This document shows positions 1-64,000 of a DNA stretch of 64,000 nucleotides, in pieces. A program made the translations under genes and the position numbers. Origin of the DNA: a virus; IMG/VR virus record IMGVR_UViG_3300025727_000012, positions 1-64,000 of that record. One strand, given 5' to 3'. The notes beneath the pieces were generated by a model. It had not been told where the DNA came from and made no database searches. It saw only the letters and a list, made by a program, of their open reading frames with translations. Positions within the stretch are counted from its first letter, which is position 1, and each line of letters starts with the position of its first letter.

Positions 1-21
1 TGCCTTTCGTTGGTTACACTG

Positions 22-51
22 GTTAGACGCAGGCCTTCTAATTCTATTCAA
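22..51 (-). promoter_or_regulatory. Early-type promoter, copy 1
   Basis: On the coding (minus) strand TTGAAT is followed after exactly 18 bp by TCTAAC. A conserved downstream stretch (AACCAAC, then a ribosome site) follows. This is the type member of a 19-copy family in this window. The gene it drives lies beyond the left edge. Confidence 0.8.
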
Positions 52-58
52 ACTTTAT

Positions 59-265
59 TTAATTTAACCATCGAGTGTTTGATTCTGCCTTGATACGCTT
101 GATTAGGTCTGCACTCAGAATCATCTTTATCTGTGTCCAAGGGATTGTACCGTTGACATCATCCCATAAATCCGACACTGGTAAATGCCCCGTTACGCTT
201 GCACGCTCTAACCTATTCTCAAACTCGACCGTCAAAAGGTTACTCAATTCGCTGTACTGACTCAT
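59..265 (-). CDS. Small early phage protein, paralog A
   Basis: A 68-residue protein of unknown function. It is 60/68 identical to the protein at 979-1185, so the two are recent duplicates. It is predicted mostly helical, with charged N- and C-terminal parts around a VSDLWDDVNGT centre, and has no membrane segment. The ATG sits just after GAAGGGATAAAGC, the leader attached to its own promoter at 294-323. Keeping two near-identical copies suggests a dosage effect or recent recombination (inference). Confidence 0.75.
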   Translation of the reverse strand: MSQYSELSNLLTVEFENRLERASVTGHLPVSDLWDDVNGTIPWTQIKMILSADLIKRIKAESNTRWLN

Positions 266-293
266 ATGCTTTATCCCTTCGTTGGTTACATTA

Positions 294-323
294 GTTAGAC
301 GCAGAGCATTTAATTCTATTCAA
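294..323 (-). promoter_or_regulatory. Early-type promoter, copy 2
   Basis: TTGAAT-18 bp-TCTAAC on the coding strand, 29 bp before the start of the 68-residue gene at 59-265. Confidence 0.8.
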
Positions 324-326
324 AGT

Positions 327-557
327 TTATTTAACTTTATTTGCCCATGCCCACCATTTTCCCGATGGGCGCGAGTATAGTCTGAGGTCTTCGAGGTATC
401 GATAGCTTTGCCCCCATTGCCATCTTACAAGGGCGCTGAGACCCCTGACTTCTAATACTTTGCCGGTGCCGGCGGTGAGCGTCATTGTCTTGTCTGCTTC
501 GATAAGCTCCGGCGGATGCGCCACGATATCCCCGATTTGAATTTGAATTGGTTCCAT
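327..557 (-). CDS. Small GDIV/KOW-like barrel protein
   Basis: A 76-residue protein of unknown function. Residues 4-50 (IQIGDIVAHP, then GKVLEVRGLSALVRW) have the alternating strand-turn pattern of small SH3/KOW-like barrels. This pattern recurs in several short proteins of this phage. It is a single-gene cassette behind the promoter at 586-615. Such barrels often bind nucleic acid or protein, but no specific role can be given. Confidence 0.7.
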   Translation of the reverse strand: MEPIQIQIGDIVAHPPELIEADKTMTLTAGTGKVLEVRGLSALVRWQWGQSYRYLEDLRLYSRPSGKWWAWANKVK

Positions 558-585
558 TTGCTTTATCCCTTCGTTGGTTACACTG

Positions 586-615
586 GTTAGACGTGACTGT
601 TCAGAACTTATTCAA
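586..615 (-). promoter_or_regulatory. Early-type promoter, copy 3
   Basis: TTGAAT-18 bp-TCTAAC, immediately before the gene at 327-557. Confidence 0.8.
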
Positions 616-634
616 ACTTTGTTTAACTTTTATT

Positions 635-916
635 TTAATGTGTCCAACAAACGTTAACCATTTTGCAATCATTGCCAAGCTCTGGTAGCTCGTTGGCTTG
701 AATACAGTCGGCTCGGTCTTGCTCCCCTGCAAAGTCACACAAGATATGGACGGACTCGAAACACTCTCGACCATCATCACCGATACAGAATGACCTAGTG
801 TGACTGTATCTAGTGTCGGTCACTAAGCAAACTTGGTCTTCAAAGTCTGGGTTGTGCTCTACTAGTTCGCCACATCCGATTGTAGCTAAAATCGCCATCA
901 AAATTAATGCTCTCAT
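635..916 (-). CDS. Cys-rich phage lipoprotein
   Basis: A 93-residue predicted lipoprotein. The N-terminus MRALILMAILATIGC is a type II signal peptide ending in a lipobox, with Cys15 as the expected lipidated residue. The mature part holds eight more cysteines, probably forming disulfides in the periplasm. Phage lipoproteins in other systems block receptors or superinfecting DNA (T5 Llp, for example); that role is only a suggestion here. Single-gene cassette behind copy 4 of the early promoter. Confidence 0.75.
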   Translation of the reverse strand: MRALILMAILATIGCGELVEHNPDFEDQVCLVTDTRYSHTRSFCIGDDGRECFESVHILCDFAGEQDRADCIQANELPELGNDCKMVNVCWTH

Positions 917-941
917 TGCCTTCTCCTTGTTGGTTACACTA

Positions 942-971
942 GTAAGACGTGACCGTTCAAAACTTATTCAA
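942..971 (-). promoter_or_regulatory. Early-type promoter, copy 4
   Basis: TTGAAT-18 bp-TCTTAC (variant -10), before the lipoprotein gene at 635-916. Confidence 0.75.
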
Positions 972-978
972 ACTTTCT

Positions 979-1185
979 TTAATTTAACCATCGAGTGTTT
1001 GATTCTGCTTTGATACGCTTGATTAAGTCTGCATCCAAAATCATCTCGATTTGACGGTAGTGGATTGTACCGTTGACATCATCCCATAAATCAGATACTG
1101 GCTGATGCCCTGTTACGCTAGCACGCTCTAACCTGTTCTCAAACTCTACTGACAAAAGGTTGCTTAACTCGTTGTACTGGCTCAT
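979..1185 (-). CDS. Small early phage protein, paralog B
   Basis: A 68-residue protein of unknown function, differing from the product of 59-265 at only eight positions. Four of those differences lie in residues 42-47 (HYRQIE versus PWTQIK). The same leader (GAAGGGATAAAGC-A) precedes the ATG. The copies are separated by two unrelated cassettes, so the duplication is not a simple adjacent tandem. Confidence 0.75.
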   Translation of the reverse strand: MSQYNELSNLLSVEFENRLERASVTGHQPVSDLWDDVNGTIHYRQIEMILDADLIKRIKAESNTRWLN

Positions 1186-1213
1186 TTGCTTTATCCCTTC
1201 GTTGGTTACACTA

Positions 1214-1243
1214 GTAAGACGCAGAGCATTTAATTCTATTCAA
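1214..1243 (-). promoter_or_regulatory. Early-type promoter, copy 5
   Basis: TTGAAT-18 bp-TCTTAC. The 18-bp spacer closely matches that of copy 2, which drives the paralogous gene, so promoter and gene were duplicated together. Confidence 0.75.
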
Positions 1244-1262
1244 ACTTTGTTTAACTTTTATT

Positions 1263-1343
1263 TTAATACATCGCCATCATCAATATCATCATCGCGCCAA
1301 TCATAGCTAGCGCGATCGCTCCAAGTGTATCGTCTAGGTTCAT
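1263..1343 (-). CDS. 26-residue membrane micro-protein
   Basis: Encodes MNLDDTLGAIALAMIGAMMI followed by LMMAMY. It is a single hydrophobic segment with a short acidic N-terminus. Its ATG overlaps the TGA of the gene at 1340-1624 (ATGA), which suggests translational coupling. Function unknown; very short, so moderate confidence. Confidence 0.5.
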   Translation of the reverse strand: MNLDDTLGAIALAMIGAMMILMMAMY

Positions 1344-1624
1344 GATGCCTGCTCCAATAGTTGTTTGCATTCCGCTTGAATAGTCTTGGCTTGCTCCAAT
1401 AGGCTTTCAGCATTGCCCTTGATGCCTAGTTGTTTTCGTGCCATTGTAGTACCTTTAGGTAACCCGCGTGAGAGCTTCATGTCAAATTTTATTTGCATAT
1501 CTAGTGCACTGATTATGCACTGCAAAGCCGCTAGATCAACTTGGTTGAAAGACGGGTGTCCAGCAAAATCGTGCCACCATTCAAAATCAGATCGCAAATG
1601 TCGTAAGTCTCTTAGATTCATCAT
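1340..1624 (-). CDS. Hypothetical early phage protein
   Basis: A 94-residue soluble, helical protein of unknown function. It is Lys/Arg-rich in residues 50-70 (GLPKGTTMARKQLGIKG) and ends in a coiled-coil-like helix (ESLLEQAKTIQAECKQLLEQ). The tandem ATGATG makes the exact start ambiguous by one codon. First gene of a two-gene cassette behind promoter copy 6. Confidence 0.65.
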   Translation of the reverse strand: MMNLRDLRHLRSDFEWWHDFAGHPSFNQVDLAALQCIISALDMQIKFDMKLSRGLPKGTTMARKQLGIKGNAESLLEQAKTIQAECKQLLEQAS

Positions 1625-1652
1625 GTTGTCTCTCCTTGTGTTGGTTCTGTTG

Positions 1653-1682
1653 GTTAGACGCAGGCCTTCTAATTCTATTCAA
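1653..1682 (-). promoter_or_regulatory. Early-type promoter, copy 6
   Basis: TTGAAT-18 bp-TCTAAC, before 1340-1624. The leader carries ACAAGGAGAGACAAC, a clear Shine-Dalgarno site. Confidence 0.8.
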
Positions 1683-1693
1683 ACTTTATTTAA

Positions 1694-2005
1694 TTAATCG
1701 GTTTTTGCAAAATCTATTTGTGCTGATGTTAGGGTGCCCGAACTGACTAGCGGTCTTCGAGCATTTATTTTTAGCCAAATTTCTGAACAAAACACTTTTT
1801 TGTTCAGACCGGGATGTCTTCGAGTTTCTTGGCGTATCATTCCGAGTTCATAAACGAAGTGCTGATTGGTGATGATACCGTCATCCATCGCTCGCTTCAG
1901 CGCGATTAAGCGCTCTCTGTAATACTTAACGATTCTTTCTGAATTGCTTTTTACGTAGTCTTCACTATCAAAAATTGGCTCAAACGTATATACCACTTGC
2001 TTCAT
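1694..2005 (-). CDS. Hypothetical early phage protein
   Basis: A 103-residue protein of unknown function. The N-terminal half is helical (NSERIVKYYRERLIALKRAM) and is followed by a basic segment (RQETRRHPGLNKK). No known motif or membrane segment was recognised. Single-gene cassette behind copy 7. Confidence 0.65.
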   Translation of the reverse strand: MKQVVYTFEPIFDSEDYVKSNSERIVKYYRERLIALKRAMDDGIITNQHFVYELGMIRQETRRHPGLNKKVFCSEIWLKINARRPLVSSGTLTSAQIDFAKTD

Positions 2006-2034
2006 CGCAATATCTCCTTGTCTTGGTTACACTG

Positions 2035-2064
2035 GTTAGACGTGGCTGCTCAAAACTTATTCAA
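2035..2064 (-). promoter_or_regulatory. Early-type promoter, copy 7
   Basis: TTGAAT-18 bp-TCTAAC, before 1694-2005. Confidence 0.8.
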
Positions 2065-2088
2065 ACTTTATTTACCGACCTCAACAAT

Positions 2089-2307
2089 TTATTCAGGTAC
2101 GCGACGGTTCCAGCGCATACTTTCCTGTCCCCACCATTCATGACCTCTAGATTTGAGAAAACCTTCCAAAGCCGTCCGATCCTTGTTGACAAAGAAGATA
2201 TCACCACACTTTGCGATGTAATACCCCTTCTTTCCATTGGTCTTAAACTGAATACGGAAGCTCAAAGACAAGCCTGGGACTACCTCCACTGTGTTGGATT
2301 TTATCAT
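2089..2307 (-). CDS. Hypothetical early phage protein
   Basis: A 72-residue protein of unknown function with strand-rich residues 8-45 (VEVVPGLSLSFRIQFKTNGK, then GYYIAKCGDIFFVNKD) and a basic C-terminus. Single-gene cassette behind copy 8. Confidence 0.65.
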   Translation of the reverse strand: MIKSNTVEVVPGLSLSFRIQFKTNGKKGYYIAKCGDIFFVNKDRTALEGFLKSRGHEWWGQESMRWNRRVPE

Positions 2308-2334
2308 CTTATTATCCTTTGGTTGGTTCTATTG

Positions 2335-2364
2335 GTTAGACGTAGGCCTTCTAATTCTATTCAA
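2335..2364 (-). promoter_or_regulatory. Early-type promoter, copy 8
   Basis: TTGAAT-18 bp-TCTAAC, before 2089-2307. It lies directly downstream, in transcription order, of the long inverted repeat at 2377-2482. Confidence 0.8.
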
Positions 2365-2376
2365 ACTTTATTTAAC

Positions 2377-2482
2377 AAAAATACAAAAGCATTAGCATAT
2401 CAATGAGTTAGTGTGCAATAACCGTCAACTATTTTAAATTTAAATAAATTGGTGTACGATATGCCAACGCTTTTGTATTTTT
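2377..2482 (-). repeat. Long inverted repeat / structured RNA or terminator
   Basis: Two 24-nt arms (2377-2400 and 2459-2482) are inverted copies separated by 58 nt. They differ at two positions. In the minus-strand transcript both differences become G-U wobble pairs, whereas a plus-strand transcript would have A-C mismatches. The predicted 24-bp stem starts right after the stop of 2484-2765 and ends in a U-rich tract (UUUUGUAUUUUUG) just before promoter copy 8. It may be a terminator, an mRNA 3' end or a small RNA; the loop has no supported ORF. Confidence 0.6.
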
Positions 2483-2483
2483 A

Positions 2484-2765
2484 TTATTCTCCCCTTGGTT
2501 GTCGTAAGTTATCGATATGAACGTGAGCCACTTCTCGCGAGTCAAGTCCAAACAAGATACATTTAAATACATCGCCCTCGGTGATGTGTTCGAGGTGGCG
2601 CTTCTTACCCTGCGAGCAGAGAAACGTGTCGGTTCGTTTCGACTCTCGCATAATATATGCGAGGCGTCCATGATCTTTGATTCTAGCATCATCATCTGTA
2701 CGGATTGCGAAAGCATCCCAAAGTTGTACGAGTTCGCCGTTCTTAGGTTTCCAGATGTTATCCAT
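2484..2765 (-). CDS. Hypothetical early phage protein (barrel-like)
   Basis: A 93-residue protein of unknown function. The pattern PKNGELVQLWDAFAIRTDDD followed by basic strands and EHITEGDVFKCILFG suggests a small beta-barrel. Single-gene cassette between promoter copy 9 and the inverted repeat at 2377-2482. Confidence 0.65.
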   Translation of the reverse strand: MDNIWKPKNGELVQLWDAFAIRTDDDARIKDHGRLAYIMRESKRTDTFLCSQGKKRHLEHITEGDVFKCILFGLDSREVAHVHIDNLRQPRGE

Positions 2766-2793
2766 TTTTATTCCCTTTTCGTTGGTTCTGTCT

Positions 2794-2824
2794 GTATGAC
2801 GTAAAGGTTATTGGTTTTATTCAC
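2794..2824 (-). promoter_or_regulatory. Divergent early-type promoter, copy 9
   Basis: GTGAAT-19 bp-TCATAC with TTTACG directly before the -10. It is the only family member without the exact 18-bp spacing. It precedes 2484-2765 and follows a terminator-like hairpin. Confidence 0.55.
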
Positions 2825-2832
2825 TGTTAAGG

Positions 2833-2866
2833 AAAAAAATCCCGCAAAAAAAATCGCGAAATCGGG
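2833..2866 (-). terminator. Probable intrinsic terminator
   Basis: On the minus strand CCCG...CGGG arms are followed by AUUUUUUU, seven bases after the stop of the gene at 2874-3113. The stem is short (4 bp plus possible inner CGC/GCG pairs), so only moderate confidence. Confidence 0.45.
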
Positions 2867-2873
2867 TAAAATC

Positions 2874-3113
2874 TCAAACTTCGCTTGTATTTCCATCACT
2901 TACGATGAAATTGGCTTCGCATTCCACTGAATCTCCATCGTCATTCATAACTTCCATCTTTGTGACCGCTAACTCCAAATGATCCTTGACAAGTTGATCA
3001 ACAATCGACACTAGATCCTGCTCGATGTCGATACCGTCTAAGCTCTCGTTAGACTTGAACATAACGGAAAGGTCGAGTGTGACCTTGTAATCAATTTGCA
3101 ATTCGTTTTTCAT
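2874..3113 (-). CDS. Hypothetical early phage protein
   Basis: A 79-residue acidic protein starting MKNELQIDYK, of unknown function. ATG 3113 was chosen because it follows the promoter at 3144-3173 and a GGAAATGGTAAA site. The frame stays open upstream through the promoter to a TTG at 3281, so a 135-residue version is possible (see findings). Confidence 0.65.
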   Translation of the reverse strand: MKNELQIDYKVTLDLSVMFKSNESLDGIDIEQDLVSIVDQLVKDHLELAVTKMEVMNDDGDSVECEANFIVSDGNTSEV

Positions 3114-3143
3114 TTTACCATTTCCTTTTTTTTGGTTATGCGG

Positions 3144-3173
3144 GTTAGACGGAGGCGTGCGTTCTATATTCAA
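3144..3173 (-). promoter_or_regulatory. Early-type promoter, copy 10
   Basis: TTGAAT-18 bp-TCTAAC, before 2874-3113. Unusually, it lies inside an open reading frame. Confidence 0.75.
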
Positions 3174-3277
3174 AGAATTTAAAACATTTTGTGTTTTTTT
3201 GATTATTTCTTCAATTTCTCGCTCTTCATCGATTGCTTCTTGAAGGTCGTGTTTAAAATCAAATAAGTTGACAATCT

Positions 3278-3559
3278 TCAAAGAGCAAAACCTGCTGGCT
3301 CGTTGTTCTTTACTTTTTGATTGTACTCGTAAACAATCTTCGGAATATCCCTTGGCGTTAAGTGCCCACCGCAGTCGCCACCAAGCTCTAGCCAGTTCGT
3401 AACATTCCCAAGACCGTTGCAAGGAAAAAGCAAAATCTCCGGTCGCGATGCCTCTGTCGAGTAACTAGCCAACACATAAGGATGGTGCGCCAATGGATTC
3501 GTGTCCTTATAGACAATTGCTGTGGCGTGGTGATTTTTCTTAAACCATTCAACTAGCAT
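3278..3559 (-). CDS. Hypothetical early phage protein
   Basis: A 93-residue protein of unknown function with an aromatic/His-rich N-terminus (VEWFKKNHHATAIVYKD) and a Cys/Gly segment (LELGGDCGGHLTPRD). Last clear gene of the three-gene cassette behind promoter copy 11; its start overlaps the preceding gene by 11 nt. Confidence 0.65.
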   Translation of the reverse strand: MLVEWFKKNHHATAIVYKDTNPLAHHPYVLASYSTEASRPEILLFPCNGLGNVTNWLELGGDCGGHLTPRDIPKIVYEYNQKVKNNEPAGFAL

Positions 3560-3812
3560 TTGATTCTCCCATTAATCTTAAATATCTTAAATGACTGCAA
3601 TAACTGTCAAGGGCTTGGTGCAAAACTTCTTTAATCGTTTCTGGTTCTTCAATTAATCTCAAGATAGTGTGCAATGCTTGGTTCTTATCGTATCCACGAT
3701 GCTTCAATTCGTCAAACACTGCACTCTCTAGCTTTCCTTTCAACGGTGACATCAATTCGGACACCAGCCCGCTGGCAAGACGATAGCTAGCTTCTTCGTG
3801 TGTCTTACGCAT
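3549..3812 (-). CDS. Hypothetical early phage protein
   Basis: An 87-residue helical protein of unknown function (RLASGLVSELMSPLKGKLES, then an acidic helical half). It overlaps its neighbours by 8 and 11 nt, as in a tightly packed operon. Confidence 0.65.
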   Translation of the reverse strand: MRKTHEEASYRLASGLVSELMSPLKGKLESAVFDELKHRGYDKNQALHTILRLIEEPETIKEVLHQALDSYCSHLRYLRLMGESNAS

Positions 3813-4053
3813 TCAATTCTCCCCTTAGATCTTCGATTAAGACTTCTTTTTTCTCTTTGTTGCCATCGAAAGCATCGGGCGCAAAGCCGCGCAAGGTGAG
3901 CCAATCGTTTAGCTCATCCTTCTTCATTTTGTTGATCTTAGCCACTGACATAAAAACTTTGCTACCGTGTAGTGTTTCAACGCTGCCGGCGTTGCGTAGA
4001 CGTGGCTCTCTTAGACTTGGCAATCCGCTAAATTTACTTGTTCCGACTCTCAT
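3805..4053 (-). CDS. SAP/HeH-like small protein
   Basis: An 82-residue protein. Residues 41-80 (NKMKKDELNDWLTLRGF... KKEVLIEDLRGEL) match the helix-turn-helix-extension pattern of SAP/HeH motifs. These bind DNA or RNA, or sit on nucleic-acid enzymes. Residues 1-35 are basic and probably flexible. It heads the three-gene cassette behind promoter copy 11. The SAP call is by pattern only. Confidence 0.6.
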   Translation of the reverse strand: MRVGTSKFSGLPSLREPRLRNAGSVETLHGSKVFMSVAKINKMKKDELNDWLTLRGFAPDAFDGNKEKKEVLIEDLRGELNA

Positions 4054-4082
4054 TTTTGTATCTTTCTTCGTTGGTTGTGCTG

Positions 4083-4112
4083 GTTAGACGTGGGCCTTCT
4101 AGATCTATTCAA
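4083..4112 (-). promoter_or_regulatory. Early-type promoter, copy 11
   Basis: TTGAAT-18 bp-TCTAAC, driving 3805-4053, 3549-3812 and 3278-3559. Confidence 0.8.
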
Positions 4113-4127
4113 ACTTTATTTAACTTT

Positions 4128-4370
4128 TTATCGGAATGCTCCATTGATTGCAAATTTCTGTTCGTAAAATGTGTTAACAAAAGTATAACGGCAATCCTCG
4201 AAATGCTTCAAAGCTCTGGCTCTTAACTCCTCTGTTGTGAAGTCGTCCCAACTTTCATAAAACACCTCGCCTACCTTTGTCAAGTGTTCAATCAACATAA
4301 ACCTTGGCATACCTTCAATCTGTTCTTTGTCCACATAAATTACTTCATCACTGATTGTTGTCATATACAT
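4128..4370 (-). CDS. Small early phage protein, MYMTT pair copy 1
   Basis: An 80-residue protein of unknown function, a clear paralog of the product of 5150-5395. Shared blocks are MYMTT at the start, E-HL--VGE- in the middle and RALDHFEECR-like / F-N--YEQK near the end. Acidic and helical. Its promoter is nearly identical to that of its paralog. Confidence 0.7.
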   Translation of the reverse strand: MYMTTISDEVIYVDKEQIEGMPRFMLIEHLTKVGEVFYESWDDFTTEELRARALKHFEDCRYTFVNTFYEQKFAINGAFR

Positions 4371-4397
4371 CTTAGCAACTCCTTGTTAGTTCTGTAG

Positions 4398-4427
4398 GTT
4401 GGACGTGAGTTGTTTTAATCTATTCAA
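4398..4427 (-). promoter_or_regulatory. Early-type promoter, copy 12
   Basis: TTGAAT-18 bp-TCCAAC, before 4128-4370. The spacer is identical to copy 14, which drives the paralogous gene. Confidence 0.75.
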
Positions 4428-4660
4428 AGTTTTTTATATTCTTTATATGCTAGTTCTTCAAAGTAGATTCTACACTCATCGGTCAAAATATCATAGTCAA
4501 CCGTAAAATGATCGCCTTGGCTATGTATAAGTTGAAGTTTAATGCACTCGATGGTCTTGTCTTCTTCCATCACATATCCCTGTATGCGAACATAGCCAAG
4601 CTCTAGCGTGAACATGTCCACCTCAACGGTGGCGGCTTCTATTACTCTCTCTTGTTTCAC
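4424..4660 (-). CDS. Hypothetical early phage protein
   Basis: A 78-residue acidic protein with regular beta-strand periodicity (EVDMFTLELGYVRIQGYVME), of unknown function. Single-gene cassette behind copy 13. Confidence 0.6.
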   Translation of the reverse strand: MKQERVIEAATVEVDMFTLELGYVRIQGYVMEEDKTIECIKLQLIHSQGDHFTVDYDILTDECRIYFEELAYKEYKKL

Positions 4661-4688
4661 CCTTAGCCCCTTTGCGTTAGTTATGCCG

Positions 4689-4718
4689 GTTAGACGGGGC
4701 CGTTTAAAACTTATTCAA
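4689..4718 (-). promoter_or_regulatory. Early-type promoter, copy 13
   Basis: TTGAAT-18 bp-TCTAAC, before 4424-4660. Confidence 0.8.
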
Positions 4719-4749
4719 ACTTTATTTAGCTTTTTTAATTGTTTTAGTT

Positions 4750-5022
4750 TTACCAGTCGGGTCTGCGATTCACTATCATAGCTCGGTCAATGTCTCGAAT
4801 GCCATCCTCCGCCGTTGTTGGGGTTCTGGAACGACTTTCAAATGGTCTCTTTGAAATATCTTCTGACGTTTCAAGTTTATTAAGAAAGTCAACCAATTGT
4901 GTCATACCGCCGCGAGTAAAAACTATTCCATGCGACTGGGACAAGAAAGAGGCAACGTCAAACGCCTCTTGTGCTCCAATTGGGTCGGTAGTTTGTATCC
5001 TTCTTTGTATTTTGTCTTTCAT
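4750..5022 (-). CDS. Hypothetical early phage protein
   Basis: A 90-residue protein of unknown function: helical residues 15-50 and an Arg-rich C-terminal half (SRSRTPTTAEDGIRDIDRAM). Third gene of the cassette behind promoter copy 14. Confidence 0.6.
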   Translation of the reverse strand: MKDKIQRRIQTTDPIGAQEAFDVASFLSQSHGIVFTRGGMTQLVDFLNKLETSEDISKRPFESRSRTPTTAEDGIRDIDRAMIVNRRPDW

Positions 5023-5024
5023 AC

Positions 5025-5153
5025 TTACCCCATTTCAATAACTTCAAATCGTCCGTCGGGTCGTTTCCAGATGAGTAAATTTCCAATGCCATCCATATGT
5101 TCAACATACTGTAGGGCTTGTAGTTCTGTCAAGAGTAATTTAACGACTTTCAT
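5025..5153 (-). CDS. 42-residue early protein, copy 1
   Basis: Encodes MKVVKLLLTELQALQYVEHM and then a strand-rich half (GIGNLLIWKRPDGRFEVIEMG). It differs from the copy at 5852-5980 by three residues only. The ATG overlaps the TGA of 5150-5395. Function unknown; conservation of the second copy is the main evidence that it is real. Confidence 0.65.
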   Translation of the reverse strand: MKVVKLLLTELQALQYVEHMDGIGNLLIWKRPDGRFEVIEMG

Positions 5154-5395
5154 TTTAAACTCCAAGCGGTAATAGCTTCTTTCTGCTCGTAATATCTATT
5201 CACAAAAATGTTCCGACACTCCTCGAAATGATCAAGCGCACGCTCACGTAAGGTTGACTCATAAAAGTCAACTAACTCTTCCGTAAAAAGTTCGCCAACG
5301 AGGTTTAGGTGCTCGAATAGCTGGTCGCGGTTCATACAGGCGATGTCGCTTTCTTTGACGTAAACGATGTCGTCATCAACAGTCGTCATATACAT
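5150..5395 (-). CDS. Small early phage protein, MYMTT pair copy 2
   Basis: An 81-residue paralog of the product of 4128-4370, function unknown. The frame is open further upstream, but that part overlaps promoter copy 14. ATG 5395 gives the same MYMTT start as the paralog and has an AAGGAGTTACTAGA site. Confidence 0.7.
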   Translation of the reverse strand: MYMTTVDDDIVYVKESDIACMNRDQLFEHLNLVGELFTEELVDFYESTLRERALDHFEECRNIFVNRYYEQKEAITAWSLK

Positions 5396-5422
5396 TCTAG
5401 TAACTCCTTGTTGGTTCTGTAG

Positions 5423-5452
5423 GTTAGACGTGAGTTGTTTTAATCTATTCAA
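5423..5452 (-). promoter_or_regulatory. Early-type promoter, copy 14
   Basis: TTGAAT-18 bp-TCTAAC, driving 5150-5395, 5025-5153 and 4750-5022. Confidence 0.8.
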
Positions 5453-5463
5453 AGTTTATTTGA

Positions 5464-5817
5464 TTAATCATCACCAAATACTTTATCACGATTGGACAAC
5501 GATACCAAAGCGTTCAAACACTGTTCTGCCAATGCGATGTCCTCTAAGATCCCGTTTGCTTTCTTTGCAAATCCACGCATAAAAATCTCTTCACACCCGC
5601 AATATGGGCTATCTGTCATCCCTAGGGGGAGGTTACCTTCGCTGAACATCTTGTCAAAGCTCCGGCGAAGGCTTGCGATTTTATTGCCATAATAGTGCTC
5701 CATACCCTCAATTGCTTCGTCTGCACACATTCTTTCGTACTCGTTTTCGGTGTAGGCGCGTTTAAACGATGAAACCCATTTACCTTCAGTATTCTGCGTA
5801 TTGTACATACCGCTCAT
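5464..5817 (-). CDS. Hypothetical early phage protein
   Basis: A 117-residue soluble protein of unknown function, mostly helical (GMEHYYGNKIASLRRSFDKM) with a CGC motif (SPYCGCEEIFMRGF) in the middle. Third gene behind promoter copy 15. Confidence 0.65.
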   Translation of the reverse strand: MSGMYNTQNTEGKWVSSFKRAYTENEYERMCADEAIEGMEHYYGNKIASLRRSFDKMFSEGNLPLGMTDSPYCGCEEIFMRGFAKKANGILEDIALAEQCLNALVSLSNRDKVFGDD

Positions 5818-5851
5818 ATTGTAACCTTTTCTTTAAATTTGTTGTTCATAC

Positions 5852-5980
5852 TTACCCCATTTCAATAACTTCAAATCGTCCGTCGAGTCGTTTCCAGATG
5901 AGTAAATTTCCAATGCCATCCATATATTCAACATACTGTAAGGCTTGTAACTCTGTCAAGAATAATTTAACGACTTTCAT
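5852..5980 (-). CDS. 42-residue early protein, copy 2
   Basis: Near-identical to the product of 5025-5153 (Leu7Phe, His19Tyr, Pro32Leu). In both places the ATG overlaps the end of the preceding gene, but those preceding genes are unrelated, so the element moved as a short unit. Confidence 0.65.
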   Translation of the reverse strand: MKVVKLFLTELQALQYVEYMDGIGNLLIWKRLDGRFEVIEMG

Positions 5981-6137
5981 TCAATCTCTCCAGGTTTCGG
6001 GGACGACACAACTGCTTTCTATTCCTACGTTCTTCATTCCATAGGACCAAATAATCACCGAAGTCGTCACTCCCTACAATAATGCCTGTCAAGTCTAATG
6101 AACCCTGACGATACCTTACCAAATCACCGACTTTCAT
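5967..6137 (-). CDS. Small GDLV/KOW-like barrel protein
   Basis: A 56-residue protein starting MKVGDLVRYRQGSLDLTGII, with the MKVGDLV start shared by 10299-10499. Probably a five-strand SH3/KOW-like barrel with a basic tail. First gene behind promoter copy 15; it overlaps the next gene by 14 nt. Confidence 0.65.
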   Translation of the reverse strand: MKVGDLVRYRQGSLDLTGIIVGSDDFGDYLVLWNEERRNRKQLCRPRNLERLNESR

Positions 6138-6162
6138 CTTGTTCTCCTTGTTGGTTCTGTAG

Positions 6163-6192
6163 GTTAGACGTGGGCCCTTTGGATATATTCAA
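6163..6192 (-). promoter_or_regulatory. Early-type promoter, copy 15
   Basis: TTGAAT-18 bp-TCTAAC, driving 5967-6137, 5852-5980 and 5464-5817. Confidence 0.8.
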
Positions 6193-6208
6193 AAACTATT
6201 TTGTCTTT

Positions 6209-6319
6209 TTAGTTAAAACTTAAAAGTCCATAAACCAATACGATATAAGTTGTGGCGATTAACACACCAATCAAACAATCTTTCAGATTAAATTTATATT
6301 CTATCAAAGATCTGTTCAT
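6209..6319 (-). CDS. 36-residue one-TM micro-protein
   Basis: MNRSLIEYKFNLKDC is followed by one hydrophobic helix (LIGVLIATTYIVLVYGLL). It starts one base after the stop of 6321-6614. Function unknown; several similar one-TM proteins lie nearby. Confidence 0.55.
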   Translation of the reverse strand: MNRSLIEYKFNLKDCLIGVLIATTYIVLVYGLLSFN

Positions 6320-6320
6320 C

Positions 6321-6614
6321 TTATTGTCCTTTTCGTTGATTGTGATATGGATTCAGGTCACAAATTGGTTTGGCTGACAAGAAGTCTTCATTATAACCCA
6401 TAGCCATGTACAACCCAGGGTTTTGATACGACATCTTCTCAAGTGCTCGCCAAGCCTTAGCCTTAAACCCTTCAATTGCGATAACTCTTTGGTAAATGTC
6501 AGGGCTTGAACCGCAGACTTCTGCTAGTAACTTCATAGAGCTAGACATCTGCTCGTAACTACTATTACGTGGAGCAACACCATCCCAAATTCTCTGTGCG
6601 ATCAATTCATACAT
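6321..6614 (-). CDS. Hypothetical early phage protein
   Basis: A 97-residue helical protein of unknown function (SSSMKLLAEVCGSSPDIYQR, EGFKAKAWRALEKM). Part of the long cassette behind promoter copy 16. Confidence 0.65.
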   Translation of the reverse strand: MYELIAQRIWDGVAPRNSSYEQMSSSMKLLAEVCGSSPDIYQRVIAIEGFKAKAWRALEKMSYQNPGLYMAMGYNEDFLSAKPICDLNPYHNQRKGQ

Positions 6615-6625
6615 TCTACTCTCCT

Positions 6626-6688
6626 TTATATATTGTTAACAATTGCCACAGTGATGACTATGATGAAAAAGCCATCAATAATGCGCAT
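6626..6688 (-). CDS. 20-residue hydrophobic peptide (tentative)
   Basis: Encodes MRIIDGFFIIVITVAIVNNI; ATG within the end of 6691-6870, preceded by CCAAGGCTTTGAGT. Short enough to be chance, but hydrophobic like its neighbours. Confidence 0.3.
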   Translation of the reverse strand: MRIIDGFFIIVITVAIVNNI

Positions 6689-6690
6689 AC

Positions 6691-6870
6691 TCAAAGCCTT
6701 GGTACCGCTAGCTCGCACATCGCAATATTTAGTAGCACAATCTCTCCGCTTGGCTTGATCGCCTTATAGAATCCATCGTAAACGCTTTTTTCTGAACTTA
6801 CAAGCAAATAAACTTCCGGCTTTTTGCTATAGTTTCTCAGTCTTAACAAATCGCCTTTTTTAAATCTCAT
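6691..6870 (-). CDS. Small GDLL/KOW-like barrel protein
   Basis: A 59-residue protein starting MRFKKGDLLRLRNYSKKPEV; another small barrel-like member of the GDLV group. It overlaps the upstream gene by 11 nt. Confidence 0.6.
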   Translation of the reverse strand: MRFKKGDLLRLRNYSKKPEVYLLVSSEKSVYDGFYKAIKPSGEIVLLNIAMCELAVPRL

Positions 6871-7039
6871 TTTTTCTACCTCTCAGAACCTTAATTCCGA
6901 CCATGCACTCTACAACCTTGCAACGCATTTCAGACGGCATACTGGACAGCACCTCCTTGCGCTTCTGATCTCCGAGATCGACGATTTGCTTTGCAATTCT
7001 GCGAACGTTCCCCATTGCGAAGTCTTTTTGTAAAGTCAC
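6860..7039 (-). CDS. Hypothetical basic protein (GTG start)
   Basis: A 59-residue basic helical protein (NVRRIAKQIVDLGDQKRKEV), function unknown. GTG 7039 has a GGGAG site 7 nt upstream and overlaps the TGA of 7036-7152 (GTGA). The internal ATG at codon 9 is a weaker alternative. Confidence 0.55.
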   Translation of the reverse strand: MTLQKDFAMGNVRRIAKQIVDLGDQKRKEVLSSMPSEMRCKVVECMVGIKVLRGRKNEI

Positions 7040-7152
7040 GATATAACTCCCTGAAATTGTGTTGCTACCTTTGACACTATATCCATCAGTCCGTGGACAC
7101 CAATCGCTGCGCCTAAGAAAAATCCAATAGTCACCAAGATAAATTCTTTCAT
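7036..7152 (-). CDS. 38-residue one-TM micro-protein
   Basis: MKEFILVTIGFFLGAAIGVH begins with a hydrophobic, Gly-rich helix and then a short amphipathic tail. It starts one base beyond the stop of the lipoprotein gene at 7154-7456. Function unknown. Confidence 0.55.
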   Translation of the reverse strand: MKEFILVTIGFFLGAAIGVHGLMDIVSKVATQFQGVIS

Positions 7153-7153
7153 T

Positions 7154-7456
7154 CTACCAATCCTCACAAATGTGTGTTAATCTGCACCCGCTAAACTCTC
7201 TTCGCGCCTCGATAGGTGTTACACAACCTGGGCGGACCCAATAAGGGTCACAAATAACCATTGATATAACTCCAGGGAAGCAATCCGCCTCAGTGTAAGC
7301 GTATTCATAGTCATCTGTGTAGCAACCGATTGTATACTCATAACTGTTATCATCATAATAAACCACCGATCCATTTGCGGGTCTAAATCTAGATTCTGTC
7401 TCGACAATACATCCAGATAAAACTACAGTCAATAATAAAAGTAAAAATCTGCTCAT
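7154..7456 (-). CDS. Cys-rich phage lipoprotein
   Basis: A 100-residue predicted lipoprotein. MSRFLLLLLTVVLSGC gives a standard lipobox (LSGC, Cys16). The mature part is Tyr- and Asp-rich with further cysteines, likely disulfide-bonded in the periplasm. ATG 7456 overlaps the stop of 7453-7758. It may alter the cell surface during infection (inference). Confidence 0.75.
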   Translation of the reverse strand: MSRFLLLLLTVVLSGCIVETESRFRPANGSVVYYDDNSYEYTIGCYTDDYEYAYTEADCFPGVISMVICDPYWVRPGCVTPIEARREFSGCRLTHICEDW

Positions 7457-7758
7457 ACCCAAGGCCCCCTTATAACACTCTCTTGTTCAAGATCTTTAAA
7501 AATAGAATCCCATTTGTGTATATAATCTTCGTATTCACTTGTCAATGAAAAATCAACCATACCATCGTCACTAGTCGTGGCTTTCATCTTTCCTTCACAG
7601 ATGCAAGCAAGAATACTGATCAGTTTTTTGGCTTTCTCTGGATGATCTAAAGAGCCATCCAAGTACCAATTTATAACTGCCTTTAAAATAGAAGGACCAT
7701 TTGACATGATGTTGCTTCTAACTTCGGTAAATCCTAGCTCACCATCAATAAATTTCAT
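7453..7758 (-). CDS. Hypothetical early phage protein
   Basis: A 101-residue soluble helical protein of unknown function (GPSILKAVINWYLDGSLDHP), first gene of the cassette behind promoter copy 16. Confidence 0.65.
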   Translation of the reverse strand: MKFIDGELGFTEVRSNIMSNGPSILKAVINWYLDGSLDHPEKAKKLISILACICEGKMKATTSDDGMVDFSLTSEYEDYIHKWDSIFKDLEQESVIRGPWV

Positions 7759-7777
7759 TTTGTTAACCTTTCACTTT

Positions 7778-7807
7778 GATAGACGTATGTCTTTTAGATA
7801 AATTCAA
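7778..7807 (-). promoter_or_regulatory. Early-type promoter, copy 16
   Basis: TTGAAT-18 bp-TCTATC. It drives the longest cassette, eight small genes from 7453-7758 down to 6209-6319. Confidence 0.75.
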
Positions 7808-7809
7808 AG

Positions 7810-8001
7810 TTATTTTTGCTTTCTGGAAATTATTTTCCAAGTCTTAGAAGACCACCAGCGCACTATGCCCTGATTGTCAAGAACTCTTATATCTCTGAGT
7901 ATCGGGTTTGTTTCTATTATTAGCCCCCAGGACATCAGGCTTTTCATGTCACCTTCAGATACTGCGTAACTTACCACTAGATCTCCAACTCTGTATTCCA
8001 T
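7810..8001 (-). CDS. Small GDLV/KOW-like barrel protein
   Basis: A 63-residue protein (MEYRVGDLVVSYAVSEGD...) ending in a Trp/Lys-rich tail. Same small-barrel type as 10299-10499. Last gene of the AAA+/VWA cassette. Confidence 0.65.
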   Translation of the reverse strand: MEYRVGDLVVSYAVSEGDMKSLMSWGLIIETNPILRDIRVLDNQGIVRWWSSKTWKIISRKQK

Positions 8002-8008
8002 AGCATAA

Positions 8009-9175
8009 CTAGTTTATTGCAATAATTCTTTCGTTTGTAGTAAAATATGGTTTTGATGCGTATTTTTGTGTGGTAATCCACATCCTCTGACACTTACTAG
8101 CCTTTGGCTTTGGAGCACACAAATCAGTTAAAACAATATGACCATCGAATCCCTTGTTGTTTACGTACTCGGTTGGAGCATCAAAACAAGTTCCGCCTCC
8201 AAGGACTCTTTCAGTCTTCTTGTTCTCTCCCTTGCGCCAAGTATAAACTTTATCTTCAGCGACTCTGGAGTCGAAAGGTACGACAGTGAACTCTGCTATA
8301 TCTGACAGCTTGTTCAATTCGTCGTAAAACTTTCCTAACATTTCATCGTCTACGGAGTACGACTGATCAATCGACACTGCGATATTGGCAGTCCTGCTCG
8401 TCTTTCTACCGGAATGTATGTAGGGATATCTTCTATTTATTTTCTTGATAGAGGACATCTTGTTGGCATTCTGGCTGGTTTTAACGAAGTATCTCAAAAC
8501 CTTTTTCCAATCTATCTCGGAGTTGAAAGACCTTATCAAATCCTTTTTAACTCCAGAGGACAGAGATCCAAAAGCCTCTGCCCTGTCGCAGTCTTCAAGG
8601 GCCTGCGTGATGACGTTCTTCATCCTTTCCTTTGCCAGCTTCTGCGCGTCACTCGACGGTTCAGAATGTTCGTCTACCATTCCAGCCGCTGGAACTCCAG
8701 AATCTTCACACTGAGATAGCAGCATTTTTAGGTAGAACTCCATAGATTGCTTATCTGGATATTCCTTAAACGCTCCAAAGCCAGGTTTGCAAGCTGGCTC
8801 TCCACTAGGCGTTAAAGGCAAATCGCTAAGGTGTGCATTGATTGATAGGTCCATCGCTATGTTTCTGATCTTTCCCCAATCGCCTGGAGAAATCGACTTT
8901 GGCTGAGTCGGTATTCTCTTGGCTAAGTGCTCAAAAATTATGTGATATAGTTCGTGCTTCAAAACCGAAAGGGTCTCAGCATCACTGAGAGTCGAAAACC
9001 ACTCAGGATTGTAGCTCATAATGTAATTGCCGTCTTCTTCTATTCTTACCTGTGCGGTAGGAATGTTACTATCAGCAATCTTGGGTACAACTCTTGAAAT
9101 TGAGGCAAAAAATGGCTCTTCAAGTAGGAGTTGAAAAAGGTGCTTGCTTAGACTATATTTATTAGTTGTCTTCAT
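8009..9175 (-). CDS. VWA-like metallopeptidase-domain protein
   Basis: A 388-residue protein in two parts. Residues about 66-84 carry a zincin motif (LKHELYHIIFEHL, His74 and His78). The C-terminal third has a VWA-like fold with an incomplete MIDAS (DQSYS) followed by FTVVPFDSRV and GGGTCFDAP. This domain pair (DUF2201-type) usually sits beside a MoxR-like ATPase, as here. ATG 9175 overlaps the ATPase gene by 14 nt and is preferred to the upstream frame start because that lies deep in the ATPase gene. Expected to act as substrate adaptor or effector of the AAA+ ring; the target is unknown. Confidence 0.75.
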   Translation of the reverse strand: MKTTNKYSLSKHLFQLLLEEPFFASISRVVPKIADSNIPTAQVRIEEDGNYIMSYNPEWFSTLSDAETLSVLKHELYHIIFEHLAKRIPTQPKSISPGDWGKIRNIAMDLSINAHLSDLPLTPSGEPACKPGFGAFKEYPDKQSMEFYLKMLLSQCEDSGVPAAGMVDEHSEPSSDAQKLAKERMKNVITQALEDCDRAEAFGSLSSGVKKDLIRSFNSEIDWKKVLRYFVKTSQNANKMSSIKKINRRYPYIHSGRKTSRTANIAVSIDQSYSVDDEMLGKFYDELNKLSDIAEFTVVPFDSRVAEDKVYTWRKGENKKTERVLGGGTCFDAPTEYVNNKGFDGHIVLTDLCAPKPKASKCQRMWITTQKYASKPYFTTNERIIAIN

Positions 9176-10223
9176 CACCAAGAAGCTCCAGCATACGAGC
9201 AGACACAGATACTCCACTCTCGGTTTCAACGTCGTGCATCATTATTGTATTGTCAAGCGTGCCGGAGCCTAAGACTGTCCAAGCTTTCATTGCAATCTCT
9301 GGGTCTAGTGTCATAAAATACTCTGCAAAGTTTTGCGCTTGTTGTTCGTTGATTTCTGTATCAAAGACTTTAGAAGCGCTAATTTTCTGTAGCAGAGCTA
9401 AGTGCTCGTTGGCTGTAAATTCTAGTGTCAAATGAAACTTACCGTGCTCTATTATATCCTCTGGCTTAATAGATCTATCATAGTTCTTAACAAAGTCGAA
9501 AAACTCTATTGCTGCCTCGAAACCAACAAAAGCGGCGGTAACTTGCCTAAGTTCACTATTACATTCATCCAGCAAGTTCGTGTTGAACAAGCATTCACTC
9601 AAACGCTCCCAAGACCTTCTCGATGGATATACCTTGTTGGGCTCAAAATCACTCTCGTGCTCAAGATGCTTATCATTTGTAGAAATAAATTCTATAATTT
9701 CCTTACTGATTCCATTATCACCTGCCCACAGCATCCAATCCTCAACAGAAGGCTCGATATCAAAGACAGTCCATCGATCCAACTCCGCTGGGTCCATTTC
9801 ACCTACCTGATACTGAGAGCCATGCTCGCCGCCATTTACCGCTGCGAATATGAGAGTCTCTGGGTGCAACTGATGGCCGTTTAGCTTTCTGCTGTCCGTT
9901 AACTCGAAGATGCCTTGGCGAACTTCAATTGTCGCTCTATCAACTTCATCCAGAAACAAAACAACTGGATAATCGCAAGCGCACTTGAACCAGTCTGGTG
10001 GGTTGAATCTTGTAGAATTGGCCTCAATAACCGGCAGGCCAACAAGATCGCCCTCCGTCATCTGTGAGGCTCTGCGCTCTACTACTGGCAGGTTGATCTT
10101 TTTGGCGTACTGATACACTACGGTAGACTTGCCAATTCCGTGGCGACCGCGAAGAAGAACTGGCTTCAGCGCATCCGTAATGTATCCAACAACGCTGTTG
10201 AAAGTTCTAAAATCTACCGACAT
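9162..10223 (-). CDS. MoxR-like AAA+ ATPase
   Basis: A 353-residue AAA+ ATPase. Walker A GRHGIGKS is at residues 26-33 and Walker B VLFLDEVD at 88-95. The RQGIFELTDSRKLNGHQL pre-sensor region follows, with AVNGG as sensor 1 and DPAELDRW holding the arginine-finger region. This is the MoxR/CbbQ organisation, whose members remodel partner proteins or load metals through a VWA partner. The overlapping downstream gene encodes that partner. First gene behind promoter copy 17. A CTATTTA motif (10239-10245) is also present. Confidence 0.85.
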   Translation of the reverse strand: MSVDFRTFNSVVGYITDALKPVLLRGRHGIGKSTVVYQYAKKINLPVVERRASQMTEGDLVGLPVIEANSTRFNPPDWFKCACDYPVVLFLDEVDRATIEVRQGIFELTDSRKLNGHQLHPETLIFAAVNGGEHGSQYQVGEMDPAELDRWTVFDIEPSVEDWMLWAGDNGISKEIIEFISTNDKHLEHESDFEPNKVYPSRRSWERLSECLFNTNLLDECNSELRQVTAAFVGFEAAIEFFDFVKNYDRSIKPEDIIEHGKFHLTLEFTANEHLALLQKISASKVFDTEINEQQAQNFAEYFMTLDPEIAMKAWTVLGSGTLDNTIMMHDVETESGVSVSARMLELLGDEDN

Positions 10224-10272
10224 CTCTATCTCCTATATTAAATAGTTTTCAACTTATTCTTAACTCTAATAG

Positions 10273-10302
10273 ATTTGACGTAAAGTGAATTACTTTATTC
10301 AC
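10273..10302 (-). promoter_or_regulatory. Divergent early-type promoter, copy 17
   Basis: GTGAAT-18 bp-TCAAAT with TTTACG before the -10, as in copy 9. It overlaps the end of 10299-10499 and would drive the AAA+/VWA cassette. Confidence 0.55.
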
Positions 10303-10499
10303 AAAACCTTAAAATATTTTGGATCGTCCATCAAGTAACGAGAGTCCAAAGGGCGTTCGCTCGTGGGGTGCAGGAAAACCATTGTTTGCACCCCATCCCA
10401 ATTGGTTTGTACGAATCTTGTTACGATTCCAGTTCGACCATTGAAGTAAGATTCAGTATTCACTTCATCTGAATAGATAACCAAGTCGCCGACTTTCAT
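10299..10499 (-). CDS. Small GDLV/KOW-like barrel protein
   Basis: A 66-residue protein starting MKVGDLVIYSDEVNTESYF, with GRTGIVTRFVQ giving the strand-turn-strand of a KOW-like barrel. ATG 10499 has an AAGGAG site 6 nt upstream; a GTG one codon earlier is the alternative. Function unknown. Confidence 0.7.
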   Translation of the reverse strand: MKVGDLVIYSDEVNTESYFNGRTGIVTRFVQTNWDGVQTMVFLHPTSERPLDSRYLMDDPKYFKVL

Positions 10500-10678
10500 C
10501 ACTTTCTCCTTCTAATAGGGATTTGTTGCGTTATTTCGTGCTGAATCTTTGCCTTTATCATATCCTGCTCGATTTGAAACAATTTGCAAACAACAAACAC
10601 AATGCAACCGAGTGTCAAACAATTAATAAACAATAATAAAATCAACACTTTAGTCTCTCTTTCTAAAACAAGTGCCAT
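10499..10678 (-). CDS. 59-residue one-TM protein
   Basis: MALVLERETK is followed by a hydrophobic helix (VLILLLFINCLTLGCIVFVV) and a basic helical tail (KIQHEITQQIPIRRRK). Its TGA overlaps the start of the next gene and its ATG lies inside the preceding micro-gene. Function unknown. Confidence 0.55.
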   Translation of the reverse strand: MALVLERETKVLILLLFINCLTLGCIVFVVCKLFQIEQDMIKAKIQHEITQQIPIRRRK

Positions 10679-10742
10679 GGATCCAAAGTCCTATGCCGAA
10701 CACCAACACAAACCACCAAAGTATGCTATCAGGTTCAAACAT
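10650..10742 (-). CDS. 30-residue one-TM micro-protein
   Basis: Encodes MFEPDSILWWFVLVFGIGLW and a basic end. A strong GAGGAGG site lies 4 nt before the ATG, directly behind promoter copy 18, which supports translation. Function unknown. Confidence 0.55.
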   Translation of the reverse strand: MFEPDSILWWFVLVFGIGLWIHGTCFRKRD

Positions 10743-10761
10743 ACGACCTCCTCTTCTCTAG

Positions 10762-10791
10762 ATTAGACGCAACGGAAACTCAGTTATTCAA
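10762..10791 (-). promoter_or_regulatory. Early-type promoter, copy 18
   Basis: TTGAAT-18 bp-TCTAAT, the closest of the family to the sigma-70 -10 consensus. Drives 10650-10742, 10499-10678 and 10299-10499. Confidence 0.8.
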
Positions 10792-10793
10792 TT

Positions 10794-11525
10794 TTATCTT
10801 GGTATTTTTAAATCTTTTTCCGCAGCATAGATCGGAATACCGGCTGGTACTGGGAGTATCTTATAAATTTTACCACCCTTGATAGCTCGATTGGCTGGGC
10901 GTGCTTTTGCTTTGATTACCATAGCGAGGACTCTTTCGCCACGACTCGCTTTTCTGAAGACTTTGTATGAAAAGCTATTACTCGGTTCACCAAAGTTTGG
11001 AGCTATGTCAATTCGGTTTGTCTTTCTGATCTCCACCATTTGACCAGCTTTAAACTTTGGCTCTGATCGATACTCCTCTAGTACTTTGACTGCATACTTG
11101 TTCATACACATAGCTGTGAACTCATTCTTGTTCAGCACATGTGATTTAGGATCTTTAATGACCTTCTGTGCCGTCGTCCTGAAGTATCCATCCGACAAGA
11201 GACAGTAATACTCTGCACAAATGTTCGCCACCTCTCTAAGTTCTTGGCCATAATCCTTGATCCACGCTTCGTGTTCTGCTACGACTTCCTCAGAGCACTT
11301 CTGTTCAATCGCATCTATCCAATCAAGTTGTGGTCGGGTCAGGGCACCTCGACGAGTGATAGAATCGCGGTCGTTCCAAGCGCAGTCAGGATCATCAGAC
11401 AAACCTAGTTGTCCGATCACGGAAGCCAAAAATTGGTCGTACTTGAGGTATAGCCTGCGATTGATTGCACCAACGGACTCAGCCTTAGACACCATATATC
11501 TAATATTGTTCAATCTTTCTTTCAT
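10794..11525 (-). CDS. Hypothetical phage protein (244 aa class)
   Basis: A 243-residue soluble protein of unknown function. The N-terminal 120 residues are helical with many Cys/Trp. A C-terminal module (about 155-243, FKAGQMVEIRKTNR... GGKIYKILPV) looks like a barrel of the GDLV style. ATG 11525 (GGGAG 7 nt upstream) is preferred over the GTG just before it. Third gene of the RNA-ligase cassette. Confidence 0.7.
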   Translation of the reverse strand: MKERLNNIRYMVSKAESVGAINRRLYLKYDQFLASVIGQLGLSDDPDCAWNDRDSITRRGALTRPQLDWIDAIEQKCSEEVVAEHEAWIKDYGQELREVANICAEYYCLLSDGYFRTTAQKVIKDPKSHVLNKNEFTAMCMNKYAVKVLEEYRSEPKFKAGQMVEIRKTNRIDIAPNFGEPSNSFSYKVFRKASRGERVLAMVIKAKARPANRAIKGGKIYKILPVPAGIPIYAAEKDLKIPR

Positions 11526-11659
11526 CACTCTCTCCCGTACAGTCTATCCAACCTTGTTTTCCTCAATGCTTCTGGGCTTGGCTGCACTCTAGACACGACC
11601 ATTCTTACAACAGCCGACAGAGTATATGACAAGCATACTATATATAGAATATTTTCCAT
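11525..11659 (-). CDS. 44-residue one-TM micro-protein
   Basis: Starts MENILYIVCLSYTLSAVVRM, then a basic tail. Its ATG overlaps the ligase stop (TGATG) and its stop overlaps the next start, so it is tightly coupled to both. Function unknown. Confidence 0.5.
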   Translation of the reverse strand: MENILYIVCLSYTLSAVVRMVVSRVQPSPEALRKTRLDRLYGRE

Positions 11660-12804
11660 CAGGATGTCAAGTGCTTAAAGTAATTTCTGCAAACTGTTCT
11701 AAAGTAACTCTCGCCGGCTTCCATTGGAGAGTGAAGTTGATAGAGTAGTTTGTGATCACCACAGGAGACGGCCATCTCTGCTATCTGGTTTAAGTTGCCG
11801 ACCATATTGTAAGCAGTCGCACGAACCTCTTCCGGCAAAGTTATCAACATATGGTCCAGTCTGTTATTCTTGATACAGTTCATAAGATACTTGTAACTGA
11901 GCTTGCTCTCGACCATCTTTCCAATATAGCTGATGTACTTGAACTTAACAAGCTGTCCGTTAAAGTCTGCAACCCAACCCTCTTGATTTGCTACCTCACG
12001 GTTGTTGACTTCACTAATAAGCTCGTTAAGTGACATCTCGCGAGAGTTGGGCGCAGTAAAGGTGGCGGGCATTGCATCGCAAATATGATTGACTTCCGAA
12101 AGTGAAAGTTTCTGACCATCAGAATCATAAGCAGCCAACAGGTAGAGCATCTCTGCGTTGTCATAATCAACGAAGACTTCTGTAGTCGGGTGAACTAACT
12201 CAACTACAATACTCAGAATGTTTTTACTGAGTGTCTTCTCTACTTGTCGGAAGTCTGATAAGCCAAGCATATTACTTGCAATGCCCGCACTAGCAGTTCC
12301 AAATTTGCCTCTGGTTGTAGAGCACAATTCACCCCTGTGAACAAAGTATTCGATCATATGTCCGTCTGCCTTCTCCCTACAGGGAAACCTAGTCCAGAGG
12401 CCGTACTTGCTTTCCAGTAGGCTACAGTTACTCTCTTTAACCTCGTTATAGTTGAAGAACTTCTCGAACCCTCGACCAACCAGTCTTGGTGTGTGACCAC
12501 CAAACTCGTAAACAAGGCCACGCATATCCTTTAACACACTTGTCCAACCACCTTGAACCTCGTGCAGAACATTGTGCGCTGTACCGGTGTAGTTCATAAG
12601 AATGAGATTCCGAGCTTCATCAATATCAAAACCAATGAGGTTGCCTGGTTTCTCGACATTTGTATGTGCCAGGCCCAACAGTTGTTTTAAAACATCAACA
12701 TTCTCTCTCTTAAATGACGCCCATCTTTGCTTCTTGCCTTCAGTAGTTGTGATTTCATTGGTGATTAGTGTAACGATCTTTGCCACGTTTGGATGTACTG
12801 ACAT
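11659..12804 (-). CDS. rnlA: T4 Rnl1-type RNA ligase
   Basis: A 381-residue ATP-dependent RNA ligase of the T4 Rnl1 family (374 residues in T4). Motif I is KADG, with Lys145 as the AMP-accepting lysine, preceded by RGFEKFFNYNE. STTRGKFG fits motif III, EGWVADF motif IV and LVKFKYISY motif V. In T4 this enzyme reseals tRNA cut by the host PrrC nuclease, normally with Pnkp, which is not in this window. First gene behind promoter copy 19, consistent with early expression. Confidence 0.88.
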   Translation of the reverse strand: MSVHPNVAKIVTLITNEITTTEGKKQRWASFKRENVDVLKQLLGLAHTNVEKPGNLIGFDIDEARNLILMNYTGTAHNVLHEVQGGWTSVLKDMRGLVYEFGGHTPRLVGRGFEKFFNYNEVKESNCSLLESKYGLWTRFPCREKADGHMIEYFVHRGELCSTTRGKFGTASAGIASNMLGLSDFRQVEKTLSKNILSIVVELVHPTTEVFVDYDNAEMLYLLAAYDSDGQKLSLSEVNHICDAMPATFTAPNSREMSLNELISEVNNREVANQEGWVADFNGQLVKFKYISYIGKMVESKLSYKYLMNCIKNNRLDHMLITLPEEVRATAYNMVGNLNQIAEMAVSCGDHKLLYQLHSPMEAGESYFRTVCRNYFKHLTS

Positions 12805-12831
12805 CTAGTCTCCTGTTGTTTGGATGTGACG

Positions 12832-12861
12832 GTTAGACGGAGGGAATGATTATTTATTTAA
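12832..12861 (-). promoter_or_regulatory. Early-type promoter, copy 19
   Basis: TTAAAT-18 bp-TCTAAC; the last family member seen. Drives the RNA ligase cassette. The 77 bases further upstream (12862-12938) hold no gene I can support. Confidence 0.65.
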
Positions 12862-12938
12862 ATATTGTTTATTTTTTTTAAATAGCCAAGGCAAGGTTTC
12901 TGGCACCGGCTAGGTTGATTCCTAGGCGTCCGCCACAT

Positions 12939-13958
12939 TCACAGTGCCCTCATATGCGTTTGATGCCCCAACAACTCGTACATGTTCTCCTCGCTTGGGC
13001 CGCTCTTGATTTGTGGCAGAAAATAAAGATTGTTCAGCATTCTCCCAAACTTAGGATGATTGACCCCTTTCAAATACATATCAAAAATCCTCTGGCGAGC
13101 CTGAGTGATTCCGTCATCGTCCTTATCGGAAAGATCTCCAACCCAAGCAATAACATCAAATTTTGCGTGAGGATGAACACCCGACTTTCGCCAGGCATTT
13201 CCCATCAGGTCTTTCTCATCGCCAGTGCCAGTCACAGCATACACGCAATGTCCAGCAACTACGTTGCCAGCCGTTCCGCTCCAACCAAGCGTGTTGACCT
13301 TTGAATAGAACTCGAACCCCTCTGATTTTGTGTAGTTTTCGTACCTCTCGCCAACGGGCAATGACTTGTTGATAATCCCCTTGACAATATTCTTGATAGA
13401 ATCCTTTGTTAAAGGACTGCGGGTATACACTTCTTCCTTCAGGAAGTTAGATGCGCTTTTGATCCACTCCTTTGGATCTTCAGCGTGCTTGAACCCAATC
13501 ATTCGGGTCAACGTACCCTTTACATACATCTTGTTGATCTGATACTTGATATCCTGACTCGTATTAGCCGTTGATGGTTCATGATCGTTGCACTTAGCTT
13601 GGTGTATGATCCATTCGTCGTCGGTGTCGAAGATACCATCGTGGTAGAAAGACACCAAAAACTGACCGTGAAATGATTCATTGGAGTCACCAATGTCTTT
13701 TATCGCCGAGAATCTAGTGATGCCATCTTTCAACTCAACCTGGCCGTTTGGCAAACGACGACCACAACCTGGAACTTGTTGTCCGTGTTGTTCTATGTCG
13801 ATCACCATCCCTGGTACCTTGGCTGCTACCTTTCCATTCTTGCGAATCTGACTGTTAGCCTCATCAACAATCATATTGTCAATATTCACCCATTCACAAT
13901 GCTTTGTCTTGAAGTTTGGGATTTTCTTTTCTAGTTCTTCTAACATTTTACGATTCAT
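12939..13958 (-). CDS. ParB/Srx-fold domain protein
   Basis: A 339-residue protein. Residues 20-95 resemble the ParB N-terminal fold: a WVNIDNMIVDEANSQIR lead-in, then VIDIEQHGQQVPGCGRR and ELKDGITRFSAIKDI, matching the ParB 'HGQ-P---R, DG-RR--A' pattern. The rest is helical and unrecognised. Phage proteins with this fold act as nucleases, DNA-binding or CTP-binding proteins; catalysis is not established here. The ATG is 17 nt beyond a GGCCC-GGGCC hairpin. Confidence 0.65.
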   Translation of the reverse strand: MNRKMLEELEKKIPNFKTKHCEWVNIDNMIVDEANSQIRKNGKVAAKVPGMVIDIEQHGQQVPGCGRRLPNGQVELKDGITRFSAIKDIGDSNESFHGQFLVSFYHDGIFDTDDEWIIHQAKCNDHEPSTANTSQDIKYQINKMYVKGTLTRMIGFKHAEDPKEWIKSASNFLKEEVYTRSPLTKDSIKNIVKGIINKSLPVGERYENYTKSEGFEFYSKVNTLGWSGTAGNVVAGHCVYAVTGTGDEKDLMGNAWRKSGVHPHAKFDVIAWVGDLSDKDDDGITQARQRIFDMYLKGVNHPKFGRMLNNLYFLPQIKSGPSEENMYELLGHQTHMRAL

Positions 13959-13998
13959 AGAGAACCTACCTTTCGGCCCAAGGGCCAGTTGTTAATTT

Positions 13999-14247
13999 TT
14001 AATAGTACAGGCCACAGGCCATTCTAATATGCTCTGGTTTCTCTTGAGCTTCACACATAGTGTTGGCCAATCCAAAACAGTGTGCGTCACCATCATAATC
14101 TCTCTTTGTGCACTCATCGTTGCACTCTGAAAGATGCCAGACAGAGTTGGGATTGTAGCAAACAATCGCTACAATCTTCCTCTCTTCTTTTTCTTCTTGA
14201 TCTACACTAGCACAGGCAAGTGTCAATAACAACAAAAAAGTTTTCAC
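13999..14247 (-). CDS. Cys-rich phage lipoprotein
   Basis: An 82-residue predicted lipoprotein: MKTFLLLLTLAC ends in a lipobox (Cys12). The mature part has six further cysteines (ECNDECTKRDYDGDAHC...). Third small Cys-rich lipoprotein of this window. Function unknown. Confidence 0.7.
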   Translation of the reverse strand: MKTFLLLLTLACASVDQEEKEERKIVAIVCYNPNSVWHLSECNDECTKRDYDGDAHCFGLANTMCEAQEKPEHIRMACGLYY

Positions 14248-14257
14248 TTGCGAAGTC

Positions 14258-15232
14258 TCACCCCTCTAAAAATCTCTCTGCTAAGTCCTGAACTGCCTCT
14301 CGGAGTGCTGAAACATTCGCTACTTCTGTTTCCTGCTCCTCGATAGTAACGTAAAAGGTTTTTGGGACAAACTCACCTTCGAACAAAGTCTCTCCGTGAC
14401 TAGAGAAGAACTCGTAAGTCGTAGCAGCAGGGTCAGTCGTGTCGGACACTGCATTGGACAACTTGCCTAATAAATCCTTGTGGGAATAGAAGGTATCCCA
14501 GTCTTCTGCTTGCTCTAAATACATTTGGGCAGCAAGTGCCTGTGCTGTTTCAAAGTCTGTTGCAGTCTTTGTTTCTGAGCTTGAGTGAACTCTCTTGTAG
14601 TCGTCAGTTGTTGATGTCCCTGTTACTACATAAATTGACTCACCATTGATTACATCATTCATCTTTGCTTTTCTCTCTTCATCTTCTCGTTTATATCTAG
14701 CAGCCATCTCTTCATTTGTCTCTTGGTGAGTAGTGTATTTCTTTACGACACACCCAAACAACGATGTTTCAAATCCAATATGACGCTTCTTGCCCTTGAA
14801 CCTTGCCTTGAACTCGTCCTCTGTGAGAACTTGTGTCGTAACGAAATTGGTTTCCCAGTCTTGGTCGCTTGCTTGGACAATCTCATAACAATGGTTTGGA
14901 GTAACCAAGCGTTCGTCGTCATCGTCAAGAACAATGTGCTCCCTGGTAGGAGAATCATTGGCGAATGCTTTCTTGCCTGGGCCTGAATAGCAACTAAACA
15001 TATCAAGGTTTCCGATGCCCTTTACAGGAGTTTCAGAAGACTTGTTCATAAAGTTATTTGTTCTGTTATAAGTCCTCACGATAGCACCTGGGACAATGCC
15101 CTTTTCTGTTAGGCTTTCTACATAATCTTCCCTCACCAAGGTGCTTACCTTTAGGTAAGTTTGGAAGTCGTTACTCAATTCTTCACACTGCTTGCGAGTG
15201 TGCTTTGGATTTCCACAATATGTACACGGCAT
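14258..15232 (-). CDS. CCHC zinc-knuckle phage protein
   Basis: A 324-residue protein. Residues 3-16 (CTYCGNPKHTRKQC) are a perfect retroviral-type zinc knuckle, CX2CX4HX4C, which binds single-stranded nucleic acid. ATG 15232 puts the knuckle at the N-terminus; the earlier frame start runs toward the tRNA and is unlikely. The rest is acidic with a charged helix at about 170-200 (NEEMAARYKREDEERKAKM); no catalytic motif recognised. It lies next to the tRNA gene. Confidence 0.7.
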   Translation of the reverse strand: MPCTYCGNPKHTRKQCEELSNDFQTYLKVSTLVREDYVESLTEKGIVPGAIVRTYNRTNNFMNKSSETPVKGIGNLDMFSCYSGPGKKAFANDSPTREHIVLDDDDERLVTPNHCYEIVQASDQDWETNFVTTQVLTEDEFKARFKGKKRHIGFETSLFGCVVKKYTTHQETNEEMAARYKREDEERKAKMNDVINGESIYVVTGTSTTDDYKRVHSSSETKTATDFETAQALAAQMYLEQAEDWDTFYSHKDLLGKLSNAVSDTTDPAATTYEFFSSHGETLFEGEFVPKTFYVTIEEQETEVANVSALREAVQDLAERFLEG

Positions 15233-15271
15233 TATCTTAACCCCTGTCGTCGATCTTGTAAAATATAAAAG

Positions 15272-15345
<74 letters not shown>

Positions 15346-15412
15346 TTAATCTGTTATACCGATGCTTGTGGGCACCCTAGCATAAAAATAATGATTTGTA
15401 AATACAAAAGTT

Positions 15413-15505
15413 TCATAGGTTGTTTTTCCTGTACCAATCAAAAGCTACACTGCCAATAAAGATAGCAGCAGCAAGAATCGCAATCTCTCCAATAATCTCA
15501 AGCAC
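15413..15505 (-). CDS. 30-residue one-TM micro-protein (GTG start)
   Basis: Encodes one hydrophobic helix (LEIIGEIAILAAAIFIGSVA) and a basic end. The GTG follows GAGGGTGTAAAAA, and the gene overlaps the end of the next gene. Function unknown. Confidence 0.45.
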   Translation of the reverse strand: MLEIIGEIAILAAAIFIGSVAFDWYRKNNL

Positions 15506-15743
15506 TTTTTACACCCTCTTTCAATCTTATCAAGAACCTGGCTCTAACTGTAACGCACTGTGTACTCTTATGCAACAACAATCTACAAGAATACGAGTCT
15601 GGATGCCAGTTTGCTTCCGATGTCGGTTTACCGGCTAAATTATAGTACAACGACTTTAAAACCATAGCAGGCTCTCCGTTGTACAAACTGTATTCGTCCT
15701 GAACTAAAACAAGGTCGCCAGGTTTAAGCGTCCTCATAGGCAC
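15498..15743 (-). CDS. Small GDLV/KOW-like barrel protein
   Basis: An 81-residue protein with LKPGDLVLVQDEYSLYNGEP near the start. GTG 15743 directly follows the upstream TGA and has GGAGG 4 nt before; ATG 15737 is the alternative. Another member of the GDLV group. Confidence 0.6.
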   Translation of the reverse strand: MPMRTLKPGDLVLVQDEYSLYNGEPAMVLKSLYYNLAGKPTSEANWHPDSYSCRLLLHKSTQCVTVRARFLIRLKEGVKSA

Positions 15744-16154
15744 TCAACCTCCTGGATATATGAACGGGTTGTAATATTCATCAGTGTTGCCACTTGAATC
15801 TCCGAGATTTTCCGAGTCTTTGCGCTTCTTCTTCTGCTCTTCGAGCTTTCTCTTTAGCTTCTCTCTCTTATCGTTCTTGTTCAGGACACCCTCAACCATT
15901 GCTGGTAAGTAGCTGGGATCTCCGCCAGGGAAGACTCTGATTTTTTCTCCCGTTAACAAAGTCAAAACTGGATCGTTATTGACAATATCTTCGTGATAGA
16001 TGAACTCCCTGGCGGTGTAGTTTACGTACTTTGACTTTAGCCTACTATCGGACATATAATGCAAAATGTATCGGAACGTACCGTCATTCTTAGACTCAAG
16101 TACGGACCTACCATCTCCTTCAAGATAAGAAATGTGTTTTATCGTCCTCTTCAT
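15744..16154 (-). CDS. Hypothetical phage protein with basic tail
   Basis: A 136-residue protein of unknown function. It has a strand-rich N-terminal domain (GTFRYILHYMSDSRLKSKYV), then a highly charged helix (DKREKLKRKLEEQKKKRKD) and a flexible acidic/Gly/Pro end (YNPFIYPGG). Confidence 0.65.
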   Translation of the reverse strand: MKRTIKHISYLEGDGRSVLESKNDGTFRYILHYMSDSRLKSKYVNYTAREFIYHEDIVNNDPVLTLLTGEKIRVFPGGDPSYLPAMVEGVLNKNDKREKLKRKLEEQKKKRKDSENLGDSSGNTDEYYNPFIYPGG

Positions 16155-16184
16155 AAGCTTTAGTCCAGACCCTCTCGATACTAA

Positions 16185-16622
16185 TTAATCTACTTCAACC
16201 AACTCAATGTCAAAGTTCAAGTCCATCCCCGACAGGGGGTGATTAAAATCAACCAGTACCATCTCTTCGGCAACATCGTTAATCACACCTCGGACGGGAT
16301 GACCGTTGTTGTTACCCTCCACCATGACCCCAGGTTGGAACGGAAAGTCGACAGGAAACAACGTCTTTGGAACCTCTTGGACCGCATTTGGGTTTCTTAC
16401 ACCATATGCACTCTCTGTTGGGACTTTAATTGTCTTCTTTTGTCCCACCTTCATACCAGCCACGGCGGAATCGAACCCTGGAATCATCTCCCCTGCGCCA
16501 ACTGTGAAGCCGATGGCCTCGCCGCGCTTGTATGAGTTATCAAATTCTTTACCATCGTCCAAGGTACCCTTGTAGTGCACCTTTACACTGCGACCTTCTT
16601 TAGCGATCGTCTTCTTTCCCAT
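16185..16622 (-). CDS. SlyD-like FKBP-type peptidyl-prolyl isomerase
   Basis: A 145-residue FKBP-family prolyl isomerase/chaperone. Residues 10-70 hold the FKBP core (VKVHYKGTLDDGKEFDNSY, GAGEMIPGFDSAVAGMKVGQ). Residues 85-130 form a SlyD-type insert-in-flap region, ending DFNHPLSGMDLNFDIELVEV as in SlyD. The His/Cys-rich metal-binding tail of bacterial SlyD is missing. The enzyme isomerises X-Pro bonds and holds folding intermediates in the cytosol. With GroEL and the GroES-like protein it forms a phage folding set. Confidence 0.88.
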   Translation of the reverse strand: MGKKTIAKEGRSVKVHYKGTLDDGKEFDNSYKRGEAIGFTVGAGEMIPGFDSAVAGMKVGQKKTIKVPTESAYGVRNPNAVQEVPKTLFPVDFPFQPGVMVEGNNNGHPVRGVINDVAEEMVLVDFNHPLSGMDLNFDIELVEVD

Positions 16623-16638
16623 AACAATTTCTCCTCTG

Positions 16639-16656
16639 CCCGATCGGGCTTTTTAG
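16639..16656. other. Perfect hairpin between 16653-gene and FKBP gene
   Basis: GCCCGATCGGGC followed on the plus strand by TTTTTAG has the form of an intrinsic terminator for plus-strand transcripts. On the coding minus strand the same hairpin has A5 before and the FKBP ribosome site (GAGGAG) after it. It could block antisense transcription or shape the FKBP leader. Confidence 0.45.
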
Positions 16657-16904
16657 TTTAATTCAACCTCTTCTGTGGAGGGCGACCCGACCACAGTGTC
16701 CCAGTTAAAGGTTCTAAAACCCTGGCTATCAAGATCCCAAACTAGCTCTCGACCTTCAGTATAGTTTCTTGATGCGTCTTTATCTTTATTCTTAACCTTC
16801 CCATCCAAAAAATTCGATGGCAAGTCCGCGTTGCGAACAAAATTCATCGTACGTTCTTCTCCAGAACTCTTTACAAAAGTTGCGTTATATCCCTTTACCT
16901 TCAT
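16653..16904 (-). CDS. Phage SH3-like barrel protein (DUF2693-like)
   Basis: An 83-residue protein. The order KGYNATFVKSSGEERTMNFV - DLP - basic loop - LVWDLDSQGFRTFNWD matches the phage SH3-barrel family (DUF2693 type), in which a strand pair, a KKDG-RTM turn and a final V-D-----WR-F strand recur. ATG 16904 has GAGG 8 nt upstream; a GTG 11 codons earlier is less likely. Function unknown. Confidence 0.65.
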   Translation of the reverse strand: MKVKGYNATFVKSSGEERTMNFVRNADLPSNFLDGKVKNKDKDASRNYTEGRELVWDLDSQGFRTFNWDTVVGSPSTEEVELN

Positions 16905-16927
16905 TTCTACTTCCTCTTCAGGAGCTA

Positions 16928-17191
16928 TTAACTCCACTTATTATAGTTATTCACACCCTTGTAAGTAGGGCGGACGTCTTCACTAGAAAAATAAACCACA
17001 TTTTGCTCACTGACTAGTGAACTGAGTGCTTGCTCAAAAAGCGGGGGCTCTACTAATAATTGGAGAGATACCCCATCCTGCACACAATAGTTAAGCAGGC
17101 TCGCTCTGGTGATGCCAACCTGATCATTTCTGCTTGGCAGGTTTTCCATAATCAATCGCTTAACCTCTGTTAGTTTAGCATTTCTTCTCAT
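16928..17191 (-). CDS. Hypothetical protein, winged-helix-like
   Basis: An 87-residue protein of unknown function. Basic helix (LTEVKRLIMENLPS), then GITRASLLNYCVQDGVSLQL and a short wing-like hairpin (NVVYFSSEDVR) suggest a winged-helix fold, by pattern only. ATGA overlap with the preceding gene. Confidence 0.6.
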   Translation of the reverse strand: MRRNAKLTEVKRLIMENLPSRNDQVGITRASLLNYCVQDGVSLQLLVEPPLFEQALSSLVSEQNVVYFSSEDVRPTYKGVNNYNKWS

Positions 17192-17364
17192 TTGTATTCT
17201 ATGCCTTCGATTTCTTCAATTTCTGCACAATGGTACCATCCATCATTGGACCGATCACTAAACACCACATAAACCATAAACAGTGCGTACGCCTTTACAG
17301 TACACGGGGACCGGTGACGTACACACCAATAAAACTTTTCTAGTTTTATATCCCCCGACCTCAC
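17188..17364 (-). CDS. 58-residue hypothetical protein (GTG start)
   Basis: An open frame between two overlapping neighbours: its GTG begins on the last base of the upstream TAG and its TGA overlaps the next ATG. Aromatic, strand-rich (LEKFYWCVRHRSPCTVKAYA) with an acidic tail. Function unknown. Confidence 0.5.
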   Translation of the reverse strand: MRSGDIKLEKFYWCVRHRSPCTVKAYALFMVYVVFSDRSNDGWYHCAEIEEIEGIEYK

Positions 17365-17621
17365 TATAAAGCTTTGGACTCCACAGTGTAGGACTCGGGT
17401 CTAATAGTCCTGAAAAACACATACAATCTCTCAACCAGGACGAGAGGGTCTGTTTCTTTACAGATCCTTAAAAACTGGTCTCCAAGGATCGAAGTGTCTC
17501 TGAACCTGGACAAGTTCAAATCTACAAAGGTGCGGCGGGCATCACGCTCGTTCTCTTCATAGATCGTTTCCGTCTTAGTATCTTGTCCAGGGATATGATC
17601 AGTCACAGTGATTGCGTACAT
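17364..17621 (-). CDS. Hypothetical phage protein
   Basis: An 85-residue soluble protein of unknown function (MYAITVTDHIPGQDTKTETI, then DARRTFVDLNLSRFRD). It follows 17623-17805 by one base. Confidence 0.65.
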   Translation of the reverse strand: MYAITVTDHIPGQDTKTETIYEENERDARRTFVDLNLSRFRDTSILGDQFLRICKETDPLVLVERLYVFFRTIRPESYTVESKAL

Positions 17622-17622
17622 T

Positions 17623-17805
17623 TTATTTTCTCGTGCTCTCTAAAGCCTCTGTCCGAAGTTCCTTCAAGTCCTTGATTGCTTGAAGACATGCCTTTCTAAG
17701 CCTCCTGCCTGCTGCGGCGTTACCCTGCTCAGTCTTAGTCGCGTCTGTTAAATTTTCCTCTGAAGATAATACTTCGAGTAATGTTTTCAAGTTTTCTAGA
17801 ATCAT
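17623..17805 (-). CDS. Histone H1/Hc1-like small protein
   Basis: A 60-residue helical protein. TEQGNAAAGRRLRKACLQAI matches the 'GN-AAG-R-RKAL-EI' core of Hc1-like proteins, which coat DNA in Chlamydia and occur as short versions in phages. Likely binds phage or host DNA. It has its own consensus promoter (17830-17867) and heads a leftward run of small genes. Confidence 0.65.
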   Translation of the reverse strand: MILENLKTLLEVLSSEENLTDATKTEQGNAAAGRRLRKACLQAIKDLKELRTEALESTRK

Positions 17806-17829
17806 AATATTCTCCTTCTATGTATTCTC

Positions 17830-17867
17830 TGTTTATATATTATTACAAACTTGTCCTGATTTGTCAA
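17830..17867 (-). promoter_or_regulatory. Host-like sigma-70 promoter
   Basis: Coding strand TTGACA followed after 16-19 bp by an AT-rich -10 region (TAATAATATATAA). Lies 25 bp before the Hc1-like gene. Confidence 0.65.
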
Positions 17868-17900
17868 GCTACTTATGTAATTCTTTTTCTAGCGTTACCC

Positions 17901-18035
17901 TCAATCGCCGAATACTCCTTCTTTTACCAAAATAGAATATACGATTTTGGGTAATACAAGGACAGCGCCCATAGCCAGGGTAGAGACTATAAGGCCGTCA
18001 ATAACAACATTTGGAATAAGGTTTTTAATTTTCAT
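17901..18035 (-). CDS. 44-residue one-TM protein
   Basis: MKIKNLIPNVVIDG, a hydrophobic helix (LIVSTLAMGAVLVLPKIVYS) and a short charged end. Function unknown. Confidence 0.55.
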   Translation of the reverse strand: MKIKNLIPNVVIDGLIVSTLAMGAVLVLPKIVYSILVKEGVFGD

Positions 18036-18045
18036 ATTTGACCAT

Positions 18046-18297
18046 CTATGTTTCGAGAGTTACACTAAGAGGTTGAACTCTGTCTACGAACTTTTTGTTC
18101 TTCTCAGGGACAAAATCAGTTTTAACCAGTTCAAAGTAGTCCTCCTCGAACTCCCCCCACTCCTGCAAGTCTGGGAAATAGATCATATGTTTATTGTTTG
18201 TCTCACTTAGTTTAATATAGACACCCACAGTGCCATTGACATTGTTGTCGAAAAGATCGTAATCTTTGACAATCAAAACATCTTCGCCTTTAGTCAT
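18046..18297 (-). CDS. Small KOW-like barrel protein
   Basis: An 83-residue protein: MTKGEDVLIVKDYDLFDNNV, then GTVGVYIKLSE and MIYFPDLQEWGEFEED. Strand order and Gly turns resemble the GDLV barrels. ATG 18297 with AAGGA upstream is preferred to the longer frame. Function unknown. Confidence 0.6.
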   Translation of the reverse strand: MTKGEDVLIVKDYDLFDNNVNGTVGVYIKLSETNNKHMIYFPDLQEWGEFEEDYFELVKTDFVPEKNKKFVDRVQPLSVTLET

Positions 18298-18299
18298 CT

Positions 18300-18557
18300 T
18301 TAATCCTTGCAAATAAGATTGTTTTGCCTAAGAGCATCAGACAAATTCTGACACAGTGTCAACCTAACTTCTTCATCATCTGTGACTGTCCGCTCTAAAA
18401 GTCCTCTCAGCACGACAAACACCTTTTCATAGTTGTTCTCTGCTTCTTCAATCGATTTTGTGTCTAGATTGTCGATGTCGTGGAAAGTACAGGAAGAGTC
18501 CCCATCTTCTAAGTGCACAACTAAGTTCTTGCCGAATCTTTTTCTATTGGAAATCAT
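18300..18557 (-). CDS. Hypothetical phage protein
   Basis: An 85-residue acidic protein of unknown function with a long helix (DTKSIEEAENNYEKVFVVLR) followed by LTLCQNLSDALRQNN. Overlaps the upstream gene by 14 nt. Confidence 0.65.
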   Translation of the reverse strand: MISNRKRFGKNLVVHLEDGDSSCTFHDIDNLDTKSIEEAENNYEKVFVVLRGLLERTVTDDEEVRLTLCQNLSDALRQNNLICKD

Positions 18558-18753
18558 TTAACCTACCTACATCTCCAGCCACGTCAATGATCGCATCTGC
18601 CAAATTGACAGCAGAGTCAATGTCAAAGGAAAATTCCTTGTCGCCGACAACTAAAACCACACCTTCATCGGTGGGCCTGACTTCGATCCTGTTCATATCA
18701 CCGTTTGGGGTGAAAGAATAAAATGTTAATTTTTTCGGTGCTTGTGAAAACAC
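18544..18753 (-). CDS. Hypothetical phage protein
   Basis: A 69-residue protein with regular strands (LTFYSFTPNGDMNRIEVRPT, GVVLVVGDKEFSFDI) and a C-terminal helix. Function unknown. Overlaps 18726-18950 by 28 nt. Confidence 0.6.
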   Translation of the reverse strand: MFSQAPKKLTFYSFTPNGDMNRIEVRPTDEGVVLVVGDKEFSFDIDSAVNLADAIIDVAGDVGRLNDFQ

Positions 18754-18950
18754 TCCGTATCCCTTTCAGAAATTAGTCTCCATTCTTTATAAGAAACAAC
18801 GCTGCCTTCTTGCAGTCCGTTCATCATAACAATGTTATAACGATCAATCCCTATATACCCTACCACCTTTCCGAAAAGATTTAAAGGTTTACCGTAGGGA
18901 TAATCACGAAGAAAGACTATTTGTCCGGTAATAAATTCTCTTTCGTACAT
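18726..18950 (-). CDS. Small KOW-like barrel protein, no clear ribosome site
   Basis: A 74-residue protein: TGQIVFLRDYPYGK, FGKVVGYIGIDRYNIVMMNG, then a Cys/His-rich tail (DTECFHKHRK). No Shine-Dalgarno is visible; CTATTTACTTT runs straight into ATG, so it may be leaderless or start elsewhere. Barrel-like, function unknown. Confidence 0.55.
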   Translation of the reverse strand: MYEREFITGQIVFLRDYPYGKPLNLFGKVVGYIGIDRYNIVMMNGLQEGSVVSYKEWRLISERDTECFHKHRKN

Positions 18951-18998
18951 AAAGTAAATAGTTGTGAGAAATCATTTTTAAATAACCATCACTAAAAT

Positions 18999-19118
18999 TC
19001 AACTGCTTCGGTAGAACAGGACGCCCAAAATAGTCAAAAAGCTCGACCAAGACGCGATATAGCCAACACTCCGAACGACGTCAATGTGTTGTGCTTCCCA
19101 GACAGCCATATATTCCAT
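18999..19118 (-). CDS. 39-residue one-TM micro-protein
   Basis: MEYMAVWEAQHIDVVRSVGY followed by a hydrophobic stretch (IASWSSFLTILGVLFY). It begins five bases after the stop of 19123-19746. Function unknown. Confidence 0.5.
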   Translation of the reverse strand: MEYMAVWEAQHIDVVRSVGYIASWSSFLTILGVLFYRSS

Positions 19119-19122
19119 TACA

Positions 19123-19746
19123 TTATCCTAAAATCTTTTTCTGAATTGACCTTACTGCCATTCTCTGGAGTCGTGGAAGTTTCTCGTATGTTTCCAATTC
19201 TACGCCTTCCTTTGTCATAAAGGGTCTATTGTTAACTCTAGTCATGAACTCGCCTTCTTGACCCATTGCCAGGTCTCCTTGCATACTCTTCTTACCATAA
19301 CCAGGAAACTCAGCGTTGTTTGTTCCGATCAGGTGTGCGTCTTTGCCGCCCTTTGGAAACACGATAACAGAGTCCTGACAGAACTTCTCACCCAGGGCAG
19401 CGATTCTACTCACAAAGTCTGCATCATCATTGATGTTTACGCAGAACAAACTGTTCTCTTTAACCTCTTTCGCCAATGGTGTACCAAACTTCTCTATGTA
19501 AGATCCGTCAACCTTGGTAACACCATACCCAAGACCAAGCAATGTCGCCTTGAGGTCTCGGTTTCTCTCCATGTTATCACCACCAATCACTGCCTTCTCT
19601 GTGCATTGGTCTGATTCGTCTGTATCATCTCTGAACGCTGTGATCACAGCACAGTCGTGCTCTTGGATGTGTTTATAGACTCTACTTAGTCCAGATTCAT
19701 TTACGAATCCACGCCACTCATTCAATATTTCTTTCATGTCACTCAC
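19123..19746 (-). CDS. Probable virion-associated protein with EWRGFVNE motif
   Basis: A 207-residue protein. The N-terminus (KEILNEWRGFVNES) is of the 'WR-FLNE' kind seen at the start of many virion or injected proteins of large marine phages. The following part (AVITAFRDD... RNRDLKATLLGLGYGVTKVD) resembles small DUF3293-type domains. GTG 19746 has AGGAGG 6 nt upstream; ATG 19737 is the alternative. Function unknown. Confidence 0.6.
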   Translation of the reverse strand: MSDMKEILNEWRGFVNESGLSRVYKHIQEHDCAVITAFRDDTDESDQCTEKAVIGGDNMERNRDLKATLLGLGYGVTKVDGSYIEKFGTPLAKEVKENSLFCVNINDDADFVSRIAALGEKFCQDSVIVFPKGGKDAHLIGTNNAEFPGYGKKSMQGDLAMGQEGEFMTRVNNRPFMTKEGVELETYEKLPRLQRMAVRSIQKKILG

Positions 19747-19767
19747 TTTCTTCCTCCTATTTTTATA

Positions 19768-20682
19768 TTAAAACCAATCTACTCCAAACGTGCAATTTTT
19801 TGCGTCTTCCCAGTGGGCGAACTCCTTGCATTCCGTTAAGGAGTATAGCTTTAAAAGCTCTCCACCAAAGGTTGACTTACCTTTTATCAGGCCGTCCTCC
19901 CATTGAAAGTGCCACCATTCTGCCCCTGTGAACTTCCCACCCCTCATAAACCAGCTTCTTGCTCTGATGGGCTGCCACCCATGCTTTTTTGCCAGGTCTG
20001 TTATCGAAAAAAATCGGTCCTCGACCAAGACCCTGGTGTGGTTGTACGTATATCCAGACAACTTTACCTTGGGTACGCTTTCGTTCTCTGTCCTACACCA
20101 GACGTTCCATCGCCTGTCACCAGACTCTTCTACAACATATCTTTCCTTTTTGGGGTTGTTCATTCCCGAATCCAGAGCCATGTCAAGGGCCAAGCCGGTG
20201 TAGTGCATAGACTTTGTACTTCTAGATTTCGACTTAGAACTGTCGTGTAAAGGGCGGCGGGCACCTGCACTAGTGATTACACCTCCGAGTGCAAGAACGT
20301 CGCCTCTAAAGGCGTTATAAGCCTCTGCTGCATCTTCTCTGAGGTAAAATCGATTGTATCCACCGCTGCCGTCAACCTTGTCCGCTTCGACCTTGACCCA
20401 TTTCATTTTGTGAAGAGTTTCTACCGGATCTGGGTGCTTCCCCAATTCAAATTTGGATGAGCCCTCGCCGGCAGCATCAAGAGATTCATTTAGCGCCCTC
20501 ATTGTGCCGCGACCTACTATACCGTCAGCGTGGATATGCGCAGACTCTTGAAACTTTTCCACTTGATGCGCTGTGCCTCTGCCAAAAATTCCGTCCGCAA
20601 CTCCACAGTTGTGACCTAAAACATTCAGGGCCAACTGCAACTCCTTCACATCTTCCCCTCTAGAACCTATCTTTAAGAACAC
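19768..20682 (-). CDS. Endolysin: PG-binding + M15 D,D/L,D-peptidase
   Basis: A 304-residue peptidoglycan hydrolase. Residues 1-70 hold two PG_binding_1 repeats (GSRGEDVKELQLALNVLGHN, ADGIFGRGT, ADGIVGRGT). The catalytic domain has the M15/VanY zinc motifs: SMHYTGLALD (SxHxxGxAxD) and EWWHFQW. It cuts peptide cross-links of the cell wall at lysis. No signal peptide is seen, so it needs a holin to reach the wall. A CTACTTA motif lies 26 bp upstream, shared with other probable late genes. Confidence 0.88.
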   Translation of the reverse strand: MFLKIGSRGEDVKELQLALNVLGHNCGVADGIFGRGTAHQVEKFQESAHIHADGIVGRGTMRALNESLDAAGEGSSKFELGKHPDPVETLHKMKWVKVEADKVDGSGGYNRFYLREDAAEAYNAFRGDVLALGGVITSAGARRPLHDSSKSKSRSTKSMHYTGLALDMALDSGMNNPKKERYVVEESGDRRWNVWCRTENESVPKVKLSGYTYNHTRVLVEDRFFSITDLAKKHGWQPIRARSWFMRGGKFTGAEWWHFQWEDGLIKGKSTFGGELLKLYSLTECKEFAHWEDAKNCTFGVDWF

Positions 20683-20727
20683 AATTTAAACCTCCTACTA
20701 CAAAACATAAGTAGTACAGCAGGGGGC

Positions 20728-20982
20728 TTAATTGCTAGTTTCTTTAAGGTTCTGGGGGTCTTTTAGGATGTCTTCCATTTCGTTACGAAAGCTGCTCAAC
20801 TCCCTCATACACCCTTTAAAGTTGTACTTCTTTGGGTCTTGACTGAGTGCCTTAATTGTGTTGCAAGCCTTCTTTACTTTTGGGCTGTAGGCGTGTGGAA
20901 TGTCAACAACCTTGGTGGACTTCACTTTGTCTGTGCAGGCAAGCGTAGTAACGGCTGCAAAGATTAAAACTAAATAAAACAT
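20728..20982 (-). CDS. Small phage lipoprotein
   Basis: An 84-residue predicted lipoprotein: MFYLVLIFAAVTTLAC with Cys16 in the lipobox. The mature part is basic and helical (SPKVKKACNTIKALSQDPKK). ATG 20982 has GGAG 7 nt upstream; an ATG four codons earlier is possible. Placed next to the endolysin, so it could be an outer-membrane spanin-like subunit; this is only positional. Confidence 0.65.
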   Translation of the reverse strand: MFYLVLIFAAVTTLACTDKVKSTKVVDIPHAYSPKVKKACNTIKALSQDPKKYNFKGCMRELSSFRNEMEDILKDPQNLKETSN

Positions 20983-20983
20983 T

Positions 20984-21088
20984 TTACTCTCCATAAAAAA
21001 GATCTCTAAGGCGCTCGACACAAAGCGTCAAAACGTACAAACTAAGAAACGATAGGGTCCAGCAAATTACAGAAACCAATATACTCAT
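20984..21088 (-). CDS. 34-residue one-TM micro-protein
   Basis: MSILVSVICWTLSFLSLYVL is one hydrophobic helix followed by a charged tail (CVERLRDLFYGE). It lies between the lipoprotein and the DUF2061 gene, overlapping the latter by 4 nt. With the lipoprotein at 20728-20982 it would fit a two-part spanin arrangement, but it is very short. Confidence 0.5.
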   Translation of the reverse strand: MSILVSVICWTLSFLSLYVLTLCVERLRDLFYGE

Positions 21089-21291
21089 TTATCCTTGACA
21101 CCCCACTTGAACATATACCAGGCCCGCTCGTGAAAGTAATAGAGGACCATCTTCGTGATTATCTCAAGGCCTCCGATTGCTACACCTATCGTAATGTCTC
21201 CAGATACTAACCAGCCGAGGAGAAAAGTATCAATCGTGCCGACCACCCTCCAGGTCAGTGCCTTAGCTAAATGTCTTTTTCTTGCGACCAT
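21085..21291 (-). CDS. DUF2061 membrane protein
   Basis: A 68-residue membrane protein of the DUF2061 family. The signature RHLAKALTWRVVGTIDTFLL, the LEIITKMVLYYFHERAWY centre and two TM helices match well. Found in bacteria, often near sulfur-metabolism genes, and in phages; its role is unknown. Confidence 0.8.
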   Translation of the reverse strand: MVARKRHLAKALTWRVVGTIDTFLLGWLVSGDITIGVAIGGLEIITKMVLYYFHERAWYMFKWGVKDK

Positions 21292-21449
21292 AACTTGATC
21301 CCTCCATCGTGATAGTGTTTGTATTCGAAACTGTTCTCTATTTTCTCGAAGATTATAATCGCCAACTTCTCAACCTCAGTAGAGGGTAAAGGAAGGTTCT
21401 TGCTGATAGCATCCTCTAGCAATTCAAACATAAGCCTTTTGTTGTTCAT
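21267..21449 (-). CDS. Hypothetical phage protein
   Basis: A 60-residue protein (MNNKRLMFELLEDAISKNLP) with a central helix and a His-rich HYHDGG motif. Overlaps the DUF2061 gene by 25 nt. Function unknown. Confidence 0.55.
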   Translation of the reverse strand: MNNKRLMFELLEDAISKNLPLPSTEVEKLAIIIFEKIENSFEYKHYHDGGIKLWSQEKDI

Positions 21450-21566
21450 AATCTACGCCGCCTGTAAAATCTCTCTGTACTTAATTAGGGCTAGTTCTTT
21501 TTTCTTACACTCAAGCATCATATCATAGTCTACGCCATAACTTCTAACTTTGTTGTATGTAATAAC

Positions 21567-21595
21567 AATCTACACAGTAGTGGTTAGATAGTCAA
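21567..21595 (-). promoter_or_regulatory. Probable sigma-70-type promoter
   Basis: TTGACT-17 bp-TAGATT on the coding strand, in the space before 21267-21449. The intervening 21450-21566 holds only a weak 22-codon frame. Confidence 0.5.
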
Positions 21596-21819
21596 TCAAT
21601 ATTGTCGCAAATTATCTCTGATTCTGTTTCTATCCAAACTTTTGCGCCACAAGGTAAGGGTTTATCTGGTGAATAAATGACTTTGCAGGGCCCACTTACA
21701 TAGACCTCGTGACAATAGGTGTTACTCTTGTAAGTCTTTACGGTTATAACCGGCTCCCTCTCTCCAGTTTTTGAATTAGATTTTATTTTATGCTGATTTA
21801 CGTGAATCTTTTTTTTCAT
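21592..21819 (-). CDS. Hypothetical phage protein
   Basis: A 75-residue strand-rich, basic protein (ITVKTYKSNTYCHEVYVSGP, IYSPDKPLPCGAKVWIETES) with four cysteines. Function unknown. Overlaps the upstream gene by 4 nt. Confidence 0.6.
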   Translation of the reverse strand: MKKKIHVNQHKIKSNSKTGEREPVITVKTYKSNTYCHEVYVSGPCKVIYSPDKPLPCGAKVWIETESEIICDNID

Positions 21820-22019
21820 TCTTCAATCTCTTTCACAATTACTTCCTGGGGTATGAACTTGCGATGTTCTTTCATAAACTTACCGTGAATTACGTCCAAG
21901 TCTGTAATTCTTCCTTGGAGTTGGTGTATAATCGCCATTATGTCTACCTGGTTTTTGACTACCTGATCAGAAAAACTTTGGTACATCTCTCTCAGCTTCT
22001 TCTTTTCTGCCTTGGTCAT
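21816..22019 (-). CDS. Hypothetical coiled-coil protein
   Basis: A 67-residue protein almost entirely helical, with heptad-like spacing (KKKLREMYQSFSDQVVKNQV... IHQLQGRITDLDVIHGKF). Function unknown. Confidence 0.6.
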   Translation of the reverse strand: MTKAEKKKLREMYQSFSDQVVKNQVDIMAIIHQLQGRITDLDVIHGKFMKEHRKFIPQEVIVKEIEE

Positions 22020-22036
22020 AATATGTCGATATTCCC

Positions 22037-22462
22037 CTATCTATGCCTACGTCTTCTCTTTTCTAGAGTATACTTTGATGAATTACCTGGTCCAAACTTA
22101 TGTCGGCTATGACCTCGATGAGAATTGCGAGACCAGCGAGCGCCTGACCCTGTCCTGATCACCCATTCGTTTGTAGAAATCCAACGGTATTTGACAGGCA
22201 TTGAAACCGATCGCGTGCGATTTCTTCGGTGATGGGTTCGAGAGTATCTAGGGCCGTGTGAATACTCGCTTCCAACATAAAATGGTATCCTCCATAAATT
22301 TACATAAGACTGTGGGGCGGGGGTGACCACCAGGTTTTCAGGCAGCATATCGACAAGATATACGATCTGACTTGGCGACCTTAATAGTCCGTCCCTACGA
22401 ACACAATCATCATTGGCAAATCCAACGCCAGTCGACATAACAAACAAAACACAATACAGCAT
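22037..22462 (-). CDS. Secreted basic protein
   Basis: A 141-residue protein with a probable signal peptide (MLYCVLFVMSTGVGFAND). The mature part is strand-rich, then very rich in Arg/His/Ser (SRTHHRRNRTRSVS, KRRRRHR at the end). Function unknown; exported basic proteins may act on the envelope. Confidence 0.6.
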   Translation of the reverse strand: MLYCVLFVMSTGVGFANDDCVRRDGLLRSPSQIVYLVDMLPENLVVTPAPQSYVNLWRIPFYVGSEYSHGPRYSRTHHRRNRTRSVSMPVKYRWISTNEWVIRTGSGARWSRNSHRGHSRHKFGPGNSSKYTLEKRRRRHR

Positions 22463-22464
22463 CT

Positions 22465-22704
22465 TTACTCCTGTTCACCCCTGTAGGATTCTATTTCGTC
22501 TTTACAGAGTTCTAAGTTATACTTTTGGTAATCCAAATAATTGCGATAATACGCTTCCTTAACAGTACATACGTTGTAAACCATAGAACATTCAATCTGA
22601 TCTGACAAATTGTGGTTTCTAAAGTTAACCAGCGCGTAGAGATTGTACGCGGCAGCACCAGAGCAAAACACCAAAAAATTTAATAAAAAGCTCTTATTTT
22701 TCAT
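22465..22704 (-). CDS. Membrane-anchored small protein
   Basis: A 79-residue protein with an N-terminal TM or signal anchor (SFLLNFLVFCSGAAAYNLYA) and an acidic, Tyr/Cys-containing periplasmic helix. Three cysteines. A TTGATA element lies upstream, but its -10 is weak. Function unknown. Confidence 0.6.
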   Translation of the reverse strand: MKNKSFLLNFLVFCSGAAAYNLYALVNFRNHNLSDQIECSMVYNVCTVKEAYYRNYLDYQKYNLELCKDEIESYRGEQE

Positions 22705-22754
22705 ACCTATACCGTATCACCTTCTGTTTGTTTTATCAACATAAAATACAAGGC

Positions 22755-22910
22755 TCAGCGTGACATCTGAATTCGAAGATTGTGCCTCTTTTGTCTGACA
22801 GTCTGCCGTTCTATTTCTTCGGGACCACATAGTGCCACAACTCCAGTCAAAACAAGCACAACAAACCACAAAAAAATCAAAACGTCTCGAAAACCTTTAC
22901 TGAAGTGCAT
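22755..22910 (-). CDS. 51-residue one-TM protein
   Basis: MHFSKGFRDV, a TM helix (LIFLWFVVLVLTGVVALC) and a basic helix (IERQTVRQKRHNLRIQMSR). Overlaps the preceding micro-gene by 14 nt. Function unknown. Confidence 0.55.
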   Translation of the reverse strand: MHFSKGFRDVLIFLWFVVLVLTGVVALCGPEEIERQTVRQKRHNLRIQMSR

Positions 22911-22977
22911 AATTTCTATACCAAAACAACATCATCGAGATGCTAGTCGCTATAAGCAAGCAAAGGCGGTGAGACAT
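22897..22977 (-). CDS. 26-residue hydrophobic micro-protein (tentative)
   Basis: MSHRLCLLIATSISMMLFWY and six more residues. The ATG overlaps the upstream stop (TAATG), suggesting coupled translation. Very short, so low confidence. Confidence 0.35.
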   Translation of the reverse strand: MSHRLCLLIATSISMMLFWYRNYALQ

Positions 22978-23561
22978 TAGACTCCCTCGTAAAATGCTAT
23001 ATTGGAGTTGACCAAACTTGCCAGTCGATACTCGTATTTAGACACAATGTCCGACCTGTTCCTACTCTTTGCATCCTGAATAATCATTTTCATCTTCTTA
23101 AAAGCAAGCTCCGAATTTAAGAAATACTCTACAGAGTCCAGCACACACTTGCAACACGCGGTCACTATCGAATAATCGCTGGCTGTGAACGTTGCGCTTT
23201 GGCGTCCGTTGCAAAACTCAGCCCCAACTAGGACTTTGGCGTCTGTCCCTGCCTGCGACCTTGGTAGGTCGGCCTTAACTTCGAACGATTTCAATTGAAG
23301 AGGTTGTATCGATGAAAAGTCCCGGTAATGTGCGATAATAGATTTGAAGAAAGCATCCGCTGCGCCCATTCCGGGGGCGTCATTTATTTCTATAATCTGC
23401 GCTCCGTCAAAAAATTCATAATCTATTGTGGTCTTTTTGCCCTGAAGGTGCTCTGACACGCTTAGTTTTCTTAGCGAAAGTTCTTGATAATCTTCGCCTA
23501 GTGTATCTGTGATCATGATTTTAACAGCAGTTCGGCGGGATGCGTCCGGCGTCGTGTACAC
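22977..23561 (-). CDS. LeuA/CimA regulatory-domain-like protein
   Basis: A 194-residue protein that looks like the C-terminal regulatory (dimer) domain of 2-isopropylmalate/citramalate synthases without the catalytic TIM barrel. Matching blocks: NDAPGMGAADAFFKSIIAHY (family 'G-GPVDAL-KAI'), LQLKSFEVKAD (family 'L-DY-VRA'), GTDAKVLVGAEF (family 'GTDA-AEV-V') and DYSIVTACCKCVLDSVEYFL (family 'DIIEAS--A-ALN-L'). That domain binds leucine or isoleucine. An orphan copy could sense an amino acid or disturb the host enzyme (inference). Confidence 0.6.
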   Translation of the reverse strand: MYTTPDASRRTAVKIMITDTLGEDYQELSLRKLSVSEHLQGKKTTIDYEFFDGAQIIEINDAPGMGAADAFFKSIIAHYRDFSSIQPLQLKSFEVKADLPRSQAGTDAKVLVGAEFCNGRQSATFTASDYSIVTACCKCVLDSVEYFLNSELAFKKMKMIIQDAKSRNRSDIVSKYEYRLASLVNSNIAFYEGV

Positions 23562-23920
23562 TAGTCGATCCTTTCGAACTTAGTGGAGAGTTTAAATATC
23601 CTCGTGACTCCTTTGACTGCCCTCAGTGTTTGAACAATTCTAGATTTGGCTTCCTCGGGGGACCTGATAGTCCCTGGAAAGCTCGGAACAAACTTTATGG
23701 CGACCCCTGCGACGTACATATTTTCTCCAACCTTCCTGTTTCTGGTTGCCACAGTAACTACTGTCACTGAGGGTATCGCTCGGACCTCTGCTAATATATC
23801 ATCCAGGCCGCGACCCTCGGTTGTCTGGTATCCTAACATCAAGTAGAATCTATAGTTCGACTTTTGGCGGCTTTGGCTGGCTTCAGCCAAGTAGGATTTC
23901 CAGGTTTTACTAAGACTCAT
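23561..23920 (-). CDS. Probable virion protein (WKSYLAE start)
   Basis: A 119-residue protein. LSKTWKSYLAEAS at the N-terminus resembles the short W-x-x-[FY]-L-x-E leader of other virion proteins. The body has the ferredoxin-like pattern of a small conserved large-phage family (DILAEVRAIPSVTVVTVATR, RIVQTLRAVKGVTRI). A CTATTTA motif lies 20 bp upstream. Confidence 0.55.
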   Translation of the reverse strand: MSLSKTWKSYLAEASQSRQKSNYRFYLMLGYQTTEGRGLDDILAEVRAIPSVTVVTVATRNRKVGENMYVAGVAIKFVPSFPGTIRSPEEAKSRIVQTLRAVKGVTRIFKLSTKFERID

Positions 23921-23981
23921 AAAATTCTCCTCAATATAATAAATAGCAACTAAAGTGAGAAAGGGGACTCGAAAGTGGCTA

Positions 23982-24323
23982 TCAATACTTTAGTTGGATA
24001 AAAAGAGTTAAAACCGCCAAAAAGAGACAAGTCATAGTTTTTGTAGTAAGCATAGACTCATCCAGAAATATCCAAGTTAAAAACGGAAACACTATCAGGC
24101 CCGCAGAGGAAGCTATAAATCTGGCTGTCCAGGCTGAACCTGTCTCCGTCACTACATATCTCCAGCCGTACCAAAACAAGACAGATGTCGGGACACCTAA
24201 AACAACTGCTGAGAACAGAGCTTTATCGCTCCACCAACTAGAGATGCTCTGGGCGTTCAATTGAAACCATCCTACGATTTGCCCGAGGAAGAACAGGACT
24301 ATGCCTAAAATTAAGTAATGCAT
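23982..24323 (-). CDS. Four-TM membrane protein
   Basis: A 113-residue integral membrane protein with four hydrophobic helices (for example IVLFFLGQIVGWFQL, ALFSAVVLGVPTSVLFWYGW, FIASSAGLIVFPFLTWIFL). The size and ending (LDESMLTTKTMTCLFLAVLT) resemble half-size DMT/EmrE-like proteins common in marine phages. Substrate unknown. Confidence 0.65.
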   Translation of the reverse strand: MHYLILGIVLFFLGQIVGWFQLNAQSISSWWSDKALFSAVVLGVPTSVLFWYGWRYVVTETGSAWTARFIASSAGLIVFPFLTWIFLDESMLTTKTMTCLFLAVLTLFIQLKY

Positions 24324-24667
24324 TAGTGAAGTTCCATAGACAAGTTTAGGTTCTTAAATTTTTTAGCAGATGCTAAGCAACCTCTTAACACAATAAAGAG
24401 CGCATCTGCAAAGGGTTTCGGCACTTCGTATTCTGCATCGGCAGGTACGTCCTCGTCAAAGTCAAACAGCCTGTAGAGGGAGTCCAACATTATTGAACAC
24501 AAACCGTAAGTCTCACAGACGTTAGCGTATTGATCCCTTCTCATTTTGAAGCGGTCAAATTGTGCTTCAAAAAGTAAAATAGATTTGCAGCGAGTCATAT
24601 ATTGTTCACACAGCTCTGCCTGGCTTTGGATATCTGCTTTTGTCATAATGAAGGGTTGATCAGACAT
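24323..24667 (-). CDS. Hypothetical phage protein
   Basis: A 114-residue helical protein of unknown function with five cysteines (ELCEQYMTRCKSILLFEAQF). Overlaps both neighbours by a few bases. Confidence 0.65.
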   Translation of the reverse strand: MSDQPFIMTKADIQSQAELCEQYMTRCKSILLFEAQFDRFKMRRDQYANVCETYGLCSIMLDSLYRLFDFDEDVPADAEYEVPKPFADALFIVLRGCLASAKKFKNLNLSMELH

Positions 24668-25058
24668 TTACACCCTTGCCCCAGAATGATCGATTCTTTT
24701 TTTCGTTAGTGATGACTATCGCCGAAATTAAAGTTTTGCCGCCCTTATTGACATATTTTGCGTTGTATAACTCCAGAGTTCCATATTTTGGTTTGGGCTT
24801 TTTTTTGCTATACTTGGCTCGTGGTGGTGGAGTATTCAAGAACTCCACACACCTTCGGGCTACAGATACAGCATTCGGGTCATCTAAAAATCTATAGTCG
24901 TCGACTTCGATGTAAACTCCTACACCCCAACTCTTCGATCCAAATTCAGGTACGTCCCAAAAGCAAGAAGAAAGGTACTTTCCATACTTTTCCTTGTCGC
25001 CGCCGAGCATAATATATTCTGGCCTAAGTACGAGATCACATTTAATTTCATCTAACAT
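24660..25058 (-). CDS. Hypothetical phage protein
   Basis: A 132-residue protein: acidic N-terminal domain (FWDVPEFGSKSWGVGVYIEV) and a strongly basic loop (RAKYSKKKPKPKYG). Function unknown. Confidence 0.65.
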   Translation of the reverse strand: MLDEIKCDLVLRPEYIMLGGDKEKYGKYLSSCFWDVPEFGSKSWGVGVYIEVDDYRFLDDPNAVSVARRCVEFLNTPPPRAKYSKKKPKPKYGTLELYNAKYVNKGGKTLISAIVITNEKKNRSFWGKGVNV

Positions 25059-25314
25059 TTAATAACTCTTCCAGGTCGTCACAACCACCCACAAAATTAG
25101 CTATCCCAGACTTGTAACACAATCTTAAAATGATTGGTACAGTCTCGTATCCATAAAAATTCTTAGCTTCCTCAAGGAACCTTCTGTCCTTCTCCAAGTC
25201 AAAAAACAGACACTCAATCGAAGCCTGCTTCAGCAACTGGTGGGCTCTAGTACAGAAAGGGCAAGAGGACCGACCGTAAATTAGAAACGTGTCTTTACTA
25301 TCCAAGAAGCACAC
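25048..25314 (-). CDS. grxC: Glutaredoxin
   Basis: An 88-residue glutaredoxin. Active site CPFC at residues 18-21, the TVPI cis-proline motif and GGCDDL near the end, where the family has GG-DDL. It reduces disulfides with glutathione and in T4-like phages serves as electron donor to ribonucleotide reductase, although the RNR here is of the B12 type. Overlaps both neighbours. Confidence 0.88.
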   Translation of the reverse strand: MCFLDSKDTFLIYGRSSCPFCTRAHQLLKQASIECLFFDLEKDRRFLEEAKNFYGYETVPIILRLCYKSGIANFVGGCDDLEELLNVR

Positions 25315-25579
25315 CCCTTCTCTTTGAAGCGCCCTTGACCAGCATTTCTACCTCGGTCAATCCTCCAACAACCACGACCTCGGATACTGTGCCGCCCGCT
25401 TGTATAACTATCGTGCAGAATCTGTTGGCACCTGAAGGCAGTTCAGATTGCCCCTCACTGATGAGGTTAGCAACAACCGTGTTCTCCCTAACCGTCGTAA
25501 TGTTTCCTGTGTTAACAGATATATGCCTTAGTGTCCAGGCCCCACTTGCGTTCTTATATACCTCACTAAACTTTAACAT
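25298..25579 (-). CDS. Hypothetical phage protein
   Basis: A 93-residue strand-rich protein (LRHISVNTGNITTVRENTVV, CTIVIQAGGTVSEVVVVGG). Function unknown; probably beta-sandwich. Confidence 0.6.
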   Translation of the reverse strand: MLKFSEVYKNASGAWTLRHISVNTGNITTVRENTVVANLISEGQSELPSGANRFCTIVIQAGGTVSEVVVVGGLTEVEMLVKGASKRRGVLLG

Positions 25580-25784
25580 CGTACTTTACTCCTTCTTCAA
25601 TTGGGAACACATCCCTTTTTCTAACCAAATACTTTGCTCCGTCAAAATATGTCTCATAGAAGTTATCCATATCCTTTATGTTTATCATCACGGCCGGCGC
25701 TTCCAGCTTATTTATAACGTTCTTGCCAAACATCATAATTCCAGATGGAGCATAAAAAAGTTTACCCCTCTCTATCTTCGACAT
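25566..25784 (-). CDS. Hypothetical phage protein
   Basis: A 72-residue basic, strand-rich protein (APAVMINIKDMDNFYETYFD, KYLVRKRDVFPIEEGV), probably a small barrel. Function unknown. Confidence 0.6.
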   Translation of the reverse strand: MSKIERGKLFYAPSGIMMFGKNVINKLEAPAVMINIKDMDNFYETYFDGAKYLVRKRDVFPIEEGVKYDVKV

Positions 25785-26061
25785 TGATCCCCTCCGCTAC
25801 TGGCCTGTGAGAAATCATCGACAAATATCCGGCAGTGATAGCGTCCAAGTCTTGTAAAAAAACATCCAAGTCGAACACTTCGGCTCGCAATGTCGCTATC
25901 TGGGATAAGCCGCTCTCCAAGGACTCAAACTTGAAGCTATTTTCTAATCTGCCGAATTGCGAGTCAATTTTGTGCTTCTTTATTGAAATTTTATCAACAA
26001 GGCCCTGTATTTCGCCTGGAATACTGTCCACGTCTACGGTGTACGATATCTTCACTTTCAT
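25762..26061 (-). CDS. Hypothetical coiled-coil protein
   Basis: A 99-residue helical protein of unknown function with a coiled-coil-like middle (QFGRLENSFKFESLESGLSQ). It follows the zincin gene directly. Confidence 0.6.
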   Translation of the reverse strand: MKVKISYTVDVDSIPGEIQGLVDKISIKKHKIDSQFGRLENSFKFESLESGLSQIATLRAEVFDLDVFLQDLDAITAGYLSMISHRPVAEGINVEDREG

Positions 26062-26502
26062 CTAAAACCACTCCATATAAGATATTAAAGAACTCTGTCT
26101 GTGTTTGTTCCAAGATTCTGCTTCGATTGGGATACCTAGTCGCACAGCTAGACCTCTGGCGCGTTCCCAGGCCAACACCTCTTCCCTCAGTACGTCGGCG
26201 CGATGGTTCTTGTCTCCGCGAACACTGGAGCCTCTCTTTCTCATAAATGGAAAGTTTGTTGCAAAACTTGCGCGACTAGCCTCGTTTCTTAATTCTACGT
26301 GACCTGCTTCGTGCAAAAGCGAATGGAGTCTAGATTTCATACCTTGCCTACTGTTTATTTCAATCACTCTCGCGGAATCATAATATGCGTCACTGGCGAG
26401 ATAGTCATAAACCACCTCCACGCCATAAAGCTCCAAAAGATGTATCTCTAACCTCAAAAGGTAAGTGCTGTAGATAAAATTTTTCGTACCTTTCAAAAAC
26501 AC
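26062..26502 (-). CDS. ImmA/IrrE-like zinc metallopeptidase
   Basis: A 146-residue protein with the zincin motif LLHEAGHVEL and a downstream Glu-rich helix (VLREEVLAWERARGLAVRLG) typical of ImmA/IrrE-type peptidases. Those enzymes cut repressors or sense damage. First gene behind the promoter at 26514-26542. It could remove a host regulator early (inference). Confidence 0.7.
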   Translation of the reverse strand: MFLKGTKNFIYSTYLLRLEIHLLELYGVEVVYDYLASDAYYDSARVIEINSRQGMKSRLHSLLHEAGHVELRNEASRASFATNFPFMRKRGSSVRGDKNHRADVLREEVLAWERARGLAVRLGIPIEAESWNKHRQSSLISYMEWF

Positions 26503-26513
26503 TATACCTCTCT

Positions 26514-26542
26514 AGTATATTGTTAAGCGAGCCGACTGTCAA
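26514..26542 (-). promoter_or_regulatory. Host-like sigma-70 promoter
   Basis: TTGACA-17 bp-TATACT on the coding strand, 12 bp before the zincin gene at 26062-26502. A near-consensus match. Confidence 0.8.
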
Positions 26543-26814
26543 GGAAAGTTTTTAATTATAAAAGCACTGAGAAGACCGATCACAGAGGAAAACAGGGTCC
26601 ATATTAATTTGGAGGAAGTAGATCTCCAGGCCTCAAGTTGGCGAAGGCGGGCATAAAGGCCGTTGTCTGGGTTGTAAACAGCCTCCTTAATCTTTGCTAT
26701 GTCAGCAGCCATCAAGTCTTGCTTTTCTTTGAAAAGTTCGAGACTATTGCAGATCTTATCCATTTTAACATCTAACTTAAGCAACTGATCTATACCGCTA
26801 TGCTCTACAGACAT
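26539..26814 (-). CDS. Coiled-coil protein with C-terminal TM (XhlA/holin-like)
   Basis: A 91-residue protein: charged helical N-terminal part (KMDKICNSLELFKEKQDLMA), basic segment (LYARLRQLEAWR), then one C-terminal TM helix (LIWTLFSSVIGLLSAFII). This layout matches XhlA-type proteins that assist holins. Not adjacent to the endolysin, so the lysis role is a suggestion. Confidence 0.55.
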   Translation of the reverse strand: MSVEHSGIDQLLKLDVKMDKICNSLELFKEKQDLMAADIAKIKEAVYNPDNGLYARLRQLEAWRSTSSKLIWTLFSSVIGLLSAFIIKNFP

Positions 26815-26854
26815 GAAGAACTCCCTCCGTTATGACTTACAACATAACTAGTTC

Positions 26855-28426
26855 TTAAGTCTCTAAGACGGCGAAGTTTGTTGTGATCAAGACTCCCGCT
26901 ACTGACGCAGCGTTCTGTAATGCACATCTGGTCACCTTGGCGGGGTCAATAATTCCCGCCTCGAAAAAATCAACCAACTCTCCAGTCGCAAAGTTCATAC
27001 CAATTTTGGGATCGTTTATGCTTTCTAATCTCTCCAAAACCATAATTGGATCAAGTCCAGAGTTTTCGGACATCTTTACAATCGGAGCTAAGATTGCACT
27101 CTTGACTATGCCAACACCCATCTTTTGTTCTTCGTTGTCGGTCTCAACTTCTAACTCTCTGGCAATCGAAAATAATGTTATGCCCCCACCTGGGACTACC
27201 CCTTCAAGCTGGGCAGACCGAACTGCTTCTAGGGCATCCTCGATACGGTGTTTCTTCTCAATCATTTCGACTTCAGTGTGGGCACCTACATTGATTACAG
27301 CGATGCCTGATGCTAGGCGGGTTATTCTCTCTTGGATGCGCTGACACTCATCGATCGATTCTTCTTGCTTGATATCTTCTTTCAAATTCTCAATCCGCTC
27401 GTCCACTTTGCTAGCGGTGCCGTGACCGCCAACGATTGTGGTGTACCCAAGGCCAATCTCAATGGAGTGGGCGCTGCCGAAGTCAACAAGAGAAGGCGAC
27501 GAAAGATCGTCACCCTCGGATTTTCTGAAATATTTCGCACCTGTCGCGAGAGATAGGTCGCTCATAATATTTCGCCTAGTCTCCCCGTACCTAGGTGCCT
27601 TGATCGCAGCCACTTTCATAGAACCGCGAATCGTGTTCATTATCAAAGCGGCGAGGGCTTGTCCTTCAATTTCGTCCGCGACAATAATGAATGGCCTGCC
27701 TTCTCTAGCTGCGGTCTCAAGTGATGGTAAGATTTGCTCTACTCGCTCAAGTTTAGAATCCGTTATCAAAAAAACCGGGTCTTCATAGCTTGCAACCTTC
27801 CTTCTTTCGTCTGTCACAAAAGCGCCGGCGGCATAGCCAGAATCGAATCTAAAACCCTCAACAAGGTCCAGGGTCGTGTCAACAGACTTAGCCTCCTTGA
27901 TCGTGATCGAACCGTTCTTTCCAACCTTGTCCACAGCCTCCGAGATCAACTCCCCGATAGTACTGTCATTGTTTGCTGAAAGGGACGCAATGTGAGCAAT
28001 GTCAGCTTTACTGCTGATTGGTCTAGAGAGGTCCGCAAGTTTACCCACCACGGCTGCGACAGCTTTATCGATACCTCTTTTAAGCTCTGTGGCGTTAACC
28101 CTGTGGTCAAGCGCCTCGTCTGCAGAAAGAAATATCGCGCCAGCCAGTATGGTTGATGTGGTTGTGCCGTCCCCAGCCTCAATGTTGGTCCTTGCTGATG
28201 CCTCTTTTACGATCTGCGCAGCGACATCCATTACTGGGTCTTCCAAGTCCACGAACCTAGCGACGGTCACGCCGTCCTTGGTAATGAATGGCTTTTTACC
28301 CTTCTCCCTTATAATTACATTTCTACCCTTCGGGCCCAGGGTAGAACCGACGTTCTCTGATAGAATCTTGATGCCCTCTGATAATTTAGATCTTAACTCG
28401 CCTTCTGAACAGAAGTGTTTAGACAT
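26855..28426 (-). CDS. groEL: GroEL-type chaperonin
   Basis: A 523-residue group I chaperonin (host GroEL about 548). The ATP-binding blocks are intact: NVGSTLGPKGRNVII, DGVTVA and EAGDGTTT with the catalytic Asp86, plus VPGGG in the distal half. The C-terminal GGM tail is missing. Forms a double-ring folding chamber in the cytosol. The matching GroES-like gene is 16 kb away at 44322-44645, not adjacent as in bacteria. It has its own near-consensus promoter at 28456-28483. Confidence 0.95.
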   Translation of the reverse strand: MSKHFCSEGELRSKLSEGIKILSENVGSTLGPKGRNVIIREKGKKPFITKDGVTVARFVDLEDPVMDVAAQIVKEASARTNIEAGDGTTTSTILAGAIFLSADEALDHRVNATELKRGIDKAVAAVVGKLADLSRPISSKADIAHIASLSANNDSTIGELISEAVDKVGKNGSITIKEAKSVDTTLDLVEGFRFDSGYAAGAFVTDERRKVASYEDPVFLITDSKLERVEQILPSLETAAREGRPFIIVADEIEGQALAALIMNTIRGSMKVAAIKAPRYGETRRNIMSDLSLATGAKYFRKSEGDDLSSPSLVDFGSAHSIEIGLGYTTIVGGHGTASKVDERIENLKEDIKQEESIDECQRIQERITRLASGIAVINVGAHTEVEMIEKKHRIEDALEAVRSAQLEGVVPGGGITLFSIARELEVETDNEEQKMGVGIVKSAILAPIVKMSENSGLDPIMVLERLESINDPKIGMNFATGELVDFFEAGIIDPAKVTRCALQNAASVAGVLITTNFAVLET

Positions 28427-28455
28427 GAATACCTCGCTTTCTTTTATTCTACTAT

Positions 28456-28483
28456 AATATAATGTATCTTATCTTATTGTCAA
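28456..28483 (-). promoter_or_regulatory. Host-like sigma-70 promoter of groEL
   Basis: TTGACA-16 bp-TATATT on the coding strand, 30 bp before groEL; the -35 overlaps the last codons of 28480-29409. Confidence 0.78.
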
Positions 28484-29409
28484 GAGTCTTGTTGAATCTT
28501 TTCTGCTGCACGACTGGTGGCATCCGCCTTGTCTTTGGTTTTAGCAGCTTTTTCCTTGGTTCTATCGTCGTGGCCATAGGCCAACTGATCTGCTGAGTTT
28601 ACCAGGTCTCTAAGCTGCGTAAACAGTTGCTTGAACCTAGTATCCAGTAGTTCAAATATCTGCTTGGTGCGCGGAACAACCGAGCCCAACTCCAGTTCAT
28701 AACTCGGCGTCGAAGAAACGGACGTCAAAGGAACAGAAAATCTTTCCGATTGATTCGAAGGAGTCGGAGTTACGAACCCAGACTCCTTCCAACTTTGAGC
28801 TACTTCGAGGTTGACATCGAACTCATAAAAGCTAATTTTCTTCCCAGGATATTTTTGAGCTACGATATATTTTACATTAGGGTTTCTCAAGAGGTTCGTA
28901 TAAGACCCCACTATCTTAGACCCTGGTTTTATGAACTTGACGGAGACTCCTTGTGATCCAAATTTTATGTCAACAACGTCCTTTGAAACACCTGAGTCTA
29001 TTACTTCTCCGTCGAACAGTCTTGCTAGAAATTGCTCAAATGTGTAGCCTCTGGAAGAGGCTCTTGTTGCGCTCTCTGGGCCTAGGATGTTGTAAATTGT
29101 TCTAAGGATCTCTGCCCTTGATACAGCTTCAGTGGTTGAGGAAGGCTCCTCTAAGATGAATTGATTCATTTTCTGTACGAAGCTTCTAAGGTTCTGTATC
29201 GATCCAGGATTGATGTTCTGTACCGCCAACTCAAATCTTTTTAAACTTCTAGGTTTTAGTGCGTCAGAACTCAAAGTCATCCAGTTCGGATCAAAGACTA
29301 TCGGCTCGTAGACTATAGAGTTCTGTTCGTCGCTCTCGTTAACTTCACTAGGGTGATTCAGAGCCTCCCTTATCAAACCCGACAACATCTCAATATAATC
29401 ACTAGACAT
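28480..29409 (-). CDS. Virion-type protein with nuclease-like core
   Basis: A 309-residue protein. The middle part GYTFEQFLARLFDGEVIDSG ... DVVDIKFGSQGVSVKFI follows the pattern of Mrr/PD-(D/E)XK folds (helix, Asp-containing strand, S-x-K strand). The usual Glu before the Lys is a Ser, so activity is doubtful. The C-terminus is a charged helix rich in Lys/Asp/Ala. A CTACTTA motif lies 22 bp upstream. Function unknown. Confidence 0.55.
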   Translation of the reverse strand: MSSDYIEMLSGLIREALNHPSEVNESDEQNSIVYEPIVFDPNWMTLSSDALKPRSLKRFELAVQNINPGSIQNLRSFVQKMNQFILEEPSSTTEAVSRAEILRTIYNILGPESATRASSRGYTFEQFLARLFDGEVIDSGVSKDVVDIKFGSQGVSVKFIKPGSKIVGSYTNLLRNPNVKYIVAQKYPGKKISFYEFDVNLEVAQSWKESGFVTPTPSNQSERFSVPLTSVSSTPSYELELGSVVPRTKQIFELLDTRFKQLFTQLRDLVNSADQLAYGHDDRTKEKAAKTKDKADATSRAAEKIQQDS

Positions 29410-29439
29410 AATAAACCTCCTTATACAAAGTAAGTAGTA

Positions 29440-30105
29440 TCAAATAATCTCATCTGCAATGCCAAATTCAACTGCCTGTTCTGCTGATAAGTAAACATCC
29501 ACCTGCCGACGAATCATCTTTTTTAATCTTTTAACAGTCAAGTTTGTTTCTGCGGCAAGGCAAGAGATATACTTCTCTTGAATCCACTTAATCTCTTCGA
29601 TCTCGTTCTCCATCGTAGTCAGGGTGCCGCCAAAGCCGCCAGCTACGCCGTGGATCATGACCCTGCAGTTTGCGCCAATCTTTCGCTTACCCTTGGTTCC
29701 TGCGGCCAGTAAGAGCACACCTGCGGACATTACCTTGCCCATACCAATCGTGTTGATGTCGCAAACCTCTTTAGTCATTCTCATCGTATCGTAAACCGAA
29801 AACATATCCGTTGCCGAGCCGCCAAACGTAGAAATAACCAAAGAGACGGGCTTTGAGATTCCGATCACTTCAGAGTCTGGGTTGTCAGGGTCCTTAAGTT
29901 CGTACGTAACAGCAGTGTCCTTGAAATAAAATAAAGCCGAGACAGCCTCCGCACAAACCTTCTCAGTAATATCTGAATAAAGGTTGATCGTTCTAATCTC
30001 ATCTGCTCTGTTGCCGCCGCCGTCTATGTTGTTGACAATGACAATTTGCTTACTTAGATCTGTTTCTTTGTCTTTCTTTTTATTTTTTGCGAGTTTTTCT
30101 AGCAT
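29440..30105 (-). CDS. ClpP-like serine protease
   Basis: A 221-residue protein of the ClpP/crotonase fold. GKVMSAGVLLLAAG carries the nucleophile Ser, RVMIHGVAGG the His, and RQVDVYLSAEQAVEFGIADE the Asp-containing C-terminal block. In phages such enzymes act as prohead proteases or cytosolic ClpP. An acidic core-like protein lies nearby, fitting a head-maturation role (inference). ATG 30105 with AAGGAG 10 nt upstream is preferred over the earlier frame start. Confidence 0.78.
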   Translation of the reverse strand: MLEKLAKNKKKDKETDLSKQIVIVNNIDGGGNRADEIRTINLYSDITEKVCAEAVSALFYFKDTAVTYELKDPDNPDSEVIGISKPVSLVISTFGGSATDMFSVYDTMRMTKEVCDINTIGMGKVMSAGVLLLAAGTKGKRKIGANCRVMIHGVAGGFGGTLTTMENEIEEIKWIQEKYISCLAAETNLTVKRLKKMIRRQVDVYLSAEQAVEFGIADEII

Positions 30106-30385
30106 TGAAAACTTTCTCCTTACCATTCTTTTTAATCTCTACCACTTTACAGTCCAAGCTTTTTGCAAACTTGTACCAGTCTTCTCTCTCCTTAAAAAGT
30201 CTGGAGAAGATTCTAATATAATCTTTTGTCCTGGGCGAGAAGCCCTCTCCTGACGGCATCCAATGTGAAGCATCCTTGAAGATCTCATTGACCTCTTTCA
30301 AGGTTTTTGATCGCACCTGCACTTTATATGTGTGTTTCGGAGTCGCTTCATCGAATATTTCCCAAGCTACAACTTCTATAGACAT
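30080..30385 (-). CDS. Hypothetical phage protein
   Basis: A 101-residue protein of unknown function with aromatic/basic helices (DYIRIFSRLFKEREDWYKFA) and a Lys-rich end. Overlaps the ClpP-like gene by 26 nt. Confidence 0.65.
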   Translation of the reverse strand: MSIEVVAWEIFDEATPKHTYKVQVRSKTLKEVNEIFKDASHWMPSGEGFSPRTKDYIRIFSRLFKEREDWYKFAKSLDCKVVEIKKNGKEKVFNARKTRKK

Positions 30386-30388
30386 TTC

Positions 30389-30784
30389 CTAATCCTTTCT
30401 TAAATTAGTTTTTTCTAAGCTGTTTTTAAGCTCCCTTAGTCTAGCATCCGGTGTGGTCTTTGTCAAGTACCTCAAGGGCCTAAAATACCTCTTCGGGATC
30501 GCAACAACGAACTTAGCAAGAATCAAGGTTTTCCACTGCCTTTTGAACAACGCATCGTCTCTACACAGTCTGTTGATTTCTTTTTCGTCTGTTGAGGTGT
30601 TCTCTAGCCAGCTACGTCGTTTGTTTAGGGCATTGTTGAGGTCGACGTCGACTGCGTCGCAAATGAGAAGGAGACAATCATAAACTTCCTGCAAGATGAC
30701 CCTAGATGTTGATATGCCGAGCACGGTAGATAGGATCTTGTGCAGCAAGGCCCCCAGGAAAAACCACAATGCATTCTCTAACAT
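30389..30784 (-). CDS. Membrane-anchored helical protein
   Basis: A 131-residue protein with an N-terminal hydrophobic segment (ALWFFLGALLHKILSTVLG) and a helical, basic body. Function unknown. Confidence 0.6.
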   Translation of the reverse strand: MLENALWFFLGALLHKILSTVLGISTSRVILQEVYDCLLLICDAVDVDLNNALNKRRSWLENTSTDEKEINRLCRDDALFKRQWKTLILAKFVVAIPKRYFRPLRYLTKTTPDARLRELKNSLEKTNLRKD

Positions 30785-30817
30785 ATCAGAATCTCTTCTT
30801 TTTGTTTCGGGTGCGCT

Positions 30818-31708
30818 CTACTTGGTAAGCTTCCTGACGAGAGCTTCTTTAACAAGCCTCTTGGCTACCTTCGCAGTGATGCTCTCGATCATTTCTTCGA
30901 GTGCTTCTTCGTTAAATTCAGTGGGTTCCTCATCCATCCCCATTTCCGGCTCGTCATCAAGTAGACCCGCTTCTTCGTCCTCGATCTCCGCTTCCGGGTC
31001 CATTTCGTCTCCGGCGGTTGCTCCGTCAGCGGCTGACAAGATTTGGTCGATGACACCTCTTGCTGTTCTAAGAGCCTCAACATCTGACTCCGGGACGCTG
31101 ACTTCCGCGTCGACATCTGCGTCGACATCACCGATTTCCAAGTCTCCTCCGTCGAGTTCTGACTCATCTTCTGGTGCCGTCTCCATCTCGCCCATATCAT
31201 CTTGTCCTTCAACTTGTTCTTCAAGATCATCTCTTTTCATCTTGGCCATCTCTTCGAGGTCTTCCTCGTTCATCTTACGCGCTTTGGCAGTTGTAACTGT
31301 TGATCCTTTCGTACCAACTTTCTTCGTCGTCGGTTCGTGATCATCGTCATCGGACTTGTCAGAGTAAACACCTCTGATTCCGCTGCCTTGAGGTGCCTTC
31401 ATTTCATCTACCTCTTCTTTGGAAGCAACTTCTTCGAGATGCTCAAAGTCTTCCTTGTAGGCGGCGTACTGCTTTTGAAAATATGCATCATCAAATTTCA
31501 TTCTTTTGTTCTCTGATTTGAAGAAACCTGGCTTTTGGTCGTCAGGTAATCCTTCTCCGATTGCTCTGACGAGTTTCATACGGTTCGCTTCGTTGTTTTC
31601 CACCTCTTCCTCTTGAATGTAAAAAGGAGATTCGTTAATTGGTCGTAGTCCAGCCAATTTCCAAAATCTTCTAACTGTAGCTTCGTTTAGGTTCTTTTTA
31701 TTGCTCAT
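30818..31708 (-). CDS. Acidic head-core/virion-type protein
   Basis: A 296-residue, very acidic, low-complexity protein. It opens with LNEATVRRFWKLAGLRPINE, an N-terminal leader seen on several large-phage virion proteins and perhaps a capsid-targeting signal. The long Asp/Glu-rich middle and final basic helix (KVAKRLVKEALVRKL) recall scaffold/core proteins. A CTATTTA motif lies 57 bp upstream. A head-core role is inferred. Confidence 0.6.
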   Translation of the reverse strand: MSNKKNLNEATVRRFWKLAGLRPINESPFYIQEEEVENNEANRMKLVRAIGEGLPDDQKPGFFKSENKRMKFDDAYFQKQYAAYKEDFEHLEEVASKEEVDEMKAPQGSGIRGVYSDKSDDDDHEPTTKKVGTKGSTVTTAKARKMNEEDLEEMAKMKRDDLEEQVEGQDDMGEMETAPEDESELDGGDLEIGDVDADVDAEVSVPESDVEALRTARGVIDQILSAADGATAGDEMDPEAEIEDEEAGLLDDEPEMGMDEEPTEFNEEALEEMIESITAKVAKRLVKEALVRKLTK

Positions 31709-31781
31709 TGTGGTTTTCTCCTGGTTTTTTCAATAAAAGATTGATGTAATAGTCTTGCACAAGGTAAATAGTCATAAATAA

Positions 31782-32036
31782 TCAAAAAACTCCTGTTTTG
31801 TTGTCTCGTATCGTCTTAGATAGTTTTTTTAATGCTATCTTTTCTATCTGCCTGACTCTGACAAAGCTCAAACCAACTCGCTTTGCCGTCTCATGCAAAG
31901 TTAACCCCTTCTCGTTATTGTCGTCGATCGTGATCAAGCAGCAATTCAGATCGTCTTCATAGTCTATCCATTTTCTACACTCGCTGTTCTGGCAAGGCGT
32001 GTTTGTTTGTTTGCAGGATTCTGCACATTCTTTCAT
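31782..32036 (-). CDS. Sigma-70 region 4-like protein with Cys cluster
   Basis: An 84-residue protein. Residues 45-75 (LTLHETAKRVGLSFVRVRQI) are a sigma region 4 helix-turn-helix, the part that reads -35 boxes. The N-terminus has CX3CX6CX4C (Cys4, 8, 15, 20), possibly a zinc site. Regions 2-3 are absent, so it would act as an accessory or -35-reading factor rather than a full sigma. It may direct the phage's own promoter classes (inference). Confidence 0.72.
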   Translation of the reverse strand: MKECAESCKQTNTPCQNSECRKWIDYEDDLNCCLITIDDNNEKGLTLHETAKRVGLSFVRVRQIEKIALKKLSKTIRDNKTGVF

Positions 32037-32362
32037 ATATCTGAAAACTCCTCCGCTATTAAATCAAAAATCTCATCAGACTCTTCGTCTGTCAGCTTAA
32101 AAAGAGCTTTGTTGAACTTGCCCCGCTCATAGATCGAATGAGACTTGTCTATTTTGGCTTTCCCTTGTCTTGCCAGGTTTCTCTTAACGTCAAGAAAAAA
32201 CTCCACAATTCTAGGGTCCTTCTCAATGTATCCCGTCACGATGCTTTGGAAGAACTGTAACTGTGTTAGGCCGTCATACCTCAGTCTTATTTTGAGGTCT
32301 GCGTGACGTTTATCTGTATCAGCAAAGACAACTTTCTTTAAGTTCTTTCCATATTCAGGCAT
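32033..32362 (-). CDS. Conserved phage protein
   Basis: A 109-residue helical, basic protein (LRYDGLTQLQFFQSIVTGYI, RNLARQGKAKIDKS) with an acidic end. The start resembles ribbon-helix-helix-like small DNA-binding proteins (KKVVFADTDKRHADLKIRLR), weakly. Overlaps both neighbours by 1-4 nt. Confidence 0.6.
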   Translation of the reverse strand: MPEYGKNLKKVVFADTDKRHADLKIRLRYDGLTQLQFFQSIVTGYIEKDPRIVEFFLDVKRNLARQGKAKIDKSHSIYERGKFNKALFKLTDEESDEIFDLIAEEFSDI

Positions 32363-33366
32363 TATTTACCAACCCTACTGAGTATGTGTGTGTTGCTCTC
32401 CATCTGCCCAGCAGAAGTTTGGGCGATGAACTGGGCTTTTGCTTGTAATTCTGTGATGTTTCTAGCTCCAGAGTAGGACAATCCAGACTTTATGTTCCTT
32501 GTCAAATTGTCCAGTATCTCAATCACGCAACCTTTGTATGGTATAGTTGTCGAAATACCCTCCAGCGATCTCGCTTCGCCCCTCCAGTCCTTCTGGGCCT
32601 CCACGCTGGCCATCCCCCTGTATACCTTGTATTTCTTGCCGGCGGTGGATTGAAACACCTCACCGGGACTCTGCTCCGTGCCGGCGAGCATCGAGCCAAG
32701 CATAACAAAGTCGGCACCGGCAGCCAAGGCCTTCACTATGTCTCCCGCAGTCTTGACACCTCCATCGGCGATGATTGGAGCACCATCCACATCCCTGCAG
32801 TTCAAGACAGATTGGAAGGTCGGGACACCGTGCCCTGTCTGTATCCTCGTAGAACAAATAGACCCACCGCCGATGCCTATGCGAACTGCGTCCGCGCCCC
32901 ACTCGGAGAGATCCTTATACCCCTCCGGTGTGGCCACGTTACCAGCAATAAGTGTAAGGCCAGAGCCGTATTTATCTTTGATAGCCTTTAGGGCCCTCTC
33001 GACTAAGACGTGGTGACCGTGAGCGACGTCCAGACAAAAGGTCGTCGTGCCGGTTTCGCCATTAAGAAACTCGATCCTATTCATGAAATCGCCTGTGACG
33101 CCAACTGCAGCGGCTGCAAAGCTCGGTGTCATTCTTGATTGCTCAACCTCGTCACAGTACCTGTGTGTGATTGCAAGGTTGCCAAGTTCTCCAAAGATCA
33201 AAGACATTTGCAGCCCCGTAACCGTATCCATCGGGCTAGATACTATCGGACTAGCATACATCTTACCAGCTAAGTCCCTAGACAAATCGACCTCCGAGCG
33301 GGACTCGATGTCGCTATATTTGGGGGCTAATAGCACGTCATCAAAACTATGCACCTGATTTTTCAT
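32362..33366 (-). CDS. guaB: IMP dehydrogenase / GMP reductase-like enzyme
   Basis: A 334-residue TIM-barrel enzyme of the IMPDH/GMPR family. Key parts: FDDVLLAPKYSDIES, SPMDTVTG, LIAGNVATPEGY, the catalytic loop GIGGGSICSTRIQTGHG with Cys171, ADGGVKTAGDIVKALAAGAD, GSMLAGTEQSPGE and YRGMAS. The CBS pair of cellular IMPDH (about 120 residues) is absent. The GTEQSPGE and YRGMAS blocks are closer to IMPDH than to GMPR. It would raise guanine-nucleotide supply. Confidence 0.85.
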   Translation of the reverse strand: MKNQVHSFDDVLLAPKYSDIESRSEVDLSRDLAGKMYASPIVSSPMDTVTGLQMSLIFGELGNLAITHRYCDEVEQSRMTPSFAAAAVGVTGDFMNRIEFLNGETGTTTFCLDVAHGHHVLVERALKAIKDKYGSGLTLIAGNVATPEGYKDLSEWGADAVRIGIGGGSICSTRIQTGHGVPTFQSVLNCRDVDGAPIIADGGVKTAGDIVKALAAGADFVMLGSMLAGTEQSPGEVFQSTAGKKYKVYRGMASVEAQKDWRGEARSLEGISTTIPYKGCVIEILDNLTRNIKSGLSYSGARNITELQAKAQFIAQTSAGQMESNTHILSRVGK

Positions 33367-33619
33367 TAATCTCCTCCGCCAAGTCGTTCAAGAACTTTTT
33401 AGCACCCTCCCAGCAAGTCGGACAATATAAGTTCACCTTCCCCTCGTTCTCTCTGACCGTGACACTCCAAGAAGTTACGTGTTCCTTGCTTGTTTTATCG
33501 TAAGGTTTGTCGCAAGACAGGCAACTATCAGGAATTTTTTCAAACAGACCCAGTGTCTTGGTCATCTGTTTTTCTGCTGTCTTCTTTTTATTTCTTCTTA
33601 GTTTTCTTGTCACGCTCAT
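33347..33619 (-). CDS. Zinc-ribbon-like small protein
   Basis: A 90-residue protein with a basic N-terminus (VTRKLRRNKKKTAEKQ) and two Cys pairs, CLSC (about residue 33-36) and CPTC (about 67-70), spaced as in a zinc ribbon. Likely binds nucleic acid or a polymerase. Overlaps the IMPDH and dUTPase genes. Confidence 0.65.
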   Translation of the reverse strand: MSVTRKLRRNKKKTAEKQMTKTLGLFEKIPDSCLSCDKPYDKTSKEHVTSWSVTVRENEGKVNLYCPTCWEGAKKFLNDLAEEINEKSGA

Positions 33620-34077
33620 GAGCCTGTCGATCCAAGAGCGCCGTCGCCTCTAGATGTATTCTTACTGTATATATTGTCTTCGGTGACCTCCACCAAGGTC
33701 GGCCTACCTACATTTATAAACACGCCCTGTGCTATCTTGGTGCCAGGATTAACAATCTCAATGTCCTTGCCAACATTGTGAAGGTTAACAAAAATCTCGC
33801 CAGTATAGCCGTGATCGACAACGCAAGCGCCAACCAACAACTGTCTTTTATATGCCACACCGGATTTGTTCATAACCTGTAGCATATATTCTGGAGGTAC
33901 CTCGACCTTAACTCCAGTGCTTAAAAGGGCTGTTCGCCCAGGGGCGAGGCAGACGGCGACGCCATCGATGGGGGCGAAAAAGAAGTCCATGCCCGCGTCC
34001 CCTTCGTGCGCTCGATCTGGCAGCTTTGCTGCTTCTCTCACCCTATAAACATTTACTGTATTTTTACCAACAGACAT
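33616..34077 (-). CDS. dut: dUTP pyrophosphatase (dUTPase)
   Basis: A 153-residue trimeric-type dUTPase with all five motifs: HEGDAGMDFFF, NKSGVA, ACVVDHGYTGEIFVNL, PGTKIAQGVF and the C-terminal RGDGALGSTG loop. It hydrolyses dUTP to dUMP, keeping uracil out of DNA and feeding ThyX at 43628-44332. Confidence 0.93.
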   Translation of the reverse strand: MSVGKNTVNVYRVREAAKLPDRAHEGDAGMDFFFAPIDGVAVCLAPGRTALLSTGVKVEVPPEYMLQVMNKSGVAYKRQLLVGACVVDHGYTGEIFVNLHNVGKDIEIVNPGTKIAQGVFINVGRPTLVEVTEDNIYSKNTSRGDGALGSTGS

Positions 34078-34441
34078 TTTGAATCTCCTCTACAACAATA
34101 TCAGACATGCCCTCGTCTCTGCTTAAATTAAAGGCGGTGGCTCTGAGTCCAGGTTTGCCTGGGTCCATATCGTTGATTAAATATCTCGGTCCTCTCTCAA
34201 GTCCCATTATCAATCTATCATATGGCACAGATGTGCCCCACAATTCTTTGATGGTATGATCCCTCAAGTTCTCTGGTCTAGCCGTTGTAAGAACGATCAT
34301 ATGACCAGCTTCCTTGATTTCTTGAAGCTTCTCCAGTGAGCCAGGCGTAAGCTCTGGTGATGTACTCTCGTATGTCTCGAACTTACGATACTTGAAGATG
34401 GTGCCATCGATGTCGCAAAAAATAGTCTTGTATTTCTTCAT
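34064..34441 (-). CDS. HAD-family phosphatase
   Basis: A 125-residue HAD-superfamily protein. Motif I is FCDIDGTIF (Asp nucleophile and Asp+2), motif II LTTARPENL, and LINDMDPGK fits motif IV. No cap domain is evident at this size. Substrate unknown; phage examples act on nucleotides or nucleic-acid 3'/5' ends. Overlaps the dUTPase gene by 14 nt. Confidence 0.8.
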   Translation of the reverse strand: MKKYKTIFCDIDGTIFKYRKFETYESTSPELTPGSLEKLQEIKEAGHMIVLTTARPENLRDHTIKELWGTSVPYDRLIMGLERGPRYLINDMDPGKPGLRATAFNLSRDEGMSDIVVEEIQNVCW

Positions 34442-34935
34442 TACAGAACCTTCTTTCCATACTTGTTAATCTCTGTGTTTGTGATGTTGGCTGAGAGGCG
34501 CGGGTCCTTCTTGCTAAGAACAGTTGGATACTTCTTTTCCAACTTTGGTAACAAAATATCAAACACTTGTTGTCCTGATAACTGCCAAGATTCTACAAGC
34601 CTTCCGCCCTCGAACCTATTGTAAAAGTGTTCAGGATACTTCGCCAACTTTTCTTCTCTCAAATAGCGTACTTGTTCTTCCCAACTGTTCTGAACCGATA
34701 TACCAGTATACGCACCCTTAACCTTGCCGCTGGTAGTGGATTTGTATTCGACTGGCTGCCCTGCGTCATTGTACGCATCAGCACCTGCAAAGCTCACTGC
34801 AACGGTGTGGCCAAGCTCAATCGCGGCATATATCTCTTTAGATCTCGCGTAACTAAACGGGTCGCCCCAATCTTGAGTCGCGCAAAGCCTAGCCAAGCGC
34901 TCATATAAGTTTTTGTACTCCTCGGGAGGTGTCAT
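34441..34935 (-). CDS. PD-(D/E)XK endonuclease-like protein
   Basis: A 164-residue protein. VSFAGADAYNDAGQPVEYKS contains an Asp followed after a short turn by EYK, the arrangement of PD-(D/E)XK nucleases, with the following strand and helix. The rest (WEEQVRYLREEKLAKYPEHF) is basic and helical. It is encoded just behind a DNA methyltransferase and has a perfect-consensus promoter. Likely a restriction or homing-type nuclease; specificity unknown. Confidence 0.62.
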   Translation of the reverse strand: MTPPEEYKNLYERLARLCATQDWGDPFSYARSKEIYAAIELGHTVAVSFAGADAYNDAGQPVEYKSTTSGKVKGAYTGISVQNSWEEQVRYLREEKLAKYPEHFYNRFEGGRLVESWQLSGQQVFDILLPKLEKKYPTVLSKKDPRLSANITNTEINKYGKKVL

Positions 34936-34950
34936 ATTCTATCCTTTTTT

Positions 34951-34979
34951 ATTATATTAGTATTTTTTTAATCTGTCAA
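34951..34979 (-). promoter_or_regulatory. Perfect sigma-70 consensus promoter
   Basis: TTGACA-17 bp-TATAAT on the coding strand, 16 bp before the nuclease-like gene. The -35 lies inside the last codons of the methyltransferase gene, so the nuclease can be expressed separately. Confidence 0.85.
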
Positions 34980-35841
34980 CACTTTTGTCGAAAAATTTCT
35001 GGTCTACCTCACACCCTAGGAAGTTTCGTTCCGTTAGCTTTGCTGCAACAGCAGTCGTACCCGAACCAGAAAACGGGTCCAATACTATGTCACCAGGGTT
35101 TGAATGCTTTGCAATCAAGTCCTGAAACAACCGTAAGCTCTTTTGTGTGGGGTGGAACCTATCTTTACCTCCTTGCAACGGGTACTTGTATATTGCATTG
35201 TCATATTTGCTATTAAATGTTGGGCTGCCACCCTTAACACCTAACAGGGCGATCTCCCTACAGTTTGTCAAATAGTTCCTGGAACTGTTAAGGGGTTGAG
35301 GGTTCGTCTTGATCCATTCTAAGAACCTCAACTGTTTGAATTTGTTGCCTTCTAAGATGTCTTTTAGATTCGTCACCTTCCACAAATCAAAGAAGATGAT
35401 GGCCGTGCCGCCCTTTCGGAGAACTCTATAAAACTCACTCACGAACTCGTTCAAGGATTCCATAGTAAACTTAGAGTCCCAATCGCCGTAGTCTGTAGTG
35501 ACAGCATATTTCTTGCCGTAAATGCTGCCGTATTTCAGGTAGTTCTGCTTATGTTTTTCAAGTTCAGCTGGCCACAAAGACCTGTCATCCTTGAACTTGC
35601 TTTTTTCAAAGAACTCCACCCACTGCGGGGCGGTTTTGTAAGAGTCCCAGTCCTCGCTGGTCTTGATGTTCTGCGACCCGTCCTTGTCCTGACCCTCGAC
35701 GTGCTTCACCCACTTGTCCATACCTGTCTCCCTAGACGTGATGTACGGGGGGTCTGTAAGGATAAGATCTACCGAGTTACTGTCGAGAGTCTTCAGAAAC
35801 TCCACCCCCTCGCTTAAAAAAATCTCCTGCTTAATTTCCAT
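34957..35841 (-). CDS. DNA N4/N6 methyltransferase
   Basis: A 294-residue SAM-dependent DNA methyltransferase. DLILTDPPYITSRE (motif IV, DPPY) comes first and VLDPFSGSGTTAVAA (motif I, SAM binding) near the end, which is the beta-class order. HPTQKSLRLFQDLI lies just before motif I as usual. It methylates adenine or cytosine amino groups in a short site. It may protect phage DNA from host or from the adjacent nuclease. Confidence 0.88.
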   Translation of the reverse strand: MEIKQEIFLSEGVEFLKTLDSNSVDLILTDPPYITSRETGMDKWVKHVEGQDKDGSQNIKTSEDWDSYKTAPQWVEFFEKSKFKDDRSLWPAELEKHKQNYLKYGSIYGKKYAVTTDYGDWDSKFTMESLNEFVSEFYRVLRKGGTAIIFFDLWKVTNLKDILEGNKFKQLRFLEWIKTNPQPLNSSRNYLTNCREIALLGVKGGSPTFNSKYDNAIYKYPLQGGKDRFHPTQKSLRLFQDLIAKHSNPGDIVLDPFSGSGTTAVAAKLTERNFLGCEVDQKFFDKSVDRLKKY

Positions 35842-35850
35842 CGGTAGCTC

Positions 35851-38800
35851 CTATGCTAACATCTTGAAAGTGCCTGATATAGACCTGGTACTGAACCCCC
35901 ACTGGAGACTCCAGTCAAGCTTGGCCATGTATGGGCGATTTAAGTAAACTTTATCTTTCTCTGGCTTGACTCCCCAGCACTTAATCGATCTCTGCTCGGA
36001 GTTGGAGTCAATGACCTTGACAATGTAGAAGTCTTTACCGTTTTTCGTCTTCTTCTTCGCAACCTCTCTGGGAATAAACCAAACGACTTGCAAACCCTCA
36101 TCGAATTCAGAGATTGGAGGGATGTGCAGCTCATCCAATCTCCTCTGAACGTGTTCATCAACAACCAGATTCAGTGGGAAGACTCCCGTAAGATCAACGA
36201 GATACTGAAGTTTTTCCTCTTCCGTGAACTCTCCCTCTGGGGCATATAACCTTATGTTGTCCTCCAAGTTTTTAAGCTTTCGAGGCCGGTCGCATGCGAC
36301 GGCTGACCAGAAGTGCTTGAGGCCCGTGAATCTTTCGTCCATCAGGCAATTCAGGGTCTGACTCTTTATCAAGGCGTCCAAACTTTTCTTGTTGAGTTTC
36401 GAATAAGTGATGTTGTCGTTAAATATAAACTCCTCGATCGTGTCGAACGGCCTGTTGTCTAGTATTTGTCGAATCGCAGATATACCTAGACCCTTGATAG
36501 ACGAAAGCGGTTGGATCAATGTTTTTTTGTCTTCGCTTATCTCCCAAGTTATGCCAGATGTATTTATGTTCAAAGGTTCGATATTGTACCCATAGGATTT
36601 CGCAACATTGATCGCTCGCTCTTTCCGTTTATCCGGCTCCTTATCTAAAAACGCGGCCATCCAGCACTCGGGGTAATAATTCAGTAACCAGGCGCACTGG
36701 TATGAAAGAATACAGTAGGAAACAGCGTGAGACTTGTTGAAACCATATCCTGAAAAGTATTCAAACTTTTCCCAAAGCTCCTTGGCTTGGTGGCCCTTCA
36801 TTCCCTTCTCGATACAACCCTCGCGAAACTTGACATAAATCTTTTCTTTTTCTTCATCCGCTGATGAGCCCAGCCCTGTCTTGGTCAGCAGTTTTCTCAG
36901 CTTGTTCCCCTCATCTAGCGTCACATTCTTGCCGAGCTTGTGAGCTAGCATAGCAATCTGCTCTTGAAAGATTAAAAAACCGTATGTTTCTTCGGTGACT
37001 TCTCTGACTTGTTTGTTGAGGTAGTCCACGCTACTTGGATCTTGCTTTGCGCCGACATACATCTTATCAACGCCAGCCGACAATGGGCCAGGTCGATAGA
37101 TGGAGGTGATTGCAGCGAGGTCTGTGATATTATTGGGCAGTGCCTGCTTGCAAAAGGCTTGTGCTCCGGCTTCTGTAAATTGGAATATCCCCGCCCACCT
37201 TCCTTCGTGAAACACGTTTTTCCACACTTGGTCATCATCTAGGTCGATCCTCTCGGGGTGTAACCTTTCGTCGTAGAATCTCTTGATATCGGTGAAGGAC
37301 GGGTCATCCACACCTTCATACCTCACCAAAACGTGGCGTATTGCGTCCTCCATCATCCTCAAGGAAGCGAGTCCCAGGATATCAAACTTGATGAAACCCA
37401 TTGGTTCCAAGTGTCGCACGTTCATACCCTCAGACCAAGGCGTTTGGCGGACACCCCCTGAGTTGATAAGCGGCATCCACTGGTCTAGGTTCTCTCCCAC
37501 AACAACACCACCAGCGTGGCGTGAAGCTGAGCGTGTCTGACCATAGAGAGCATTTACGTGCGTTTCAATGTGAGGATACTTCTTCAAAAAATCTTTTAAT
37601 GTCTCGGAGTACATCATAAGCTCTTCGAAGGTGGGATTGTACACTCCAGCAGTGATACCGCGTGCTTTTTTGGCCAGCGGTGTTGCCTCGAATATCATCT
37701 TGCTAGTGACGTTGTTCACTTCCGAGAAAGATATGTTATAAAACTTTGATATGTCCTTTACCAAAGATCTCAACTGTAACGTGTTCCAGTTTGTAATGGG
37801 GACCACGGTGTTGTCTCCCCACTCGTCAATGAGTTCTTCCTTTAAAGTCATCGGGTCCGAAACATCGTAGTCAATGTCTGGGTAGCCGGACCCACCTTTT
37901 GTCAAAAAGCGCTCAAATTGGAGCCCGTACTTGATCGGATCTACTTGGGTGATGTCTAGGGCATAGGCGACCAGAGAGCCTGCGGCAGAGCCTCTGCCGG
38001 CCCCCACAAGCTGCTTTACGGTCGCTCTGTCGGCGATTGCTTTCATCGTCAGAAAATACTTACTAAATCCTCTAGACTCGATAATCTTGCACTCATATTT
38101 CAGCCTTTCGATATAATCGGGATTGGAAACGAATCCACGCACTCGTGCGCCCTCGATGCAAAGTCTTGCGAGAGCTTGTCCTGGCGAGTAGCCGTCGGGA
38201 ACAAACATATCAGGTAGACGAACCTCGTTATCAGGCAAAAAATCCTCAATGTCATTAAAAGCAATCCGGTGAGTACTCTTTATAGAATTAAGTACCAAAT
38301 TGTCGTCGTATTGAAATCCACATTCTTTAGAGTATTTCTTATAACTCTCCCACATCTGGTCGCCATTTTTTGGATAAAGTTCATAACCAACCTCTTCAAC
38401 TCCATCGGGCAGTTCATTAGACATCCATTCTGGGCGTCTGCCTAGGAAGCCTAGGCGCTTATAAAGTTCTCTGTCCTTCCATACGTCTGGCGAATAGTAG
38501 TGAGAGTCCGCCGTAGAAATCAGGTCAATGCCAAATTCGTGATGCATTTGTATGATGTAGGTATTCAGTTGATGCTGCTCTGGCACATTATTCCACTGCA
38601 GTTCTCCATACCATCTCTGTCCAAATATTGACTGCATCTTCTGGGTAGTCTCTCGAAAAGCATTGAGGACAGCATCTTCCCCCTTGTCTTTATTCTGCCA
38701 GAAATTACCTGCATAAACCCCGCCTAAACAGGCAGAGGCCGCGATGACGCCCTCATTGTGCCTCTTCAGCATCGCATAGTCAACTCTAGGGTAACGATAA

Positions 38801-39288
38801 AAGTTATCACTAGTGTACGACTTTGAGATCATTTTGAAAATGTTCTTCAAACCGACCTGATTCTGAGCTAGTAGTATGAGATGACTTCTTCTATTTAGAG
38901 TTGACTTTACGAGCTTTTTAGATTCCTCATCTTCAACCGTAGCGCCGCTCTGGAGTTCCCTCTTCTTTGTAGATTTGTTCTTTGCTAAAGCGCGAACCTT
39001 GTCGTATTCCTCTTTCCAATTGGCCACAGATGGAATGAAGTAGGCTTCACAGCCGAAGATAGGCTTGAAGTCCCTGCCCTCAGACTTCATCTTCTTTGCG
39101 TGTAAAACCTGGTATGCTAGTCCGTTAGCGTTTCCGTGATCCGTGAGGGCCAGGGCGTCCATACCGTTTTCGTATGCAAAGTCCATATGCTCGGAAGGGT
39201 ATCCCAGAGCGTCAAAAAGCGAGCCGGCGACCGAATGTGCGTGCAGTCCAACGAACGGAATATCGGATTTATTCCTCTGTGAGTTCAT
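35851..39288 (-). CDS. dnaE: DNA polymerase III alpha subunit (DnaE type)
   Basis: An 1145-residue C-family DNA polymerase. Residues 12-60 start the PHP domain (GLHAHSVAGS, ALALTDHGN). The palm has GAGRGSAAGSLVAYAL and GYPDIDYDVSDP with the catalytic Asp residues. GVVVGENL, YRPGPLSAG and IFQEQIAMLAHKLG follow, then the helix-hairpin-helix (SSIKGLGISAIRQILDN) and an OB-like end. The main replicative polymerase candidate; 3'-5' exonuclease must come from elsewhere or the PHP domain. It shares the genome with a family-A polymerase. Confidence 0.93.
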   Translation of the reverse strand: MNSQRNKSDIPFVGLHAHSVAGSLFDALGYPSEHMDFAYENGMDALALTDHGNANGLAYQVLHAKKMKSEGRDFKPIFGCEAYFIPSVANWKEEYDKVRALAKNKSTKKRELQSGATVEDEESKKLVKSTLNRRSHLILLAQNQVGLKNIFKMISKSYTSDNFYRYPRVDYAMLKRHNEGVIAASACLGGVYAGNFWQNKDKGEDAVLNAFRETTQKMQSIFGQRWYGELQWNNVPEQHQLNTYIIQMHHEFGIDLISTADSHYYSPDVWKDRELYKRLGFLGRRPEWMSNELPDGVEEVGYELYPKNGDQMWESYKKYSKECGFQYDDNLVLNSIKSTHRIAFNDIEDFLPDNEVRLPDMFVPDGYSPGQALARLCIEGARVRGFVSNPDYIERLKYECKIIESRGFSKYFLTMKAIADRATVKQLVGAGRGSAAGSLVAYALDITQVDPIKYGLQFERFLTKGGSGYPDIDYDVSDPMTLKEELIDEWGDNTVVPITNWNTLQLRSLVKDISKFYNISFSEVNNVTSKMIFEATPLAKKARGITAGVYNPTFEELMMYSETLKDFLKKYPHIETHVNALYGQTRSASRHAGGVVVGENLDQWMPLINSGGVRQTPWSEGMNVRHLEPMGFIKFDILGLASLRMMEDAIRHVLVRYEGVDDPSFTDIKRFYDERLHPERIDLDDDQVWKNVFHEGRWAGIFQFTEAGAQAFCKQALPNNITDLAAITSIYRPGPLSAGVDKMYVGAKQDPSSVDYLNKQVREVTEETYGFLIFQEQIAMLAHKLGKNVTLDEGNKLRKLLTKTGLGSSADEEKEKIYVKFREGCIEKGMKGHQAKELWEKFEYFSGYGFNKSHAVSYCILSYQCAWLLNYYPECWMAAFLDKEPDKRKERAINVAKSYGYNIEPLNINTSGITWEISEDKKTLIQPLSSIKGLGISAIRQILDNRPFDTIEEFIFNDNITYSKLNKKSLDALIKSQTLNCLMDERFTGLKHFWSAVACDRPRKLKNLEDNIRLYAPEGEFTEEEKLQYLVDLTGVFPLNLVVDEHVQRRLDELHIPPISEFDEGLQVVWFIPREVAKKKTKNGKDFYIVKVIDSNSEQRSIKCWGVKPEKDKVYLNRPYMAKLDWSLQWGFSTRSISGTFKMLA

Positions 39289-39505
39289 CTATTAAATCCT
39301 CCAGGTCATTTTGAAGACCGTATAATTTATTAACAAGGGAGTCGAACTCATCTGACTTTGACTTCGAGGCACAAATCATTGCACCATCCCATATTTTTTC
39401 AAAAAGACACTGTTGAAAGTGGCCCAGTTGGTAACTGTGGTTTGGCAAACCAGCTTCCCCTTTTTCCAAGAGCGTAAGCTCATCATAAACCTCATTCCAG
39501 CTCAT
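39269..39505 (-). CDS. Hypothetical acidic protein
   Basis: A 78-residue acidic helical protein (KLYGLQNDLEDLIDELTEE at the end). Its 3' end overlaps dnaE by 20 nt, so it may be translated with the polymerase. Function unknown. Confidence 0.6.
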   Translation of the reverse strand: MSWNEVYDELTLLEKGEAGLPNHSYQLGHFQQCLFEKIWDGAMICASKSKSDEFDSLVNKLYGLQNDLEDLIDELTEE

Positions 39506-40403
39506 CGTCTGTCCCCTTTAATTTTTTAAAAGTACTGTTTTTAAATATGTGTTTGCTCGGTCTCTTTATCTCCGAGGTTTTACCTGATAAGAAATAGTAC
39601 TGGTAATCCTGCCAATTGTCAATTGAAAAGTACCAATCGACGTTAACCTCAACAGTGCCAGCGTCGATTACGCAGCCCTGCATCATTTCCCTTATTCCGA
39701 TGTCCTTGGATGACCAGCGCTTAGCAATGGGCAAACTCTTGTCGTTTCCGGTACAGGACTTCTTGGCCTGGTGTACGCAATTCTTGTAGTCTTCTGGGGA
39801 CATCGAGAAACCCAAGTACGTATCTTTGTTCAAAGCGTTGCAGCTTTCGTGCGTAAGCACTACCCGGTTCGGACTGGACAACACTTTCCTGTGTTTTTGA
39901 AGTTGCGACGGATCGTAGACGCCATAAGGGAAGCAGACATAATATCTACTAGGTACGACCCAACGACTAATCTTTGAGCTTGTGACGAACGCTGATAACA
40001 TTCCGTGCATCGCGTTCCAAATAAGGCTATCTCTTCTATCTCTGTCTTTTGGGTGCACCGGAGTATAAAACACCGGAACTATGCGCTTTCCGTCTTTTGG
40101 AAACTTGGTGAACGAGGCCTGAGAAACACTGCAAGGGTCAACAACATAATCTCCAACCCTATGCTTCAAAAGTGGTTGAATGTCGTCATCACAAACAATC
40201 CATATAGTCTCGCAGCCAGCATAAGCGCACTCGATTACAGCCCTCTCTATTGCGAGGTAGTTCTGAGATATCGGATTCAAGGATTCGTGCCAAGGGAATC
40301 CAAAGTCTGATCGTATTCCAGAAACAGGAATCACACCAGCCAGATGAAAAATATTGGGATTTTCGCTGCCTTTTTCAATCACGCGCTTGCACCAAAAGAA
40401 CAT
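39492..40403 (-). CDS. Nucleotidyltransferase-like protein
   Basis: A protein of about 303 residues whose N-terminal part (IFHLAGVIPVSGIRSDFGFP, NYLAIERAVIECAYAGCETI, WIVCDDDIQPLLKHR) resembles nucleotide-sugar/NTP transferases: an AG-x-P--G loop, a conserved middle and an Asp-rich metal site. The canonical GG-GTRL loop is altered. The start is uncertain: ATG 40403 is used, but the frame is open to 40460, overlapping the previous gene. Substrate unknown. Confidence 0.55.
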   Translation of the reverse strand: MFFWCKRVIEKGSENPNIFHLAGVIPVSGIRSDFGFPWHESLNPISQNYLAIERAVIECAYAGCETIWIVCDDDIQPLLKHRVGDYVVDPCSVSQASFTKFPKDGKRIVPVFYTPVHPKDRDRRDSLIWNAMHGMLSAFVTSSKISRWVVPSRYYVCFPYGVYDPSQLQKHRKVLSSPNRVVLTHESCNALNKDTYLGFSMSPEDYKNCVHQAKKSCTGNDKSLPIAKRWSSKDIGIREMMQGCVIDAGTVEVNVDWYFSIDNWQDYQYYFLSGKTSEIKRPSKHIFKNSTFKKLKGTDDELE

Positions 40404-41139
40404 CAAGAGATGTCGTTGGAAATTCGACCAAAGAGGACGGTTCATACCTGTCGAGCCCAACCTTTATAACGTCCCTACTGGTGACGTTCAAGTCTATCCT
40501 GTTTCTAAAGACTTTTCCCGTCTTTTTATCGATTCTATTTACAGTACCCATAATACCATTTTCTTCTAACGCTCTTCTGGTCTTAAATCTACACATAGTA
40601 TCAGAAAATTCAAAATCCAACAACTGGCCTTCACTCAGGTATGAAACAACGACTACATCCTTGTGTCTCAAGTCACTATCTAATCTGCCAGACTCGTAGA
40701 GAACAATTCTGTTTACAAAATCGTCTTTAGATCTAATCTCATCGGTTTCAAACTTAACACATTTTTTTAAGTTTATCCAATCAACAACTTTGAGCTTTTC
40801 TTGGCCCTTTTCGATAACTTCGTTTTCAAGATCCAGGCAGTTGTTGTCAAATACATAACATTTTTTGAACAAGATTTTCGCACTGTGGTTTCCACCATGG
40901 ATCACGGTGATAGACTCACCCCTTACCCTCAAGGACTTGACTCTATCGGAGAACGGGATTTTCCCCAAGAGACCGAGTCTGAACATACGCTGGTTCCACA
41001 TCTCAAACCCTTCATCAAAGAAATATGGTGGAGACGAGCCATTATATATCAACGGACAGTCGTTGATCTGTGCGTATAATACCGATCTCAAGCAAGATCC
41101 GACAACTATTTTATCGACAGACCAAGTTCTTGTAGTCAT
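40375..41139 (-). CDS. Conserved phage protein, partner of 39492-40403
   Basis: A 254-residue protein starting MTTRTWSVDKIVVGSCLRSV. The opening DKIVVGSCLRSVLYA followed by NDCPLIYNG hints at a dinucleotide-binding-like start, but no full motif is seen. ATG 41139 has AGGA upstream; it overlaps the MopE/VWA gene end by 29 nt. Function unknown; likely works with the overlapping downstream gene. Confidence 0.6.
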   Translation of the reverse strand: MTTRTWSVDKIVVGSCLRSVLYAQINDCPLIYNGSSPPYFFDEGFEMWNQRMFRLGLLGKIPFSDRVKSLRVRGESITVIHGGNHSAKILFKKCYVFDNNCLDLENEVIEKGQEKLKVVDWINLKKCVKFETDEIRSKDDFVNRIVLYESGRLDSDLRHKDVVVVSYLSEGQLLDFEFSDTMCRFKTRRALEENGIMGTVNRIDKKTGKVFRNRIDLNVTSRDVIKVGLDRYEPSSLVEFPTTSLDVLLVQARD

Positions 41140-43201
41140 AGTGTATGTTCCTAGCACTAGCGTGTTGAAATGCGCTTCTTGGCACTGAAGATGTTACTTG
41201 GTCACCAGGGAGGCAAATCTCGTCTAGAATCGACATAAGATCATTGTACGTTTGGTCGGCATTGGTTGTCAGTGCAAACATTCCTCCGCCGGTCGGTTGT
41301 GTATACCTCGACCATCGGGTCTGGTAGTATGATCCTGTAAAGACATACAGTTTAGTATTTGGGGACGCGGATAAGGCCTCAATCAGCGGTTGTGGGTCTA
41401 GAGTTGGGTCAAGGAATGATTGGTCTTCTTCGTCTGTAAAAACAATTATTATTCTATCTGCGTCTGGTCTCCAGTTGATTCTGAAATCGTGAAGAGTAGG
41501 GATGGAGTCTATCTGGTGAAACCTATCCAACCACGATGCGGCTGCAAGGTCGTAAGGAAGATTCGTGGAGATTGTGCTTACAGACATATACAGAGCGTCC
41601 CTCAACATCTCACTTGTTGTCCCTGGTCCAAACGCTCCGGCAGAAGAGAACGCTGACATAAAGTCTGCAAAGCTTGCGATATCTGTTTCTCTTCTTAGCC
41701 ACTCAGTTTGTTGGTGTGCGTGTAGACCTTCTACTGGAAAGATTCTTGGCCCAGTTATGAGACCCCATTTGAGTTTCTGTTCTGCGGAAAACTGACTGGC
41801 GAAGCGGTTCATTGCTGTTTGTGTCGCATTGATGTTGTATTCCATTGAGCCGGACCAGTCGAGAATGAAGAGAATGTCTGTATCTGGAATTGCTTCTCCG
41901 AAGTCCGTAGTTCCATCGCAGTCGTTGTCAGCGCCATCGCATATCTCTCTGCTCGGAACAACCTCTCCAGCGCAGAAATCGATAAGCAAGTCTCCGTTCG
42001 ATAGTTCACCAAACCACTGTCCTTCTAGGCAAAGCATCTCGCCAAGTGAACATACGCCGATGCCACCAGTTCCCTCTGGGCCAGAATAACATGACTTGAC
42101 AAGCTCTTCGTCAACTAGGTCGTCGCAGTCTTCATCAAAGTTATTGCAAACTTCTGGGTTGACTGGGATTCCCAGGAGCGCGTTGCACCCTTCTGGATCA
42201 TCAGCAGGGACTAGTTCCGGAGGTAACCAAGCGCAGAGTGCAAGGCAATCTGAATACTTTGTAACCGAGCAGTCGTCGTTATCACACTCGCAACTCTTGA
42301 ATCCCATACCACAAGACAGCGGGGGTTCCATACAAGGCAATAGAGCACCAATGATTTCTGGCGGGCACTCACATTGAAGACCCTCATCGACGAGGGCATC
42401 GCAGTCGTTGTCTTGGCCGTCGCAGGCCTCTACCGATGGTTGCCTTGCGGTACAACCTATCCAGCGGCCATCTACACAAACCTCGATACCTCTTTCGCAA
42501 GTGGTGACGCACTCTTGGATGAGTTCTTCGTCGATGTCTCCGTCGCAGTCGTTGTCTAGACCGTCGCAAGTGTCTTGAGGAAGTGGTCCGCAAAGACCGC
42601 ATTCATTTAATTGGTTTTCATCTACCTCGTCATCGCAATCATTGTCGAGACCGTCGCAGATCTCATCTGAAACAATGCAAGTGATGCACTCTCCGTAGTA
42701 GAGTCTACCTTTATCACACTTGACCTCTTGTGTCCCTGGGTCTCCATTGACATCGCAGTCATAGGTCACTGTAAAGTCTTCGTTCGCTCCTGGTGGGCAA
42801 TCAAAGGCATGGTTGCAATCGCTTTCATAGATGATTTCTGCTGGTAGGCAAGTGCTGTCAAAGTTCCTGTCGCAAGGAACATGGTCTTCTCCACAAATGT
42901 CCAAGATAGCATCTTTCGCTAGGATTTCAGTCCCAACTGGTGGGCAGTACCAAATTTGTTGCTGGCAGCATCTCGGAAAGCATGTGCAATAATCAGCGTC
43001 AATGTTCTGGACGTCAGCGCAAGGGTCGACATAAGCGTCAACCGTGATATCTGGGATTTCTATGATTCTTGTGTCTGGAGACAAAAGGTCTACACTTATG
43101 CCTACCTGGAGGTCTTTTGTCTCACCTTGTTGCGAGACAGTATCAGCGCACGATGCGAGCGCTAACAAGACGCCGATAAAACTTATTGATTTTCTTAACA
43201 T
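41111..43201 (-). CDS. Lipoprotein with MopE-type repeats and VWA domain
   Basis: A 696-residue predicted lipoprotein. Residues 1-18 (MLRKSISFIGVLLALASC) form a lipoprotein signal with Cys18. Residues 40-430 are Cys-rich with at least five Asp/Cys repeats of the type CDGLDNDCDGDIDE, the MopE putative metal-binding motif. From about residue 440 a VWA domain starts with ILFILDWSGSM (MIDAS DxSxS); IIIVFTDEEDQSF and LYVFTGSYY follow. Expected on the periplasmic or outer face of the envelope, or in the virion. Such proteins are normal in Myxococcota/Deltaproteobacteria-like cells and very unusual in phages. Confidence 0.85.
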   Translation of the reverse strand: MLRKSISFIGVLLALASCADTVSQQGETKDLQVGISVDLLSPDTRIIEIPDITVDAYVDPCADVQNIDADYCTCFPRCCQQQIWYCPPVGTEILAKDAILDICGEDHVPCDRNFDSTCLPAEIIYESDCNHAFDCPPGANEDFTVTYDCDVNGDPGTQEVKCDKGRLYYGECITCIVSDEICDGLDNDCDDEVDENQLNECGLCGPLPQDTCDGLDNDCDGDIDEELIQECVTTCERGIEVCVDGRWIGCTARQPSVEACDGQDNDCDALVDEGLQCECPPEIIGALLPCMEPPLSCGMGFKSCECDNDDCSVTKYSDCLALCAWLPPELVPADDPEGCNALLGIPVNPEVCNNFDEDCDDLVDEELVKSCYSGPEGTGGIGVCSLGEMLCLEGQWFGELSNGDLLIDFCAGEVVPSREICDGADNDCDGTTDFGEAIPDTDILFILDWSGSMEYNINATQTAMNRFASQFSAEQKLKWGLITGPRIFPVEGLHAHQQTEWLRRETDIASFADFMSAFSSAGAFGPGTTSEMLRDALYMSVSTISTNLPYDLAAASWLDRFHQIDSIPTLHDFRINWRPDADRIIIVFTDEEDQSFLDPTLDPQPLIEALSASPNTKLYVFTGSYYQTRWSRYTQPTGGGMFALTTNADQTYNDLMSILDEICLPGDQVTSSVPRSAFQHASARNIHYDYKNLVCR

Positions 43202-43628
43202 AATATAACCTTTTATAAAAATTTGTGTCTCTCAGACACTTAGAGCCGGCGTTGTAGAAACACAAGCCTTTGTCTGTATTACCTTTTGCATACACTCTAA
43301 TATTGTATGAAAGGATTCTTGCACCAACCTTAACGGCTGTCCTGGGGTTCTTCAGTTGCTCGCAGGTGTACTTTATACCGCGTGTCTCCTTGCCTCCGGT
43401 CCACTTTGGAACGACTTGTGTTAGTCCGCATGCGTTAGCATAACTAACCGAACTTGGCCAATAGGCACTCTCAATATATATGAGTGCTGCTAGTAGCTCT
43501 GGTTCTATGTTGTTTTTGGTCGACGATCTCACAATGTCTGCCTCCCATTTGCACAGATTTCTGTGTTGGGTGCTGGACATTGGGAGAGCGATTTGCGCTG
43601 CGAGGCAAAGAGAAAGCAGTGGTAGCAT
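43143..43628 (-). CDS. Secreted lytic transglycosylase (SLT)
   Basis: A 161-residue muramidase-type enzyme. MLPLLSLCLAAQIALPMSS is a signal peptide. The SLT core holds LLAALIYIESAYWPSSVSYA with the catalytic Glu, then ACGLTQVVP and KVGARILSYNI. It cleaves glycan strands with anhydro-sugar formation in the periplasm. ATG 43628 follows the thyX stop; its end overlaps the lipoprotein gene by 59 nt. It may serve DNA entry or lysis. Confidence 0.82.
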   Translation of the reverse strand: MLPLLSLCLAAQIALPMSSTQHRNLCKWEADIVRSSTKNNIEPELLAALIYIESAYWPSSVSYANACGLTQVVPKWTGGKETRGIKYTCEQLKNPRTAVKVGARILSYNIRVYAKGNTDKGLCFYNAGSKCLRDTNFYKRLYYVKKINKFYRRLVSARIVR

Positions 43629-44332
43629 TACTTCTCCATTTTGTTTTTGATGAAAGAATGGACGGAATGTGGAAACAAATCCTCTACAATTTCTAGACAA
43701 GCTTCAGCGACCTGCTGAATCTCCCACTGTGCTCCTGTGTGTGAACGCAAGGCTACGAACTTCAAGAGGTTATGGAGGTTGACTGTCCCATAATACTGAG
43801 TGTATAAATTCTGTGGCAACACCCCCCTTGCTTGTTCTCTGCATATTCCCGATTCAAGCATCTTGTCAAAGAGTTTTATACACTCTTGATGATGTGCCTT
43901 GACTAGGTCTGAAGCATTGGCCGAGACAGGAAAGCCAGCCCTGTTATATTCTACAATTGGGTTTACCAAATCGTCTGTACTGGCCTGCCTGTTGCTCTCG
44001 TGTTGCCGTCTGAACTCTTTAGGTTCATAAAAATTGATATTTACGGAAGTGTATCTCCTAGAAATCTCGTTATAGGCCCAAGTACGGTGTCGATGGTGCT
44101 GGCTACGTATGAAGAGAGGCACTGTAAACCGAAATGTGACAGCACAATGCTCGAAAGGAGAGCTATGATTGTGGTCCATAAGGTAGTTGATGAGCTTGAT
44201 ATCTTTCTCATCTACTTCTTTTTTTTCTGAGCCAAAAGACACCCTTGCCGCATTAACAACCGAGAGATCTGAACCCATATGTGAAACGTACTCAACCGCA
44301 CCTATGTCATCACCGAAGATTTCAATTCTCAT
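43628..44332 (-). CDS. thyX: Flavin-dependent thymidylate synthase
   Basis: A 234-residue ThyX. The signature RHRTWAYNEISRRY is at residues 81-94 (family RHR-x7-8-RY). HNHSSPFEHCAVTFRF precedes it and QLARGVLP-like REQARGVLPQNLYTQYYGTV follows. It makes dTMP from dUMP using FAD and methylene-tetrahydrofolate. Works with dUTPase at 33616-34077. Confidence 0.95.
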   Translation of the reverse strand: MRIEIFGDDIGAVEYVSHMGSDLSVVNAARVSFGSEKKEVDEKDIKLINYLMDHNHSSPFEHCAVTFRFTVPLFIRSQHHRHRTWAYNEISRRYTSVNINFYEPKEFRRQHESNRQASTDDLVNPIVEYNRAGFPVSANASDLVKAHHQECIKLFDKMLESGICREQARGVLPQNLYTQYYGTVNLHNLLKFVALRSHTGAQWEIQQVAEACLEIVEDLFPHSVHSFIKNKMEK

Positions 44333-44645
44333 CTAAGCCCCTGTAAATCCCAACAACGTGATTTTCCAAAACAATATACGTCCTTCTATCGCCGATCTTT
44401 ATTTCTTGGACCATAGACCCGTCGACAACTATTTTCTTTTGCCTCACTGTTCCGTGCCTGAGCCCCTCGAATTGCTTCGAGCAATCCTCGGACACGTCAA
44501 TGACTGTCGCTTCGATGTATCTGCCTTCCTCTGGCCTGTAATCATCCGGTAAGAGTACCCCGGATTCCGTCTCACGTTCCGTAAAGTGCGGCACAATAGT
44601 AAGATGGCGATTAGTTGGTTTCAGTCGGGGAGGCAAACTACTCAT
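44322..44645 (-). CDS. groES: GroES-like co-chaperonin
   Basis: A 107-residue protein of the GroES/T4 gp31 type. LPPRLKPTNRHLTIVPHFTE begins the barrel, ETESGVLLPDD fits the mobile loop, YIEATVIDVSEDC is the central strand, and YIVLENHVVGIY matches the GroES ending ('-I--E-DILA-'). It would cap the phage GroEL chamber encoded at 26855-28426. ATG 44645 overlaps the end of the previous gene. Confidence 0.75.
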   Translation of the reverse strand: MSSLPPRLKPTNRHLTIVPHFTERETESGVLLPDDYRPEEGRYIEATVIDVSEDCSKQFEGLRHGTVRQKKIVVDGSMVQEIKIGDRRTYIVLENHVVGIYRGLDEN

Positions 44646-44910
44646 CCGGGCCCCCAAATGTCTTTTTTAGTTGATCAAAATAATCGTTGAACGTCTCAAT
44701 GTCGTCTCCCTGCTTGAGCATACGAAAGACTCTTACTGCTGTTCGCATATCGGCCTTTGTGAGCCATTCGTTCTCTGCATAGTTGGCTCTTAAGTCTTTA
44801 AGTTGTTCCTTGTATGGTCTCATTTCTTCCTCTAAGGCCACAAAGGACTTGACAAAGTTGATGACGTGTTCGTCTCTTGTGAGCATATCTTCTTCTCGAT
44901 TAAAAGACAT
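44638..44910 (-). CDS. Hypothetical helical protein (GapR/DUF2312-like?)
   Basis: A 90-residue acidic helical protein. INFVKSFVALEEEMRPYKEQ and LKDLRANYAENEWLTKADMR recall the coiled-coil plus helix of DUF2312 (GapR) DNA-binding proteins, but the match is loose. ATG 44910 has AAAGGAG upstream, behind the promoter at 44940-44968. Confidence 0.55.
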   Translation of the reverse strand: MSFNREEDMLTRDEHVINFVKSFVALEEEMRPYKEQLKDLRANYAENEWLTKADMRTAVRVFRMLKQGDDIETFNDYFDQLKKTFGGPDE

Positions 44911-44939
44911 ATAGTCTCCTTTCGTTATGTTGTTTAAGA

Positions 44940-44968
44940 AATATAATATATTATACGACAAAAATCAA
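44940..44968 (-). promoter_or_regulatory. Host-like sigma-70 promoter
   Basis: TTGATT-17 bp-TATATT on the coding strand, 30 bp before 44638-44910. It would also drive the GroES-like and thyX genes downstream. Confidence 0.7.
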
Positions 44969-44973
44969 GCAAT

Positions 44974-46836
44974 TTATACGAATTTTATTTCACAAGCGCC
45001 GCCGGCGCAGGCGATTTCTCCTGAAAGATTGGTATTATCTTCCTCTTCGGAAACTTTCGTCAGATCTATATTCTTCAGAGATGCCATCATGGCTTCGTAG
45101 GTCTCCTTGGAACAATCCTCAAAGGGAGCCTGTGTATAGGTCCCCCCGTTATAAGGAAGCACGGAAAGACCATTGTAACTGGACCTGTTGTCCCACATCC
45201 ACTCGCCGACATCGACCCACTCCGCATCTTTTATTGATACGGTTGCTGAAACATTATGCGTGTTCTGCCCCTTGCGAAAACCTGGTTTTATCCACTCGGC
45301 AGTTACAGTCTTCACCCTCTTGAGCAGTTGTAATGCCGACTCTGTTCTCATAATAGAGCCCTCTGGGGCCTTTTGGGGAATAGAAATAACAGCGGTAGTA
45401 TGAGGGCTAAAGTACTCGTCCTCGACAAGCTCCGGGTGATTGTTCAATAAGTGTGTGTAGATAGGTTCGCTCTTACCTACACGGATTCTGCGAATATAGT
45501 AGTCATTGTGCCAGGCGTGAATGCCTGAAGACGTGCCGAGGGTCAAGCTTGTAGTTCCTGCTGGCTTTACGCAAGTTGTTCTGGCTGCTGGATTGATGCC
45601 AACCAACGCTGCGACTCTTGCGTTTTCTTTCCTTACACCGTTGGCTGCTTCCTTCATATCAAGCTCTAAAACAGCACCAGAGGCAATACCAGTCATAGAA
45701 ACACCAATAAGTGCGTCTTTTTCTGTTGTTCTACGCCAAATATCACGAAGATAATGGAAGTCGGTGTAGCTGGCTTGCAATGTTCCGATGAAGGTTGCTG
45801 TTCTGACTCTCTCATTAAGATCCTCTTGGGACTCTACGTTGGATACGTTGACTTCTGTAAGGTTGCAGAACTGATATGGGCGCAAACCGATCTCACAGCA
45901 AGGGTTGGTTCCCCAGTCTTTATCGTTTGAAAAATAAAAACCGGGTTCTCCAGCACCTGAAGCCTTCACTCTGTCCCAGAGGTTCATAAAATATTCTTTA
46001 TCGATCTTGTGGCGCAACAACACAACAGAGTTGTTAGCTCTACCTCGTTGTGGGCTGGTTTCCCACCAGTTTCCTGTTTTTGCTGCAATCATATCCTCGT
46101 CATCTGCTGAAAACAAGGAAATAAGCGCTGCTCTCCTAATGCCACCTGCAAGAACTGCGTCTGCGATGTGGCAAATCATATCATGAACTTCGATTGTAGA
46201 AAGTTTATCTCCGTTCTCGCAATTTGAGAGGATGCCTTCTAACTTGACCAGACACTCTTTAAGAGGTTGTGGTCCTGGGGCCTTACCACCTGAAGTGATT
46301 AGTGCCGCTCCCTTTGGTCGGATATCCGTAAAATCGAAACGAAGGTGTGAGCCACCCTGAAAATAAGAGCGAACAAGGGCTTTCACCGCGTCGGCCCATC
46401 CCTCGATGGAGTCGTTAACTAGGAAACGTCGCGTCCTGTTCATATTTGGTCGTGTAACCTCTGGCAATTTCTCTACATGATGCTTTTGGACTGAGTATCC
46501 GACACCCGTGCCCCCAAGAAGAAGAAACATTACTTCTCCGAAGCAGCGCCAATCATCAGCAGGCATAAAGGCACAGTTGAAAATGCGGTTGGGGGCCACT
46601 TCGATTGGTTTGCCGCCGAATTGCATTGACCTCATCGAAGGTAAAACTTTTCTATCGAAGACCATTTTGTAAGCCTTGACGATTTGAAGTTCCAGTTCGG
46701 GAAACTTTTTTAGATGCATGTTCATATTGCGCGTTACTAGTTCGTCCCACGTTTCTCTTCTTTGTTTACTTTCCAAGTATCTTGCGTACTTCATATGTAC
46801 TGTGATTTCTGATAATATCTGATTTGACAATTCCAT
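44974..46836 (-). CDS. nrdJ: Ribonucleotide reductase, B12-dependent type (class II)
   Basis: A 620-residue ribonucleotide reductase resembling the monomeric adenosylcobalamin-dependent RTPR. LLLGGTGVGYSVQ lies in the N-terminal part; NPCCEIGLRPYQFCNLTEVN holds the active-site residues; PAGTTSLTLGTSSGIH follows. CAGGACE at the end (Cys610 and Cys615) is the redox pair. No small R2 subunit gene is seen, consistent with class II. It makes dNTPs without oxygen but needs host B12. Start overlaps the helicase stop. Confidence 0.88.
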   Translation of the reverse strand: MELSNQILSEITVHMKYARYLESKQRRETWDELVTRNMNMHLKKFPELELQIVKAYKMVFDRKVLPSMRSMQFGGKPIEVAPNRIFNCAFMPADDWRCFGEVMFLLLGGTGVGYSVQKHHVEKLPEVTRPNMNRTRRFLVNDSIEGWADAVKALVRSYFQGGSHLRFDFTDIRPKGAALITSGGKAPGPQPLKECLVKLEGILSNCENGDKLSTIEVHDMICHIADAVLAGGIRRAALISLFSADDEDMIAAKTGNWWETSPQRGRANNSVVLLRHKIDKEYFMNLWDRVKASGAGEPGFYFSNDKDWGTNPCCEIGLRPYQFCNLTEVNVSNVESQEDLNERVRTATFIGTLQASYTDFHYLRDIWRRTTEKDALIGVSMTGIASGAVLELDMKEAANGVRKENARVAALVGINPAARTTCVKPAGTTSLTLGTSSGIHAWHNDYYIRRIRVGKSEPIYTHLLNNHPELVEDEYFSPHTTAVISIPQKAPEGSIMRTESALQLLKRVKTVTAEWIKPGFRKGQNTHNVSATVSIKDAEWVDVGEWMWDNRSSYNGLSVLPYNGGTYTQAPFEDCSKETYEAMMASLKNIDLTKVSEEEDNTNLSGEIACAGGACEIKFV

Positions 46837-48212
46837 TAATTACTTTTCTCCTTCTTAAACGTCTTGTACTTCTCTTTTAGGTGCTCGTGTTGTTGCTTCG
46901 CAGCGTTAACAATCAAGTCCTCCACACTCTCGGTCATGGCCGGCAACACCTTTATCTTAACGCAGCTTGTGTCCATAAAGATGGGGTAAATAATCCCATC
47001 TGGTCCGTTTCTATTTTTGGCGACAAATATTCTGCCTCCGTTGGTAGTTTTATCTTTGACTGTCCTTGAAACAGAGAAGATAAAATCAGCCACGAAGCAT
47101 TTATTGAATGCCTCTGAAATAGACTCCATTGTAATGACCTCGGCGTTAAGACCTGATCTATTTGTTTGCGAAGCTGTCCATATTGGACAACTATTAGCTT
47201 GAGAAATTCCTCGCAACTCCTCGTAAATAGTCTCTAGTTGGTGTCTTTTCTCATCTTTCGAAGAAGATTCTGGTCTTATCAAATCAGCATAGTCAACAAT
47301 TATCAAATCAGGCTCGAAACCGCGATTTATTAATTTTTCCAAGTGGTTTTTTATTGTGACGATCGACGCGGATCTGGTCGGATATTCCTTTACGATCAAT
47401 GCGCCGGCGATGTCTTTTATCTCGTCATACACTTTTTCTTTGAAAACTGGCAAGTTGTTAAGCTCTATTCCGGTGATGCAACTATCATACCTCAAAGACA
47501 CAACAGCGTCCGATAACTCAAGAGTGTAATGAACTACTTTCTTGCCTGCTTTTACGGCGGCTGAGCCTAGATGTGCTAGGACCATCGACTTTCCTGCACC
47601 AGTTGGTGCGATCACAACCCCTAGTTCACCCTTACCTAGGCCGCCTTTGGTGATTTTATCAATATCCACCCAACCACTCGAAACTGGGTTTCTGGCTTTG
47701 AGTTCGAATCTCTTTTCAAAGTCTTTTAAATAATCATACCCGAAATCATTATCGCTGCCAAGAATCAGCGCGTTGTCGATCAGGCTCCTAACTTCGTCAA
47801 AAGAACAACGCTTCATCAAATCAACTGACTTAATCAGAGCTTCTTTTAGCTTCTGTTTTCTACAGAACTCAAGAGCAGTGTTCTTGATGAACTCAGAACC
47901 CTCCACTTCAAGCTCAGAGGAAACCACCCTTGCGTAATAATCTCTTATTCTTATTTGAACAGATTCCGGCTCGGTTACAAGTTCTGTTCTTACGATAGCC
48001 CTCATGATCTTCTCTGTGGGGTGGACCTTGTATTTCTTGCGATAGCTGGAAATCTTACGGACGAACACCTGCAGATGTTTTAACTCCAAAAAGTTAATGT
48101 CCAAGACTTCAAACATTCGGTCTGCAAATGGTCTGTCTCTCAGCATCAGTTGACACAAGTCCTCTTGGAAAGATTTTCCAAATTTGGAGAAGTCTTCTTT
48201 TTCTTGATTCAT
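46836..48212 (-). CDS. Replicative DNA helicase (DnaB/gp41 type)
   Basis: A 458-residue RecA-fold hexameric helicase. Residues 1-150 form the helical N-terminal domain. Walker A APTGAGKS lies after GGLGKGELGVVI, Walker B is DLIIVDYADLI, and TASQTNRSGL is the sensor region. Unwinds DNA ahead of the fork, like T4 gp41 or DnaB. ATG 48212 (GGAAGGAACACA upstream) fits the promoter at 48236-48264. Confidence 0.88.
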   Translation of the reverse strand: MNQEKEDFSKFGKSFQEDLCQLMLRDRPFADRMFEVLDINFLELKHLQVFVRKISSYRKKYKVHPTEKIMRAIVRTELVTEPESVQIRIRDYYARVVSSELEVEGSEFIKNTALEFCRKQKLKEALIKSVDLMKRCSFDEVRSLIDNALILGSDNDFGYDYLKDFEKRFELKARNPVSSGWVDIDKITKGGLGKGELGVVIAPTGAGKSMVLAHLGSAAVKAGKKVVHYTLELSDAVVSLRYDSCITGIELNNLPVFKEKVYDEIKDIAGALIVKEYPTRSASIVTIKNHLEKLINRGFEPDLIIVDYADLIRPESSSKDEKRHQLETIYEELRGISQANSCPIWTASQTNRSGLNAEVITMESISEAFNKCFVADFIFSVSRTVKDKTTNGGRIFVAKNRNGPDGIIYPIFMDTSCVKIKVLPAMTESVEDLIVNAAKQQHEHLKEKYKTFKKEKSN

Positions 48213-48235
48213 TGTGTTCCTTCCTGGTTTTAACC

Positions 48236-48264
48236 AGATTAGCATAAGCTTTTGGGAGGGTCAA
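48236..48264 (-). promoter_or_regulatory. Host-like sigma-70 promoter of helicase gene
   Basis: TTGACC-17 bp-TAATCT on the coding strand, 23 bp before the helicase ATG. Would drive the helicase-RNR run. Confidence 0.7.
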
Positions 48265-48265
48265 C

Positions 48266-49228
48266 CTATTCGGGTGTTACCGTATGATTAAACGACGCGA
48301 ACAGGTCAGACAGTCCTATCTGGCCGAATCCGTCTTTAGACATCATCGTCCTGAAGTTGGTTTTATTGAACAGTGGGACAAAGCTGTCGATCTGGTCTCT
48401 TATTTTGTTCTTGGTCTGTGGGGATATACTAGGAGACGACAACTGCATCAATCCATAGTTTCCAGCAATCACTTCCTGATTCAATAGTATGTTCTCATAG
48501 ACCTTGATCTTGGAACTTTCAGCCAGGGTTTGGCAGTACCTTAACAACTCATATATACTGTAGTCCTTCTCTTCCGCCAGGAAAGAGAACCTTTTTGCGA
48601 CAGTGGGAAGGCCAACACCCTGAACCCCTTTCAAACCGTCACTTACATCTCCCGCAACAGCCCTCGCCAAAGCAAAGTTGTTCGGGTGTATACCGTGCTT
48701 CTCAACAACACTGTTCTTGTTAAGGACTTCTTTTTGTGTAGGTCTGTAAAGAACTGTCTTTTCATCGAGCAATTGGATGAAGTCCTTATCGCTCGACACA
48801 ATGATCTTTTGCCACTCTTTGTACTTTGTGAACTTACTGACAAAAGCGATAACGTCATCAGCTTCTATCGCGGGCTCCATAAACTGGATTACGGGCGAGT
48901 TGTTCAGATACTCAATAGACCTCAGTTGTTGTCTAATCTTATTGTCCGTCTCCTGTTCTGCGGTGAAGTTCGCGTTCACCCGATTCAACCTGAGAGGCTT
49001 TCTGCCGGATTTATAGTTCTTATTGGCAGATCTTCGTCTTTGAGATCCGCCTGCTCCGTCCCAAACTACAATTATTTGATCTGGCTTAACCTCCCTAGAG
49101 AGCTTGTTCAGGACTTTCAAGAACCCGCAGATGCCTCCAATGTGTTCACCACTATAAGAGGTAGACGGGTCTGATATATACGCCCTCAAGTACTGATTGT
49201 GCGCATCTACGATCATCGCTCTCTTCAT
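48266..49228 (-). CDS. 5'-3' exonuclease (FEN / T4 RNase H type)
   Basis: A 320-residue flap endonuclease-like protein. AMIVDAHNQYLRAY starts the PIN-like fold; VVWDGAGGSQRRR, AIEADDVIAFV and IVSSDKDFIQLL carry the metal-binding acids; GDVSDGLKGVQGVGLPTVAK is the H3TH motif. It removes RNA primers and flaps at the fork. ATG 49228 is chosen over an upstream frame start that would lie in the terminator. Confidence 0.88.
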   Translation of the reverse strand: MKRAMIVDAHNQYLRAYISDPSTSYSGEHIGGICGFLKVLNKLSREVKPDQIIVVWDGAGGSQRRRSANKNYKSGRKPLRLNRVNANFTAEQETDNKIRQQLRSIEYLNNSPVIQFMEPAIEADDVIAFVSKFTKYKEWQKIIVSSDKDFIQLLDEKTVLYRPTQKEVLNKNSVVEKHGIHPNNFALARAVAGDVSDGLKGVQGVGLPTVAKRFSFLAEEKDYSIYELLRYCQTLAESSKIKVYENILLNQEVIAGNYGLMQLSSPSISPQTKNKIRDQIDSFVPLFNKTNFRTMMSKDGFGQIGLSDLFASFNHTVTPE

Positions 49229-49242
49229 AAAAACTCCTAAAC

Positions 49243-49286
49243 AAAAAAAAGCACCCCAAAGCATCTTTTTTAACACTTTGGGGTGC
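49243..49286 (-). terminator. Strong intrinsic terminator after uvsX
   Basis: An 11-bp perfect stem (GCACCCCAAAG / CTTTGGGGTGC, 49251-49261 and 49276-49286) with a 14-nt loop, followed on the minus strand by T8. Lies 26 bp past the UvsX stop and just before the exonuclease gene. Confidence 0.9.
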
Positions 49287-49311
49287 GGGGCCAAGAAATA
49301 ATCGAAGATTA

Positions 49312-50436
49312 TTATTCCTCGGCAGGTGGGACCTCTTCACTATCGTAATAGTCAGCAGCATTGCCTTGTTTCTTATCGAATTTCATTATAACATCATCCT
49401 CGATAATTTTCAACACAGACTCTTTAAACTTATCGCTTTGAAGTTTATTAGTCCATTGCTTTCTTTGGAAGCGCTCTTCGGTGCCATCATTGTGGACAAG
49501 GGTGTACCAAGCTCCTGAAGATTTCAGTCTTTCTGAGATCTGAATCGCGTCAAACCAGCTTTCCTCGTCCTGAACTCCGATATCTTCGTCTCCCCATAGG
49601 ATCTTAAAGTTGCAGGTTCGACCAGCGGTCCCGAAACGAGACTTTTCGATCTTCACTTTAACTTCAGATCCGATTCGGAAACCATTGTCATCCAATACGA
49701 AACTAGCCTTTGCTTTTCTGCCAGTTAGCCAGATCCTCAAAGAATATGCGTAGTGCATAGCTTTACCGCCGGGCGTAACATATGGAGTTGTCATTGCCTC
49801 CGACGGTGAGCGAGTTATATTCGTCTTCAATTGGTTTAAGACTAAAAACGTAGCGTTACTATTCGCAATGGGCACTGTTAGTTTAGACATGCCCTTAGAG
49901 AGAATCCTAGCCTTTACTGCCATCGATGACAAAGGATTAAAATCCCCTTCAACGTCAGAGACTGACGGCGTTAGAGCGAGAGAGTCCCAAATAAAGAGCC
50001 ATCGGTTCTCCGTACCTAACAGTTCTTCAATCGTTTCTAGAACAAACTCCACGGACTCAGCTTGGATATACATCAAACCGTTCAGCGAACAACCTGCCCT
50101 TTCCAAAAAGGAAGGGTCGATTGCAGACTCCGAGTCGAAATAAACGACGTCGATGCCCATATCTTGAGCATTGGCTGCAACCTGTGCTGCTAGAAAGCTT
50201 TTGCCGGTAGCTTCAAGACCTGCAATTTCACAGATCTTGCCCACAGGGATGCCCGCTGAACGACCTTTGCAAATTATGGAGTCTAACCACTTCGACCCAG
50301 TAGGAATCCAATCCGTAACTTCGGTTGGATTTTGGTTGTTTAAGTTGTGAGCAACCTCCCTGCCAGCCTTCTTGTTTATGAGGCGCATTGCCTCTTCTAG
50401 GGAAACATTCCCCGGTCTTAGTTTTGCCACTTTCAA
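49312..50436 (-). CDS. uvsX: UvsX/RecA-type recombinase
   Basis: A 374-residue recombinase. Walker A is GLEATGKS within CEIAGLEATGKSFLAAQVA, Walker B is WLFIWDSLAL, and LVLNQLKTN is loop-adjacent. TPGGKAMHYAYSLRIWL follows as in RecA/UvsX. It pairs ssDNA with homologous duplex for recombination-dependent replication and repair. Downstream of the SSB gene; the terminator follows. Confidence 0.92.
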   Translation of the reverse strand: MKVAKLRPGNVSLEEAMRLINKKAGREVAHNLNNQNPTEVTDWIPTGSKWLDSIICKGRSAGIPVGKICEIAGLEATGKSFLAAQVAANAQDMGIDVVYFDSESAIDPSFLERAGCSLNGLMYIQAESVEFVLETIEELLGTENRWLFIWDSLALTPSVSDVEGDFNPLSSMAVKARILSKGMSKLTVPIANSNATFLVLNQLKTNITRSPSEAMTTPYVTPGGKAMHYAYSLRIWLTGRKAKASFVLDDNGFRIGSEVKVKIEKSRFGTAGRTCNFKILWGDEDIGVQDEESWFDAIQISERLKSSGAWYTLVHNDGTEERFQRKQWTNKLQSDKFKESVLKIIEDDVIMKFDKKQGNAADYYDSEEVPPAEE

Positions 50437-50445
50437 GTCTTACTC

Positions 50446-51210
50446 CTAATTTTTGCCCAAGAGATCGTTAAACGCAGCATCCACAGAGTCTGTAGAAGAC
50501 TCAACAGCCATAGTCTTGGGGGCCGAGTATTTCTCTACCTGATTATCCGTAGAGTCGGCATCCAAGAAAGTGTCCAGTAACGATGAAACTTCACCAGAAG
50601 ACTTTCGTTCAAAGAGGGAATCAAAAGCAGGGATCGACTCAAGCAATTCTGCACAGCGGTCATCACCACCGGTTGAGTCGTCGCACAGAGTCGTCTTTCG
50701 AGGCCGAGGACGGATGTCTGTCCGTGGGAAGCTGGCTCCAGGCTGCTTTCCGTACATAATCTTAAGATCGTTTCCGCTTTCAGGGTCTGTAATATCCCCG
50801 TAGTCTGGGTCGAAGACAATCTTTAGCAAACTTTCGTATGCCATCTTGCCGTAACCCCAGATTCTAACGCCCTCAGACTCTTCTCCTCGGACCAAAACTG
50901 GAGAAAAGAATCGCTTCTTGGCAAAGAGGTCCTTCGCCATCTTCTTACTATCATCTGTACCTTCGTTCCAGAGCTTGCTTGCAAAATTACAAACCGAGCA
51001 CTCGTCTCCGAAGTTATGCTTAGGGCACAAGAAACCACCCTGTGCTACGTTATAGTGGAAGTGATATTCCTTAAACGGATCTCCATCTGCGGTCGGAACA
51101 ATGCGAATATTGCTCTCTCCATCCACAGGCTTCCAAAAAACGTTCTTGGAATCGCCCTTGCCGGTTAAGTTGTTAAGCTTCTCTTTCATTCTATCCATAT
51201 TCAGTGCCAT
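50446..51210 (-). CDS. Single-stranded DNA-binding protein (T4 gp32 type)
   Basis: A 254-residue protein with gp32 features: basic N-terminus (MALNMDRMKEKLNNLTGKGD), OB fold with SNIRIVP and EYHFHYNV, a zinc site CPKHNFGDECSVC, DLFAKKRFFSPVLV and an acidic C-terminal tail (SSTDSVDAAFNDLLGKN). It coats ssDNA and recruits partners through the tail. ATG 51210 has AGGAGG 7 nt upstream. Confidence 0.88.
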   Translation of the reverse strand: MALNMDRMKEKLNNLTGKGDSKNVFWKPVDGESNIRIVPTADGDPFKEYHFHYNVAQGGFLCPKHNFGDECSVCNFASKLWNEGTDDSKKMAKDLFAKKRFFSPVLVRGEESEGVRIWGYGKMAYESLLKIVFDPDYGDITDPESGNDLKIMYGKQPGASFPRTDIRPRPRKTTLCDDSTGGDDRCAELLESIPAFDSLFERKSSGEVSSLLDTFLDADSTDNQVEKYSAPKTMAVESSTDSVDAAFNDLLGKN

Positions 51211-51289
51211 TATATTACCTCCTTGTGGTATTGTTTTTTTTGCACTCATCGCTATAGCAGGTCGGCAAATTTCCCGACCAACTCTCTCT

Positions 51290-51318
51290 AATATATCTTA
51301 TGCTTTATTTTATGTCAA
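51290..51318 (-). promoter_or_regulatory. Host-like sigma-70 promoter of SSB gene
   Basis: TTGACA-17 bp-TATATT on the coding strand, 80 bp before the SSB ATG. Its -35 lies in the last codons of the tubulin-like gene. Confidence 0.78.
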
Positions 51319-52147
51319 GTTGAATTTGTGAAGAATATGAAACTACATATCCGTAGTTTGTGTCGTACTCTGTCGAGTAGATTCCATAACTAATCTTATT
51401 TTTATTGATGTTCTTGCCTTTTATCTGAGTTATGATCTTTTTTCTCAAGGTCTTGTCCTCATCAATTTGTTTCTCTGACATACCGTAATAGTAGCGGGTC
51501 TCATTTGGGCTGTCAAGGGGAAAGAACATCTTTTCTTCACCGGTGGTGGGATCAAGCAGGCCAATGGTGCAAATCCTGTTCCCAATCGCAGGGCCAGAGA
51601 ATGTATCAGTAACAGAGTCTATATGGTTGAATACGTTGATTCCGTGGAATGTTGCTGAAATCATTTGATTTAACTCGCCATAGTAGTTCCTAAGCGGAAC
51701 CTCTTGCATACAGCCCTCCACACTGTCGTTGGAAACGAGGAACATCTTTTCAAAAACGCCCGACCTTGTGTATTCTTGCAAGACATGTCGAACAGTTCGC
51801 TCAAGCAGTCTCTTTTTCTCGTTCAACAACGAAGCATCCGGCTGAACATACAAGACGTTGATATTTGACTTGTGGTGTATTTGCTGGAGGATCGATAAGG
51901 TGATCGCAGAGATGTCGCTGGCCCCATTAACTACAAACAGGACATCTTTTGTGATTCTAGCCAAGAAACGTTTTACACTCGGGCAACTAGATTCGTACAA
52001 CTCTGGCGAGTCCTGGGGTTGTACCCTGAAATACTTCTTTTCGTCTGACTCTTTAGAGTCGATTAAATATACTTTGTACTGTGGGAAGGCTGAAAAAGAC
52101 CTCGCGACATTACAACCGGCGGTACCCAGGCCTATTATTGTATCCAA
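51305..52147 (-). CDS. Tubulin/FtsZ-like Rossmann protein
   Basis: A 280-residue protein following the FtsZ/tubulin N-terminal order: MDTIIGLGTAGCNVARSFS (family 'GVGG-G-N'), YKVYLIDSK, FVVNGASDISAITLSILQQI at the place of the GTP-binding GGGTGTG loop, then INVLYVQPD, helix LLERTVRHVLQEYTRSG and KMFLVSNDS. The GGGTGTG signature itself is lost, so GTP binding is uncertain. Similar proteins occur in T4-like marine phages. TTG 52147 is the likely start (GAGG 8 nt upstream). Could form or regulate filaments (inference). Confidence 0.62.
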   Translation of the reverse strand: MDTIIGLGTAGCNVARSFSAFPQYKVYLIDSKESDEKKYFRVQPQDSPELYESSCPSVKRFLARITKDVLFVVNGASDISAITLSILQQIHHKSNINVLYVQPDASLLNEKKRLLERTVRHVLQEYTRSGVFEKMFLVSNDSVEGCMQEVPLRNYYGELNQMISATFHGINVFNHIDSVTDTFSGPAIGNRICTIGLLDPTTGEEKMFFPLDSPNETRYYYGMSEKQIDEDKTLRKKIITQIKGKNINKNKISYGIYSTEYDTNYGYVVSYSSQIQLDIK

Positions 52148-53328
52148 TTGACTTTCCTCATTTCACCGAAATTCTTGCCGATACTTAGATTTACCCTGTA
52201 GTCTCCGAACCTAGTAGCCCCAAAGATGCTCAAGATTTCCATCAGGTCTGCTTTGTCTGAAGCGCAACAGTCCACAACTATCGAATCGTGCATTAAGAAT
52301 ACGATATTACTTCTTCTTTTTTCAAGAAAATTATTAACTTTTATTGCTTGTTCAATACACATGTCACTGCTTGTGCTTTGGACTATATAGTTCAGCGCCA
52401 CTCTGTCGTCTGCCTCAATATAGCGCGAGAACGGCGTTCTAACGCCCGCCTTGTGCCGATAGTTGTCTTTGACCCAATCCCTGTTGTAAAGGCGCTCCAG
52501 TGCCCGATCTCGCGCTTCAGGGTTGTATAACCAGGCAAAAGTGCGCTTCTTAATCTCCTCTCTGGTCGTTGAGTGTCCCGAAAGGTTTTGAAGATTCCAT
52601 TCGTGGATATCTAATTGTGGTTGGGGCTTTCCAGAAAGTGCTAGGAGGGTTCTCAACTCTGCTGCGTTAAAATCCAGTTCAACAAACAGGTCGTTTCTTG
52701 GCTTGACATACTTCCTTAAATCCTTGTCCAAGTTAAGTATCGGAAATGATCTTTTGTTGGTGGTAAGTCTTCCCGTCTTTGAACCAAAAACATTATACGA
52801 GACACAGTGTTCTATACCTTTGACCTTTTTGAGGAACCTCCTAACTTTCTGATCGTGGTAATCCTTTTTCAATCGTGCAAAGTCTATGTTGAGTTCTTCA
52901 CAACCAATATCGTCAACTAGCCTTACAGCACCCAGCAAATGATTGTAGTTTTCTGGCTTTTTGTAATTCTCAAATACGTGTTGAGTTATTATGTTTCTAC
53001 ATTCTAAAAGCTCACATATGTGCTTTTCAGGTATGAGGTCGAACAAACAGTGATCTCTCATGTCTATATCTGCAGTCTTTATAGATTCGGAAAACGCTTT
53101 GAGTTTTTCATTTATTTTCTCGAACCTTTCGGATATTACTTCGGGGCAGTGGTCCGCGAGTGGAGCCCCAGAGACATAGAGATTTGCAAATTCAATATCT
53201 TTTCCGAAAAGAGATGAAGTGTAGCCCCAAGTTCTTTTACATTTTTCATCAATATCTTCATACTTCAGCGCTCCAGCGCTGTAAAAAGCTACACACTCTT
53301 TTTTGTCGTCGACAACCTGAAAGTACAT
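52135..53328 (-). CDS. Family-A DNA polymerase (short, divergent)
   Basis: A 397-residue protein with the three PolA polymerase motifs: A, VELDFNAAELRTLLALSG; B, REEIKKRTFAWLYN; C, FLMHDSIVVD. FGSKTGRLTTNKRSFPILNL matches the palm/fingers entry. No exonuclease domain fits in the short N-terminal 180 residues. It would be a second DNA polymerase beside DnaE, perhaps for repair or primer processing. Motif A lacks the usual DYSQIE wording but keeps the Asp and Glu. Confidence 0.8.
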   Translation of the reverse strand: MYFQVVDDKKECVAFYSAGALKYEDIDEKCKRTWGYTSSLFGKDIEFANLYVSGAPLADHCPEVISERFEKINEKLKAFSESIKTADIDMRDHCLFDLIPEKHICELLECRNIITQHVFENYKKPENYNHLLGAVRLVDDIGCEELNIDFARLKKDYHDQKVRRFLKKVKGIEHCVSYNVFGSKTGRLTTNKRSFPILNLDKDLRKYVKPRNDLFVELDFNAAELRTLLALSGKPQPQLDIHEWNLQNLSGHSTTREEIKKRTFAWLYNPEARDRALERLYNRDWVKDNYRHKAGVRTPFSRYIEADDRVALNYIVQSTSSDMCIEQAIKVNNFLEKRRSNIVFLMHDSIVVDCCASDKADLMEILSIFGATRFGDYRVNLSIGKNFGEMRKVNWIQ

Positions 53329-53341
53329 CTACCCTCTTTTT

Positions 53342-54628
53342 TTAATATGATCCGCCACCAGGAGTCCCAGCAGGTGCGTTTGGCACAGGTGGAACTTCAT
53401 CCTCATCCTGGACAATATCACTGCTCGGGCGGGTTGTCAAGCCGGACCCTTGTCTCGATAATATGATTTTTGGATTTAAGTCTGTGAACACTTTATCCAG
53501 GTATTTGAAAGAGGCTAATGGCCCTCGGCGATGTGCCTCATAGAGGGCGGCAACTCTTATCTCGTCAAACTGCACTTGAGAAGTTCTAACTGCATTTTCG
53601 TTGTATTTGCAGTGCAGGTATATTTCAACCAAAGTTCTTAGATCTATTTCCTGCTCGATCTGTTCCAAAGGGCTTGGTGCGGGCCTTGGTACCTGTTGCT
53701 TGCTCTTGATTGATCCATCCTTGCAGTATTTGTTTGTTACGATGACAGGGTTGTCTCTTGAGAACTCGTAAAACATCTGTATTATCATTTCTTTCATCTT
53801 TGCAAAATCTTGAGCATATGTTTGAATAAAGTACTGGCTCAGAAACTCCACTCCGCCAGAAATACCATAATAACTCATATGTTTCTGAATTGCTTTCGAT
53901 GAGAGGTCGGCAATTAGGTTCCAGGGTGCGTTAATATTGATCTTGAATCCAGACTTTGCTGCCAATTTTGTATACAAATCGTAGTCTTCATTCAAAAACA
54001 GGTCGTTTTTTAAAGAGTCGTCACCATAGTCCTTGCTCATTACGTCAATCGCCAAGCCAGTTGTGTGATGAGAGCACTGAGTGGATAAAATGAATGACCC
54101 ATAAGTGATTGTCATAATGCTAGCGTGAACTTTGACAAATTCCAGAAATTCAGAAGCCATTTGGTTTATGGTTTGTATTTCGTTCCTCTTTGGAAACAGG
54201 AACTTTTCAGCAAAAAGCCCTTTCACTTGCTCAATGTGAGAGTTATACTTTTTAACAGGACTCTCGTAGCCTCGTGAGGCGGCTGCTGTCAGCTCTAATC
54301 CTGGGATCGTCAGACCGCCAATTTTCGCTGAATGTCTTTCCAAGTTTTTCCTAAACTCGTCGAATGCGTCAGCGACGAAATCTACGCAAAAAATAGAACC
54401 ACCAGCAGTGAGAGGAGCTAGCGTACCTTGGTTATTCAATGCGACAATCTCACCAAAGTGGTTGATCTTTCCGTACAGAGAATACTTTAAGTTTAAATCA
54501 ATGTGGCGATCGATGATGCTTGGACCCATCAGCCTCTTGGCGATGGTTTTATATTGCCTTCTACCATAGTACGACATCCTGGTCTTGGAGTCGTTGGAAG
54601 CGGGTGGATATATTACTCCGTCTCTCAT
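53342..54628 (-). CDS. Virion structural protein with M15-like signature
   Basis: A 428-residue probable tail/baseplate protein. It follows the 917-residue structural gene with a 4-nt overlap. Residues about 178-187 read SHHTTGLAID, fitting SxHxxGxAxD of M15 peptidases. The second zinc motif (E-x-x-H) is not evident, since KININAPWNLIADLSS takes its place. The C-terminus is Pro/Gly-rich and disordered. Confidence 0.68.
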   Translation of the reverse strand: MRDGVIYPPASNDSKTRMSYYGRRQYKTIAKRLMGPSIIDRHIDLNLKYSLYGKINHFGEIVALNNQGTLAPLTAGGSIFCVDFVADAFDEFRKNLERHSAKIGGLTIPGLELTAAASRGYESPVKKYNSHIEQVKGLFAEKFLFPKRNEIQTINQMASEFLEFVKVHASIMTITYGSFILSTQCSHHTTGLAIDVMSKDYGDDSLKNDLFLNEDYDLYTKLAAKSGFKININAPWNLIADLSSKAIQKHMSYYGISGGVEFLSQYFIQTYAQDFAKMKEMIIQMFYEFSRDNPVIVTNKYCKDGSIKSKQQVPRPAPSPLEQIEQEIDLRTLVEIYLHCKYNENAVRTSQVQFDEIRVAALYEAHRRGPLASFKYLDKVFTDLNPKIILSRQGSGLTTRPSSDIVQDEDEVPPVPNAPAGTPGGGSY

Positions 54629-57378
54629 TTTGCTTTCTCCTGGGTAAGGCTGTTTGTGGAGCTGTCAGCTTTCTCGCTGCTCAGTGCACCGTTCGTGTTA
54701 TAAACCGCCATAGACTCTTGTTTTGCCTGAATGGTCGTGTCAAATCTACCTGGAGATATCGTATTGGATATGCTGTTGACGATGTAGTAGCCCCCCAAAC
54801 CCAGACGACCAGCAGTGGACGCAGCACCCCTTCCAGGAAGGGTTGGAAGTAGATAAAATCTACTTCCCAACGTAAAAATCGTATTACCCAAAGCAGATAT
54901 CCCTACTTGGTATGGCTGGCGAGCAATGTCTACAGAGGAACCTTTAGCGGCGGAGACAATGGCAGATTCTCTAAGCCCTTTAATCGGCTCCATTTGAAAG
55001 CTAACATTGTGTATCAAGCCAGAATCCTGACCCATATAATAATGCGCGATGCCTTTTGCCGCGTCCTTCGCTTTATTGCCACCAGAAGTTACCGGCTTGT
55101 TAATATCTGAAGAAATAAGTAAGTACGGCTTGGGTTTGCCGTTGCCTGGATAGTGGAATAGTCCTGAATCTTCCGACACTAAACTAGTTAAGTTTTGCCG
55201 CCCTAGGATCTTTGGAGAAAATCTTCTACTACTCATTTCTCCCGCAACCATTTTGACAACATTAGGATTTCCGCTAGCAGGTGATTCATAGAATGCCTCT
55301 CCTGTGAAAACAGGTCTAATCAAGGTTCTAATCAGGTCATTCAAAAAATCAGACAGAGGGATTGACGAGCGCTTCTTTGCGACGTAATTCTTGTGAAACC
55401 AAGCGTTATATCTTCCCACCGTTATTGGAATGTCCACCATTTCAATCATTTGACTAGTGCCCTTGAAGAGATTATTAAAAGAGAAGCTCCCTAATATCAT
55501 ATATGGCATTTCTTCAGACTTGTTAGATTCTTCTGCAATCTTGTATAACACTTCGATCAAATCGCCAAGATAGAAGAATGATATATAATGAGAATTGGCA
55601 GCGTCCTGAGAGTCATAAGTTATTTCCGAAAGAATTTCACCGGCAGATATACTGACACCTGTGGGGCTTGCAGCGATGTCCGGTACAACAACTAAATCTT
55701 TTGGTTTCTGCTTCGGGCCCTTGGACCCCTTATCCTCCCCATTCCCAACTTCACCGTTCAGTTTTTCCTGATCTTGTTTTATTTTGGCGGCATCAGAAGC
55801 ACGCGGGTCGTTAGACCTCTGGCTTTCGTTTACACCTTTTTCTACAATTGCTAGTTTTGAATTCTCTTCTCTGATCTTTTTGTTCATTTGACTTGCAGAG
55901 GCTCTGTTTTCAATACTCCGCTTATATTTCTCATAAGCGGCCTTATCTACTTTAAGTATCCTGATCCTACTCTCATCTTTACCAAAGTTGTTAAGCATTC
56001 TCTGAACTCTTGACATATTCTCCTGTCTTCTTTGGGCTGTTTCTCTGTCAATGCTCGCGATGACCTCTTCTTCTAAGAACTTTTCTGGGTTTCCGGCGTT
56101 GAGGGCGTCCTTGAGTTTGCCCTGCAACTCATCGGTGACATTAAGCTGATCTTGCTGATTCAAGTTCTCCGTTGCTTCAATTATAATTTGAGCGGCAGTG
56201 TTTTCTTCAAGCTGCATTGCCAATTCGGGGTTTGCCATTTTCAGTTCTTCAAAATTTTCTAAACCAAATTCTTGTGCTTTCACGTCTAGGGGAGTCTCGT
56301 TGATCGGGCCAGAGACAGGAAGCCCTTTGGTGGCCAAAGGGCTATTTGATAAAGTGTTCAGTGCAGAGACGGCGGAGGCTCGGCGGACTACTTGATCTCT
56401 GTGCACCGACAACAAGTCGAAGCTTTTAGTGAAATTGTCAATTCTTCCAACGTAGTCTATCACCAAGTCGAACGATCCGTCTTGTTCGAAATTAAATTCA
56501 AATTGGACCATATTCATAACCAAAGTCGCTCTTGCCTGTTTTACGGCGTTGTAGAGTCTTTCTCCCAGAAGTTCTTTAGCGCCGGTGGATGCGGACCATC
56601 CAACTACCGCTTTGATCTCGACCCCGGTTTGGCTTCTAGCAAATATCGTTCTATATGGTTCTTGGTCCAACAGGGACAGAGTGTCGCAAAATATCGTAAG
56701 CTTTGCAGTTATGTTGCCCTGATATGCTGGGTCTTTGCCGCGTAAATCCCACTGAAATTGTTTTATTCCTATATTACCTTTACCCACCTGGCCTCTGGCA
56801 AAAGGATCCAACATAGAGGAATTGGCATCTAGATAGCCCCCCTGAAAGGGTATCTCTACTTCGCTTATGTTTACCCCCAGGTTGCGGCGGTCTTGCCTGA
56901 GCAGAGAAAACCTCATATATGGAGTCAATAACGAAACTTGCATAGGTGTAATTGTGTTAAAGTCTTCAATTCCAGAAAACTTGTTGAATAAATTTTGCGG
57001 AGACATCGAACTTTCAGACCTAAGTGATGTAAAATATTTTCCATATGAGTTCTTTTGGTTATGCGCAACCAGATCCTCAAGAGCTGAGATCAGAAAGTAA
57101 CCCTCATTGTAATTTCGTTCAAGTACTCCAATAGCGCTGGCGACGTCTGTCTTTTTTTGTAGTATTCGGGCTAATTCGTCGTCTACAGCTTCCGCTGACG
57201 GTTCTACACCGCGCTTCTCCATAGCCTCCTCAATTTTGTCCAGTTGATCCTCTTTGGAGAGTTTATAGAATGCATTTTCTTCGGGGGTAAACGCTCCTTG
57301 TAGTGCTGTTTTACTTTTACCCTCGGTTTTTACGACCCCACGAGAAGAGGGGGCCACCGCCTTTATCGTTTCCGTCAC
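54625..57378 (-). CDS. Large baseplate/tail structural protein
   Basis: A 917-residue protein, probably a baseplate component. It has a helical N-terminus, a beta-rich central part (YMRFSLLRQDRRNLGVNISE, IGIKQFQWDLRGKDPAYQGN), a charged coiled-coil middle (about 450-560) and a C-terminal domain ending YYIVNSISNTISPGRFDTTI. Position between the LysM-like baseplate gene and the 428-residue protein supports the call. GTG 57378 has GGGAG upstream. No exact family was recognised. Confidence 0.7.
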   Translation of the reverse strand: MTETIKAVAPSSRGVVKTEGKSKTALQGAFTPEENAFYKLSKEDQLDKIEEAMEKRGVEPSAEAVDDELARILQKKTDVASAIGVLERNYNEGYFLISALEDLVAHNQKNSYGKYFTSLRSESSMSPQNLFNKFSGIEDFNTITPMQVSLLTPYMRFSLLRQDRRNLGVNISEVEIPFQGGYLDANSSMLDPFARGQVGKGNIGIKQFQWDLRGKDPAYQGNITAKLTIFCDTLSLLDQEPYRTIFARSQTGVEIKAVVGWSASTGAKELLGERLYNAVKQARATLVMNMVQFEFNFEQDGSFDLVIDYVGRIDNFTKSFDLLSVHRDQVVRRASAVSALNTLSNSPLATKGLPVSGPINETPLDVKAQEFGLENFEELKMANPELAMQLEENTAAQIIIEATENLNQQDQLNVTDELQGKLKDALNAGNPEKFLEEEVIASIDRETAQRRQENMSRVQRMLNNFGKDESRIRILKVDKAAYEKYKRSIENRASASQMNKKIREENSKLAIVEKGVNESQRSNDPRASDAAKIKQDQEKLNGEVGNGEDKGSKGPKQKPKDLVVVPDIAASPTGVSISAGEILSEITYDSQDAANSHYISFFYLGDLIEVLYKIAEESNKSEEMPYMILGSFSFNNLFKGTSQMIEMVDIPITVGRYNAWFHKNYVAKKRSSIPLSDFLNDLIRTLIRPVFTGEAFYESPASGNPNVVKMVAGEMSSRRFSPKILGRQNLTSLVSEDSGLFHYPGNGKPKPYLLISSDINKPVTSGGNKAKDAAKGIAHYYMGQDSGLIHNVSFQMEPIKGLRESAIVSAAKGSSVDIARQPYQVGISALGNTIFTLGSRFYLLPTLPGRGAASTAGRLGLGGYYIVNSISNTISPGRFDTTIQAKQESMAVYNTNGALSSEKADSSTNSLTQEKAK

Positions 57379-57380
57379 TT

Positions 57381-57719
57381 TTAAACTCCCAACTTGGTAA
57401 GTACATCGTCAATTGGAGTTGGTATATACAATAAGTCTCCCGGTCTTACATGACTGTCTGTGGGTTTTTGATTAAACCAGGATATGACCCACCAAAGTTC
57501 AGGGTTGCCATAAAAATCAGCAGCAAGCTTATAGAATTTATCGCCCAGCCCCCAACGATAAGGAAAGGTTTGAATCTCTGCTAGATCACGCAAATTTAGA
57601 TGTTTTAAATTTGGAGAGGAGTACATTCTAATAAACTTTCTATTTCTTTTGGCGAACTTGTGTTGGTATTGCTCCAAATCATTAATTACTGTTCTTCTGT
57701 TGGAATATCTTCTAGTCAT
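57381..57719 (-). CDS. LysM-like baseplate wedge protein (gp53-like)
   Basis: A 112-residue protein starting MTRRYSNRRTVINDLEQYQH. QTFPYRWGLGDKFYKLAADF, YGNPELWWVISWFNQ and VRPGDLLYIP form the LysM-like module used in phage baseplate wedges. ATG 57719 is used because the longer frame lies inside the previous gene. Confidence 0.75.
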   Translation of the reverse strand: MTRRYSNRRTVINDLEQYQHKFAKRNRKFIRMYSSPNLKHLNLRDLAEIQTFPYRWGLGDKFYKLAADFYGNPELWWVISWFNQKPTDSHVRPGDLLYIPTPIDDVLTKLGV

Positions 57720-57720
57720 T

Positions 57721-58662
57721 TTAGTCTCCGCCTGACATATAATTACTTGGGTCATCAGGGTCACTGAATATTTGCTGTTCTGCGAGTCTGCTTTGATTTA
57801 ACTCCGCAACACTGATTGACATCGGAGCATCTGGACTGGATATACCTACCTCTGAATCTGATACGATCTCTCTTTTCTCACTAGCTGCTTTGTTCGCAGG
57901 TTTTGCCTTTCTCGTGTCTTTACATATAGAATGATCTCCGGTCATCGGGTGAACGCCGTATGCGTAATTTGTCGCGCCGGCGTCATCACCAAGCCAGTTT
58001 ATATTGTCTTCGTTCCACCCGAGAGCGTGAGAATGAAGAACCGTAAATGTACAAGAAAGCTCAAACTCTTTTGGATACAGAATACCGGGTGCCGGATTAA
58101 AGAATCCCATATCAAGGTTTGGCTTCATAGAAAATCCAGAGACTGTTCCCACGAGACCCCCCTCGACTGCGCTGGGGGAGGTGGTATTTGTTCGAACATC
58201 TTGCACTAAGTTTGCAAATTTTATTTTCATCACTGGTGAAGAAGACATAGTGCGAATGGTTTGACCTAAATTGTTCTTTCTCACTTCGTACGTTGGATAC
58301 AACATCGATGACAAGTGTTCAAAACTGTGCAAGTTCGCTTGAGCGTCGTTCACACTAACAGATGGCACAGACCAGCCCAATTCTATAACCCTCTGTGTGC
58401 CTTGGAATATCTGAATCGGGTCCATCCTACCATACACTGAGACAGACTTGAAATCACTTTTCCACCTATCTTCGAATTGAGTTAAGAAAGATTTAAATTG
58501 TACACATTTCCCTGTAGCAATGTGATGTAGGTCAATTTGCCAAAACCGAGTGTTTGCGAATCCGTCGTCGGCTGGCACATACCCTGGACCTATATTGTCT
58601 GCTGGTCCCGAGCGATGGCCAACTGAATTTAACGAACTATTGAATATCTTGCGACCTGACAT
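57721..58662 (-). CDS. Baseplate/tube-cap protein (gp48/gp54-like)
   Basis: A 313-residue protein. The blocks FEDRWKSDFKSVSVYGRMDP, IFQGTQRVIELGWSVPSVSV, LSSMLYPTYEV and VMKIKFANLVQD are typical of myovirus tail-tube cap/baseplate proteins. ILYPKEFELSCTFTVLHSHA, then LGW, completes the beta-rich domain. Encoded between tape measure and LysM-like wedge gene, as expected. Assigning gp48 or gp54 needs a profile search. Confidence 0.72.
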   Translation of the reverse strand: MSGRKIFNSSLNSVGHRSGPADNIGPGYVPADDGFANTRFWQIDLHHIATGKCVQFKSFLTQFEDRWKSDFKSVSVYGRMDPIQIFQGTQRVIELGWSVPSVSVNDAQANLHSFEHLSSMLYPTYEVRKNNLGQTIRTMSSSPVMKIKFANLVQDVRTNTTSPSAVEGGLVGTVSGFSMKPNLDMGFFNPAPGILYPKEFELSCTFTVLHSHALGWNEDNINWLGDDAGATNYAYGVHPMTGDHSICKDTRKAKPANKAASEKREIVSDSEVGISSPDAPMSISVAELNQSRLAEQQIFSDPDDPSNYMSGGD

Positions 58663-58688
58663 CTAGCGTTGTTCTCCTTGATCTTGTT

Positions 58689-61532
58689 CTATACAGTACT
58701 TAGATTATAAAAGTCTTTATTTATACCGTTTATTGCTGCCCTGGCTATTTCTCTTCTGTCTATGTTTATAACAACGTCTCTTTGATCCCCACCGCTGTTG
58801 GACATTATATCTATTAACTTGTCTAACTTCTTAGCCAACACACCGCCTTCTTTTGACGCCACTGCTTCAAATCCGTCACTGGAGTTGAATCTTGCGCCGC
58901 CGCCAGACGGTGAAGATATATATGCGTCGTTCATGGCCTGGGGTTGTTTTGGAGTTGGTTTCTTCAAATCGTCACCAAAGAATGCTTCAGAAACAAACCG
59001 ACCGATGGGCACTGAAAGTCCTGGTAGGCTTTCAGCCATATAACCTCCAAGTGTGCGACCCAGGAAATCGCCGCCCATATAAGCAAGTAGCGAGGCACCT
59101 GCGCCGGCACCCACCGTAACGGTATTAAGCGCTGCGGTAGCGAGTGCGCCGCCTGCTACGCCTCCGACCGAACTAAGCACTTGTGATCCTATTTGCTGAT
59201 GAAGGTCAGCACCCCGTTCGCCGGAGTCTATAAGTCCCTTGATGTTGCTGCCGGCCATAATAGTCTCGATCAACGCACCCACCAATGGGAGTTTACCTAT
59301 TGCCTTGAAAATCTTCAAACCTTTGCCCTTGTCGATACTACTTAAAAGCTTACCTAGACTAGAATTCATAGCTTTGTCTTTTAGTGCTCCTGCATGCTTG
59401 GATACAAACGCGCCGGCTTGCCCAGACTTTTCAGCAATAAAAGATCCTGCTTGCCCTGCCTTGTTTTTTACATATCCGCCGGCGTCTTTGGCCATATTCA
59501 TTGCACCAGTACCAAACGATTTTGCACCACCCACCAAGGATTTACCCGTATCGGACAAGGACCCAAGGCTGAAGAGGCCCGCTGTCGCAGCGCCCATTTT
59601 TCCAAGCATACCTCCTCTGCCCATTCCGACGATTTTGCTGCCCAGTCCGCCGGGAGGTTTGCCTCCCTGGAATTTGGAGCCTGCGAACTTTCCGCCACCC
59701 TTGCCGCCGCGTATGCGGAATCTGCGTCTACCGCCGCCGCCGCCGCCACCCATACCGCCCATTCCACCACCAAGCGGAACAACATAAGAAGGATTTATTG
59801 GTGTGCCGCCTGGCATCAAGCGACCCATTACGGCACCCATAGCAGCTTTCACTGCTAATGTGCCAATAGCAGCAGCACCGCCGAGACCAAGAACACCCAT
59901 TATCGGACTTCCGGTTATTGACGTTATGGCACCACTGACGGTTCCCATAACTTTGGCAATGCCCTTAACTAACCCAAATATTCCCTCAAAAACACCCTTG
60001 ATATTTTTCATCGTCTTATCGCTAAAAAGATCATTGCCGAAAGCAGCCGTCATTGCTTTTTCTAGTTCTAAACCTAGGCGAGTCATGACGTCCATCATTC
60101 TGACTCTTTCTTTTTGCATATTGGCTGCTGTTTCAGCTTGGGTGTCTGCATCGGCCATTGCGGCTCGAATTTGGTCGGAGCTTTTTGCCATCATTTTTCC
60201 TAGTTGTGTGACAGACATACCCATCTGTTCAGCAATGGCGGCTTTTTTGAATTTATCAAGCTGATCGAAAGACTTGCCGGACACCTCAAGACCTTCTTTA
60301 AGCAAGACAAGCCTCTCAGATTCTGTGGCGGACAGCAACTCTATAGTGTCCATATAGGGCCCACCCAAAAGTGCATTAAGATTTCCAGCCGATGTTGCGG
60401 CGGTATCGAACGTGTCGAATTGTGCCATACTCTGTAACATTGAGCCAACATCCATATTCAGTAACTGGCTAGCACCTTGGATTCGCTTAAATTCTCCGAC
60501 CATTCTCGGGCCATATTTAGCCAGTTCTTTCGATGCGCCGTTGAATCCAGATATAATCATATCCGGTGGAAGCTTGAGTTGCCGCGCTAGTGCTGCTAGC
60601 TCTCTAGCCGTCTCTTCCGATGCTGGTAGCGACATACCCATTGAAGTGGTTAAAAAACCGATGGCTTCTCCGGTAGATTGTGCTGCGACTCCAAATTGTT
60701 CCAGGGTCGCGACAGTTTTCAATACAGTATCTTGATTAGTTGTGTTTAAATTATAAAATCCTTGAAACTCTGTCTGCATTGCTGCAAGCGCGTTTGCGAC
60801 CTCTGGGCCACGCATTGACAGTGACTGACTCTCGTTGGCAATTTTGGCCATCCTGGGTGCCATATCTGCCATACCTGTGGACTGAAACAAATTGTTTTGG
60901 GCTTTATCCAGTGACGTAAAAGATTCAACAGCAGCGTTGACGAAACCGCCAAAAAGTTTCATAGGAGTAAACGACTTTAAAACATTTTTAAAAAGTTGTC
61001 CAGAGGATTTAGATAGATCTTTAAATCCCTTGGCACTCAAGGTTGCATCGTCAACAAAGCTGCCGAAACCCTTTTGAGCAAATCCTATATTTTGCGCAAG
61101 GTTAGCTGAAGCACCTTCGATGGCGGCGAATATTTCCTGTCCTTTTGCTAGTGCTTTGTTGTATTTAACCTGCTCTATAATTTTCGCTTTTTGGTCTTGA
61201 AGTTCCTTCGCCGTGGCGTCTTTAGAAGACAGGAGCAAGTCCATCTTCAGCTTTTCTATCTCTAACTGCTCTTGGCCGATATGAGTTAAAACCTGATGCT
61301 TTGAGTACTGTTCTCCAACAGCATTCATTATCTTTTCTTCAAGTTCTAGTTTTTTTGCTTTTAACTTAAGGTCTGCTTCCGCTTGGACAACCTGTTTTTG
61401 GATTTCCTCTGGGGATGAGGATTTTGGCCTGTTTCCCATCATAGCTTGAATAGACTTTACCGCTTGGGCTGCGTCTCTTGAGCTAAGGCCGGACTTTTCT
61501 AATATACTCTGTAACTCTTTTTTATCAGCCAC
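58689..61532 (-). CDS. Tail tape measure protein
   Basis: A 947-residue protein, long enough for a tail of roughly 140 nm by the usual 1.5 Å per residue rule (known relation, not measured). It has a coiled-coil N-terminus (KKLELEEKIMNAVGEQYSKH), Ala-rich helices and TMP-like blocks (AQSTGEAIGFLTTSMGMSLP). A Gly-rich basic linker at about 585-640 and hydrophobic segments (GALIETIMAGSNIKGL) follow. The start is GTG 61532 with a GAGGTAGG site. Confidence 0.85.
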   Translation of the reverse strand: MADKKELQSILEKSGLSSRDAAQAVKSIQAMMGNRPKSSSPEEIQKQVVQAEADLKLKAKKLELEEKIMNAVGEQYSKHQVLTHIGQEQLEIEKLKMDLLLSSKDATAKELQDQKAKIIEQVKYNKALAKGQEIFAAIEGASANLAQNIGFAQKGFGSFVDDATLSAKGFKDLSKSSGQLFKNVLKSFTPMKLFGGFVNAAVESFTSLDKAQNNLFQSTGMADMAPRMAKIANESQSLSMRGPEVANALAAMQTEFQGFYNLNTTNQDTVLKTVATLEQFGVAAQSTGEAIGFLTTSMGMSLPASEETARELAALARQLKLPPDMIISGFNGASKELAKYGPRMVGEFKRIQGASQLLNMDVGSMLQSMAQFDTFDTAATSAGNLNALLGGPYMDTIELLSATESERLVLLKEGLEVSGKSFDQLDKFKKAAIAEQMGMSVTQLGKMMAKSSDQIRAAMADADTQAETAANMQKERVRMMDVMTRLGLELEKAMTAAFGNDLFSDKTMKNIKGVFEGIFGLVKGIAKVMGTVSGAITSITGSPIMGVLGLGGAAAIGTLAVKAAMGAVMGRLMPGGTPINPSYVVPLGGGMGGMGGGGGGGRRRFRIRGGKGGGKFAGSKFQGGKPPGGLGSKIVGMGRGGMLGKMGAATAGLFSLGSLSDTGKSLVGGAKSFGTGAMNMAKDAGGYVKNKAGQAGSFIAEKSGQAGAFVSKHAGALKDKAMNSSLGKLLSSIDKGKGLKIFKAIGKLPLVGALIETIMAGSNIKGLIDSGERGADLHQQIGSQVLSSVGGVAGGALATAALNTVTVGAGAGASLLAYMGGDFLGRTLGGYMAESLPGLSVPIGRFVSEAFFGDDLKKPTPKQPQAMNDAYISSPSGGGARFNSSDGFEAVASKEGGVLAKKLDKLIDIMSNSGGDQRDVVINIDRREIARAAINGINKDFYNLSTV

Positions 61533-61543
61533 GTTCGCCTACC

Positions 61544-61864
61544 TCATTTAACCGGCCAGGCCAGTCCCGTGTCTCTTTCGAACTTTTTAACCGCTGAATC
61601 CAACCTGTATCTGCTTTTGTAAGTGGCTGGATTGTTGAGTCCGTGCTTGTTGAAGGCGACAGCAAAGGCTTTCTCTGCAGCGAGAGCGTTACTAAACCTG
61701 TCAAGCTGTTTTGGTGTGCCTTTGACCTTTACCGGAAAAGGAGATCCAGTAAAGAGAACATTGAGCACCCTCTCCAATTGTGCACCTTGTTGCATAAGAA
61801 ACATCGGTGCTTCGCTTATCTTTGTAAAATCTAATACTATCTCTTCTTGCTCTGTCAACTTCAT
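61544..61864 (-). CDS. Small tail-module protein
   Basis: A 106-residue basic/helical protein (MQQGAQLERVLNVLFTGSPF, DRFSNALAAEKAFAVAFNKH) between the gp51-like and tape measure genes. Probably a tail assembly helper by position; no family recognised. It follows the terminator at 61900-61932. Confidence 0.6.
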   Translation of the reverse strand: MKLTEQEEIVLDFTKISEAPMFLMQQGAQLERVLNVLFTGSPFPVKVKGTPKQLDRFSNALAAEKAFAVAFNKHGLNNPATYKSRYRLDSAVKKFERDTGLAWPVK

Positions 61865-61899
61865 TTCCTCGATATAAGTCTACACCATAATTAGTAACC

Positions 61900-61932
61900 A
61901 CTAAAATAAAATAGGGCCTCGGAGGCCCTATT
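61900..61932 (-). terminator. Intrinsic terminator in tail module
   Basis: A 10-bp perfect stem (AATAGGGCCT / AGGCCCTATT) with a 3-nt loop, followed on the minus strand by TTATTTTAG. Lies between 61942-62193 and 61544-61864. Confidence 0.75.
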
Positions 61933-61941
61933 AGATTACGA

Positions 61942-62193
61942 TCATTTTCGTCTAGATTTTTGAGACTGTTTTTCTATTTCAGCGTTCTCGTCTTCATTAT
62001 GTTTTATAATCCTTCTAATGAACCACCTTCTAATCTGAATCGGTAAGTTGTAGGCTTCAAAAAAGCTCCAACCTCCGTGGTGTTTCAATATAAACAACTC
62101 CTCATAGACAGACTCTATGTATTCATTGTTCAGGCCAAAAAAACCCGGTTGTGATTGGCACGTCCACCTCGCTGTCTGCTTCGCAATGTTCAC
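61942..62193 (-). CDS. Small baseplate assembly protein (gp51-like position)
   Basis: An 83-residue protein: FFGLNNEYIESVYEELFILK, HHGGWSFFEAYNLPIQIRRW, then a basic tail. It directly follows the gp26-like gene, the place gp51 holds in T4. The annotated ATG would overlap gp26 by 71 nt, so the true start may be downstream at a non-ATG codon. Confidence 0.55.
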   Translation of the reverse strand: MNIAKQTARWTCQSQPGFFGLNNEYIESVYEELFILKHHGGWSFFEAYNLPIQIRRWFIRRIIKHNEDENAEIEKQSQKSRRK

Positions 62194-62986
62194 AAGTCAT
62201 CTCTTGAGAAAACTTGACGTTCGGTGACATGTCGGAATAAACACCCCTCAAGAACCTTGAGTCTGCGGCGGGCATCGCCTCTAGAAATTCACTCAACTGG
62301 GATGGGTCCTCGACGCCGTTGGCACTTACCACAATGCTCTTCAGCAAATCAGTAGATTGTGAGTCTGGCAAACTGTTCTTCTGCTTTAGCTGCGTCGATT
62401 TTGTCAACTTCTCTTCATCGTGGCCTGTCAAAAACCTAACATCAACACTAATTTTTGTGACAGGTAAATCCACACTGAAGGTTCCATTTGAATTTATTTG
62501 AATATCGCTCGTAGTCTCTGGCATACTGTAATGATCTGTGTACTTGGACAAATCAAAATTTATATCGTTGTCGGACCCACACATATTACACGTCGCCTGA
62601 GCTTCGTATGCTGCACCGTAACCCGTTATTCTAACTGCATACATTAAAGCGTTTCTGTCCCCAACTAACAAGTCTTTTGCATTGATGTTTTCATCAATGA
62701 TGACACTTTGCAATAATCTATCAATAGCTATGCCCTTCTTGAGAAGGGAAGGAGAGGTCAGAATGTCCTCGTCCTTGGCTGTCATAAACCTTATTTCTAT
62801 GTTGTCTTTTCCGTACAGGGGACTGCCCTCTGGATAGAAGAGCCCTTTTGAGGGGAGATCCACGATCTCCGTTGGGACTGCAAAGTTTAACAAACTGTTC
62901 GTGGTACTTATATTTAATGGCATTGAAGCCGGGGGTGGGGCCTGTGATGCGCCGGCTGCGCGTCGCTTGGCATTTCTATTACTCAT
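62123..62986 (-). CDS. Baseplate hub assembly protein (T4 gp26 family)
   Basis: A 287-residue protein. IVDLPSKGLFYPEGSPLYGK, IEIRFMTAKDEDILTSPSLL and KKGIAIDRLLQSVI match the T4 gp26 baseplate family (PF12322). Two CxxC pairs, CNMC and CEHC, could bind zinc, a common addition in large phages. Residues 1-30 are Pro/Ala-rich. Confidence 0.78.
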   Translation of the reverse strand: MSNRNAKRRAAGASQAPPPASMPLNISTTNSLLNFAVPTEIVDLPSKGLFYPEGSPLYGKDNIEIRFMTAKDEDILTSPSLLKKGIAIDRLLQSVIIDENINAKDLLVGDRNALMYAVRITGYGAAYEAQATCNMCGSDNDINFDLSKYTDHYSMPETTSDIQINSNGTFSVDLPVTKISVDVRFLTGHDEEKLTKSTQLKQKNSLPDSQSTDLLKSIVVSANGVEDPSQLSEFLEAMPAADSRFLRGVYSDMSPNVKFSQEMTCEHCEADSEVDVPITTGFFWPEQ

Positions 62987-63051
62987 ATATCCTCACTTTC
63001 TTTAACAAAAAAACTGTAACTTATATTCTCAAATTAGCCTTGTGCTTATTA

Positions 63052-63681
63052 TTAGAGCGCACTAAAGTCTGCGCCGGCTGCTAGAGCGCTGGGTTTCTTA
63101 TCAAGCTCCGAAGCGATTACGCCAGACCCCCGACCGGTAAGGTCTGCCCAGTCATACCGAAGGGTTAACTCGATGTTTAAGAGATCGTCACTCTCGTAAT
63201 CAAGCTCATCGAAACTGACAGATTTGATGAATGGATTGTAAAGTTTCCATTCCTCGTTGACCCTACCGTTCGAATCAATCTGCTGAATGTATATCGCTCC
63301 GCCCAGCGCTTTCGTAGCGCCGGCCTTTGACATAGTGTATACGCGGTTTGCTTCCAATCCTTGCGTATCGGGTATATTGTTGGCGTTCAAAAAGTTGTGC
63401 GGTGGCACATAGCCAGACTGTTTAAGTAACGCCATCATTGTCCTAGAAGCGTCGGGGCTCACTGGGTCAACAAGTGTCATACTTATTTCCGACCACTCCA
63501 CTCGGCCAGGGTAGTAGAACTTGTAGTTCAGGAAGCTATGTTCTGCTTCTCCCAAACTGAAGTTCGGTTTTCCGACCTTTTTCATTATCCACTGTGGTAC
63601 CCCTCTGAAACTGAGGAGCCATCTGAATTTTCTCTTTGGCTCGATACTAGCATCTGACCAAAATCCGTCTACGCCTGGCAT
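63052..63681 (-). CDS. Tail tube protein (gp19-like)
   Basis: A 209-residue tube subunit. RKFRWLLSFRGVPQWIMKKV, then KPNFSLGEAEHSFLNYKFYY, PGRVEWSEISMTLVDPVSPD and LYNPFIKSVSFDELDYESDD follow the gp19 pattern, ending in a flexible Ala-rich tail. It stacks into the inner tube inside the sheath. A CTATTTA motif inside a small hairpin lies 39 bp upstream; sheath gene is next upstream. Confidence 0.85.
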   Translation of the reverse strand: MPGVDGFWSDASIEPKRKFRWLLSFRGVPQWIMKKVGKPNFSLGEAEHSFLNYKFYYPGRVEWSEISMTLVDPVSPDASRTMMALLKQSGYVPPHNFLNANNIPDTQGLEANRVYTMSKAGATKALGGAIYIQQIDSNGRVNEEWKLYNPFIKSVSFDELDYESDDLLNIELTLRYDWADLTGRGSGVIASELDKKPSALAAGADFSAL

Positions 63682-63743
63682 TATAACTGCCCTCCTAAAA
63701 ATAATATGTTACACACTCTTAAATAGTGTGGCCAAAGTTTTTT

Positions 63744-64000
63744 TCAATCATCAAATGATGCGCCAGAGTTCGTAATCGTAAAGTCGATTGCAATAAACTC
63801 AATGGCTCTTGCTGGCTTCAAGAAAATCTTGGCATACATCACGTTTCTATCAACCAAATCTGGTGTAGTAGTAGACTCGTCGAGAATTACTCTGTAGTCA
63901 GTCAAACCGAGTCTAGCTCTTACACTATCAAGGAATGGTTCTACCTCACCTCGGAACTTGTTCCAAGTCGACTGTACGTTCTGATCGAAAAGTAGTCTTG
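63744..64000 (-). CDS. Tail sheath protein, C-terminal part (partial)
   Basis: The last 84 residues of a contractile tail sheath subunit; the rest lies beyond the right edge. QNVQSTWNKFRGEVEPFLDS, RARLGLTDYRVILDESTTTP, LVDRNVMYAKIFLKPARAIE and FIAIDFTITNSGASFDD match the T4 gp18 C-terminus. The adjacent tube gene confirms the order. Confidence 0.9.
   Translation of the reverse strand, partial: RLLFDQNVQSTWNKFRGEVEPFLDSVRARLGLTDYRVILDESTTTPDLVDRNVMYAKIFLKPARAIEFIAIDFTITNSGASFDD

Follow-up and report, generated by a model that had tools for sequence, protein, structure and literature searches.

The replication operon of an uncultivated virus contains a gene whose product is predicted to adopt a reduced form of the FtsZ/tubulin fold. 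FtsZ and tubulin proteins are defined by GTP-driven filaments. We propose, with a confidence that falls a little short of even chances, that the gene represents a distinct, stripped-down family of this fold, whose members bind nucleotide, are defective in its hydrolysis and serve as static scaffolds or adaptors at the replication sites of T4-superfamily phages. The gene lies in a window of 64,000 nucleotides (the whole stretch of DNA that was analysed, i.e. positions 1 to 64,000 of IMG/VR record IMGVR_UViG_3300025727_000012); its coordinates, neighbours and conserved parts are collected in Table 1. If the proposal is true, the family shows what the FtsZ/tubulin fold does without its engine, and a cytoskeletal fold becomes tied to phage DNA replication.

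Evidence for the fold comes from structure. An AlphaFold2 model of the protein (P0001), built on an 18-sequence alignment, reached pLDDT 92.5 and pTM 0.91, and a second AlphaFold model, that of a relative (L018, 44% identical; 36 sequences), displays the same elements with pLDDT 92.9 and pTM 0.90. When the models were compared to PDB with Foldseek, the top 50 matches of P0001 comprised only FtsZ or TubZ (best E 1.0e-12, TM 0.64-0.71) and those of L018 only FtsZ, TubZ and CetZ (best E 1.5e-12); TM was 0.64-0.72 over the matches of both models. The best viral predicted structures found by structure search are annotated as FtsZ, cell division protein or tubulin. Both models and the Foldseek matches show two domains, the nucleotide domain and a C-terminal beta domain, along with the core helix H7. 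An order of strands and helices resembling that of FtsZ had been noticed in a preliminary description made from the sequence, and is borne out by the two confident models with their PDB matches at E about 1e-12. These predictions support membership of the protein in the FtsZ/tubulin superfamily by fold.

The reading frame with its TTG start, as well as its location between the genes for single-strand DNA-binding protein (SSB) and polymerase, had been given in the same description; both agree with the ORF list, the starts of relatives and the Pfam matches of the neighbours (gp32 E 2e-11; family-A polymerase E 2e-12), with the addition of the strand, which is minus. TTG is a credible start codon because the aligned start residue of relatives is an ATG codon and because a Shine-Dalgarno-like GAGG is present upstream. 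The 13-nt overlap with the polymerase gene points to translational coupling of the two genes, and an overlap of 1-16 nt is found in 60 of 77 relatives.

A direct scan of IMG/VR yielded 18 relatives, whose full-length identity is 33-46%, together with one further match, a 100% identical fragment, and an alignment-based search of IMG/VR raised the number to at least 588. The protein has no significant match in Pfam, PHROGs or NCBIfam, and tblastn gave no match in 50,697 GenBank phage records; these hundreds of genes are therefore unannotated. A non-exhaustive search of the open-access literature found no description of the family. For 43 close pairs, dN/dS lies between 0.05 and 0.13, with a median of 0.077. 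The gene is thus under strong purifying selection and its product is functional, not decaying. Together with the number of relatives and the invariant gene order, this value means that the frame is not a chance ORF.

The sole match in a cellular genome (L197), 42% identical and with unchanged operon order, comes from a WOR-3 MAG, CP070664.1. Here, part of a phage replication operon (L197:7500-13200) is situated amid bacterial sequence, with N runs on both sides. A cellular origin of the gene, or a clue to the host, was rejected for this locus, as it is most likely a mis-scaffolded fragment of a phage operon.

The surroundings of the gene are constant. Among relatives with enough flanking sequence, the upstream gene codes for family-A polymerase in 77 of 77 cases and the downstream one for gp32-type SSB in 82 of 82, and the operon extends into ribonucleotide reductase (Pfam). 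Contigs were also selected by SSB alone, using the best 80 matches of an SSB alignment scan in place of a single-protein DNA-polymerase query, which gave only 6 loci. The gene was present in 71 of the 72 testable contigs; the single exception (L223) has a different sequence upstream of SSB. Such a position means co-expression, not contact. The polymerase itself is only 397 amino acids long and has HDS instead of HDE in its motif C, HDS being found in L197 as well.

Of the long records with the FtsZ-fold gene, eight were tested for gp23 capsid genes, and all eight have them; the window itself encodes UvsX, gp41-type helicase and gp32 (Pfam, PHROGs). Judged by gene content, the carriers are uncultivated T4-superfamily phages. 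The closest cultured operons are those of Flavobacterium Immutovirus and Microcystis phage Mel-JY01; two small unrelated ORFs occupy the slot between polymerase and SSB in cultured relatives (L214:1346-2318, L213:3675-4393). A homologue was sought in RM378, Mel-JY01 and Immutovirus, and its presence there was rejected, as the searches came out empty. Since Immutovirus and Mel-JY01 share the operon without the gene, the replisome does not generally need its product, and such relatives offer a natural comparison.

Table 1. Features of the FtsZ/tubulin-fold gene and its operon (window positions; counts refer to 146 distinct family members)
Feature	Position	Strand	Remarks
FtsZ/tubulin-fold gene	51305..52147	-	ORF, 280 aa; TTG start at 52147, stop at 51305
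Shine-Dalgarno-like GAGG	52156..52159	-	8 nt 5' of TTG start, within polymerase gene; direct sequence reading
FtsZ-fold gene start overlapping polymerase gene end	52135..52147	-	13 nt; ORF coordinates
Family-A DNA polymerase	52135..53328	-	397 aa; PF00476 E 2.3e-12; upstream partner
gp32-type single-strand DNA-binding protein	50446..51249	-	PF08804 E 2e-11, phrog_1192 E 6e-24; downstream partner
UvsX-type recombinase	49312..50436	-	phrog_97 E 8e-57
5'-3' exonuclease (FEN/RNase H type)	48266..49294	-	PF02739 E 1.6e-29
DnaB/gp41-type replicative helicase	46836..48245	-	phrog_19 E 1.5e-65
T1 loop IIGLGTAGC, residues 4-12	52112..52138	-	G6 140, G8 143, G11 139, C12 134 of 146
T4 loop NGASDIS, residues 74-80 (N74..S80)	51908..51928	-	after strand S4 (68-73), before helix H4
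QEYTRS motif, residues 124-129	51761..51778	-	end of helix H5; Q124 145, Y126 141, R128 146, S129 144 of 146
Asn140, T6 position	51728..51730	-	end of S6; 135/146; putative base contact
Asn160, helix H7	51668..51670	-	135/146; putative base contact
Short linker, residues 175-191, replacing T7 loop and helix H8	51575..51625	-	no helix in either model

Residues and loops were counted in 146 distinct members of the family. The T1 loop is glycine-rich, with the family form GLGxAGC (G6, G8 and G11 in 139-143 of 146 members). The T4 loop has the consensus GGSGxISG, with S80 in 124 members, and the canonical signature (GGGTGTG or GGGTG(S/T)G) occurs in 0 of 146, so its survival in some members was rejected. 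The loop NGASDIS, which had been noticed in the GGGTGTG position, is among the more degenerate versions. The T4 loop thus seems, from the alignment, to be changed to a glycine/serine type, not simply lost. PhuZ of phiKZ (PHIKZ039), an active tubulin in the literature, has GGASGST as its T4 sequence; a changed T4 loop alone therefore does not mean that GTP binding is lost. Asn140 and Asn160 match by position the residues of FtsZ and tubulin that contact guanine. Because this pair is kept, along with the T1 glycines, nucleotide binding is probably not lost, and the family as a whole probably binds nucleotide. Both positions are included in the best hhalign segment, in which residues 135-170 are paired with 160-196 of E. 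coli FtsZ at a non-significant score.

The T7 loop and helix H8 provide the catalytic acid to the neighbouring subunit. In the present family, H7 and S7 are separated by 18 residues in 146 of 146 members, and this segment contains no invariant acidic residue. This constant spacing, with no helix in the models and no invariant acid, indicates that T7 loop and H8 are gone, a feature additional to those in the preliminary description and evident from the models and the 146-member alignment. Hydrolysis is probably defective. A loss or change of GTPase activity, as suggested earlier, is plausible in view of the family-wide T4 change and the missing T7/H8, with the restriction that binding of the nucleotide is probably kept. 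If T7 is truly absent, as modelled, the family differs from FtsZ in at least one point of its mechanism.

Outside these loops, the stretch QEYxRS at 124-129 is the most conserved of the family. Together with YPQY (21-24), it would be placed, by parallel alpha/beta topology, on the face away from the nucleotide. In the P0001 model, strand 265-272 is followed only by a tail of 8 residues, without a C-terminal helix H11/tail of the PhuZ/TubZ type, and the FtsZ-type C-terminal peptide that binds FtsA/ZipA is not conserved in the alignment of relatives.

Several known systems can be compared. With FtsZ the family shares the two-domain fold, the order S1-H1-S2, S4-T4-H4-S5-H5-S6-H6-H7 and C-terminal sheet, the T1 glycines and polar residues at both base-contact positions; it differs in the T4 signature, in the lack of T7 loop/H8, in the shortened T3/H2/H3 region and H9, in overall sequence (8-14% identity in structural alignments), in the lack of an FtsA/ZipA-type C-terminal tail and in the location of its gene in a phage replication operon. 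PhuZ and phiKZ TubZ from nucleus-forming jumbo phages are likewise phage-encoded tubulin folds, and GGASGST is the closest written form to NGASDIS and GGSGxISG. However, the filaments of PhuZ are dynamic (PMC4244570) and its T7 carries a catalytic aspartate (PMC3678025), whereas our family lacks T7/H8 and occurs in T4-type (gp23) phages. The nearest precedent is FtsZl1, described by Makarova and Koonin in 2010, another divergent FtsZ-tubulin family, in which T6-H7 and the filament-forming C-terminal parts are not recognised and filament formation is doubted (PMC2875224). FtsZl1 proteins are cellular, retain a recognisable T4 motif, contain a coiled-coil domain and are linked to vWA and membrane genes (PMC2875224), while the present proteins possess H7 and the C-terminal sheet and have a changed T4. 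We do not assign the family to FtsZ, tubulin, TubZ or PhuZ, as its T4 and T7 regions depart from what those names imply.

According to our proposal, the protein would be a product of the replication operon, probably translated together with the family-A DNA polymerase, and its usual pocket would bind a guanine nucleotide or another one. As the catalytic site of the neighbouring subunit could not be completed, no dynamic GTP-burning filament would arise, and the protein may instead serve where phage DNA is replicated, as a static scaffold or adaptor gated by nucleotide. Its partners might be itself or polymerase, SSB or UvsX, contacted through the conserved face carrying YPQY and QEYxRS. It is possible, with the balance tilting somewhat against it, that a tubulin fold without GTP hydrolysis and dynamic filaments has become a dedicated part of the replication complex almost throughout a large T4-type clade, assisting polymerase and SSB as a cofactor or as a scaffold gated by nucleotide. 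A nucleotide-binding, hydrolysis-defective mini-tubulin serving the replication complex is the best-supported reading; a part in a phage spindle, a nucleotide sensor and a poison of FtsZ all lack specific support.

Filaments of phage tubulins that position DNA are known (PMC4244570), and the protein could polymerise, alone or with a second phage tubulin, and position replicating phage DNA as PhuZ does. Such a second tubulin does exist. A PF00091 search of sister genomes revealed a different tubulin family (alignment A2, e.g. L105) of 344-410 amino acids, with T1 GGGGGK, T4 GGGGGTGS and invariant T7 acids D249 and D252, matching solved CetZ/FtsZ by sequence with E 1.7e-6. It is present at no fewer than 107 loci in IMG/VR (L105:5001-6092, L100:1027-2121 and 100+ others, L105-L184), has no match in GenBank phages and only a weak one, to phrog_17961, in PHROGs; in L100 its gene adjoins one for a gp55-like sigma factor. 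This second family is undescribed and near-canonical in T1, T4 and T7. It resembles the FtsZ-fold family in being a phage tubulin found in some of the same genomes and aligned collinearly with it by hhalign, T1 through H7, but differs in length, in its own T1, T4 and T7 forms and in its sequence match to FtsZ/CetZ. Six sister records encode both proteins. In three records of 159-190 kb the FtsZ-fold gene is present without the second tubulin, and in several of 140-280 kb the reverse holds, with the reservation that records in IMG/VR may not be complete; the two are therefore not an obligate pair, and such a pairing was rejected. The pocket face of the FtsZ fold is retained, but T7/H8 are missing in all members, co-occurrence with the second tubulin is not obligatory and a long C-terminal tail of the PhuZ/TubZ kind is lacking, and we consider a spindle role unlikely.

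Conserved pocket residues, the loss of polymer-specific catalytic parts and the continuation of the operon into ribonucleotide reductase would also suit a soluble nucleotide-binding domain which tunes polymerase, helicase or dNTP supply and forms no polymer. A conserved catalytic acid/base cluster typical of enzymes was not recognised, though, and we know of no such use of the tubulin fold, which makes this function improbable.

Phages encode FtsZ inhibitors, FtsZ is the closest solved fold, and a subunit with pocket but without T7/H8 could in principle block one end of an FtsZ filament. The preliminary description had accordingly considered a mimic that poisons FtsZ, i.e. a decoy binding or capping host FtsZ protofilaments and halting division during infection. 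The gene is nevertheless a core member fixed in the replication operon across its clade, not a variable host-takeover gene; the low identity to FtsZ leaves no obvious mimicry of interface residues, and a conserved FtsZ-peptide-like tail is absent. We regard this role, too, as improbable.

By sequence comparison, homology of the mini-tubulin family to FtsZ could not be proved, and that route was rejected: phmmer/hmmsearch against PDB gave nothing significant, as did Pfam, PHROGs and NCBIfam; with PF00091, two of 18 members reached only E 0.0073, under the curated cut-off; and hhalign gave E 0.048 against FtsZ and 0.03 against the second phage tubulin, with the best decoy at 0.009 and a control of FtsZ against the second phage tubulin at 1e-12. 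As these scores are no better than decoys, our claim concerns the fold and rests on structure. An ordinary Rossmann-type enzyme with superficial similarity to FtsZ, for which the non-significant profile comparison and sub-threshold Pfam matches of P0001 (TrkA_N E 0.06, Pyr_redox_2 E 0.17) might speak, is very improbable, since the match to FtsZ extends over its full length in both models, H7 and C-terminal sheet included, and the structure prediction and structural search proposed beforehand as a check placed no Rossmann enzyme in either top 50; the outcome named in the preliminary description as a refutation, a plain Rossmann enzyme, thus did not occur.

Elsewhere in the window, positions 35851-39288 encode a 1145-aa DNA polymerase III alpha of bacterial type (PHP, NTPase, finger and HHH domains), which is unusual for a T4-type phage alongside a family-A polymerase. 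A chaperonin (Cpn60, E 3e-68) and an enzyme of IMP dehydrogenase/GMP reductase type (E 4e-91) are encoded at 26855-28426 and 32362-33366, respectively, and at 8009-10223 a DUF2201 metallopeptidase/vWA gene overlaps a MoxR/dynein-type AAA gene.
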